Shown one piece after another: positions 1 to 34,585 of a stretch of 34,585 bases of DNA (position 1 is the stretch's first letter; every line of letters begins with the position of its first letter). Position numbers and translations under genes: made by a program. The stretch is from Planctomycetaceae bacterium (GTDB lineage Bacteria > Planctomycetota > SZUA-567): positions 1 through 34,585 of the forward strand of contig JAJQFC010000304.1 of NCBI GenBank assembly GCA_021201355.1, given 5' to 3'. The notes under the pieces were generated by a model that saw only the letters and a list, made by a program, of their open reading frames with translations, did not search any database and was not told where the DNA came from.

Positions 1-251
1 ACATCATCGTTAACGCCATGTCCCCCGGTTACACCAACTCCGAACTCTTCCAGAACGGTATGGCCGACCGCGCCAAACAGGAAGGGACAACCGCGAAAGC
101 GCTCATCGATGAAATGATGAAGAGTGTGCCGATCGGTCGGGCTGCGGAGCCGGAAGAAATCGCCGAACTTGCCTGCTGGCTTGCCAGCGACCGTAACACC
201 TATTTGACCGGTGCCGACCTCCTTATCGCCGGCGGCAATGTTATGCATTGA
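1..251 (+). CDS. Short-chain dehydrogenase/reductase, C-terminal part (5' end outside window)
   Basis: Open from base 3 to TGA at 249-251, about 82 residues. The segment begins with I-I-V-N-A-M-S-P-G-Y, the N-A-x-x-P-G motif that follows the catalytic helix of SDR enzymes. It ends with the family's C-terminal pattern: PEEIAELACWLASD, then YLTGADLLIAGG. The Rossmann glycine motif and the Ser-Tyr-Lys residues lie upstream and cannot be seen, so substrate and cofactor are unknown. It lies 177 bp before a sugar ABC importer on the same strand, so a sugar or polyol dehydrogenase of that regulon is likely (inference). Confidence 0.85.
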   Translation, partial: IIVNAMSPGYTNSELFQNGMADRAKQEGTTAKALIDEMMKSVPIGRAAEPEEIAELACWLASDRNTYLTGADLLIAGGNVMH

Positions 252-307
252 TGGCCGAATATCCAGCCATCCCGGGGTTATACGGGATTGTTTACACTTG
301 CGGCGAT

Positions 308-342
308 GCGGCATGGCGACTTTTAAGAAGGTGCCGTGCCGC
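308..342 (+). promoter_or_regulatory. Hairpin in the gap before the ABC transporter
   Basis: The arms at 308-317 and 333-342 form a 10-bp stem with one G-U pair and a 15-base loop. No clean T-run follows. It could be a weak terminator after the dehydrogenase, an attenuator, or an mRNA-stabilising stem for the transporter message. Function is inferred from position only. Confidence 0.3.
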
Positions 343-428
343 CGGCCGTTCATTTCCCGTTTGGGTTCCATTGCCCACTGAACCGCACCACTTCTTCCGA
401 ACGGTATTAGACGAGGGGGAGGCACCCC

Positions 429-1934
429 ATGACCGATTCGAACTATGTTCTTGAAATGTTGAATATCGTCAAAACGTTTCCCGGCGTACGAGCTCTCGAC
501 AATATGTCCTTGCGCGTGCGCCCGGGAACGGTCCACGCCCTTGTCGGCGAAAACGGCGCGGGCAAGTCCACCCTTATGAAGATTCTCAGCGGCCAGTACG
601 CAATTGACGAAGGCCGCATTTTCTTCCAGGGACGCGAACTTCATCCGCAAAACGCCGCCGACGCCCTGAACGCCGGCATATCCATGATCCATCAGGAGCT
701 GTCCCCGATCAACGATATGACAATTGCGGAAAATGTTTTTCTCGGTCGCGAGCCAATGCGGGCGGGCGGCTGGATGGTCGATTTTCCGAAAATGTACCGC
801 GACACCGAACGCCTTTTCGACAAGCTTGGCGTTACCTACAACCCGCGCGCGCGAATGGGAACCCTTTCCGTCGCCGGCATGCAGCTGGTGGAAATAGCCA
901 AGGCGATTTCCCGGGAAGCGTCGTTGATCATCATGGACGAGCCGACATCCGCAATTACCGAAACGGAAGTGGAAATTCTCTTCCGACAGATAAATGAACT
1001 CCGGTCAAATGGCGTCGCCATTGTCTATATAACCCATAAGATGGATGAAATTTTCGCCATAGCCGATGATATCACCATTATTCGGGACGGTTCCTTTATT
1101 TCTACCGGAGCGGTCGCCGACTTCGACAGCCAAAAACTCATCTCAATGATGGTCGGTCGCACCATCACTGAAATTTTCCCGAAGACAGCGGTTCCCATCG
1201 GCAAGGAAATCATCCGCCTGGAGAATCTTTCAGGCAAAGGTTTTTCCGATGTTTCCTTCACAGTGCGCGCCGGAGAAATCGTCGGCCTTGCCGGTCTTGT
1301 CGGGGCGGGAAGGACGGAAATCGCTCGCGCCATATTCGGTCTCGATGCCGCACGATCGGGAAAGATCTTCGTCGAAGGCGAGGAGGTGCACATCGGCACG
1401 GTGCGCGATTCGATTCGTCGCGGCATCGCGATGATAAGTGAGGACCGGAAACAGGAAGGACTCGTGCTGCAGCGATCGGTCAAGGAAAACACCTCTCTCG
1501 CCTACCTGAAACAATTCTCGTCCCGCCTAAAGATCGACGGAAAAACGGAACGCGAGCGGGTACGGGAAATGATACAGCTCCTTCAGGTTAAAACTTCCAG
1601 CATGGATACGCAGGTATCGACGCTGTCGGGCGGCAATCAGCAGAAAGTCGTCATTGCCAAATGGATATTGGGTGACGTCAAAGTCCTCATTCTCGACGAA
1701 CCGACCCGCGGCATCGACGTCGGTTCCAAGTCGGAAATCCATCGCCTCATGGGAAGATTGGCCCAGCAAGGAATGGCGATCATCATGATTTCTTCCGAAC
1801 TCCCGGAGGTTCTCGGCATGTCGGACCGAATCGTGGTCATGCACGAAGGACGCATGAAAGGCATAATCGCGAGGGAAGAAGCGACTCAGGAAACCATTAT
1901 GCACATGGCCGTCAGCGAACCGACGGCTTCTTGA
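429..1934 (+). CDS. Sugar ABC importer, double ATP-binding subunit (RbsA/MglA type)
   Basis: 501 residues, normal for the two-domain ATPase of ribose/galactose/xylose-type importers. Domain 1 has Walker A GENGAGKST (about residues 40-48) and Walker B IIMDEPTS, but a degenerate signature (LSVAGMQ). Domain 2 has the altered P-loop GLVGAGRTE typical of the second half of this family, signature LSGGNQQK and Walker B LILDEPTRG. It would energise sugar uptake at the inner membrane with the permease and binding protein that follow (15-bp gap to the permease). A G-rich Shine-Dalgarno (GGGGGAGG) precedes the ATG. The exact sugar cannot be told from the ATPase. Confidence 0.95.
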   Translation: MTDSNYVLEMLNIVKTFPGVRALDNMSLRVRPGTVHALVGENGAGKSTLMKILSGQYAIDEGRIFFQGRELHPQNAADALNAGISMIHQELSPINDMTIAENVFLGREPMRAGGWMVDFPKMYRDTERLFDKLGVTYNPRARMGTLSVAGMQLVEIAKAISREASLIIMDEPTSAITETEVEILFRQINELRSNGVAIVYITHKMDEIFAIADDITIIRDGSFISTGAVADFDSQKLISMMVGRTITEIFPKTAVPIGKEIIRLENLSGKGFSDVSFTVRAGEIVGLAGLVGAGRTEIARAIFGLDAARSGKIFVEGEEVHIGTVRDSIRRGIAMISEDRKQEGLVLQRSVKENTSLAYLKQFSSRLKIDGKTERERVREMIQLLQVKTSSMDTQVSTLSGGNQQKVVIAKWILGDVKVLILDEPTRGIDVGSKSEIHRLMGRLAQQGMAIIMISSELPEVLGMSDRIVVMHEGRMKGIIAREEATQETIMHMAVSEPTAS

Positions 1935-1949
1935 CGTACAGGGGAAAAA

Positions 1950-2909
1950 ATGAATAACGCTGCACTGGCCGGCAAATGGGATTTGGCTGCTGTTTATAGA
2001 AAATACGGAACCTTTATAATTTTCGCCATAATTTTCCTTTTAGCCTCCTTCTTCACCCGAAATTTCTTCAGCCAGGCCAATCTCACAAATGTTGTCCGGC
2101 AGATGGTGGTGGTTACGCTCCTCGCACTTGGCGTGACATTTGTTATTATACTTGGACATATCGACGTGTCATTGGGGTCGGTTATGGCGCTGGCCGGATG
2201 CATATCCGCCGAGGTTATGCGCACCACGCAAAGCTTATGGCTTGCGGTGTTCGCCGGTCTTGCGGTAGGCGTTGTCGTCGGTCTGATTAATGGCTACACC
2301 ATTACCTACTTCACCATTCCCGCTTTTATCATGACATTGGCGATGACGACAGTGGCCAGGGGCTCGGTTCTTCTGTTTACCGGCGGCAAGCCGATCACCC
2401 GCCTCGGCAGCTTTTCCGTCATTGGCCAGGGAAGGGTGGCGGGGATACCGATTGTATTCGTAATTCTTGCCTTCTTCCTGGTGCTTTCCTGGTTTCTTCT
2501 GAATCATACCCGCTTCGGTCGCTATATCTACGCCGTCGGTGGCAACCGTTCCGCCTCCATCGCGTCCGGCATCAACGCCGACGGTGTCGTACGGAAAGCG
2601 TTTCTTTTCAACGGCATACTTACGGCCATCGCCGGCATAGTGCTTATGTCCAGGATGAACTCCGGCCAACCGGCGGCAGGCATTGGCTACGAATTCGACG
2701 CCATCACGGCGGTCGTTGTCGGCGGGACCAGTCTTGCCGGTGGTAACGGGACCATCCTTGGCACCTTTATCGGTTCCATGATTATTGCGGTCATTAACAA
2801 TAATCTCAATCTCTTGAACGTCAATTCGTATTGGCAACAGATTGTCAAAGGGATAATTATCCTCATTGCGGTCATTATCGACGTTCGCACCAAACGCGCT
2901 GCGAAGTGA
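1950..2909 (+). CDS. Sugar ABC importer permease (RbsC type)
   Basis: 319 residues, mostly hydrophobic, with roughly eight to ten membrane spans after a short cytoplasmic N-terminus. Family motifs are visible: ALGVTFVIILGHIDVSLGS in the first third, the cytoplasmic loop AVGGNRSASIASGIN, and AVVVGGTSLAGGNG near the C-terminal third. It forms the channel that works with the upstream ATPase, probably as a homodimer (family knowledge). GGGG ends five bases before the ATG. The gene lies between the ATPase and binding-protein genes in the usual order of such operons. Confidence 0.94.
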   Translation: MNNAALAGKWDLAAVYRKYGTFIIFAIIFLLASFFTRNFFSQANLTNVVRQMVVVTLLALGVTFVIILGHIDVSLGSVMALAGCISAEVMRTTQSLWLAVFAGLAVGVVVGLINGYTITYFTIPAFIMTLAMTTVARGSVLLFTGGKPITRLGSFSVIGQGRVAGIPIVFVILAFFLVLSWFLLNHTRFGRYIYAVGGNRSASIASGINADGVVRKAFLFNGILTAIAGIVLMSRMNSGQPAAGIGYEFDAITAVVVGGTSLAGGNGTILGTFIGSMIIAVINNNLNLLNVNSYWQQIVKGIIILIAVIIDVRTKRAAK

Positions 2910-2978
2910 GACCCATTCCAACTTTTTCGCCTGATCTTGATAATCGGGCATTACCTTAACGGAACGAGGAGGTATCGC

Positions 2979-3908
2979 ATGAGAATCCACGCCAGATTTA
3001 TGTTTGGAATAACCGCGCTCTTTCTTTCGGCCTGCATCGCTCAGGCGACGCCGGCCGGGGAAAAACATATCATCGGCTATGCCACATCGGCTGATACCGA
3101 TGTCTATATCCAGCGTCTGAAGGAGACGTTTCAGGCTCTCGCCAGCCAGGACCCGAACATGGAAGTTATTTATACCGACGCCGGAGGCGACGCCAATCGT
3201 CAACTCGATCAAATCGATAACTTCCTCGTTCAAGGCGTGGATGCGATGATCGTCATCGCGGTTGATTTTGCCGGCGTGGTGATGGGCATCGAAAAGGCCA
3301 ACGAAGCCGGTGTGCCTGTCATCTGCCTTGCCATCAAAGCTGACGGCGGCGATTATGTTTTCGTCGGGTCGACCCATCGCGAAGCAGGCGAATTGCAGGG
3401 TGTCTTTATCCGCGAGAACCTGAAGCAGGGTGGTAAAATTGTCTACCTTGGCGGGTACCCCGGATATTCCCATACGACTGAACGACGGGAAGGATTCAGG
3501 GAGGAGGCGCTGGACAAACGGCCGGACATTGAACTTCTTGCCGACATGGCGGCGAATTACGATCGCGACAAAGGCATGCAGGTTATGGAGGATTTTATAC
3601 AAGCGTTCCCGATCATCGATGCCGTCGTTGCCGCAAACGATCAGATGGCTCTTGGAGCAATCGAGGCCATGAAAGCCGCCAACCGCATCGACGGCGTCAT
3701 TGTCTGTGGCGTTGACGCTCTGCCCGAGGCGATTGATGCAATTGAGGAAGGAACACTGACCTATACCCTTCTGCAAAATGCCGAAGCCCAGGCGGACGCT
3801 TGCTACAAGACGTTGAAGGATATCCTTGACGGGAAGCCGACTCCCCGGGAGGTCTCTGCTCCTTTCGAACCGGTAACAAAAGACAACTACCTCGAATACA
3901 GAAAGTGA
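2979..3908 (+). CDS. Periplasmic sugar-binding protein of the ABC importer
   Basis: 309 residues from the ATG at 2979, chosen because GAGGAGG lies just upstream and a signal sequence starts here; an ATG 42 bases earlier has no ribosome site. The N-terminus has a hydrophobic core ending LFLSAC, which fits a lipobox with Cys19, though signal-peptidase I cleavage after the nearby Ala-rich stretch is also possible. The mature part matches type I periplasmic binding proteins (LacI/RbsB fold): IIGYATSADTDVYIQRLKETF, then VQGVDAMIVIAVD and VAANDQMALGAIEAM. It would deliver sugar to the permease encoded just upstream. Confidence 0.93.
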   Translation: MRIHARFMFGITALFLSACIAQATPAGEKHIIGYATSADTDVYIQRLKETFQALASQDPNMEVIYTDAGGDANRQLDQIDNFLVQGVDAMIVIAVDFAGVVMGIEKANEAGVPVICLAIKADGGDYVFVGSTHREAGELQGVFIRENLKQGGKIVYLGGYPGYSHTTERREGFREEALDKRPDIELLADMAANYDRDKGMQVMEDFIQAFPIIDAVVAANDQMALGAIEAMKAANRIDGVIVCGVDALPEAIDAIEEGTLTYTLLQNAEAQADACYKTLKDILDGKPTPREVSAPFEPVTKDNYLEYRK

Positions 3909-3964
3909 CATTCTTCTTGAACTGGGAGGGATATTGGAACAAAATTACCCTACTACCGTTTATT

Positions 3965-4005
3965 GCATGCCCTTCCTCAGCATCGATTGGGAAGGGCATG
4001 CTTTT
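3965..4005 (+). terminator. Intrinsic terminator after the ABC importer genes
   Basis: Perfect 12-bp stem GCATGCCCTTCC / GGAAGGGCATGC (3965-3976 and 3990-4001) with a 13-base loop, followed by TTTT. It lies 57 bases after the binding-protein stop and should end the importer transcript before the DUF2271 gene. Confidence 0.85.
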
Positions 4006-4036
4006 CAAATAACTTGCAATAGACAGAGGCAGCGTC

Positions 4037-4642
4037 ATGAATATTAAACGTTTACATATAATTGCCATAGCTGTTGTGGCAGTGACAGGTCTTTCACTCG
4101 TTCAGATCTCTTTTTCCGGATCGAAATCCGACCAGCCAATTCGGGAAGATTCCGACCGCGTCGAAATCACGTTTGATTTTAATCGAAAGGTCGGGATGGC
4201 AAGCAATCAGTTTGCCGTATGGATCACCGACGAAGATGGAAAAATGGTACGCACTATTTTCGCAACCGACTTTACCGCAAAAAACAATGGCTGGAAAAAG
4301 CGGAAAGAATCTTTGCCGGAATGGGTAAAGGCTGCGGATGTTGAAAAGATGCATCAGGAAGAATTAGCTGCCATTTCCGGCGCGACTCCTGTGGCGCGCC
4401 CGATCGTCCTTGCTTGGTATCTTGACGATGCGGAGGGAAAGACCGTCGAACCGGGGTTATATACGGTGAATATCGAAGGATCACTCCGCTGGGCTAACCG
4501 GGTGCTATACCAGGGTACGCTAAACCTGAATGACGAGGAAATTATTCTACAGCCAACGCCACAGTATTTCGGCGAGAATTCAGACGACCGAGATATGATT
4601 GCCAATCTTTCCGTGGCGTTGATACGACCGAACGCAAAATGA
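4037..4642 (+). CDS. DUF2271-type periplasmic protein
   Basis: 201 residues. One N-terminal hydrophobic segment (about residues 5-24) suggests a signal peptide or anchor with the rest outside the cytoplasm. The body resembles DUF2271: ASNQFAVWITDEDGKMVRTI, a Trp-rich stretch ending LPEWVKAAD, a GATPVARPIVLAWYLDD segment and a beta-rich end EPGLYTVNIEGS. Family function is not established; members often sit near periplasmic redox or PepSY genes. Here it lies between a sugar importer and a LacI regulator, separated from the importer by a terminator. AGAGG lies seven bases before the ATG. Confidence 0.7.
   Translation: MNIKRLHIIAIAVVAVTGLSLVQISFSGSKSDQPIREDSDRVEITFDFNRKVGMASNQFAVWITDEDGKMVRTIFATDFTAKNNGWKKRKESLPEWVKAADVEKMHQEELAAISGATPVARPIVLAWYLDDAEGKTVEPGLYTVNIEGSLRWANRVLYQGTLNLNDEEIILQPTPQYFGENSDDRDMIANLSVALIRPNAK
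4045..4054 (+). promoter_or_regulatory. Possible LacI-family operator
   Basis: TAAACGTTTA is a 10-bp palindrome within ATTAAACGTTTACA, which differs at two outer positions from the common LacI/CcpA-type operator TGTAAACGTTTACA. It overlaps codons 3-6 of the DUF2271 gene, about 630 bp before a LacI-family gene. A chance match in coding sequence is possible. Confidence 0.3.
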
Positions 4643-4682
4643 ATGGAATGTTGTCAAATAATTCGAAACATACTGGTGGATT

Positions 4683-5726
4683 ATGGCGAATATAACAATG
4701 AAAGATATAGCCCGGGCCATGAACGTTGACCTGGCTACCGTTTCCCGGGCGCTGAACGACCAATACGGCGTCAGCGACGCTGTCAGGAGCGCCATCAAGA
4801 ACAAGGCGGAGGAAATGGGTTACCGGCCGAATGCCTTGGCACGGCGTTTGGCGACGAATCGGGGAAATACCATAGCCTACATGGCTCCCGATCTTGCCAA
4901 TTTGTTCCATGTGGAAATTGCCCACGCCGTAAAATATTATTTCCATCCGCTTGGCTACACCGTTCTTGTCTGCGATTCCGAGTGGGAGCTGGAATCGGAA
5001 ATTGCATATTTGGACTATATGGAGCGCCATCGCGTGGATGGCATAATACTCAAGTCCGCAAGCTGTGATTTTTCGCACATTATCCAGAACATTTCGTGTC
5101 CCGTCACCATGGTAAGTACAGACACATCCAGCGAGTTTTCAACCATCGATACAGATAATTTCTACGGCGGGTTCATGGCGACCGAAGCGCTGATTCGTTG
5201 TGGCTATCGACGGATAGCGTATTTGGGCGCCAAACAAGATCCCATCGCCTCTGAGCATCGCGGTAACGGCTACAGGGCCGCGCTGGTGCACTATGAACTT
5301 CCCTACCAAAAAAGTCTGGTTGGGGAGGGAGATTTCAGTATGGAGGGTGGGCGTCAATTCATAAAAAGTATATGGAAGCGCAAGAATCGCCCCGATGCCA
5401 TATTTTGCATCAACGATGATAGCGCCATCGGTGTGATGGATTATCTTCTCGGGATAGGTATCCGAATCCCTGAGGATTTCGGTGTAATAGGGTATGACAA
5501 CATGACCCTCGCGGCGCTTTCACAGATACAATTATCCACCATCGCGCAGCAAGGGATGCAAATGGGGAAGGGCGCAGCTGAGCTGCTGTACAAGGCTATT
5601 CGGTCGACCGGTAAGACTGAGCCAGAGCATCGGGTTATCGCGCCAACCCTTATTCTCCGTAAAACCACTCGTCCAATAGGAGAGTATCAGCCAACTCCTG
5701 TTGAGAAAATCAAGCGACACAAATGA
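4683..5726 (+). CDS. LacI-family transcriptional regulator
   Basis: 347 residues, the usual LacI/GalR length. The N-terminal helix-turn-helix reads TMKDIARAMNVDLATVSRAL, followed by the hinge region YRPNALARRLATNRG. The rest is a periplasmic-binding-protein-like effector domain, with the dimer/effector segment FCINDDSAIGVMDYLLGIGI and IPEDFGVIGYDN. GGTGGA stands just before the ATG. It most likely senses the sugar carried by the upstream importer and controls this locus (inference). It is the last native gene before the integrated element. Confidence 0.93.
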   Translation: MANITMKDIARAMNVDLATVSRALNDQYGVSDAVRSAIKNKAEEMGYRPNALARRLATNRGNTIAYMAPDLANLFHVEIAHAVKYYFHPLGYTVLVCDSEWELESEIAYLDYMERHRVDGIILKSASCDFSHIIQNISCPVTMVSTDTSSEFSTIDTDNFYGGFMATEALIRCGYRRIAYLGAKQDPIASEHRGNGYRAALVHYELPYQKSLVGEGDFSMEGGRQFIKSIWKRKNRPDAIFCINDDSAIGVMDYLLGIGIRIPEDFGVIGYDNMTLAALSQIQLSTIAQQGMQMGKGAAELLYKAIRSTGKTEPEHRVIAPTLILRKTTRPIGEYQPTPVEKIKRHK

Positions 5727-6237
5727 TGCGCCCATATGGATGGATGAGAAAGTATAGTATCCAAGTAAGCAAGTTTACTAAAGAATGCGCGTGCTCTCCA
5801 AATTTATCCTACTTAAATTCGAATGTTCGTCGGCCTGACCGCATAAAGCTCGGCTAATTTCATAATAGTTGTGCCGCTCGAAGGAAAACATTTTCTTCGA
5901 ATTAGCGATTATATTCCAAAAGGAAATGTATTTTACCTTTTCTTTAACACGCTAATGAGTCGCAACCTTTATTTTGTCCTCCTCCCATTCTTTGACAGAC
6001 CAATAAATGTAATCTTGGCGAATTATAGGGTGGAAGGGCACCTGCATAGAGGACGTTTTTCTTCAGAGAAAATTGACCATCAATCTTCCTAATAGCGCCT
6101 CGGCATTAATTGCTATCCATCGCCAGTGCAGCCTAGATAATCCTAAGGTCGTTATTGGTTAAGACGAATTGCTTTGATCGGTATATGTATAAACGAAGTA
6201 ATAGAAACCGTGAGTAAAGTGCGAGGTGTTATTTATT
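5727..6237 (+). other. Intergenic stretch without a convincing gene
   Basis: About 510 AT-rich bases between the LacI gene and the original tRNA-Gly terminator. A 73-codon open frame (5871-6092) has no Shine-Dalgarno site and no recognisable similarity. Before insertion this was the region between the convergent LacI gene and the tRNA-Ala/tRNA-Gly transcript. I see no RNA gene or repeat in it. Confidence 0.5.
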
Positions 6238-6264
6238 AAAAACCGCAACCCCTTGAGGTTGCGG
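6238..6264 (-). terminator. Original tRNA-Gly terminator, now stranded at the left end
   Basis: On the minus strand: CCGCAACC, six-base loop, GGTTGCGG, then TTTTT. It lies ten bases beyond the tRNA-Gly fragment and is nearly identical to the terminator behind the intact tRNA at 23734-23760. Lying outside the core repeat, it should be the chromosome's original terminator, cut off from its tRNA by the insertion. Confidence 0.8.
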
Positions 6265-6274
6265 CGGTTAAAGC

Positions 6275-6322
6275 TGGAGCGGGCGAAGGGAATCGAACCC
6301 TCGTGATCAGCTTGGAAGGCTG
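6275..6322 (-). repeat. attL: 48-bp tRNA-Gly 3' fragment
   Basis: These 48 bases match 23771-23818 exactly. They cover the tRNA from the anticodon arm through the T-arm and acceptor 3' strand to the encoded CCA. Identity stops abruptly at 6323, within the tRNA sequence, so no D-arm or 5' acceptor strand is present. This is the left attachment site left by site-specific recombination. Confidence 0.93.
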
Positions 6323-6764
6323 ATTCAATGGCGATGCATCTCCTTTGATAGCAACGTAATATATTAAGAGGCAATAGCTTGCATCTAAACCGCACCCTTT
6401 CATATGAAGCATAATCGAGCAACATGAGGCATGAAAATTTGCCTATTGGTGCGGGAAAGGTGCGGTGCGTGCGTTACATTGTATCAAGATGAATCAACAG
6501 CATTATTTAGGAAAACTGCCTTCATTTTATTGCAAAGCAATATAGCATTAAAGGTCTCGGCCAGACGGTGGCCAATCCAACTCAAACGGTTCAAGGAGTC
6601 CCGTCTTATGGTGACTGGCTATGAATAATTTATATTTCGTTTCCCTTCCCGTCTTTTCCTGTAGTGTTTTTAGCAACGCAACAAAATACGCAATTTTTCT
6701 AATTGGGGTCCTGCAACCGAAAATAACACCTTTTAAGGCACTCTCGTGATAAAAAACTTTGTTG
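6323..6764. other. Left-end island DNA without a convincing gene
   Basis: Apart from the GTGCGG repeats, this 440-base stretch holds only short open frames without ribosome sites (for example 6431-6628 on the + strand). It lies between attL and the end of the serine recombinase gene and probably serves as attachment-site DNA. Confidence 0.5.
6390..6465. repeat. GTGCGG repeats near the left end (possible integrase arm sites)
   Basis: CCGCACCC at 6390-6397 (inverted), GGTGCGGG at 6448-6455 and GGTGCGG at 6459-6465. The phrase CCTATTGGTGCGGGAAAGG recurs at the right end near 23678-23695. Repeated short motifs close to both att cores are typical arm-type binding sites of tyrosine integrases, which is the likely role here. 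Confidence 0.45.
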
Positions 6765-7403
6765 TCATTGGCGACTTGGTAAGTGGTGATTCTTTTGCCT
6801 ATTCATTGCCATTATACGCTTTACTTGACTCACACTACACCCAGCAGCCTTGGCTGTCTCTGTGATTGTGTGGCCGTCTTTCCTAAGTGCGATGATGCGC
6901 TGATGTATTATTGTATTCGCTTTCCGACCTGCATATTTTCCTGAAGCCTTGGCAAGTGCAATGCCCTGTCGCTGCCTCTCCCGCCTTGTTTCATAATCAT
7001 CCCGAGCCATTTGTAATGCAAGCTTCAATAACATCTCCTGCACTGATTCAAGGATGATTTTTGCCACGCCGTCGCTGTCATTCATTATTTCGGTGAAATC
7101 CACCACCCCGGGAATTGCAAGCCGAGCACCCTTATCACGGATGGATTTTACCAACCGTTCTGCCTCGGGAAGGGCCAGACGGCTAATCCGGTCCATTTTT
7201 TCTGCAATAACCACCTCACCCGGTTGGAGGTCTCGAATCATCCGATTAAGTTCGGCACGATCTGCATTTGCTCCTGATGCCTTTTCACTATAGACCCCAG
7301 CTATGTAAAAACCGGCCCTTCTCGCGTCGTCAACAATTTGCTCCTGCCGGGCCAGATCTTGGTCGACTGTGCTGACACGCTGATAGATTCGAGCTATTTT
7401 CAT
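6765..7403 (-). CDS. Serine recombinase (resolvase/invertase family)
   Basis: 212 residues, the normal small-resolvase length. The N-terminal catalytic domain starts MKIARIYQRVSTVDQDLARQ with nucleophile Ser11 in RVST and the conserved downstream pattern EKMDRISRLALPEAERLV. The C-terminal Hin-type helix-turn-helix reads TITETAKAAGCSVSQVKRI. It would cut and rejoin DNA through a Ser-DNA link, resolving dimers or inverting segments. GGAGG lies five bases before the ATG and a near-consensus promoter lies upstream. No second copy of a crossover site is obvious, so its target is unknown. Confidence 0.92.
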   Translation of the reverse strand: MKIARIYQRVSTVDQDLARQEQIVDDARRAGFYIAGVYSEKASGANADRAELNRMIRDLQPGEVVIAEKMDRISRLALPEAERLVKSIRDKGARLAIPGVVDFTEIMNDSDGVAKIILESVQEMLLKLALQMARDDYETRRERQRQGIALAKASGKYAGRKANTIIHQRIIALRKDGHTITETAKAAGCSVSQVKRIMAMNRQKNHHLPSRQ

Positions 7404-7417
7404 AGTATCCTCCCCGG

Positions 7418-7467
7418 CTATTTTGAGTAGACCCTATTTGTCCATTATATAATACTAGCCAAAATAG
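7418..7467. repeat. Inverted CTATTTTG repeat around the recombinase promoter
   Basis: CTATTTTG (7418-7425) and CAAAATAG (7460-7467) are inverted 8-bp arms flanking the -10 region of the serine recombinase gene. Further CTATTT copies occur near 7394 and 7434. This could be an autoregulatory operator or subsites of a resolution site, both common beside resolvase genes. Confidence 0.4.
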
Positions 7468-7471
7468 TCAA
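7444..7471 (-). promoter_or_regulatory. Sigma70-type promoter of the serine recombinase
   Basis: Minus strand TTGACT (7466-7471), 16-base spacer, TATAAT (7444-7449). It lies about 40 bases upstream of the ATG and points into the recombinase gene. Confidence 0.75.
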
Positions 7472-7931
7472 GTTCTAATTTAAATTGGCCCCATCAAGTT
7501 TAACCACCCTAAGTGGCTAGAAATGAGATGTTCGGGGCGTACTCATTATTACAGAGCCGACTCAAGAAGTCTGCTCTGTCTAATAATTGCCTTTGGAATG
7601 GGAAAATCGCAGGAATAATTTGATCGTGGTATGAAGAAATGTCACAGCGAAGCTGGTTGGAAAAATTAGAAGAGACGCTAATTCAGTGTTGCTATTCCTA
7701 AAAAAAGCAAAAACCGATTCTGAAAAACACTTTTTGGCAGAAACTTATTTTTCAAAAATGTTTCCGTAAATTAGACTTTTGCAAATCATTATTACATTTT
7801 TCATTATCGATCTAAACTATCTAAATTCTACGATTACATAGTTCACGAACGTCTGAAAGGGTTAACTGTCATGCAGTCATTAGGCAAAACCCGCACCGCA
7901 CTTTATTCACATAAGGGAAAGGCGCTCTTTC
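7472..7931. other. AT-rich intergenic stretch
   Basis: About 460 bases between the recombinase promoter and the end of the 204-residue gene. It is very AT-rich with runs of A and T and only weak hairpins. CCCGCACCGC near 7890 resembles the GTGCGG motif at the island ends. No gene is supported. Confidence 0.45.
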
Positions 7932-8546
7932 CTAATTAAACTGTCTATGGGTACGCGGGTAGTTATCCTCTGACCAAAGCCTACCGAGGACATGAAGCCC
8001 TAATTCCCTCGGGTATGGAATCCATTTTTCGCTCCAATTATAACATAATGACAGTTTAAAGTTTTGTCCAAACTGCCATTGGATAGCGTTCTTCCGGGTT
8101 ACATTCTTTACCTGACTGAAAAATGATTCGCCGTTTGGCATAATATGTTCGAATGTCTGGAGGCTGGTGTCAGCTAATAAGGCTTTCCCTTTAATAATAA
8201 TCCTTCCAACCTCAGCTATGTCCTTTCGGAACTCTATATGTGAAATTAGCTCGCTATCTTTCCTGTTGAATACCACAATGTAATGTTCAGCAAAGACACC
8301 GTATTTGTAGGTGAATTCGCCGACGATTTCACGAATAACATATCCATACTTCTCTCGTATTTCTTGTGCTATGGTCTCTCTATGGTAATCGCCATTATAG
8401 CGGAGCGACATAATAGCGAAGTTGGCGTGAGGAGGTAAATCTTCAAATATTGGAAGGACGGCACGGGTACGGAGGGATTTGATTTCCAATGGGAAATAAT
8501 CGCAATAACGCCCCTTTATGAATTCACCAACTTTAAGATGACTCAT
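7932..8546 (-). CDS. Unknown protein, SLRYNGDY family, copy 1
   Basis: 204 residues, no family recognised. It is clearly paralogous to the gene at 12034-12627. Shared blocks in order are IxGxYCxYFP near the start, LPP/LPT then SLRYNGDY, E..REKYGYVIREIVGE against VRSGYGYSIREIVGE, YGVFAEHYIVV against YGVFPEHYVVI, and VTRKNAIQWQFGQNFKL against VTRKNALQKQFGENWKL. No signal peptide or membrane span is seen; it looks soluble and cytoplasmic. AAAGGA precedes the ATG. It is the last gene of a minus-strand cluster divergent from the RHH-like gene at 9249. Confidence 0.75.
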   Translation of the reverse strand: MSHLKVGEFIKGRYCDYFPLEIKSLRTRAVLPIFEDLPPHANFAIMSLRYNGDYHRETIAQEIREKYGYVIREIVGEFTYKYGVFAEHYIVVFNRKDSELISHIEFRKDIAEVGRIIIKGKALLADTSLQTFEHIMPNGESFFSQVKNVTRKNAIQWQFGQNFKLSLCYNWSEKWIPYPRELGLHVLGRLWSEDNYPRTHRQFN

Positions 8547-8608
8547 AATATGTTCCTTTAATTTTTATAGTTGGTTTATTATCCGTTCCCAAAATTTTAA
8601 ATAAATTA

Positions 8609-8857
8609 TTAACAAATTCCTTCAAGCCGTTCCACCACTTCGGGATAGATGGAGACTGGCCGGAGAAATGTATCGGCTACCCTTAGGGCCAGAAGCGCAA
8701 GGTCCCGTAATTCCTCATCAGGGTTCTTCTCTGCCCGAGCGACTAGGTAGTCCGTGCAGGCAATAATACGGGTCTTTTTACCTTCTTTCCCTACCCCTCT
8801 ACAGCGCGTCTTAGTGCCTAAAACTCTCCTGAGACGTAAAAGGCCGAGAACAGGCAA
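8609..8857 (-). CDS. Short unknown frame, probably the shifted end of the 107-residue gene
   Basis: An open frame of up to 82 codons, with helical acidic/basic C-terminal sequence (EKNPDEELRDLALLALRVAD). It overlaps the end of the upstream gene by 40 bases in the -1 frame. The only early start is a TTG without a Shine-Dalgarno site. It is therefore more likely the continuation of the upstream gene after a -1 frameshift than a separate gene. No family recognised. Confidence 0.4.
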   Translation of the reverse strand: MPVLGLLRLRRVLGTKTRCRGVGKEGKKTRIIACTDYLVARAEKNPDEELRDLALLALRVADTFLRPVSIYPEVVERLEGIC

Positions 8858-9141
8858 CCAATGGTGATCGCGATAGTCTCATAGTCAGAGGGATCATTAT
8901 TGAGGAGTGAGCAGAGGAATGAATCACGCTGGTCACGGTTGGTGATATCCACGTCCGAAAGGCCATGCTCTACCTTTTCATTGAGGAAGGCATCAGCCTT
9001 CCTATCAATCGCTTGCTTATAGCTCCTACGGTACTCATCCTTGGGCATTGCAAGAGACCGATGGATGCCGAAAATATCCTCAGAGGGGATAAGGTTGAAA
9101 CTTTCCTCGGTACTCCAATCCAAGCTCTTTTCATGCGCCAT
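8818..9141 (-). CDS. Unknown 107-residue protein
   Basis: Starts at the ATG at 9141, which follows a strong GGGAGGGG on the minus strand; an open frame 25 codons longer has no such site. The sequence is acidic and helical, beginning MAHEKSLDWSTEESF, with DEYRRSYKQAIDRKADAFL in the middle and a hydrophobic tail ETIAITIGCLFSAFYVSG. No family recognised. It is divergent from the RHH-like gene at 9249 (107 bp apart), so the two may share a control region. The frame ends just where the -1 frame of 8609-8857 opens. Confidence 0.6.
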   Translation of the reverse strand: MAHEKSLDWSTEESFNLIPSEDIFGIHRSLAMPKDEYRRSYKQAIDRKADAFLNEKVEHGLSDVDITNRDQRDSFLCSLLNNDPSDYETIAITIGCLFSAFYVSGEF

Positions 9142-9248
9142 ATAACCCCTCCCTTTTTTAATGGTATATAAAGATGGATTCGGTAATATTGACTCCATTG
9201 TGATATAAAGGTCCAAGCACCTTAATTCGAAACAGGATGATTATATAA

Positions 9249-9782
9249 ATGGTAAAGCGTTATTCTGTCAGTGTTTCCGATGAATTGGCAAACAAAATTG
9301 ACAAGTGGAAGAAGTCCATTAATGTTTCCCAAGTCTTTCAGGAAGCCATGGAAAGGGTCATCGCGGATAAGGAAGGTTATACCTCCCGGCTTACCGACTA
9401 TGACGATTCCATCGAATCTATCGTCGAACGACTCCGCAGAGAAAAGTCCCTTGAAGACCAAACCTATTATAACCAAGGTAAAGAAGTAGGCTTTGAATGG
9501 GCAAGAAAGGCCAGCTATCGCGAGATTCAAATGGCGATATCGAAAAAAGCTGAAGTCGACAAAAATAGAGATAAAAGCAGTGGCCTGAAGAAGGGCAGTC
9601 TAAAAATTGGTCCATTTAAAGAAATTATCTCTAAAATTCTTCAGGACACTGCTGAATGGCAAACAATCCAGTGGAAATTTAAATCTGAATCTGGATTGCT
9701 GCCTGCGGAAGCAATTCAATGGCTGCGTGGTTGGCTTGACGGTGTTGACACTCTATGGATTCAGGTTGCAGATAAAATCTAG
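9249..9782 (+). CDS. Ribbon-helix-helix-like regulator, copy 1
   Basis: 177 residues. The first ~45 resemble a ribbon-helix-helix DNA-binding domain: strand KRYSVSVSDELANKIDKW, then a helix with VFQEAMERVIADKEG. The long remainder is unknown. A paralog of equal length is at 13443-13976; they share the N-terminus, the middle pattern G-x-E-W-A-x-x-A-S and the C-terminal Trp-rich end (WLRGWLDGVDTLW against WFEGWLEGVSTFW). AGGATGA lies upstream of the ATG. It is transcribed away from a minus-strand cluster holding the SLRYNGDY gene, the typical placement of a local repressor or antitoxin-like regulator (inference). Confidence 0.7.
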   Translation: MVKRYSVSVSDELANKIDKWKKSINVSQVFQEAMERVIADKEGYTSRLTDYDDSIESIVERLRREKSLEDQTYYNQGKEVGFEWARKASYREIQMAISKKAEVDKNRDKSSGLKKGSLKIGPFKEIISKILQDTAEWQTIQWKFKSESGLLPAEAIQWLRGWLDGVDTLWIQVADKI

Positions 9783-9865
9783 CATACACTCCCAGTCTTT
9801 TAGAATAAAGTTGCATTTAATAAGAAAGTTAGTATGCGAGCAACCGCTCTCTTCACCTAGCTTGC

Positions 9866-10636
9866 CTATCTAAATATAATGACTTTATTTACTCCGGACG
9901 GATAGAATGAGGTTTCATTCGATTTTTCCACGACTTCGTCAACCATTATGATCGAATTGTAAAAAACAAGCCTCGGCGCAAGAATTAGATTGTCTTTATA
10001 ATCTTCCATCATTACGCTAATATTAGAGACCAGAGATCCTCCAGAACTCTGAAACCCTTCCGCAGAAGGATCACCATTGGCGTCAACCATTGTAAAACTT
10101 ATGTGTGAGCGTCCGATAATGAAATCTCTACTTAAGCTATCAGGTATTCGGTAAACATCACTAGAAATTTCGAATTCAGCGGTATCTGTACCCTGACTTT
10201 TAAGATCGAATTTCGAAATAACAACCAACTTGTCGAAGCCATCGATAGAAGAACCAAAATCAATCCGGGTTTTTTCAGGATCCCAACTCCGATACCCGGC
10301 GAATTCTTTTTTACGATCTGTATGCCGCCAAGAGTTTTCACTATTTACAGTTGCATTAAATGGCGTCGACTCAATATCATTTCTTCTGAATAAGTCACGG
10401 ATCTCGGTGATGAATTCATTATATTTATCTTGATTTACGGAAACCTGTGCTGAGTATTTAAGGACCTGCGGTCTACTAACAGGGAGGGTCGGAAAGTCGG
10501 TAAATGTTATGTCATAAAAGTCTTTTTGATATTTAGATAATATACTCGCATATTCAGTTGGGAGGTCCTGGGCCATAGCAAAGTTTGAAACAAAAATGAA
10601 AGCCAGCAGAAGTTGTGTCTTTACGATAAATTTCAT
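9866..10636 (-). CDS. Unknown secreted protein
   Basis: 256 residues from the ATG at 10636, chosen because AAGGA lies upstream and a clear signal peptide starts here: MKFIVKTQLLLAFIFVSNFA ending in Ala-Met-Ala before Gln. The mature part is rich in beta-type and charged segments and has no family I recognise. The open frame extends 73 codons further upstream, but that part covers an RNA leader and is not protein-like. Its start overlaps the stop of the small gene at 10633-10725 by ATGA, so translation of the two is probably coupled. Confidence 0.75.
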   Translation of the reverse strand: MKFIVKTQLLLAFIFVSNFAMAQDLPTEYASILSKYQKDFYDITFTDFPTLPVSRPQVLKYSAQVSVNQDKYNEFITEIRDLFRRNDIESTPFNATVNSENSWRHTDRKKEFAGYRSWDPEKTRIDFGSSIDGFDKLVVISKFDLKSQGTDTAEFEISSDVYRIPDSLSRDFIIGRSHISFTMVDANGDPSAEGFQSSGGSLVSNISVMMEDYKDNLILAPRLVFYNSIIMVDEVVEKSNETSFYPSGVNKVIIFR

Positions 10637-10725
10637 AGCATTCCTTTCCCGTGATCGATAACGCCTGCACAATAAAAACCCAAAAGTAGAACTGCAAAAA
10701 AAGCTCCCCAAAATTTCACATCCAT
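10633..10725 (-). CDS. 30-residue hydrophobic peptide coupled to the secreted protein
   Basis: ATG at 10725, with AAGGAG six bases upstream, runs to TGA at 10633-10635, which shares ATGA with the next gene's start. The peptide begins MDVKFWGAFFAVLLLGFYC and ends in a short polar tail, so one membrane helix spans about residues 5-20. It lies only about 20 bases after an intrinsic-terminator-like hairpin. It may be a membrane micro-protein, a leader peptide controlling translation of the secreted protein, or a small partner. The ribosome site and exact coupling are visible; the role is unknown. Confidence 0.6.
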   Translation of the reverse strand: MDVKFWGAFFAVLLLGFYCAGVIDHGKGML

Positions 10726-10744
10726 GCTCATCTCCTTGGCCAAC

Positions 10745-10768
10745 AAAAAAGGGACGGATCAACCGTCC
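10745..10768 (-). terminator. Intrinsic terminator or attenuator before the small peptide gene
   Basis: Minus strand GGACGG, five-base loop, CCGTCC, C, then TTTTTT. It ends only about ten bases before the Shine-Dalgarno of the 30-residue gene. No protein gene ends just upstream of it, so it likely acts on the leader transcript as an attenuator or ends a small RNA. Confidence 0.7.
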
Positions 10769-10774
10769 ACCAGA

Positions 10775-10872
10775 GGCTTCCTGCCAAGTCAGCCATGCAA
10801 GCACGTGATGAGCCGTCCCAAATTTTTGGGACGACAAGGTACGCGTGGCTTGCATTACAAAATCTGGCAGGA
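10775..10872 (-). ncRNA. Structured RNA leader candidate
   Basis: Nested inverted repeats share one axis: outer 8 bp (10779-10786 with 10865-10872), then 7 bp (10795-10801 with 10849-10855), 4 bp (10802-10805 with 10844-10847), and an inner 9-bp stem CGTCCCAAA/TTTGGGACG (10814-10833). On the minus strand the structure is followed at once by the terminator at 10745-10768. GGGACGG of the inner stem is also complementary to CCGTCCC of the terminator, giving alternative foldings. A 19-base motif inside it recurs at 13325-13343. It could be an attenuating leader, a cis-regulatory element or a small RNA. Confidence 0.5.
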
Positions 10873-11061
10873 TTTTTCTGGTGGTACTTCGCCTTGTCGT
10901 AAACTATATGTGAGGTTTGTATGAATAAAGCGCTATGCCATAGGCGTTGCCTTTCCTCGAAGGGTAAGGAGATAAAAAGTCCATATTATTATATCTTTAT
11001 CGGCCACTTTTGCAATGGGATGTGGCGTATATCGCACCGTCGAATCTTTGGTAGCTTAAAT

Positions 11062-11077
11062 AGGGTTAATTAACCCT
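11062..11077. repeat. 16-bp perfect palindrome
   Basis: AGGGTTAATTAACCCT lies in the ~280-base gap after the DnaB-like gene (10873-11153). A further half-site CAGGGTT at 11096-11102 can pair with AACCCTG at 11072-11078, so alternative hairpins are possible. No T-run follows on either strand, making an operator more likely than a terminator. The same gap holds AGGAGGTGAT at 11117-11126, but no gene follows it. Confidence 0.45.
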
Positions 11078-11153
11078 GCGTTCATGGTACCAAAACAGGG
11101 TTGTTTATATTATTACAGGAGGTGATAACCAGACTCAACGACGAGGTGCTTAA

Positions 11154-12026
11154 TCAGCATTCCTGAAAATTTTCTAGCTTGCAGTACTGACTATTAAAAT
11201 ACAAATTGACCCAGCCACAAGGCCCATGAGTATTTTGTACTACTTTGACTTCAAGCTCTCCGGGTCTTTCATTGGCGACATAATACTCGGGTCTATATAA
11301 CAAAAGGATATTATCAGCTTGGACCGCTGTATTTCCATAAAGCTTTGAGACACTAGGCAGACGGGACGATCCATGTGGCTTTAAGTTTGAGATTGCAATG
11401 ATGGGTATGTCCAATTGGCGGCTTAATAGCCGTAAACTACGCATTGAACTACTCACCTGAATAGAATGGGGATTATCATTTTTTGATATTTTCATCAGCT
11501 CGAAACTATCAATTACAAATATCTCCACTTTATTCTTCTCTCTCATAAGACGCATTTGGTCCACCACCTCGGAAAAATCCAATCCATAAGGCTGGCAGAT
11601 CCATAGTGGAATATTCTTTAACTCCTCACATGCTTTTGTAACTTTTATCTTTTCCGCTTTGGACAAATTACAGCATCTTATCTTTTGTGAATCGACATGT
11701 GACTGTAATGCCATAAAACCTATAACCAACCATGGGTTCCTATAGGAGATCAACCCTACACTTCTCTTTGAGCATGACACGCTATGAGCGACATTCATCC
11801 CAAAAATAGTTTTACCCATAGAAGGCAAACCCGCAACTACAGTAAGCTCACTCTTGTGAAGGCCACCATTTAGAATTTGATCCAATTCAGTAAACCCGGT
11901 TTTAATTGCGTTTTCTTCATCGGAGAACCTAGATTCCCAATCATCCCAAAATTGGATTAATGCTCGATTGATTGAAACAAAGTGATCAATCTTAACCTTC
12001 TCAAGCGGTACATTACTCCCTTCCAT
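11154..12026 (-). CDS. DnaB C-terminal-domain-like ATPase
   Basis: 290 residues matching only the RecA-like C-terminal domain of replicative helicase DnaB; the ~150-residue N-terminal domain is absent. The sequence TGFTELDQILNGGLHKSELT leads into Walker A GLPSMGKT (residues 66-73), Walker B VEIFVIDSF (Asp173), a LSRQLDIPIIAISNL strand and AVQADNILLLYRPEYY near the end. The segment where DnaB has S-L-E-M reads ISYRNPW, so the catalytic Glu seems missing. AGGAG precedes the ATG, seven bases after the preceding gene's stop, so it is the third gene of a minus-strand operon. It may load, remodel or regulate rather than act as a full helicase. Confidence 0.8.
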   Translation of the reverse strand: MEGSNVPLEKVKIDHFVSINRALIQFWDDWESRFSDEENAIKTGFTELDQILNGGLHKSELTVVAGLPSMGKTIFGMNVAHSVSCSKRSVGLISYRNPWLVIGFMALQSHVDSQKIRCCNLSKAEKIKVTKACEELKNIPLWICQPYGLDFSEVVDQMRLMREKNKVEIFVIDSFELMKISKNDNPHSIQVSSSMRSLRLLSRQLDIPIIAISNLKPHGSSRLPSVSKLYGNTAVQADNILLLYRPEYYVANERPGELEVKVVQNTHGPCGWVNLYFNSQYCKLENFQEC

Positions 12027-12033
12027 GACTCTC

Positions 12034-12627
12034 CTACATTTCTATGCTGGTGTAATCGGCCCTGATTTCTCCCAATACCTTGAGAGCAGGATCAGCCGCA
12101 CCTGTTTTCCAATCATAGCGCCAAGCATATATTTGAGTAAGCTTCCAGTTTTCCCCAAACTGCTTCTGGAGGGCATTCTTTCTTGTGACGGCTTTTTCAA
12201 AGCGGACGGATTTTCCTCCGTCAATTTCTAAGTGCTCAAAATACTTTTCCTCGGGATTAACCACAATGACCTTCCCTTTGGAAATACTTCGACCAATATC
12301 ATTCACGTCATCCCAAAACGTTTTAAAAGGAATGATTTTATGGTGTCTAAGGTTGTAGATTACAACATAATGCTCAGGAAATACGCCGTATGGAAAGGAA
12401 TACTCACCGACGATTTCCCTAATTGAATAGCCGTATCCACTCCTCACATGCTCTTGAATTTCTTCCCGACCATAATCCCCGTTGTAACGCAGTGAGGTGA
12501 TGGCATAGTAGGTACCTGTGGGAAGATCGGCAAAAATGGGCGGTATTGCTCGATTCGGTAAATTCCTGCAATCTTCAGGAAAATACGGGCAGTGATAGCC
12601 GGTTATGAAGTCCTTCAGGTTAAACAT
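12034..12627 (-). CDS. Unknown protein, SLRYNGDY family, copy 2
   Basis: 197 residues, paralog of the gene at 7932-8546, with the same block order (YCPYFP-like start, SLRYNGDY, GYSIREIVGEYSFPYGVFPE, and VTRKNALQKQFGENWKL near the end). There is no signal peptide or membrane helix and no known catalytic motif that I recognise. GGAGG lies six bases before the ATG. It sits between a class II amidotransferase gene and the DnaB-like gene in one operon. That two copies survive suggests a real function within this element. Confidence 0.78.
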   Translation of the reverse strand: MFNLKDFITGYHCPYFPEDCRNLPNRAIPPIFADLPTGTYYAITSLRYNGDYGREEIQEHVRSGYGYSIREIVGEYSFPYGVFPEHYVVIYNLRHHKIIPFKTFWDDVNDIGRSISKGKVIVVNPEEKYFEHLEIDGGKSVRFEKAVTRKNALQKQFGENWKLTQIYAWRYDWKTGAADPALKVLGEIRADYTSIEM

Positions 12628-12679
12628 AGCTCGCCTCCACTAAGGACATTGGCGACCTTCCCCTCACTCTGGTTCACCG

Positions 12680-13231
12680 TTACCACTCCTGAGGAACAAG
12701 CTTTCTGGAGAACCACAGACCGCCTAGCCACTGCCCTTGTTGCTCATTACAAATTACCACCCTTCCAGAGCCGTTCATAAAAGCCAGCTTATTGTGACGG
12801 CCAATTTCCTCCTCCAGCATGGCAAACCGACGTATACCAGCCAAACTATCGCCATTCATTGAGGATAGATGCTGATCACGAAAAGTTATTGTGTCAGATA
12901 CCTCAGCATCAGTGTCAATACCACGAGTGAAAGTGCCGTTATGGACAAAGGCCAAATCAGATGCAATGCGATGGGGATGGCAGTTTTCCATGTTAATGGA
13001 ACCCACGGTCGCATATCGAAAGTGGAAAATTACAGGCACATTGGGAAATTCCTTCTGCCTCTTACGCCACACATTCAGGAAATCACAAAACGTTCCAAGA
13101 TGCTTATGAATAATCACCTTATCTTGAGACGGGAACATAAAACCGGCCCCATGTGGGTTGGACTGAAAGCAACGCTTAAGTATATCTACGTTGATCGGGA
13201 CTCCAACCGGCTTGAAAATAATGATGCACAT
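12680..13231 (-). CDS. Class II glutamine amidotransferase-like protein
   Basis: 183 residues from the ATG at 13231, chosen because it gives the N-terminal M-C-I-I-I-F-K-P in which Cys2 becomes the Ntn nucleophile after Met removal; AAGGGG lies upstream. Family motifs are NPHGAGFMF, HFRYATVGSINMENCHPHRI and the oxyanion region FVHNGTF. Small proteins of this type are found in phages and mobile elements, but their acceptor substrates are generally unknown. It is the first gene of the operon with the SLRYNGDY and DnaB-like genes and is divergent from the RHH-like gene at 13443. No synthetase domain is attached. Confidence 0.82.
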   Translation of the reverse strand: MCIIIFKPVGVPINVDILKRCFQSNPHGAGFMFPSQDKVIIHKHLGTFCDFLNVWRKRQKEFPNVPVIFHFRYATVGSINMENCHPHRIASDLAFVHNGTFTRGIDTDAEVSDTITFRDQHLSSMNGDSLAGIRRFAMLEEEIGRHNKLAFMNGSGRVVICNEQQGQWLGGLWFSRKLVPQEW

Positions 13232-13279
13232 TAAGCCCCTTTCGAAAACGTATTCCATGTATTGAAAAGAAGTTAAATA

Positions 13280-13343
13280 GACGCCGCCCATTTAAAAGAC
13301 GGCGTCCTTACCTCTTCTCGCAGTGCTAACTTGGCAGGAAGCC
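13280..13343 (+). promoter_or_regulatory. Leader RNA element: hairpin plus conserved 19-mer
   Basis: A GACGCCG/CGGCGTC hairpin (13280-13306) is followed after 18 bases by GCTAACTTGGCAGGAAGCC (13325-13343). The same order occurs on the minus strand at 10775-10833: a stem, 20 bases, then GCTGACTTGGCAGGAAGCC. It lies about 100 bases before the RHH-like gene at 13443. Very AT-rich DNA with an ATACT/AGTAT inverted pair follows and may hold that gene's promoter. Confidence 0.45.
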
Positions 13344-13442
13344 CATTTTTAACTTTTGCATAATACTATAAAAAGTATATACTGTCAATATATTATATAA
13401 CATAAATTTAAGATAGCCCAATTTATATAAAAGGAGAGAATC

Positions 13443-13976
13443 ATGGTAAAGCGGTTTTCCGTCTCTGTTTCGGAAGAATTGGGGCAAAGGATTCATCGCT
13501 GGAAAGATGAAATCAGCCCTTCAGCGATATTTCAACGTGCTATGGAGGAAGTGGTTAGAGAGAAAGAGGAGTTTTCTGGGCGATTGCAAGATGACCCCGC
13601 ACTACCTGAAGTAGTGGAACGGCTTAGAACTGAAAGTGGTAAGGCAAGGTCAGAGTACAGAGTTAATGGAAAGAGTAAAGGTATTGAATGGGCTAAGTGC
13701 GCATCATTAAAGAACATAAAGCATATTCTTCATGAAAAAGAATGCTTTGATGATCTCTTCTCACAGAATGAGCGCATTCCTCCTTCAATGATCTTGGATG
13801 ATTATGTAATCGGGGCTTATGTTAAGCAGGCTTGGGCCGGAGATCCTGCTTTTGAATCCAAATACGTCGGAAACAAAAGAAAGGAAGAGGTTCTGTCCCC
13901 GGAATCTGTATTATGGTTTGAGGGTTGGTTGGAAGGCGTAAGCACTTTTTGGAAGGAAGTCGAAAAGCGGATGTAG
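13443..13976 (+). CDS. Ribbon-helix-helix-like regulator, copy 2
   Basis: 177 residues, paralog of 9249-9782. It begins MVKRFSVSVSEELGQRIHRW, a ribbon strand and first helix, and continues AIFQRAMEEVVREKE as the second helix. The C-terminal ~130 residues are unknown and share only scattered positions and the Trp-rich end with copy 1. GGAG lies six bases before the ATG. It is divergent from the amidotransferase/SLRYNGDY/DnaB-like operon, just as copy 1 is divergent from the other SLRYNGDY cluster, which supports a regulator-plus-operon module (inference). Confidence 0.72.
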   Translation: MVKRFSVSVSEELGQRIHRWKDEISPSAIFQRAMEEVVREKEEFSGRLQDDPALPEVVERLRTESGKARSEYRVNGKSKGIEWAKCASLKNIKHILHEKECFDDLFSQNERIPPSMILDDYVIGAYVKQAWAGDPAFESKYVGNKRKEEVLSPESVLWFEGWLEGVSTFWKEVEKRM

Positions 13977-14053
13977 GGTATGGTAAACTTATACCTTATC
14001 CTGACCCCGCTGTCTTCTTATCACAATTAAATCGTAAAGACATTGATTATGGT

Positions 14054-14094
14054 TTTTAAGGTTGATATATTGCGTTACAATAGCCACCTTAAAA
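14054..14094. repeat. 9-bp inverted repeat before the restriction-methyltransferase
   Basis: TTTTAAGGT (14054-14062) and ACCTTAAAA (14086-14094) are perfect inverted arms with a 23-base spacer. The pair lies about 100 bases before the first possible start of the methyltransferase gene and could be an operator or a weak terminator. Confidence 0.35.
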
Positions 14095-14190
14095 GTCAAA
14101 CGAAGTGTGCTTAGAGGTACACTGGTCCCTTATGCACTGGCGGGCATTATTTTGGAAAATTTCCATTATTCGATCTGGAGCGCGTGAACG

Positions 14191-15504
14191 ATGGTATTAA
14201 GGATTCCATCGGGTAAGTATCCCCGGCCATCATGGCAGAAAGCCATGATGGTTATGGTTACATTACGGCTCTTGATTATGATGGGACTTCTAATTATGGC
14301 ATCCGCATGTTTGGCAGTTGCTGGAGAAGGTAAATCGGACTTCACTGTGTCCTTGTATCCAGTCGAGGCGTTCATTGCAAAATGGGAGCACTCGGGAGGA
14401 AGTGAGTTAGGCTCATCACAGAGCTTTCTAAATGAATTATGCGATCTCCTCCTTGTTGACCGGCCACACCCACCAAGGGCGAAAAACCGCGATAATCGCT
14501 ACACCTTTGAAAAAAAGGTGACCTTTGTTAATCCTAATGGAAAGGTCAGTAGAGGTCGGATTGACCTTTATAAACGGGGTTGTTTTGTACTTGAATCCAA
14601 GCAAGGCTCTGCTAATTTTCCAGCGATTGATAGAGGGCCGGATTTTAGCAGAGGCACTGCAATACGTTATACCAATGCTTGGGATGAAGCGAGAATCAAT
14701 GCCCGTCTCCAAGCTGAAAGGTACGTTAATGCACTCCCGCCTGAGGATGGACGCCCTCCTTTCATAATGGTGGTCGATGTCGGTGAGTGCATCGAAGTCT
14801 ACTCTGATTTCGGGCAGGCTGGTGTTTATACTCCTTTCCCTTTCCCTCAAAACCACTGCATTTTATTGGAGGATTTGAAGGAACCTGATATTCAGGACAG
14901 GCTCCACCGCATCTGGACTGACCCGATGTCCCTCAATCCGGCAATAGCCACGGAACGGGCAACGCAAGATATCGCGGAAATACTGGCTCGTCTAACAGCC
15001 TCATTGGAGGAGTCAGGATACCGGGCTGAGACCATCTCAAAGTTTTTAATGCGGGCAATTTTCAGCATGTACGCCGAAGACGTGGAGCTAATTCCAAAAG
15101 ACTCCTTCACTTTGTTAGTTGCGAAATTGCGCGATGCTGCCATTGGCTCCAACACCGACGACACGACGATGCTGTCCACCATCGAACTGACCGAATTGTG
15201 GAAAGTGATGAATAAGGGAGGAACCTTCCCTTCCATAAAGGGCCAAATAAGGCGTTTTGGGGGGCCTCTGTTCGCAGAGGATGCAATTGCCCTACCGCTT
15301 ACTGCCGGACAGTGTGAGATGCTCTTTGAGGCCGCTAAAGCGGAATGGTCATTAGTGGGTCCTCCATTTTTGGCACTCTGGTCGAAAGAGCACTTTCCCC
15401 CGAGCAGCGCCATAAAATGGGGACTCATTACACTCCATCCGCTTTTGTGGAGCGTTTGGTGGTACCCAGTATTATTGAACCGTTGCGGCTCGAATGGAAT
15501 GTGA
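14191..15504 (+). pseudogene. MmeI-like type IIL restriction-methyltransferase, part 1: nuclease and helical region
   Basis: The MmeI-like enzyme (endonuclease, methyltransferase and target recognition in one chain) spans three frames to 17323, about 990-1040 residues in all. This part has the N-terminal nuclease fold with a PD-ExK core, GRIDLYKRGCFVLESKQG (Asp125, Glu135, Lys137 from 14191), then the helical connector. Sequence resembling MmeI begins near YPVEAFIAKW, so a GTG at 14347 may be the true start. The preceding ~50 codons read like a hydrophobic signal segment, which is odd for a cytoplasmic enzyme. Homology leaves this frame near 15365, at EWSLVG; the remaining codons to 15504 are out of frame. 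Confidence 0.78.
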
Positions 15505-16103
15505 CCAGAGATATTGCGCTGGAACACATTCGTAAAGGAGACCGGGTTGCTGCCAAGGAAAAGGTGAGAAGGTTTCATAAGCAACTATGTGAGACAGTTA
15601 TCCTCGACCCTGCCTGCGGCAGTGGGAATTTTCTGTTTGTATCCCTGAACCTCATTGCTTCACTTGAAGCTGAAATCCGTTCCGCATTAATCGGTCTGGG
15701 CGACTTGGAATATCTTCACAACGACCAATGCCCATCTGTAACTCCAAGTCAATTTAAAGGTATTGAACTTAATCCTCACGCTGCGGACATAGCAGAAGTG
15801 GTATTGTGGATAGCCTGCCTCCAGAGCCATTACAAGAACAACGGTCGTGTTCCCCCGAACGAGCCTATCATCCCTGATGACCATGTTGTTTTTAGGGGGG
15901 ACGCAATCCTTGCAGCAGAATGGCCGAGGGCTGATTTTATTGTGGGCAACCCTCCCTTTGCTGGCAACAAACGACTCCGTACTTTTTTGGGGACGAGTAT
16001 GTTGAAAAAATGTTTCGGCTATATCCCGACTTTCCCAAAAACACGGACTATGTCATGCGTTTTTGGGACAAGGCCGCAGCCCTGGCGAGAGAGGGGGAAA
16101 TAG
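15345..16103 (+). pseudogene. MmeI-like type IIL enzyme, part 2: methyltransferase motifs
   Basis: In the -1 frame relative to part 1, homology resumes at SIFGTLVERALSPEQRHKMG followed by THYTP. It contains the SAM-binding motif LDPACGSGNFL and the catalytic motif FIVGNPPF of amino-methyltransferases that modify adenine N6. Homology leaves this frame just after NKRLRTFLG near 15985, at the run TTTTTTGGGG. The codons after that to 16103 are out of frame. A -1 slip on T-TTT-TTG would restore the reading, so recoding cannot be excluded, but the first junction has no such site. Confidence 0.78.
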
Positions 16104-17323
16104 TTCGGTTCGGTTTTATCACTACCAACAGCATCAGTCAGGTCAGCAATAATCAAATCATCAAAAAGCATCTTGAAGCAGAAAATCCTCTTTCCATTGT
16201 ATATGCTATCCCAGACCATCCCTGGGTTGACGGTGCTGGAAACGCAAAGGTTCGCATTGCCATGACTGTTGGTGAGGCCGGATCGAAAGAAGGGACCCTT
16301 GCCGTCATTACCAAAAGTCAAAAAGGGTATGATGGAGTTCCGCAACTGGAGTTCAGCACGCGATACGGTTACATCAAACCAAACCTTACTGTAGGGCCGA
16401 GTTTAACCAATGCCAAGGCATTAAAAGCCAATGCCGGATTAGCATTCATGGGAATTAAGCCCGTAGGCAAGGGGTTCATAATTACGAAGGAAAAGGCCGA
16501 GGAACTTGGTTTGGGAACGACTCCGGGTCTTCAAAAGCATATTCGCCCGTACATGAACGGACGTGATGTTGTAGGAATTAATCGCGGTCTTTTGGCGATT
16601 GATATGTGCCAATTGAATGCGGACGAGGTGAATAGATGCTTTCCGTTAGTTTTTCAATGGCTCCACGATACTGTGAAACCAATCCGCGATCAGAATAAAA
16701 TGGAATCAAGGAGGTTAAACTGGTGGAAATTTGGTTCAGCCATTACCGGGTTTAATAAGGCAGTCTCCGGCTTGCCGAGATATATTGTAACGTGTAATAC
16801 CGCGAAGCACCGTCTTTTCATATTTTTGGACAGCAATGTTATTCCCGATGGTGCTCTTACAGCCATCGCTTTGGATGATGCCTTTTACCTAGGAGTACTT
16901 TCCTCAAGAGTACACGAAATATGGGCGGACGCCACCGGAGGAACACGTGGTCAAGGTAAAGTGTATAATAAGACTCTTTCATTCGACGGATTTCCGTTTC
17001 CTGATGCAAATTCCACGACCATGGAAAAAATACGTGAGCTTGGCGAAGCTATCGACCAACATCGAAAACAGCGTCAGTCCATGTTTCCTCAGCTTACCCT
17101 CACGGAAATGTATAATTTGATGGGTATTCTTCGTAACGGCGATGAGCTGTCTGAAAGAGACTTGCAGGCAATCGAACATGGCCAAATTAAAGATCTCCTT
17201 GAAATGCATGACGAATTGGACGAAACCGTGGCAACGTCATATGGTTGGCCAAGCGACATAGCTGACGCAGAGGTGTTGGAATTACTTATTCAACTAAATA
17301 AAACACGCGCAAGCAATGAGTAA
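16010..17323 (+). pseudogene. MmeI-like type IIL enzyme, part 3: methyltransferase end and target recognition
   Basis: Again one frame back. The reading in fact begins near 15986 with GDEYVEKMFRLYPDFPKNTD. It completes the methyltransferase fold (FGFITTNSISQVSNNQII) and then carries the target-recognition region (PNGRD-like HIRPYMNGRDVVG, RLNWWKFG, and the LDSNVIPDGALTAIALDD segment) and the C-terminal helical part ending at TAA. Domain order after the catalytic motif matches MmeI relatives, so the DNA target would be set by this part. It is uninterrupted, and the gene at 17384 follows on the same strand. Confidence 0.8.
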
Positions 17324-17383
17324 TATGGTAGATTTCGTTATCTCCAATTAGAATTCTCTCGGTACAAAAGGTGAGGACTAAAT

Positions 17384-18319
17384 TTGTTTCAACACTATAT
17401 CAATAGAAATGAAATTGTGAAAAATTTTATCTTTAATAAATCCTTTACTCATCTTTTTTATGTTGACCATGAGAATAGTTTGGTATATAGGGTTAACCAC
17501 GCGTTTCGGAAAAAATGCTTCTCGGAGAAGAACCTATACACCATGGAGACGGAAGACGGTGTAGTCAATAATATCGAGAATCTGTTTTCACCTTATGAAA
17601 AATATCATGGAGCAATCGATATCCTCCTTGAATTAGACAAGCTGGCAATGCCTGTAGGGGACACAAATCGGGGTAGAGTTTACAAAACTATAGAGGAGGT
17701 ACTGCGCTTAAAATGGATTGATAGACTTCGAAACCCTTTCAATCTCACGGAAAATGCACCTATTTTTGAACTATTATCCAGTTTAATGTTTGGGCCGCGC
17801 TCAGAAGGGATAAAACGTTCATACACTCCTCAAGGTAAACCAATTTTGAAAACCCCCCACATAAAAAGTGCACAGCATAAGGAATGGCTAAGAAACTTAG
17901 AGCTTTTTTTTACTCCTTTCCCGACAGAAGCATCATTATTCGAAGCTTTCATCACGCAACACCTTACTGGCACGATTGAGTTCCAAATTTACAAGTTTGA
18001 TAAAGGGAATAACCAATGTCCAGTTTTAACAGACAAAGGCATAGTTTTCTTTGACTCTGGTGATTACGCCTTCAACCTCACGAGATCAGCGTTTGCATAT
18101 GTGAGAAAGCAAATATCAAACCTACCGGCAAACCCTATACGTAGGTTTGAGCTTCAGTTCATAATTAACGATTACGCATCTCTAAGACAATTCAACCGCG
18201 AATCAATTCGCCAAGCAGATTCGCACTTTATCTGTGCCACCAATCCTGTTCCTGGCATTAACATTTGTAATATAAACAGAAAACCTGAAAGAGCACTCCT
18301 TTTTCCAAAATTCAAGTAA
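17384..18319 (+). CDS. Unknown 311-residue protein beside the restriction-methyltransferase
   Basis: The start is a TTG at 17384, with AGGTGAGG about eight bases upstream. The protein is soluble-looking and rich in Phe, Tyr, Asn and basic residues, beginning MFQHYINRNEIVKNFIFNKS. I see no known motif. The only landmarks are a central ELLSSLMFGPRSEG and a C-terminal run of short strands (RFELQFIINDYASL). It follows the MmeI-like gene by 60 bases on the same strand and may be co-transcribed, perhaps as an accessory or unrelated cargo. Unlike its neighbour it is uninterrupted. Confidence 0.6.
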   Translation: MFQHYINRNEIVKNFIFNKSFTHLFYVDHENSLVYRVNHAFRKKCFSEKNLYTMETEDGVVNNIENLFSPYEKYHGAIDILLELDKLAMPVGDTNRGRVYKTIEEVLRLKWIDRLRNPFNLTENAPIFELLSSLMFGPRSEGIKRSYTPQGKPILKTPHIKSAQHKEWLRNLELFFTPFPTEASLFEAFITQHLTGTIEFQIYKFDKGNNQCPVLTDKGIVFFDSGDYAFNLTRSAFAYVRKQISNLPANPIRRFELQFIINDYASLRQFNRESIRQADSHFICATNPVPGINICNINRKPERALLFPKFK

Positions 18320-18329
18320 GCTAAGATTT

Positions 18330-18851
18330 TTAACGCAGTCTTTCAGAGCGTGAGTAAGTAAAATAAGTGCCAAGATGGGAGTGAAGATCTATTTCACGAT
18401 AAGCTTCGGGGTCCAGGTATTCGTTCGTGCGGAGACATTTCATAAAGTCACGCCACAATCTATACACGGACTTTGTTATAGTGAAAGTATATTGAAAATT
18501 CGACACAATTATAGGGCGTTGGTGATCTATATGATAAAGCACAGGCCAAAGTCCCTTATTGAGCCTGATGTAAGACACTTCAATTGAAGATTGTATGAGA
18601 TGGATATAGGCATCTTGTGCCACTGGCTGCATTACTCCCCATCCGCAGGAAAGATTGTCAATATCAACATAGTATAGACGGCCAGCATCGGTGCGAAAAT
18701 CTCGTGGGTGTTCAAAATAGATAAGGGAGGAAGGCAGGGAGCAGCCATCAGCGCTACATTGTTCATTGATGCGCCGACCCAATTCATGGCAATCAGGGGT
18801 GAAGGCGTAAGGAATTTCAATATGGCTTCTACGGTAAGACTGAACCTTCAT
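18330..18851 (-). CDS. Unknown 173-residue protein
   Basis: No family recognised. It begins MKVQSYRRSHIEIPYAFTPD and has several Cys and His residues (CHELGRRINEQCSADGCS near the start), which might bind metal or be chance. Tyr-rich strands (YFEHPRDFRTDAGRLYYVD) suggest a small alpha/beta fold. No signal peptide. AAGGA precedes the ATG by about eight bases. It converges with the 311-residue gene, only ten bases separating the two ends. Confidence 0.55.
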   Translation of the reverse strand: MKVQSYRRSHIEIPYAFTPDCHELGRRINEQCSADGCSLPSSLIYFEHPRDFRTDAGRLYYVDIDNLSCGWGVMQPVAQDAYIHLIQSSIEVSYIRLNKGLWPVLYHIDHQRPIIVSNFQYTFTITKSVYRLWRDFMKCLRTNEYLDPEAYREIDLHSHLGTYFTYSRSERLR

Positions 18852-18898
18852 GACGGTATCCTTTTAAAAGCGCCATTTTTTTATAAATGACAAAACGA

Positions 18899-19150
18899 TT
18901 AGTCAATTTTCTCATCCACAGCATTTTTTATACGCGCAACAACGTCATCTGGAGCGTTATTAATTTGAATCCATGAGGATCTTTCCTTGCGGTTATAGTT
19001 TACAACCACATTGAATTTTCCACTTTTACATTTGCATAGATAATGAAAAGCCCAATCATGGCAGTCGCTATGAATAATCATTCCCTCAAGTTGCATCTCG
19101 ACAAATTTCCGTGCTTCATCTTTCGAGCGAATAAATTTTATCTGAGCCAT
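18899..19150 (-). CDS. Unknown 83-residue protein
   Basis: Start placed at the ATG at 19150, just after AGGGTGTGAG on the minus strand; twelve more codons are open upstream but lack a ribosome site. The sequence, MAQIKFIRSKDEARKFVEMQ and onward, is a compact alpha/beta pattern with Cys at KCKSGKF and a final amphipathic helix. Not recognised. Its start is 11 bases from the end of the 347-residue gene, so the two are likely one transcript. Confidence 0.55.
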   Translation of the reverse strand: MAQIKFIRSKDEARKFVEMQLEGMIIHSDCHDWAFHYLCKCKSGKFNVVVNYNRKERSSWIQINNAPDDVVARIKNAVDEKID

Positions 19151-19161
19151 TCTCACACCCT

Positions 19162-20205
19162 TTATATAAAATAGGTAACCAAACAACGGGAGATGGCGTA
19201 AATCAAGGGCATATCGCCCCCATTCCCATTAGACATGGAGCGGATATAACCCGTTAGTAGGTATAATGTGAAATCGCTACCATGGAATCGAAGATGCTGC
19301 CTTAATCTACTCGGCTTGGTCGGCAACGGGGCCATAATTACTATTTTCCGATGTTTTTTCACTGTATTGTGCAGTCCAGCAAACAGTTTTTGAAGTTGCT
19401 CTAAGTATTCATCTCGATGATCTTTTTCCAAATATTTATCCAGCATTACCTCCAATCCGCGAGCCACCTTGTTAATATCCTTACGCTTTACCTCACAGTC
19501 GTTTGCATATTGCTCAATCAAAGCTTTTATCTTCTCGGAAGTTTGTTCTGGCTCGACCTCTGAGACCGTCATACAGTCGGGGTCCCGCTCTGATCCACAT
19601 TCGTTTGAGCGAACAACAACCTCCAGTGCCTTCGTGGTCGTACTCTTTCGACTTTTGGGAATAACGAATGGTTCAACAGCTTTTTTTGCGAATTCCACCG
19701 TTATTTCACCCCTAGGACTTTTACTGGCTTCATTCCAAGCGCTCTGATATGCCATAAGCATTTTGTCTGTATCTTTAACTTTGTAAAATTCTAATAACGG
19801 TGGGAGTGTCTTTGGAATTGCCCCCGCCCCGAAAATCTCCATTGCCATATATACGATGGGACCGGCATTCAAGTAGTTATATGCCGCAGATTTTTCAAGA
19901 TCCAAAAGCGCCATGACACAATCCAGCTTATTTTCGAACTGTCCCTTCCAAAGACCCTCTTTTTCGATTTTATAAGCAGATAAGGCGTATGCGGCAATAC
20001 TCCATCTTCTCGCTGCGAGAGCCCTACGGCCCATTTCTTGGCACTCCATGATACTATTTTTGATGGCATCGGGCGTTTTAGCAACAGTCTTCATATGCTC
20101 AGAATCAATGCATATACTATTCCTAAAATCTGTTAGCATCTTTGAACCATTATTACTTGGGGGTAGAACTTGTTCTACCTCCGCGTCCACAACGATTTCA
20201 TTCAC
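19162..20205 (-). CDS. Unknown, probably DNA- or replication-related protein
   Basis: 347 residues from a GTG at 20205, chosen because AAAGGAG lies seven bases upstream. The N-terminal half is helical: MGRRALAARRWSIAAYALSA, then ALLDLEKSAAYNYLNAG, a pattern resembling helix-turn-helix proteins of phages and plasmids (ParB- or DUF3102-like). I cannot assign the family. The middle is low-complexity and charged with a Ser/Glu-rich linker; the C-terminal part is basic helical (KKHRKIVIMAPLPTKPSRLR). It leads a cluster with the 83-residue gene. Imperfect hairpins occupy the ~200-base gap upstream. Confidence 0.55.
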   Translation of the reverse strand: MNEIVVDAEVEQVLPPSNNGSKMLTDFRNSICIDSEHMKTVAKTPDAIKNSIMECQEMGRRALAARRWSIAAYALSAYKIEKEGLWKGQFENKLDCVMALLDLEKSAAYNYLNAGPIVYMAMEIFGAGAIPKTLPPLLEFYKVKDTDKMLMAYQSAWNEASKSPRGEITVEFAKKAVEPFVIPKSRKSTTTKALEVVVRSNECGSERDPDCMTVSEVEPEQTSEKIKALIEQYANDCEVKRKDINKVARGLEVMLDKYLEKDHRDEYLEQLQKLFAGLHNTVKKHRKIVIMAPLPTKPSRLRQHLRFHGSDFTLYLLTGYIRSMSNGNGGDMPLIYAISRCLVTYFI

Positions 20206-20326
20206 AGAAGATCTCCTTTTAGTTCTCAAGGTACAGCCCACCCGAGCCCCATGAGGGCCATCCTCAGAGGTAAGATAACACCCGAATAGGCATTTTTCAT
20301 GCTTGCGCTGAGCTATTCAGGCGTGT

Positions 20327-20346
20327 TTTTCCACGATCATGGAAAA
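20327..20346. repeat. Inverted repeat TTTTCCA/TGGAAAA
   Basis: Perfect 7-bp arms with a six-base centre, 120 bases upstream of the GTG start of the 347-residue gene. A second pair, GAATAG/CTATTC (20284-20289 and 20314-20319), encloses a GCAT/ATGC hairpin nearby. Neither has a T-run, so an operator or leader structure is more likely than a terminator. Confidence 0.35.
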
Positions 20347-20412
20347 TGTTTAAGGCCGTAGGTGACAATCAACAACGCTTTCTTGTTTACACTTATTTGT
20401 AAAAGCTTCGTA

Positions 20413-21282
20413 TCAGGTCGCCCAGTAATCGTTCTCAACTTCTCCCACGTATAAATCAAGGCGTTCTTCGTGAGACTGTTCAAGGGAAGAATCCCACCCC
20501 AGATATCGTTCGACATCATGGTTATGCGGCAAAAATTTCAATATAGGGTTAAACTTGCTGTTGCCATGATATCCTCCTGATGAGGGGAATTGGACCTTAT
20601 GAAACCCCCTCAGAGGCGTCACAAGAAACCTTTTGCAAAAATCCAATAATGGCGTTTCATAAACGTCTCCATAATATTCAAGATGCGGTATAGGGGATGG
20701 TTGACGTGTACGAACTCCCACCATGCCGGTCTTTTGGTTATAGCTCACGATTTTATATTTCAAAACAAAGAGGTGAGGGTTTTTCATATACATGACATAC
20801 CTTTCATTACCACCTCCGCATAACATTTTGGGCGATGTCCACAATAAGGCGGATTCCACCGGTGCAACATAATTAAAGTTATATTTCGGGAATAATCGTT
20901 TCCCGAATTTCTCACGCAGTCTTTCGATATATCCGTAAGCTATCTCATGCTTAATTTCGGGTGTCAGCTCAATGTATGGGGCTTCGAAAAATTTTGTGAC
21001 TTCCCTATATTGCTGACGCTGGGACCAGGAGGAAAACCTTTCAACAAGGCTTGGCCTACCGTTTGTCCTCTTTGTGTCTTGAACTTGGAATCGGAACTTA
21101 CCGACAAGGCTATGTATGTGAAAAGAGTCGGTAGAGTGATGATCTGAATTTGATCCGCGATGCGGCCCACCTAGCTGGCTGTTGATTAGCCTTCCATTAT
21201 CCAATAGGATATCAATGACACTCTTTGTTGCGGATTCACGAACATGTCTTATCAAGGCAGGACCAAGAGTTTTTTTTCCCAA
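20413..21282 (-). CDS. Unknown protein, likely the second part of a frameshifted gene
   Basis: Up to 289 codons. The only start is a TTG inside the upstream frame, without a Shine-Dalgarno site. The frame opens at a run of eight A where the 95-codon frame of 21252-21539 ends, so the pair probably encodes one ~370-residue protein separated by a -1 shift. Sequence features are an early basic segment ALIRHVRESATKSVIDILL, Trp/Arg-rich VERFSSWSQRQQYREVTKFF, and a His-rich middle. It loosely resembles phage replication-initiator-type proteins in size and composition, but no motif proves this. Confidence 0.5.
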   Translation of the reverse strand: MGKKTLGPALIRHVRESATKSVIDILLDNGRLINSQLGGPHRGSNSDHHSTDSFHIHSLVGKFRFQVQDTKRTNGRPSLVERFSSWSQRQQYREVTKFFEAPYIELTPEIKHEIAYGYIERLREKFGKRLFPKYNFNYVAPVESALLWTSPKMLCGGGNERYVMYMKNPHLFVLKYKIVSYNQKTGMVGVRTRQPSPIPHLEYYGDVYETPLLDFCKRFLVTPLRGFHKVQFPSSGGYHGNSKFNPILKFLPHNHDVERYLGWDSSLEQSHEERLDLYVGEVENDYWAT

Positions 21283-21539
21283 TCCAGTCTTGGAATCTTG
21301 AATGTCATGGCATAACAGCCACCCAAAATAGGTGTTGCTTTAGGCAGACCTTTAATTGGTCCAGTCCTACCACGTAACTTCAATTCATTGTAACTGGTAT
21401 CGAATGCGTTTAGTTCCTCTTGACTGTACAAGTTTAAACCATCAAGTTTCTCACGAGCATGGTGAACTATAAGCTTTAAGCAAGCAGCTTGTGAATCTTC
21501 ATCTCTGACCATATAACTACCCATATAACTACCTTTCAT
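21252..21539 (-). CDS. Unknown 95-residue frame, likely the first part of the same frameshifted gene
   Basis: Begins MKGSYMGSYMVRDEDSQAAC. An ATG with AAGGTAG-type purines upstream is plausible. It stops ten codons after TFKIPRLD, where GAAAAAAAACTC lets the -1 frame continue into the 289-codon frame. No family recognised. A one-base deletion, a sequencing error in the A-run, or programmed slippage on A-AAA-AAA would all explain the break. Confidence 0.5.
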   Translation of the reverse strand: MKGSYMGSYMVRDEDSQAACLKLIVHHAREKLDGLNLYSQEELNAFDTSYNELKLRGRTGPIKGLPKATPILGGCYAMTFKIPRLDWEKKLLVLP

Positions 21540-21820
21540 TCAAATATTTCAAAATAATGGTTAACGTACCTTTCCCAATAAATATCCAGATAAATATCAT
21601 ACATAATTAATCCTACCCCCTTATTAATAGAAATTCCAAAGGTGATACCCACCCCACCCTCTTTGAAAAAAAATGTTGCGACTAATTAACGAACAATCAC
21701 ATGAGGACATTTCCAGAAATTCATTTCGAAAGTTACAATGCTCCTCCCGTCATCAAAGATGTCGTTGATTAAAGGCCGAAAGGGACTATTTGAGACTTTT
21801 TATAAGGTACTACACAAGTT

Positions 21821-22168
21821 TCAGCTATCAAGGAAAGCGAGGAAATATTCCCGCTTCTTCGATTCCTTGGCCCGACGAATAGCCAGAGCCTCGTCATCAC
21901 TAAGTTGGCGAACGCCTTGTGCTGTTGTGGATCTGGCAAAGGCTATTAAAGTAACCAATTCTGCACTCCACAGAGGCATTTCCTTTTTTCTACCAGAAAC
22001 TGTCCGGCTCCCGTCTGGGTCGTACAAGGAATGCTTTTTTCGCTCGTTCATTAAAGCCCTTTTTGATATTCCAAGTAACGCGGCAAACTCTAGAGGGTTC
22101 AGGTAAGCTCGCTGCTTTCCATTTATAGTGATGAGATGAAGATGATCAATTTCCGTATCCATACTCAC
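21821..22168 (-). CDS. Excisionase/HTH-like small protein
   Basis: About 115 residues, from a GTG at 22168 (AAGG six bases upstream) or the ATG at 22162. A MerR/AlpA-like helix-turn-helix is visible: AYLNPLEFAALLGISKRALM, followed by a basic wing with DGSRTVSGRKKEMPLW. The C-terminal part is helical and charged. It lies downstream of the integrase on the same strand, where excisionase or recombination directionality genes often lie. Role assigned by fold and position only. Confidence 0.6.
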   Translation of the reverse strand: MSMDTEIDHLHLITINGKQRAYLNPLEFAALLGISKRALMNERKKHSLYDPDGSRTVSGRKKEMPLWSAELVTLIAFARSTTAQGVRQLSDDEALAIRRAKESKKREYFLAFLDS

Positions 22169-22355
22169 TATTAGCCTTGCCCGTGGAAAACGTAGAAAAT
22201 CTCAGATAAGACCATTGTACATCAAAATGAATTATTTTCAAGTAAAAAATTCTGTAACCTCTTGAAAAATAAGGGGATACGTCCTGACAAGGAATCTTAC
22301 CTAGGATTCTTTGCCAGGAACTGTGGTTGATAAATAAGGATTTACAGGGAAAGAA

Positions 22356-22387
22356 AAAGAATGATTCCTGATCAGGAACCATTCTTT
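22356..22387 (-). terminator. Terminator after the integrase gene (32-bp palindrome)
   Basis: Arms of 16 bp with a single mismatch: AAAGAATG-x-TTCCTGA against TCAGGAA-x-CATTCTTT. On the minus strand it is followed by a pyrimidine run TTCTTTCCC and lies about 50 bases after the integrase stop. It should end the integrase message before the excisionase-like gene, or mark a binding site for recombination proteins. Confidence 0.65.
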
Positions 22388-22439
22388 AGGGGGAGAAAAA
22401 ATATTTTTTTTCAGGAATAAAATGGCATTCCCGAGTGTT

Positions 22440-22748
22440 TTAGAGCCGATCTATTTCGGAATCTCTTCTATCCCGAGGAATAAATCGCGCATAATGCCGT
22501 CGACAAACCTCTGGGGTATTACCCATCCAAGCGCATATTTTATCAAGACTCACGCCGCTTTGTGCCAATAATGAACCGAAAGTGTGACGAAAAGAATTCC
22601 ATCCGATACGTTCCAGCTGGGCTTCGAGTTCGCCATCTCTTGTTTTCAGTTGCATTTCATACTCTTTTTTAAAATTTTTGTACTTTTCTGATTTAGACGC
22701 GGAAACACGTTTCAAGCCCCATGACTTAATGGTTTTGAATTTTTGCAA
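22440..22748 (-). pseudogene. int: Tyrosine integrase, part 3: C-terminal catalytic region
   Basis: Carries the second catalytic box GWNSFRHTFGSLLAQSG and the Tyr nucleophile in CRRHYARF, with WMGNTPEV between. Where most relatives have H-x-x-R this reads N-S-F-R, so the His is replaced by Asn. It is in the same frame as part 1, but part 2 lies between them in another frame. A +1 (or -2) shift near the A-run at about 22745 joins it to part 2. Confidence 0.82.
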
Positions 22749-23016
22749 TTTCCGGATTTTCCGAATTTAGTGTATTAAGCCTTGCAACGCGGTCAGAATC
22801 ATCGGGAATCTGAATAACATAACCGACACGCTTCGAATCCGGTACCGCTTGCAGATATTCTTTAAGTGTGGAATGGAGCGGCAGTGTTCTTGGGGTCCCT
22901 GTTTTGGTTTTGGTGACAACAATCGTCCCTTCGGAAAATCTGATATCCCCCCACAAGAGGTTTGCTATCTCCTCACGCCTCATCCCGGTGAAAAGCCCAC
23001 AGGTATTGCCAACCAA
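22726..23016 (-). pseudogene. int: Tyrosine integrase, part 2: first catalytic Arg region
   Basis: Contains LFTGMRREEIANLLWGDI, the box with the first catalytic Arg, and the beta-hairpin TKTKTGTPRTLPL that follows it. Homology enters this frame after AIPVG near 23000, where one base appears to be missing next to GGG. Without this frame the enzyme lacks a catalytic residue, so the intact reading requires both shifts. Confidence 0.82.
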
Positions 23017-23654
23017 TCATCCCAACCTGTTTGCCGCGCCAATTCAATTATTTCCTCCTTCTCGTCTGGAGTGCAGTAAACGATATCTGCCCGTAGTTGT
23101 TCAGGCACACGTTTTATCGCAGTAAGTGGATTGTTACGTAGTCGCTTAGTTATTATTGCCCAATTGAAAAATCGGGCGAATGCATTATGAGTACGATTCC
23201 GTGTTCCCGGTGATTTTGAAGCTGCAATTTCTGCAAGGTAGTCATTTAACTTATCAGCAGTTGCGTTTTCCATACCACCAAGCCTCTCGGTAAGCTTTTC
23301 GAGATATGATATGGAAATATCTGCCCATCGCTTTGAACAGCCACCACGCACGTCCTTTTCATATGATTCTTTCCAGTTGTTAATGGAGACGGGCGTAATA
23401 TCAGGGCTCCCAAAGCGGTCATTCAGATAAGTAACTACCGCTTGGCATTCAGCAAACTCATCAGGAAATATAGGCTGAGGCATGGCCAAAGCTGCCGAGA
23501 CAAGGCGAAGTGCATTATTGACCATACCTACCTTTTACTGATCAACATAGTTGGTGGGAATGGAATATTGTCGTTTATTCCACTTCCAATAAATACGCCA
23601 TCTGCCACCATGAAACCGCTTACGGGGAATGGGAAACTCGGAAAGTCTAGGCAT
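22980..23654 (-). pseudogene. int: Tyrosine integrase, part 1: arm-binding and core-binding domains
   Basis: The original start is the ATG at 23654, preceded by AAGGAGG with good spacing. It opens MPRLSEFPIPRKRF and GGRWRIYWKWNKRQYSIPTN, an N-terminal beta-type domain. An in-frame TAA at 23535-23537 stops it after 39 codons; translation could restart at the ATG at 23525 but without a ribosome site. The rest is the helical SAM-like core-binding domain (AGTRNRTHNAFARFFNWAI region). It ends at 22980 after a -1 shift near 23000. Altogether the integrase needs three repairs, so it is very probably inactive unless the calls are errors. Confidence 0.85.
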
Positions 23655-23681
23655 GTATGGCCTCCTTAGCTCCTTCCTATT

Positions 23682-23724
23682 GGTGCGGGAAAGGGTGCGG
23701 GAAGCATATCATAAAGGGTGCGGG
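23682..23724 (+). repeat. GTGCGGG direct repeats near the right end (possible integrase arm sites)
   Basis: GGTGCGGG at 23682-23689, GGGTGCGGG at 23693-23701 and 23716-23724, all in one orientation between the integrase start and the tRNA terminator. Related copies lie near the left end at 6390-6465. Confidence 0.5.
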
Positions 23725-23733
23725 TATTCAAAT

Positions 23734-23760
23734 AAAAACCGCAACCCATTGAGGTTGCGG
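23734..23760 (-). terminator. Terminator behind tRNA-Gly, brought by the element
   Basis: Minus strand CCGCAACC, six-base loop, GGTTGCGG, TTTTT, ten bases after the tRNA CCA. It differs at a few bases from the stranded copy at 6238-6264. Since it lies on the element side of the core repeat, it was supplied by the element to keep the tRNA functional. Confidence 0.85.
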
Positions 23761-23770
23761 TAGTTGAAAT

Positions 23771-23818
23771 TGGAGCGGGCGAAGGGAATCGAACCCTCGT
23801 GATCAGCTTGGAAGGCTG
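23771..23818 (-). repeat. attR: 48-bp core repeat within tRNA-Gly
   Basis: Identical to 6275-6322. Crossover lies somewhere in these 48 bases, so the tRNA now combines a chromosomal 5' part with an element-derived 3' part. Confidence 0.93.
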
Positions 23819-23844
23819 GGGCTCTACCATTGAGCTACGCCCGC
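23771..23844 (-). tRNA. tRNA-Gly (anticodon TCC)
   Basis: Reads Gly from acceptor GCGGGCG / CGCCCGC, D-arm GCTC/GAGC, anticodon loop CTTCCAA (TCC at its centre), T-arm with TTCGATT, discriminator T and encoded CCA; 74 bases. One C-A mismatch at the base of the anticodon stem. It is the integration target and remains complete. No promoter is seen directly upstream; transcription should come from the tRNA-Ala promoter, although a terminator-like hairpin intervenes. Confidence 0.95.
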
Positions 23845-23856
23845 GGGGTGGTGAAC

Positions 23857-23882
23857 AAAAAAGGGAGCCTGGAAAGGCTCCC
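23857..23882 (-). terminator. Terminator-like hairpin between tRNA-Ala and tRNA-Gly
   Basis: Minus strand GGGAGCC, six-base loop, GGCTCCC, then TTTTTT. It lies between the two tRNA genes, only 12 bases before tRNA-Gly. It should terminate a large part of the tRNA-Ala transcript, or serve as a processing stem. Confidence 0.7.
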
Positions 23883-23895
23883 CCTTGAGTATCTT

Positions 23896-23971
23896 TGGTG
23901 GAGGATACCGGGGTCGAACCGGTGACCTCAAGACTGCCAGCCTTGCGCTCTGCCAACTGAGCTAATCCCCC
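23896..23971 (-). tRNA. tRNA-Ala (anticodon GGC)
   Basis: 76 bases: acceptor GGGGGAT / ATCCTCC with one G-T pair, D-arm GCTC/GAGC, anticodon loop CTGGCAG (GGC), T-arm GGTTCGACC, discriminator A and encoded CCA. Preceded by a near-consensus promoter. Confidence 0.95.
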
Positions 23972-24035
23972 ACGTTGGGCACTTCTAATAAGTGGCAAAA
24001 AAACCGCACTGCGCGGGGCGCAAGCGGATGTCACT

Positions 24036-24063
24036 ATAGTACGAATTGATTGCGGGCTGTCAA
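24036..24063 (-). promoter_or_regulatory. Sigma70 promoter of the tRNA-Ala/tRNA-Gly unit
   Basis: Minus strand TTGACA (24058-24063), 16-base spacer, TACTAT (24036-24041), about 65 bases upstream of tRNA-Ala. A perfect -35 and a good -10 fit strong stable-RNA expression. Confidence 0.8.
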
Positions 24064-24392
24064 GACAGTTTTCAGTTTTTTTCGTCGTCGTCTCATTCCA
24101 ACGGCCGATCAGGTACGATGCCGATTACGCTCGCCCCGGCTCAAGGGTAAATTTATATTGGCTTTCCACAAAGGCACGGTATAATCGTATTTTCTCACGG
24201 CTGGGCTTTTTTACCAAAAAGACCGCCACGTCGGTCGTACCGTGGCTGTTTGGTGGGAACTGCCGTTTCGCACCGTCTCAGGGTGAAGGCGTTTTCGAAC
24301 GCGATTTGGCGACCATGTTTAATTTCTGACGAGTAGGCGGCGTTCGGCGTCTCCGCCGCCTCGACATTTGCTGCACACCGAGGTGGCCGGAT
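24064..24392. other. Intergenic stretch without a convincing gene
   Basis: About 330 bases between the tRNA promoter and the transketolase-like gene. A small CTGTC/GACAG hairpin overlaps the promoter's -35 end. Open frames here are shadows that run into the neighbouring GC-rich gene. The + strand part just before 24393 must hold that gene's promoter, which I cannot pick out. Confidence 0.4.
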
Positions 24393-25331
24393 ATGTTCAG
24401 GATTGTCCATCATGTTGGCCGGGCCATGCGCTGGCAGGCGCTTCGCCGCCGGATACGGCAGGCCAATCATTCCGAACGGATGCGCCTCATCAGGCAGTTC
24501 GGCGGCGAAATACGCGCCATCATGCCGAATGTGCTCCGCAGCCCCGACGTCGACCGGGATCACATCAACCGCGCCCTCGAAATCGCCAATTCCCTCGGCG
24601 CCATTATCGGCGGCTGGCTCCAGATCGATCCCGGCAATCCCACTTGGCCCGGCCGCGACCGGCTGTTCGTCATCCGTCGGGAAGACCTCATCAACGCCTG
24701 TTCCGTCCTCGCCGCCATCGGCTGCTTTTCGCCTGACGTGGTGGCGGAAATGGTGGAAAAGGTCGATCTTGAAGGCAGTCGAGCCTTTATTCCCGGCATC
24801 GAATCCCCCGGCGTTCCGACCAACGACGTCCCGAACCTGATGTGGGAGTCCGCCCTCGAATCGGCCCGGTCGAAACGTCTCTGGCGGGATAAAATGGATG
24901 AATTCGGCAATGTCGATTGGGCCGAACCCTCATGGGCCGCTTCGCCCGCCGCCTGGCGCACCTGCGGCATCTTCGACAACGCCGACCCGGTTACCGCCCA
25001 GTGCCGGGATCTTCTCCTCCGGGAAGGCGACAATCCCGCCGGGCTGGTGGCGGTGGTCAAGGCCGGCCGGGAAGAGGCGTTCGACGTCGCCGACGCCTGG
25101 GCCGAAATCGGCTGGGATGTCGATGTCATCCACCGAAGCGACTGCGTCGGCATTTACGACCTCTTGTCCGAATCCGTCCTCGACACGCCACTCGCCATCA
25201 TCGTCGGCGTCGGCCAGACCGGTTCGCGCCATTTTTCCCGGTCGGAAATCCGCCGTCGGGAATCCGGCCTTCTCGGCGAAATGTCGGACGAACAGTTCAA
25301 CGAAATTATGGGCGAATCCCTGAAGGGATAA
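24393..25331 (+). CDS. Transketolase N-terminal-domain-like protein lacking cofactor motifs
   Basis: 312 residues, similar in order to the thiamine-binding half of transketolase: ALEIANSLGAIIGGWLQIDP and WPGRDRLFVIRREDLINAC near the start, then AAWRTCGIFDN, and the strong C-terminal match AWAEIGWDVDVIHRSDCVGI before LAIIVGVGQTGS. The ANSGHPGG segment reads ANSLGAIIGG, the GHA segment REDLINA, and the cofactor-binding GDG is FDN, so thiamine diphosphate and Mg binding is probably lost. No C-terminal (pyrimidine-binding) half follows. GAGGTGG precedes the ATG. Likely a non-catalytic or repurposed relative. Confidence 0.65.
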   Translation: MFRIVHHVGRAMRWQALRRRIRQANHSERMRLIRQFGGEIRAIMPNVLRSPDVDRDHINRALEIANSLGAIIGGWLQIDPGNPTWPGRDRLFVIRREDLINACSVLAAIGCFSPDVVAEMVEKVDLEGSRAFIPGIESPGVPTNDVPNLMWESALESARSKRLWRDKMDEFGNVDWAEPSWAASPAAWRTCGIFDNADPVTAQCRDLLLREGDNPAGLVAVVKAGREEAFDVADAWAEIGWDVDVIHRSDCVGIYDLLSESVLDTPLAIIVGVGQTGSRHFSRSEIRRRESGLLGEMSDEQFNEIMGESLKG

Positions 25332-25395
25332 GGCGGGAACGACCGGTCAGCCGGATTGCCATGTTGAACCGCCTCTGGCCCGGTAATGAAAAAAC

Positions 25396-25423
25396 TTGTC
25401 ACTGACCGCCTAATCCATATAAT
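25396..25423 (+). promoter_or_regulatory. Sigma70 promoter of tRNA-Met
   Basis: TTGTCA (25396-25401), 16-base spacer, TATAAT (25418-25423), about 50 bases upstream of the tRNA. Confidence 0.8.
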
Positions 25424-25474
25424 TTTCCCGTCGCCACAAGGAACCGGCAAAGTCGGAATTGCCATAAATCGTAC

Positions 25475-25548
25475 GGGCCTGTAGCTCAGTCGGTCAGAGC
25501 CGGCGGCTCATAACCGCTTGGTCGGGGGTTCGAGTCCCTCCGGGCCCA
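25475..25548 (+). tRNA. tRNA with anticodon CAT (Met, possibly Ile2)
   Basis: 74 bases: acceptor GGGCCTG / CGGGCCC with one G-T pair, D-arm GCTC/GAGC, anticodon loop CTCATAA (CAT), T-arm GGTTCGAGTCC region and discriminator A; CCA is not encoded, unlike the other two tRNAs here. Initiator features (unpaired position 1-72) are absent, so it is elongator Met or lysidine-modified Ile. Confidence 0.92.
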
Positions 25549-25561
25549 TTCATATCGCGAG

Positions 25562-25587
25562 CCCTCTCCGACCGGAGAGGGTTTTTT
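25562..25587 (+). terminator. Intrinsic terminator of tRNA-Met
   Basis: CCCTCTCC, loop GACC, GGAGAGGG, then TTTTTT, 13 bases after the tRNA. Confidence 0.93.
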
Positions 25588-25716
25588 CGTTACCCGGCGG
25601 TGGCGGACCGCCTGTCCGCCATATACGGTAAACAGTATGCCGTAACCGCCGTCCCACACTGCAAACGCGTCCCACTGTAAAACGCCGCAATCCACCCATC
25701 CACCAAGGAGCAGAAC

Positions 25717-26931
25717 ATGGCGCTTGTCCTCGTCGTCAACATTGGCAGCACCTCGTTGAAATACCGCCTTCTCCAGATGGACTCCGAAACCACCCTGGCC
25801 CGCGGCTATATCGAGCGGGTCGGCGAGGCGTCGTCCCCGTTCGGCTACGAGGCCGGCGGACGCAGGGCCGATGTCGCCATCGACACCTCGGCCGGATACG
25901 GGCCGGCCATCGCCGCCATGCTGTCCGTTCTAACCGCGGCGCCGGACGCTGAGCCGGTCCCCGGAGTGATCGGCTGGGTGGAGGATATCGCCGGCATCGG
26001 CTTCAAGGTCGTTCACGGCGGCTACGACTACCGTGGCGCCTCCCTTCTGGACGAGGACGTCCTCGCGAAGATGGAGGAATTTTCCGGCGTCATGCCGGCC
26101 CATAACCCGCCGTATATCGCGGCAATCCGCCAGTTCAGGACGTTACTGCCGGAGACGCCCCTCGTCGGCGCGTTCGAGACCGCCTTCCGCCGGGACATCC
26201 CGGAATACGCCGCCGTCTACGGTATTCCGTCGGATTGGCGGAAAAAACACGGCGTCCGCCGCTACGGCTTTCACGGCGCCTCCCACCGTTACCTGTCCGA
26301 GCGGGCGGCGGAACTGTATGGCAGACCGGCGACGGAATTGAAGACGATTACCTGCCATCTCGGCGGCAGTTCGTCGCTGGCGGCGGTGAGGAACGGGGTT
26401 TCCGTCGACACGTCAATGGGCTTTACCACCCAGTCCGGCGTACCGATGGCAAAGCGGTCCGCCGACCTCGACCCGTTCCTTATTCCGTACGTTATGGAAC
26501 GGGAGGGAAAAAGCCTGGAGGCGGTCCTTGACGAAATGGTGAAAAACGGCGGCCTGGCCGGCATTTCCGGGCTTTCCGGCGATATGCGCGATCTCGAGGA
26601 CGGCTATGATACAAATCCCGACGCCAGGCTGGCGGTCGACCATTTCGTCCACGAGGTGAAGAAATACATCGGCGCCTACGCCGCCGTTATGAACGGCCTG
26701 GACGTTCTGGTGTTCTCGGGCGGCATCGGCGAAAACGCCGTCCGCGTCCGCGAACGGGTGTGTCGGGATATGGACTTTATGGGAATCGCCTTGGACAACG
26801 CCAAAAACGACGCGGCCCGCCGGGTCGAGGCCGAGGTGTCGGCGGCCGGTTCCCGGGTGCGGGTTTTCGTCATTCCGACGAATGAGGAGATAATCGTCGC
26901 CAGGGAAACGGTGCGGATAACCGGAATGTAA
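25717..26931 (+). CDS. ackA: Acetate/propionate-family kinase (AckA-like)
   Basis: 404 residues, the usual length. ASKHA-fold landmarks: N-terminal VVNIGSTSLKYRL (phosphate loop; most relatives have NxGSSSLK), FKVVHGGYDYRGA, RRYGFHGASHRYLS, HLGGSSSLAAVRNG, VDTSMGFTTQSGVPM, and the C-terminal adenine region VFSGGIGENAVRVRE. The segment after DTSMG diverges (AKRSADLDP where E. coli-type enzymes have TRSGDIDP), so this belongs to a distinct subgroup and substrate preference may differ. It would interconvert acetyl phosphate and acetate with ATP. AAGGAG lies six bases before the ATG. No phosphotransacetylase gene is next to it. Confidence 0.88.
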   Translation: MALVLVVNIGSTSLKYRLLQMDSETTLARGYIERVGEASSPFGYEAGGRRADVAIDTSAGYGPAIAAMLSVLTAAPDAEPVPGVIGWVEDIAGIGFKVVHGGYDYRGASLLDEDVLAKMEEFSGVMPAHNPPYIAAIRQFRTLLPETPLVGAFETAFRRDIPEYAAVYGIPSDWRKKHGVRRYGFHGASHRYLSERAAELYGRPATELKTITCHLGGSSSLAAVRNGVSVDTSMGFTTQSGVPMAKRSADLDPFLIPYVMEREGKSLEAVLDEMVKNGGLAGISGLSGDMRDLEDGYDTNPDARLAVDHFVHEVKKYIGAYAAVMNGLDVLVFSGGIGENAVRVRERVCRDMDFMGIALDNAKNDAARRVEAEVSAAGSRVRVFVIPTNEEIIVARETVRITGM

Positions 26932-27062
26932 ACGCGGCGTCGGCGGAGGCGGAGGTTCTGGCCGGCCGCGTGGACGTCGATCCGGCCAGGTGAACCGGCG
27001 TGACGGGGACGGTTGCGACGGTAAGGCGTTCTATAGGCAATGACGCATGACTATGGCCTCGC

Positions 27063-27086
27063 CGCTGTCCGGGTTTCCCGGCAGCG
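27063..27086. terminator. GC-rich hairpin between convergent genes
   Basis: CGCTG-x-CCGGG, three-base loop, CCCGG-CAGCG. It lies in the 203-bp gap between the convergent ackA-like and ATP-grasp genes and may terminate in both directions, though neither side has a T-run. Confidence 0.4.
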
Positions 27087-27134
27087 CGGCTCCTTACGCG
27101 AATCCGAGCATGGACGGCGAATGACCGGTTAAGG

Positions 27135-28073
27135 TCACCGGCGCAGGGCGGCCAGGGCGATTCGTTCCACCATGTCGCCGTACGACAATCCGCCGCGTTC
27201 GGCGGCGGCGGCGAATCCGGCGTCCGGGCTGAGGCAGGGATTGGCGTTGGCTTCGAGGATGGCTATCTTTCCGAGGCGATCGACGCGGAAATCGACCCGG
27301 GCGTAGCCGCGCAGGCCGATGACCCGCCAGCAGCGGATTGCCGTTTTCTTGAGGTTTTTCCGAAGCGTGTCGTCGCTTGGCGGAAAATCGAAGCTCCGGG
27401 TCGTTCCGGCGTATTCCGGCGAGTCCTCCACCCATTTCGCCTGGTAGCCGACGATGGCCGGTTTCCCGGCGGGGAGGTTGTCGAAGCGGATTTCCGCCTC
27501 CGGCAGGACCGAGACGCCGCCTGAGTCGTTTTCGAGAAGGGACAGGTTGAACTCGCGCCCGTCGATGAACTGTTCGGCGAAAAACGGTTCGCCGTGGCGG
27601 TCGGACAGATCGGCGATGCGCCCGGCCAGTTCCGCCGCCGTCGCGTTCCGGACCACCGAGTCGTCGTTCATATGGGCGCTGGCGTGGGATTCGAGGGTCT
27701 TGACTATCCAGTCGCCGAGGACGTCGCCGTCGCCGTTTTCCGGCACCCGGTGAATGGTGCCGCGCCGGTCTGCCCAAAATCCGTCCGGAACCGGCAGGCC
27801 GCTCTCGGCCAGGCGTTCCTTGCTCGCCAATTTGTTGTTTGACAGAAGCATCCCGAGGGAACCGCTGCCGGTAAACGGCACCCGCCAGTCCTCGAGGAGG
27901 AGCGGCACCACGGTCTGGAGCCGGTCGGAACGGTCCAGTGATTCGACCAGATTGAAGACGAGGCCGGGTTTTTCCGACCGAATCCAACGCTTCAGTTCCC
28001 ACATGTTCAGGGTGACGGGAAACCGCATCGTTTTCCCGCCGCGTTCCGCCACCGCCTGTTCAATCGCTTCCAT
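27135..28073 (-). CDS. D-Ala-D-Ala-ligase-type ATP-grasp ligase, second gene of pair
   Basis: At least 312 residues. ATP-grasp features: KPGLVFNLVESLDRSDRLQT, the substrate-site VPFTGSGSLGMLLSNNK, WIVKTLESHASAHMNDDSVV, EQFIDGREFNLSLLEND and the metal-binding end RVDFRVDRLGKIAILEANAN-PCLSP. The protein family's first strand and helix lie upstream of the ATG used here (VALLVYVAATDGDAADRDVV), reaching to about 28140, but no ATG, GTG or TTG occurs in frame before the TAA at 28191-28193. The true start may be a CTG (28148) or ATT. It would ligate two amino acids or similar groups with ATP; whether it makes D-Ala-D-Ala is not shown. Confidence 0.85.
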   Translation of the reverse strand: MEAIEQAVAERGGKTMRFPVTLNMWELKRWIRSEKPGLVFNLVESLDRSDRLQTVVPLLLEDWRVPFTGSGSLGMLLSNNKLASKERLAESGLPVPDGFWADRRGTIHRVPENGDGDVLGDWIVKTLESHASAHMNDDSVVRNATAAELAGRIADLSDRHGEPFFAEQFIDGREFNLSLLENDSGGVSVLPEAEIRFDNLPAGKPAIVGYQAKWVEDSPEYAGTTRSFDFPPSDDTLRKNLKKTAIRCWRVIGLRGYARVDFRVDRLGKIAILEANANPCLSPDAGFAAAAERGGLSYGDMVERIALAALRR

Positions 28074-28170
28074 CTGGTAGACGACGTCCCGGTCGGCGGC
28101 GTCGCCGTCCGTGGCGGCGACGTAGACAAGAAGCGCGACCCCGCCCAGTGTGGCGTAAATTCTTGTTCGA

Positions 28171-29181
28171 CTAGTAATGGCGCCCCCGCGTTACGGCCGC
28201 TTCGACAATGGTCCGAATCAGCTCTTCATAGCCAATCCCCACTAACCGGCATAAAATCGGCAAATCCGAATGGTCGGGATTGAGACCGGCCAGCGGATTG
28301 ATTTCAATAAAATTCGGCTTTCCCTCATCGTTCAAACGGATGTCGGCGCGGCCGGCGTCGCGGCAGCCGAGAACCCGGTAGGCCCGAAGGGACAGGTCCG
28401 CCGCCTCGTCCGCCACCGTTCCGGTGGCGAGGTGGTATCGGACCCGTTCGAGGTAGCGGTCCTTGTTTTCATAGCTGTACACGTCCGGATCGGCGGTATC
28501 AAGAAGTTCGACTTCCATGACGCCGAGAACCCGCGCTTCGGCGCCGGTCCCGACAATGCCGACGGTGAATTCCCGTCCGGGCAGAAATTCCTCGACCAGG
28601 ACCGGCTGGCGGAACCGGCCGAGAAGGTCGCGGCACGCCTGCCGCAACTGATCCGCGTTCGCCGCCTTGCCACTGGGGAGAACGCCTTTCCCCGTGCCTT
28701 CGGCAACCGGTTTCGCGAACAGGGGATAGCGGAGCGGCAGGGCGTCGAAATCAAAATCGTCCGTGTCGACGACGGCAAACGGCGCCGTCCGCACGCCCTG
28801 GCCGTGGACGATATGCTTGGTATGGCCTTTATGGAGGCAGACGGCGAGACACAGCGAGTCCCCGAACGTGACGGGAATGCCGTAGGCTTCGAGAACGGCC
28901 GGAACCTGGGCCTCCCGGCCCGGGCCGGAGAGGCCTTCCGCGATGTTGAAGACGAGATCCCAGCGGTCGCCGCCGGCGAGGCGTTCCACCAGGTGCGGAA
29001 ACGATCCGATGCGGTCGACCGTGTGGCCGAGGGCGGTGAGTTCCCGATCGATGGCGTCGATGGTGACGGGGCTGTCGAATTCGGCGACGGCCAGCGGGTC
29101 GTAGCCCCGGGCCAGGTAATCGTCCTTCGCGTCGTAGGTAAAGCCGATGGAGATGGGTCTCATGGCGTATGGGTTTTTCAT
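28171..29181 (-). CDS. D-Ala-D-Ala-ligase-type ATP-grasp ligase, first gene of pair
   Basis: 336 residues, normal for this family. N-terminal ISIGFTYDAKDDYLARGYDP and WDLVFNIAEGLSGPGREAQV, then PVTFGDSLCLAVCLHKGHTK, the ATP-binding lysine segment RYPLFAKPVAEGTGKGV, LVEEFLPGREFTVGIVGTG and the metal site RADIRLNDEGKPNFIEINP-LAGLNP. It is distinct in sequence from the downstream paralog. Its ATG overlaps the cysE stop (TAATG), so translation is coupled. The pairing with serine acetyltransferase suggests a shared use in amino-acid ligation, but peptidoglycan precursor synthesis is the default family role. Confidence 0.88.
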   Translation of the reverse strand: MKNPYAMRPISIGFTYDAKDDYLARGYDPLAVAEFDSPVTIDAIDRELTALGHTVDRIGSFPHLVERLAGGDRWDLVFNIAEGLSGPGREAQVPAVLEAYGIPVTFGDSLCLAVCLHKGHTKHIVHGQGVRTAPFAVVDTDDFDFDALPLRYPLFAKPVAEGTGKGVLPSGKAANADQLRQACRDLLGRFRQPVLVEEFLPGREFTVGIVGTGAEARVLGVMEVELLDTADPDVYSYENKDRYLERVRYHLATGTVADEAADLSLRAYRVLGCRDAGRADIRLNDEGKPNFIEINPLAGLNPDHSDLPILCRLVGIGYEELIRTIVEAAVTRGRHY

Positions 29182-30140
29182 TACATAACCGGGGTGGTGC
29201 GGGCTTCTTCCCGCCGGCGCCGTTCCGACATGGTCGCCATCCGTTTCACGACCAAATCTTCCATCGCCATCATCACCCGGCTCCCCGGCGGCACCGATTC
29301 CGTCAGCCAGACGCTGCCGCCGATGGTCGATCCTTTCCCCACCACCGTTTCACCGCCGAGGATGGTGGCCCCGGCGTAGATAATCACGTCGTCCTCGATT
29401 GTCGGGTGGCGCTTGACCGCCCGGAGCGACTGGCCCTTGGCCGGACTGAGGGCGCCGAGGGTGACGCCCTGGTAGAGGGCGACGTCGTTCCCGATGACGG
29501 TGCTTTCCCCGATGACGATGCCGGTGCCGTGATCGATAAAAAAACGCCGGCCGATGGTGGCGCCAGGGTGGATGTCGATGCCGGTCCGGGAGTGGGCCCG
29601 TTCCGTCCACATCCGGGGGATAATCGGAATGTTTTCCTGGTAGAGGACGTGGGCCAGGCGCTGCGTCGCCACCGCTTCGATGCCAGGATAGCAGAAGAGG
29701 ATGACGTCGAGGCTTTCCGCCGCCGGGTCACGGTTGAAGGCGGCCTGGACGTCGTCCTTCAGGACTTCCCGGAGGTGCGGAAGCGCCATCAGGAGGCCGT
29801 GGACCGCTTCCGACGCCCGGGAGCAGGACTGGCATTCGTGGTCGTTCTGCTGGCGGATGCGGCAGTCGTAGGCGAGGGCGCGTTCGACCTGTCCGGTGAG
29901 TTCGGTCTGGACGCGGGTAATCAGGTCGCCGAAATAATACGGCAGGCTCGCCGGCGACACCGCCTTCCCCTGGGTGTAGCCGGGAAGAAGGATGGCGAGA
30001 AGCATGTCGAGAACCTGTTCGACAGACGCCTTGTCCGGCAAGTCGTGGCCCTCGATATGATTGACCGCCTGGTTGTCCCGGCAGGAGGCGACGAGGCTGT
30101 CGACCAGATGTTCGATATGGAATTCGGAGGATTCGGCCAT
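29181..30140 (-). CDS. cysE: Serine O-acetyltransferase
   Basis: 319 residues, about 45 longer than E. coli CysE, with a longer helical N-terminus. The C-terminal left-handed beta-helix is clear: TGIDIHPGATIGRRFFIDHG, TGIVIGESTVIGNDVALYQG and TIEDDVIIYAGATILGGE, with the catalytic His and Asp in FIDHG. It makes O-acetylserine from serine and acetyl-CoA, the cysteine precursor. The helical part has two close Cys pairs (CRIR and CQSC), unusual for the family. GGGAG lies six bases before the ATG. It overlaps the next ATP-grasp gene. Confidence 0.93.
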   Translation of the reverse strand: MAESSEFHIEHLVDSLVASCRDNQAVNHIEGHDLPDKASVEQVLDMLLAILLPGYTQGKAVSPASLPYYFGDLITRVQTELTGQVERALAYDCRIRQQNDHECQSCSRASEAVHGLLMALPHLREVLKDDVQAAFNRDPAAESLDVILFCYPGIEAVATQRLAHVLYQENIPIIPRMWTERAHSRTGIDIHPGATIGRRFFIDHGTGIVIGESTVIGNDVALYQGVTLGALSPAKGQSLRAVKRHPTIEDDVIIYAGATILGGETVVGKGSTIGGSVWLTESVPPGSRVMMAMEDLVVKRMATMSERRRREEARTTPVM

Positions 30141-30334
30141 GGGTAACTCCCTTATGGGTTATCCGGCGGGAACCGGGACTGTTCCTGAATGGAACGGACC
30201 GGTCCCCGCCGGCACGGCGCGAGAGACCACGAACGGGACGCAGTGTTTCCCGGTGCCACTTCGGTCTTCGGACAAACGCCGGCGCGGAGTCGCACCGAAA
30301 GCGCGTGCCTGGTACGCTGCGTCGGGCCGCGTGC

Positions 30335-31504
30335 CTATATCGGTTCGGCGCTCCGGGAGCGCATGAATTCGGTACAACAGCGGCGGGCCAGTTCGTGGAT
30401 TTCCCTCACCTCGTCAAGGTTGGTGAACTCTCCCGACACCTTCTGGTTCATGGCCGACCGGATGATTTCCGCCATGTCCATAAAGCCGATGCGCTCGGCC
30501 AGGAACAGCTCCACCGCGCATTCGTTGGCGGCGTTGAAGAGGGCCGGGTACTTTCCGCCCCGGCGCGCCACCTCCATGCCGATTTCGAGAATCGGGAAAC
30601 GGGCGGTGTCTGGTTCGAAAAATTCAAGTCGTCCCATCTTCGCCAGATCGAGCCGCTTCAGGGGAGACGGGCGTTTGTCCGGGTAGAACAGCATATGCTG
30701 AATCGGCTGCCGCATGTCGGACACGCCCATGTGGGCGATGACCGAACCGTCTATAAACTCGACCATCCCGTGCACCGCCGCCTGCGGGTGGACGAGGACG
30801 TCGAGGGCTTCCCACTGGATATGGAACAGATGCATGGCCTCGATGACTTCAAGGGCCTTATTCGCGAGGCTGGCCGAGTCGACGCTGATTTTTTCGCCCA
30901 TGCTCCACACCGGATGGCGAAGGGCGTCCTTCGGCCGGGCGACGGCGATTTCCTCCCGCGACCATTCGCGGAACGGCCCGCCGCTGGCGGTGATGGTAAT
31001 CTTTTCGATTTCGCTGCGGCCGTACGAGCCGATGCACTGCCAGATGGCGGAATGTTCGGAATCGAGCGGCAGGACTTCCGTCCCGTTGTCGCGGGCCGCC
31101 TTCATGAACAGCCGGCCGGCCGAGACGAGGGCCTCCTTATTGGCGAGAAGGACGCGCCCGCCCATTTCGGCGGCGGCAAAGGAACTGGCGAGGCCGCCGG
31201 TGCCGCGTATGGCGGCGACGCGGATGTCGGCGTCGACGTGCCGGGTCAGGTGCTCGGCCGCGTCGTCTCCCATGAAAACCTGCCCCCGGTGGCCGGCGGC
31301 GCGGAGGTCGCGCCGGAACGACGGCGATTCCTCGGCGACGGCGATGGCGGCGTCGGGGAATTCGGCGCCGAGGCCGATGATTTTTTCTCCCGCCCGTCCG
31401 GCGGCGAGGCCGACGACGCGAAAGTCTTCCGGGTGTTCCCGGAGAACCGTCAGGGTGCTTGTGCCGATGGAGCCGGTGGCGCCGAGAAGAGTCACTTTCC
31501 GCAT
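30335..31504 (-). CDS. dxr: 1-deoxy-D-xylulose-5-phosphate reductoisomerase
   Basis: 389 residues, normal length. NADPH motif LLGATGSIGTSTL at the start; substrate and metal residues in LPLDSEHSAIWQCIG, TITASGGPFREW, VDSASLANKALEVIEAMHLF and VLVHPQAAVHGMVEFIDGS. It converts DXP to MEP in the non-mevalonate isoprenoid pathway. A weak AGG precedes the ATG. It lies 73 bases after argH on the same strand. The 194-base gap to cysE holds short GC-rich palindromes such as GTTCC/GGAAC but no clear terminator. Confidence 0.96.
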   Translation of the reverse strand: MRKVTLLGATGSIGTSTLTVLREHPEDFRVVGLAAGRAGEKIIGLGAEFPDAAIAVAEESPSFRRDLRAAGHRGQVFMGDDAAEHLTRHVDADIRVAAIRGTGGLASSFAAAEMGGRVLLANKEALVSAGRLFMKAARDNGTEVLPLDSEHSAIWQCIGSYGRSEIEKITITASGGPFREWSREEIAVARPKDALRHPVWSMGEKISVDSASLANKALEVIEAMHLFHIQWEALDVLVHPQAAVHGMVEFIDGSVIAHMGVSDMRQPIQHMLFYPDKRPSPLKRLDLAKMGRLEFFEPDTARFPILEIGMEVARRGGKYPALFNAANECAVELFLAERIGFMDMAEIIRSAMNQKVSGEFTNLDEVREIHELARRCCTEFMRSRSAEPI

Positions 31505-31577
31505 GTGTTCATACCTGAAAAATGAGGGTTAACTGTGTAACGCGACGACCAACGCACGAAATCCGTGCCGCAGCCGT

Positions 31578-32960
31578 CTACGCCTTTTTCGCCAGCTTCC
31601 GCTTCCAGCCGGCCAACGCTTTCGCGACCGAACGCGGCCCGGCCGACCCGGCTGTGGCGTAGCTGGACGGCGTCCGGGCCGGATCGAGACGTTTAAATAT
31701 ATCCTTCGTAATGAGGGAGCTGACCGACTGCATTTCCTCGAGAGAAAGCTGACCAAGCTGCCGGCCGCTGTCTTCGCCGATGCGGACCAGTTGTCCCGAC
31801 ACCTCGTGGGCACTCCGGAACGGCAGGCCCTTTTCGACCAGATATTCGGCGAGGACGGTGGCGTCGAGATAGCCGTCCCGGAGGAGCCCGGCGGCGCGGT
31901 CCCGGTCGAACCGGAGGGTGGGGAGGAATTCGGCTAAACATTCAAGGACGAAATCGACTGTCCTGACCGCGTCAAAAAGCGGTTCCTTATCTTCCTGGAG
32001 ATCCCGGTTGTATGCCATCGGAAGGCCCTTGACGACGGTGAGGAGGGCGACGAGGCTTCCCACCACCCGTCCGGTCTTGCCCCGGGTCAGTTCGAGGAGG
32101 TCCGGGTTCCGCTTCTGCGGCATGATGGAACTGCCGGTCGACCAGGCGTCGTCGAGTTTCGCGAGACCCCATTCGGACGACGTCCAGAGGATGATGTCCT
32201 CGGCGAGGCGGCTCGTGTGGATGGCGACGATGGCCAGGTCGGACAGCGTTTCCAGGACAAAATCCCGGTCCGACACCGCGTCCATGGAATTGTCGCAGAG
32301 GCTGTCGAAGCCGAGGCGTTTGCGGACCAGTTCGCGGTCGAGCGGCAGGGTCGACCCGGCCAGCGCTCCGGAACCGAGCGGCAGGCGGTTGACGCGGCGG
32401 CGGCAGTCGGCCAGCCGTTCCCGGTCGCGGCCGAACATCTCGACATAGGCGAGGAGATGGTGGGGCAGCATGACCGGCTGGGCCCGTTGCAAATGGGTAT
32501 AGCCCGGGATGACGACGTCCCGTTCCCGTTCGGCGACGGCGACGAAAGCGAGCATGAGGAGGCGGAGGCGTTCCGACAGGGCGTCGATTTTTTCCCGCGT
32601 CCACAGTCGGAGATCCGTCGCCACCTGGTCGTTCCGGCTCCGGCCGGTATGAAGCTTTTTCGCCGGATCGCCGATGCGGCGGGTCAGGTCGGCCTCGATG
32701 GACATGTGGATGTCTTCGTTCGCCGGATCGAAAACGAACTTCCCGTTCTCGATGTCCCGGCCGATTTCCAGAAGGCCCTTCCGGATGGCGGCGAAGTCCT
32801 TTTTCGCGATCAGTCCGACAGACGCGAGCATCTCGGCATGGGCCAGGCTTCCCTGGACGTCCTGCCGCGCCAGCTCCCGGTCAAAGGAAATGGACTGCCC
32901 GAACGCCTCCATCAACGGATGCGTCGCCGACTTGAACCGGCCTTTCCACATTTTCGCCAT
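31578..32960 (-). CDS. argH: Argininosuccinate lyase
   Basis: 460 residues, typical. N-terminal MWKGRFKSATHPLMEAFGQS, then SIEADLTRRIGDPAKKLHTG-RSRNDQVATD, TYGHLQRAQP-type YTHLQRAQPVMLPHHLLAYV, and the signature with the catalytic Ser, GSSIMPQKRNPDLLEL. It splits argininosuccinate to arginine and fumarate, the last step of arginine synthesis, as a tetramer. GGAG precedes the ATG. It starts 30 bases after greA ends and may be read with it. Confidence 0.97.
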   Translation of the reverse strand: MAKMWKGRFKSATHPLMEAFGQSISFDRELARQDVQGSLAHAEMLASVGLIAKKDFAAIRKGLLEIGRDIENGKFVFDPANEDIHMSIEADLTRRIGDPAKKLHTGRSRNDQVATDLRLWTREKIDALSERLRLLMLAFVAVAERERDVVIPGYTHLQRAQPVMLPHHLLAYVEMFGRDRERLADCRRRVNRLPLGSGALAGSTLPLDRELVRKRLGFDSLCDNSMDAVSDRDFVLETLSDLAIVAIHTSRLAEDIILWTSSEWGLAKLDDAWSTGSSIMPQKRNPDLLELTRGKTGRVVGSLVALLTVVKGLPMAYNRDLQEDKEPLFDAVRTVDFVLECLAEFLPTLRFDRDRAAGLLRDGYLDATVLAEYLVEKGLPFRSAHEVSGQLVRIGEDSGRQLGQLSLEEMQSVSSLITKDIFKRLDPARTPSSYATAGSAGPRSVAKALAGWKRKLAKKA

Positions 32961-32990
32961 GCAAAATCTCCGGAGCGCGGTCGGTCTGGG

Positions 32991-33467
32991 TTACTTGAAT
33001 TCGATCTTGTCTATGCGGATTTCCATGGCGCCGGCCGGCAGGTCCGCCGTCACCGTTTCGCCCGGTCCGTGGCCGACCATCGCCTTGGCGAGGGGCGAGG
33101 TGGAGAGGATTTTCCCGGCCGCCGCGTCGGCCTGGCCGGCGCCGACGATGGTGCGGACGAGCTGCTTGTTGTCCTTCAGGCGGGTGAAGGTGACGGTGGT
33201 GCCGAGCACGACCTTGTCCTTCGGCGCCTTCGACGGGTCGATGATGACGGCGTTGGCGAGCATGCCGTTCAACTGGGCGATGCGGGCGTTCAACATGCCG
33301 AGTTCTTCACGGGCGGCGTGGTAGTCGGCGTTTTCGCGGAGATCGCCCTTTTTCCTGGCCTCTTCGATGGCTTTTTTAATCTCGGGGCGCTTTCTCTCGA
33401 GTTCGGCCATTTCGGCCTTGATAAGAGCCATTCCTTCTTCGGTCATGGGGACTGCGTCGGAGGACAT
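32991..33467 (-). CDS. greA: Transcription elongation factor GreA
   Basis: 158 residues from the ATG at 33467, exactly the usual length; AAGGA lies seven bases upstream. Open sequence extends further upstream but covers a hairpin. The N-terminal coiled coil (EEGMALIKAEMAELERKRPE) carries the acidic tip and LRENADYHAAREEL motif; the C-terminal FKBP-like domain has LGTTVTFTRL, ILSTSPLAKAMVGHGPGE. It binds RNA polymerase's secondary channel and stimulates cleavage of backtracked RNA. Confidence 0.96.
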   Translation of the reverse strand: MSSDAVPMTEEGMALIKAEMAELERKRPEIKKAIEEARKKGDLRENADYHAAREELGMLNARIAQLNGMLANAVIIDPSKAPKDKVVLGTTVTFTRLKDNKQLVRTIVGAGQADAAAGKILSTSPLAKAMVGHGPGETVTADLPAGAMEIRIDKIEFK

Positions 33468-33488
33468 GTCAAAATCCTTTTCAAACAT

Positions 33489-33530
33489 AAACAAAAGCCC
33501 GGCGCGCAGGACAAACCTGCGCCCCGGGGC
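33489..33530 (-). terminator. Attenuator-like terminator just before greA
   Basis: Minus strand GCGCAGG, five-base loop, CCTGCGC, extended outward by GC pairs with small bulges, then TTTTGTTT. It ends about 20 bases before the greA ATG. The rest of the 33468-33829 gap shows no gene; the greA promoter and the aminotransferase terminator should lie there. Confidence 0.7.
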
Positions 33531-33829
33531 AGATAGCGGTTGTATACCACCCAACTCTTCGATTATCGTCAAATCGCCGGTACGGTCAAGGGGTCACCGG
33601 CTGTTTATCGCCGCCGGTCCACCCGGGCGGGAAGACTCCCGGCTGTACCGGGAACAGACCCCGGTCTCTCGCGGCCGGACGCCGCACGCCGCAGAGAGGC
33701 TGCGTGGCTGTCATCCGCTTTTTCGCCGTTCGGCAATCGGTTAGGTAAACACGTTTTACCGGCCACGGAAACGGCTGCGCAGACGATTTGCCGCGAGGCC
33801 CGTTACTGCGTTTCGACGGCGTTTCCGTC

Positions 33830-34585
33830 TTAGCCGACCACCAGTTCCTTCAGTCGCCGGCAGCCTTCCCGGATGTTTTCGTCCGACGTGGCGTAGGACA
33901 GCCTGACATGGTTCGGCGCGCCGAACGCCTCTCCCGGCACCATGGCGATGAGGGCCTTGTCGAGGGCGACGTTGGCGAGATCTGTCGGGCACTTCACGGT
34001 GACGCCGCCGAGGGTTTTCCCGAATAGGCCGGAGACGTTCGGAAGCGCGTAGAACGCCCCTTTCGGCATGGCGCAGGTGATGCCCGGGATGTCGTTCAGG
34101 AGTTCGTAAATAATGCCGCAGCGGCGCTCGAAATGGGAACGCATTTCCGCCACGCAGTCCTGCGGGCCGTTCAGCGCCTCGATGGCGGCGGCCTGGGCGA
34201 TGGTGCAGGTGTTCGAGCAGGTCTGACCCTGGAGATCGTCGATGGCCTTGGCGACGGCCACCGGGGAACCGGTCCAGCCGATGCGCCAGCCGGTCATGGC
34301 GTACGTTTTGGCGCAGCCGTTGACGACGACGGTGTGGTCGCGGCAGTAGTCGGAGACGGAGGCGATGGACTTGTGTTTGGCGCCGCCGAAAATGAGGTGG
34401 TTGTAGATTTCATCGGAAATGCACCAAATGCCGCGCCGTTCGCAGATGGCGCCGATTTCGGCGATGACTTCGGCCGGGACGATTTGTCCGGTCGGGTTCG
34501 ACGGCGACGTCAGGATAATCGCCTTGGTCTGCGGCGTGATGGCGGCGTCGAGGGCGGCCGGGGAGACGGCGAACAGGTCCTCTTC
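33830..34585 (-). CDS. Class I aminotransferase, aspartate type (5' end outside window)
   Basis: C-terminal ~250 residues, open to the window edge. Visible PLP-enzyme features: LTSPSNPTGQIVPAEVI, ISDEIYNHLIF (Asp and Tyr that contact PLP), the lysine that forms the Schiff base in NGCAKTYAMTGWRIGW, and NHVRLSYATSDENIREG with the substrate-carboxylate Arg. The sequence resembles bacterial aspartate/prephenate aminotransferases of the I-beta or Thermus type. The residue before the Lys is Ala instead of the usual Ser. Confidence 0.92.
   Translation of the reverse strand, partial: EEDLFAVSPAALDAAITPQTKAIILTSPSNPTGQIVPAEVIAEIGAICERRGIWCISDEIYNHLIFGGAKHKSIASVSDYCRDHTVVVNGCAKTYAMTGWRIGWTGSPVAVAKAIDDLQGQTCSNTCTIAQAAAIEALNGPQDCVAEMRSHFERRCGIIYELLNDIPGITCAMPKGAFYALPNVSGLFGKTLGGVTVKCPTDLANVALDKALIAMVPGEAFGAPNHVRLSYATSDENIREGCRRLKELVVG

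Follow-up and report, generated by a model that had tools for sequence, protein, structure and literature searches.

A duplicated divergent cassette of RHH-like and SLRYNGDY-family genes on a tRNA-Gly genomic island of a Planctomycetaceae bacterium

RESULTS

Two divergent cassettes with paralogous genes

We analysed a 34,585-nt stretch of DNA (the window) from a Planctomycetaceae bacterium (GCA_021201355.1, contig JAJQFC010000304.1, forward strand). Two loci in it share a divergent design, already described in an earlier note on this DNA, in which a plus-strand RHH-like gene stands opposite a minus-strand operon with a gene of the SLRYNGDY family (SLR) (Table 1). The note was also right that both pairs are paralogous but diverged: the alignment of SLR1 with SLR2 spans 183 columns at 45% identity (E = 5e-58), that of RHH1 with RHH2 181 columns at 34% identity (E = 2e-31). 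Codon positions 1/2/3 were identical at rates of 0.55/0.70/0.34 in the SLR pair and 0.48/0.57/0.29 in the RHH pair, and this codon-position conservation shows that the genes of both pairs are genuine. The SLR proteins (∼200 aa) belong to an unrecognised family, as had been proposed, and neither Pfam, NCBIfam nor PADLOC gave a match. Likewise, the partner genes differ between the cassettes, with small orphan ORFs in cassette 1 versus an amidotransferase-like protein and a DnaB-like ATPase in cassette 2.

Table 1. Features of the two cassettes and of the island around them (positions in the window)
Feature	Position	Strand	Match or basis
Left attachment-type repeat (copy of tRNA-Gly 3' half plus terminator hairpin)	6237..6322	.	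direct repeat
SLR1, SLRYNGDY family, 204 aa	7932..8546	-	no Pfam, NCBIfam or PADLOC match
Small orphan ORF, cassette 1, 82 aa, overlaps end of 8818-9141 ORF	8609..8857	-	
Small orphan ORF, cassette 1, 107 aa from ATG behind good Shine-Dalgarno	8818..9141	-	
RHH1, RHH-like regulator, 177 aa, C-terminal G..WA / GW.xGV..W domain	9249..9782	+	
Predicted secreted-protein gene, between the cassettes	9866-10636	-	
Hairpin element, between the cassettes	about 10735-10890		
DnaB-like RecA domain lacking the catalytic motifs of a helicase	11154..12026	-	Pfam DnaB_C 8.7e-46
SLR2, SLRYNGDY family, 197 aa	12034..12627	-	predicted GlnB/PII-like fold
Stand-alone class-II glutamine-amidotransferase-like protein, Met-Cys start	12680..13231	-	PHROG 25883 1.5e-15
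RHH2, RHH-like regulator, 177 aa	13443..13976	+	
Tyrosine integrase adjoining tRNA-Gly, broken into three frames	22440..23525	-	Pfam pieces
Right attachment-type repeat in intact tRNA-Gly(TCC) gene (23771-23844)	23733..23844	-	direct repeat

The cassettes lie on a tRNA-Gly genomic island

Both cassettes are carried by a 17.5-kb island of low GC (0.40-0.49, versus ∼0.63 on the right side) that is bounded by a tRNA-Gly direct repeat of 86 nt (93% identical, 6237-6322 versus 23733-23818). The mobile-element setting that the note had considered is thus borne out by the tRNA repeats and the broken integrase: a tRNA 3'-end repeat is found at both boundaries and the integrase lies beside the tRNA. 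Pieces of Phage_integrase and Phage_int_M (Pfam) are spread across three successive overlapping ORFs of this gene, and the MmeI-like type II restriction enzyme adjoining the cassettes is frameshifted as well. An Rfam search of the island at E up to 1 returned only a partial tRNA, a weak tRNA-like match at 6286-6349 in the area of the left repeat. On the right-hand side, which is the side covered by the comparison (the left flank sits on another contig), a genome of the same genus (G004) has the same tRNA-Gly/tRNA-Ala order and the same host genes and is there without this island.

SLR and the RHH-like proteins do not recur together in the genomes searched

We searched for SLR outside this contig. 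Pattern scans, which covered 84,980 genomes as well as 2.9 million viral contigs, gave no match; both alignments were used against the genome and viral collections and single SLR sequences against the viral one. There was also no real match of SLR by tblastn in 50,697 phage and 72,556 plasmid records, nor of RHH in the plasmids. Profile searches of two overlapping sets of 392 and 391 genomes of the phylum found no SLR; the search of 391 genomes around genome G222 listed six matches with E of 0.009-0.07, and the three strongest of them, when realigned, were short fragments or frames with stops that look like chance. In none of these collections could a relative of SLR be detected.

The RHH proteins begin with the motif MVKR[FY]SVSVS[ED]EL..I..WK..I..S.[IV]FQ.AME, with helices predicted at residues 11-23 and 26-49 and a strand region at low confidence. 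A CcdA match was weak (E = 0.098, below cut-off), and we call the proteins RHH-like on the motif and the predicted helices, without a significant profile match. We saw no operator motif common to the two intergenic regions above control. Members of the RHH family occur in other genomes (L006, L052 and L053), in one case with the RHH part and in two as a free-standing C-terminal domain, and SLR was not found in the genomes that hold them. For this reason the recurrent two-gene core with swappable partners that the note had proposed is unsupported. Of the outcome that, according to the note, would speak against the proposal (the two families lying far apart in most genomes), half was seen: the RHH family does occur without SLR. 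SLR itself was seen on this contig only in the collections searched.

Predicted fold of SLR

The structure model of SLR was built from only two sequences (mean pLDDT 55) and suggests, at low confidence, a GlnB/PII-like fold. Its best match in the PDB was a phage SAM lyase (6znb, E = 4.6e-4, prob 1.00), followed by 6zm9, 7ock and then CutA and PII; the top ones are GlnB-like, but the TM scores were 0.31-0.43 and the model pLDDT is 55. Named phage SAM hydrolases were among the matches in a viral structure library. The RHH model gave no match better than E = 5.7 by the same procedure, so that a low-confidence model alone does not yield such matches as SLR did.

We then compared SLR with SAM lyases using the residue numbering and roles (Gly56, Tyr58, essential Glu69) given for Svi3-3 (PMC7877911). 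By eye, SLR GY..REIVGE[YF]...VF.EHY.V can be aligned with GYTPEVVAGFY...VTFEQSYAV of GAP227_04, so that SLR G74, Y76 (F in SLR1) and E85 come to stand at the positions of Gly56, Tyr58 and Glu69, respectively. G74 and E85 are the same in the two SLR copies and fit in this placement by hand, which automatic alignment does not confirm. Gly, Glu and Gln are invariant in 16/16 phage proteins of the SAM-lyase family; at the B-loop Gln (Svi3-3 Q104) both SLR copies have Lys117 (KGK), with no Gln nearby. The hhalign probability of SLR against the SAM-lyase profile was 0.2%, and the score against the SAM-lyase HMM was equalled or exceeded by 15% (SLR1) and 37% (SLR2) of shuffles. We consider SAM lyase a lead for SLR, not an assignment.

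Partner genes of operon 2

For the amidotransferase, the most likely start is 13231 (Met-Cys behind a good Shine-Dalgarno). The protein has the N-terminal Cys in the nucleophile position and matches the class-II family profile (PHROG and tblastn matches), and Pfam GATase_4 scored 20.7 bits, just under the cut-off of 23. Methylophilales phage MEP401 gp06 is 37% identical to it (E = 4e-26), and in MEP401 this gene is near primase, helicase and polymerase genes.

Within operon 2, the DnaB-like gene follows SLR2 at a distance of 7 bp. It encodes a lone RecA domain that shares 36% identity with the DnaB of the host; Walker A (PSMGKT) is retained and the N-terminal domain is absent. Compared to the DnaB proteins of E. 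coli and the host, SLEM with the catalytic Glu has become SYRN, the sensor Gln is Asn, GSIEQDAD is gone and the KQR finger is QNT. With the catalytic Glu and the arginine-finger motif lost, the protein is probably not a helicase.

DISCUSSION

In the most likely reading, the cassettes are accessory operons that belong to an integrative element and are regulated by the RHH proteins. We tentatively favour this reading, in which the element, the tRNA-Gly island, is old and decaying and carries both cassettes as cargo, at a little short of an even chance. The SLR-RHH pairing was in no other genome searched, which suggests a rare cargo of mobile DNA and not a new system of wide distribution. Each RHH protein may bind its intergenic region and repress both its own gene and the facing operon (local autoregulation), and its C-terminal domain could provide oligomerisation or signal sensing. 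SLR would form a PII-like trimer and would bind, or act on, a small molecule of the nucleotide type, which could be S-adenosylmethionine or one of its derivatives. Operon 2 encodes the amidotransferase, SLR2 and the DnaB-like protein with its degenerate catalytic motifs; it has the look of an assembly with phage-type early genes among its members, and it would probably act on the metabolism or replication of the host or of a rival phage.

The earlier note had also likened the design to toxin-antitoxin or defence systems, and we rejected both on layout, non-recurrence and PADLOC. An RHH antitoxin with SLR as toxin is very improbable: the RHH N-terminus does weakly resemble CcdA and the pair is duplicated on a mobile island, but the genes are divergent, with other ORFs between them, and not co-transcribed as in the co-directional two-gene operon of small proteins of type II systems. 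Moreover, at 177 aa the RHH proteins would be long antitoxins, their C-terminal domain stands alone in other genomes and there was no match to toxin families. In favour of an undescribed anti-phage system with an SLR and RHH core is the adjacent restriction enzyme, which makes a defence-rich island plausible; however, that enzyme is itself broken, PADLOC has no model matching the cassette genes and the two genes recur together nowhere in the collections searched, so that this, too, appears quite improbable.

Two further explanations concern what the operons do. We regard it as unlikely that SLR is a divergent lyase of SAM or of a SAM derivative (e.g. SAM-AMP), a small PII-like enzyme by which the element destroys the methyl donor or the derived signal to counter restriction, BREX or the signalling of type III CRISPR. 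The top fold match, the recurrence of named SAM hydrolases among the viral ones and the by-eye placement of Gly, Tyr/Phe and Glu argue for it, and the known family members themselves have barely detectable sequence in common (PMC7877911). Against it stand the Lys in place of the family-invariant Gln, the profile scores inside the shuffle range and the fact that other PII-like phage proteins without the motif match the fold as well. Alternatively, operon 2 could interfere with DNA replication, with SLR and RHH as control: a domain that keeps the ATP-binding loop without helicase catalysis could poison or recruit the DnaB ring of host or phage. The kinship to host DnaB and the position close behind SLR2 are consistent with this, but the motif loss also fits simple decay or a different RecA-type function, and cassette 1 is without a DnaB-like gene, so that a function shared by the two cassettes cannot be replication interference; we consider this explanation rather unlikely. 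It would be a long shot that SLR founds a new branch of PII-like proteins cleaving or binding SAM or its derivatives, with a Lys B-loop suiting a phosphorylated ligand, and that the RHH-controlled cassettes which carry it also turn a DnaB-like protein devoid of catalysis against replication.

Should the fold lead hold, SLR would be a new PII-like family among the element-borne proteins that may act on SAM-type metabolites; this group has by now been linked to anti-restriction, anti-BREX and type III CRISPR signalling. If it fails, there is still a family of orphan genes with two copies on a single genomic island, and a protein derived from a helicase but stripped of its motor residues. In either case, the proposed SLR-RHH pairing is non-recurrent in the sampled genomes.

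The low-confidence model of SLR predicts a GlnB-like topology, as in phage SAM lyases (T3 gp0.3 and Svi3-3, of the PII superfamily) and SAM-AMP lyases/AcrIIIB4, and in the placement by eye its Gly and Glu may correspond to the Gly and catalytic Glu that these enzymes have in the beta2/T-loop/beta3 region. Unlike these, SLR has Lys for the B-loop Gln, no sequence-profile similarity and extra N- and C-terminal segments of ∼40 residues each. RHH1 and RHH2 resemble CcdA/CopG-like regulators in their putative strand-helix-helix N-terminal motif and in having a gene divergent from the operon that it possibly controls, but they bear a C-terminal domain of ∼120 residues that is found alone in other genomes. 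The cassette 2 amidotransferase resembles phage class-II proteins (e.g. MEP401 gp06 and Mycobacterium phage Marvin gp106; 31-37% identity over 96% of length) down to the Met-Cys start and the HNG motif, whereas it lies in an RHH/SLR operon and its phage relatives lie near replication genes. The RecA domain, Walker A and the Walker B aspartate connect the DnaB-like protein to the replicative helicase, from which it differs in having no N-terminal domain, catalytic Glu, sensor Gln or arginine-finger motif. Finally, the island agrees with other tRNA-integrated islands with a tyrosine integrase in its insertion at the tRNA 3' end, 3'-half repeat, integrase at the tRNA, restriction-modification cargo and low GC, and it departs from typical ones in that its integrase and restriction genes are frameshifted and most of its cargo genes are without known relatives.

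Results

The window carries two cassettes of the divergent design that the earlier note had described, as their layout and paralogy confirm: in each, a ribbon-helix-helix-like gene (RHH1 or RHH2) on the plus strand faces a minus-strand operon with a gene of the 'SLRYNGDY' family (SLR1 or SLR2). SLR1 and SLR2 are 45% identical and RHH1 and RHH2 34%, and in both pairs identity is lower at third codon positions, which shows that SLR and RHH are genes under protein-level constraint. The cassette duplication is old.

Features of the two cassettes and of the surrounding island
Feature	Position	Strand	Remarks
Direct repeat	6237-6322 and 23733-23818		86 nt, 93%; 3' half of tRNA-Gly(TCC)
Serine resolvase	6765-7403	-	close to island end opposite integrase
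SLR1	7932-8546	-	cassette 1, last after small ORFs
Small ORF	8609-8857	-	cassette 1, between ORF 8818-9141 and SLR1
Small ORF	8818-9141	-	cassette 1, faces RHH1
RHH1	9249-9782	+	cassette 1
Predicted secreted protein	9866-10636	-	unknown family; signal-peptide-like start MKFIVKTQLLLAFIFVSNFAMA
DnaB-like protein	11154-12026	-	cassette 2; 7-bp gap to SLR2
SLR2	12034-12627	-	cassette 2; 52-bp gap to amidotransferase
Amidotransferase	12680-13231	-	cassette 2, faces RHH2
RHH2	13443-13976	+	cassette 2
MmeI-like type II restriction-methylation enzyme	14191-17323	+	in three frames
Tyrosine integrase	22440-23525	-	adjoins tRNA-Gly; split over three overlapping frames
tRNA-Gly(TCC)	23771-23844	-	intact gene

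The source genome (3.85 Mb) is fragmented into 372 contigs. GC content is ∼63% in the host DNA at the right of the window and 0.40–0.50 between ∼4 and 23.7 kb, a fall that is largely due to a genomic island between the two copies of the direct repeat. A same-genus genome (G004) retains the tRNA-Gly/tRNA-Ala pair along with the right-hand host genes; homology ends at the tRNA, and the left-flank host genes sit on a different G004 contig. The island protein at 19162–20241 had no match among 149 related genomes. With its integrase in three frames the element is probably immobile, and the MmeI-like enzyme is either decayed or misassembled. Identical 19-nt repeats (CCTATTGGTGCGGGAAAGG; 6442–6460 and 23676–23694) lie close to both island ends, with further GGTGCGGG units close to the right-hand one; these are possibly integrase arm sites.

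Between the cassettes, a strongly folding element (10735–10890, z about −5 to −6) includes a terminator-like hairpin. Three more copies (75–77%) occur in the same genome, and the one that we inspected (L048, contig C332) lies directly upstream of a predicted secreted-protein gene. A portion of the sequence reappears at 13317–13343, in the RHH2/amidotransferase intergenic region.

The RHH N-terminus reads as strand-helix-helix, the model places the two helices as expected, and the match to CcdA is only weak. A distant genome in the phylum encodes a relative of the same architecture (L006, E=2e-8), and in two further genomes (L052:1480-1926 and L053:1501-1869) the C-terminal domain is a stand-alone protein, with 0 of 1000 shuffles reaching the score. 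The L052 gene adjoins a putative phage Gp37/Gp68-type gene. SLR was absent from the results of profile searches covering the same phylum. The RHH protein thus belongs to a wider family and is untied to SLR.

SLR itself had no match in Pfam, NCBIfam or PADLOC, and only sub-threshold matches in PHROG. Exact-peptide patterns, which detect only close relatives, gave none across 84,980 genomes and 2.9 million viral contigs; tblastn against phage and plasmid records and profile searches of two overlapping sets of ∼390 genomes each also recovered no relative. At present SLR is an orphan family. These data do not support the further proposal that a recurring two-gene core forms an undescribed system, since SLR relatives were not found in the collections searched and the RHH family occurs without SLR. 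The best-supported reading is that the cassettes are rare, duplicated, orphan island cargo.

In cassette 2, the amidotransferase is 31–37% identical to phage proteins, and in MEP401 a homologue lies close to primase, helicase and polymerase. Alignment of the DnaB-like protein with E. coli and host DnaB spans the RecA domain; the N-terminal domain is missing. Walker A is retained (PSMGKT), the catalytic Glu (SLEM to SYRN), the sensor Gln (ALSQL to AISNL) and the arginine-finger motif (KQRNGP to VQNTHGP) are gone, and there is a deletion at GSIEQDAD. DnaB-type helicases use a catalytic glutamate and lysine/arginine fingers (PMC8421360), and the loss of the former and of the finger motif makes a helicase motor unlikely.

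Discussion

Beside the observed paralogy, layout, island context and motif states of the cassettes, we propose that the RHH proteins would autoregulate and repress the facing operon, that SLR may be a PII-like small-molecule protein, and that operon 2 might interfere with, or adapt to, the metabolism and replication of the host or of phages. Comparison of the two cassettes' intergenic regions revealed no common operator.

The AlphaFold SLR model, built from two sequences, has a mean pLDDT of 55, higher in the core. Its top Foldseek match in the PDB was a phage SAM lyase (6znb, E=4.6e-4, probability 1.00). Next came a further entry for a SAM lyase, the T3 enzyme and numerous proteins of the CutA/PII type, and all of these matches are GlnB-like. 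Named SAM hydrolases are among the viral matches. The RHH model, a control of similar confidence, gave no fold match.

In the phage SAM lyase Svi3-3, the ligand contacts Gly56, Tyr58, Glu69 and Gln104 are highlighted as conserved residues, of which Glu69 is essential (PMC7877911); a SAM-AMP lyase keeps Glu and Gln (PMC12255297). Gly, Glu and Gln were invariant in all 16 phage family proteins that we collected by homology (T3 family and GAP227/PP2 type). A 209-aa hypothetical protein of Campylobacter phage CPt10 (L070:163-789), annotated without reference to SAM lyase, has the same Gly/Glu/Gln pattern and an N-terminal extension. Hand placement on the predicted SLR strands gave Gly74, Tyr76 (Phe in SLR1) and Glu85, a placement that automatic alignment does not reproduce. 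Profile comparison of SLR with the phage family gave no support, and shuffled sequences scored equally well against the family HMM in 15% (SLR1) and 37% (SLR2) of cases. Where the phage proteins have the invariant Gln, both SLR1 and SLR2 have Lys117 by the same hand placement; together with the negative profile and HMM tests, this means that one defining residue does not match and a sequence link is absent, and the resemblance of the modelled SLR to the SAM-lyase fold is a lead only.
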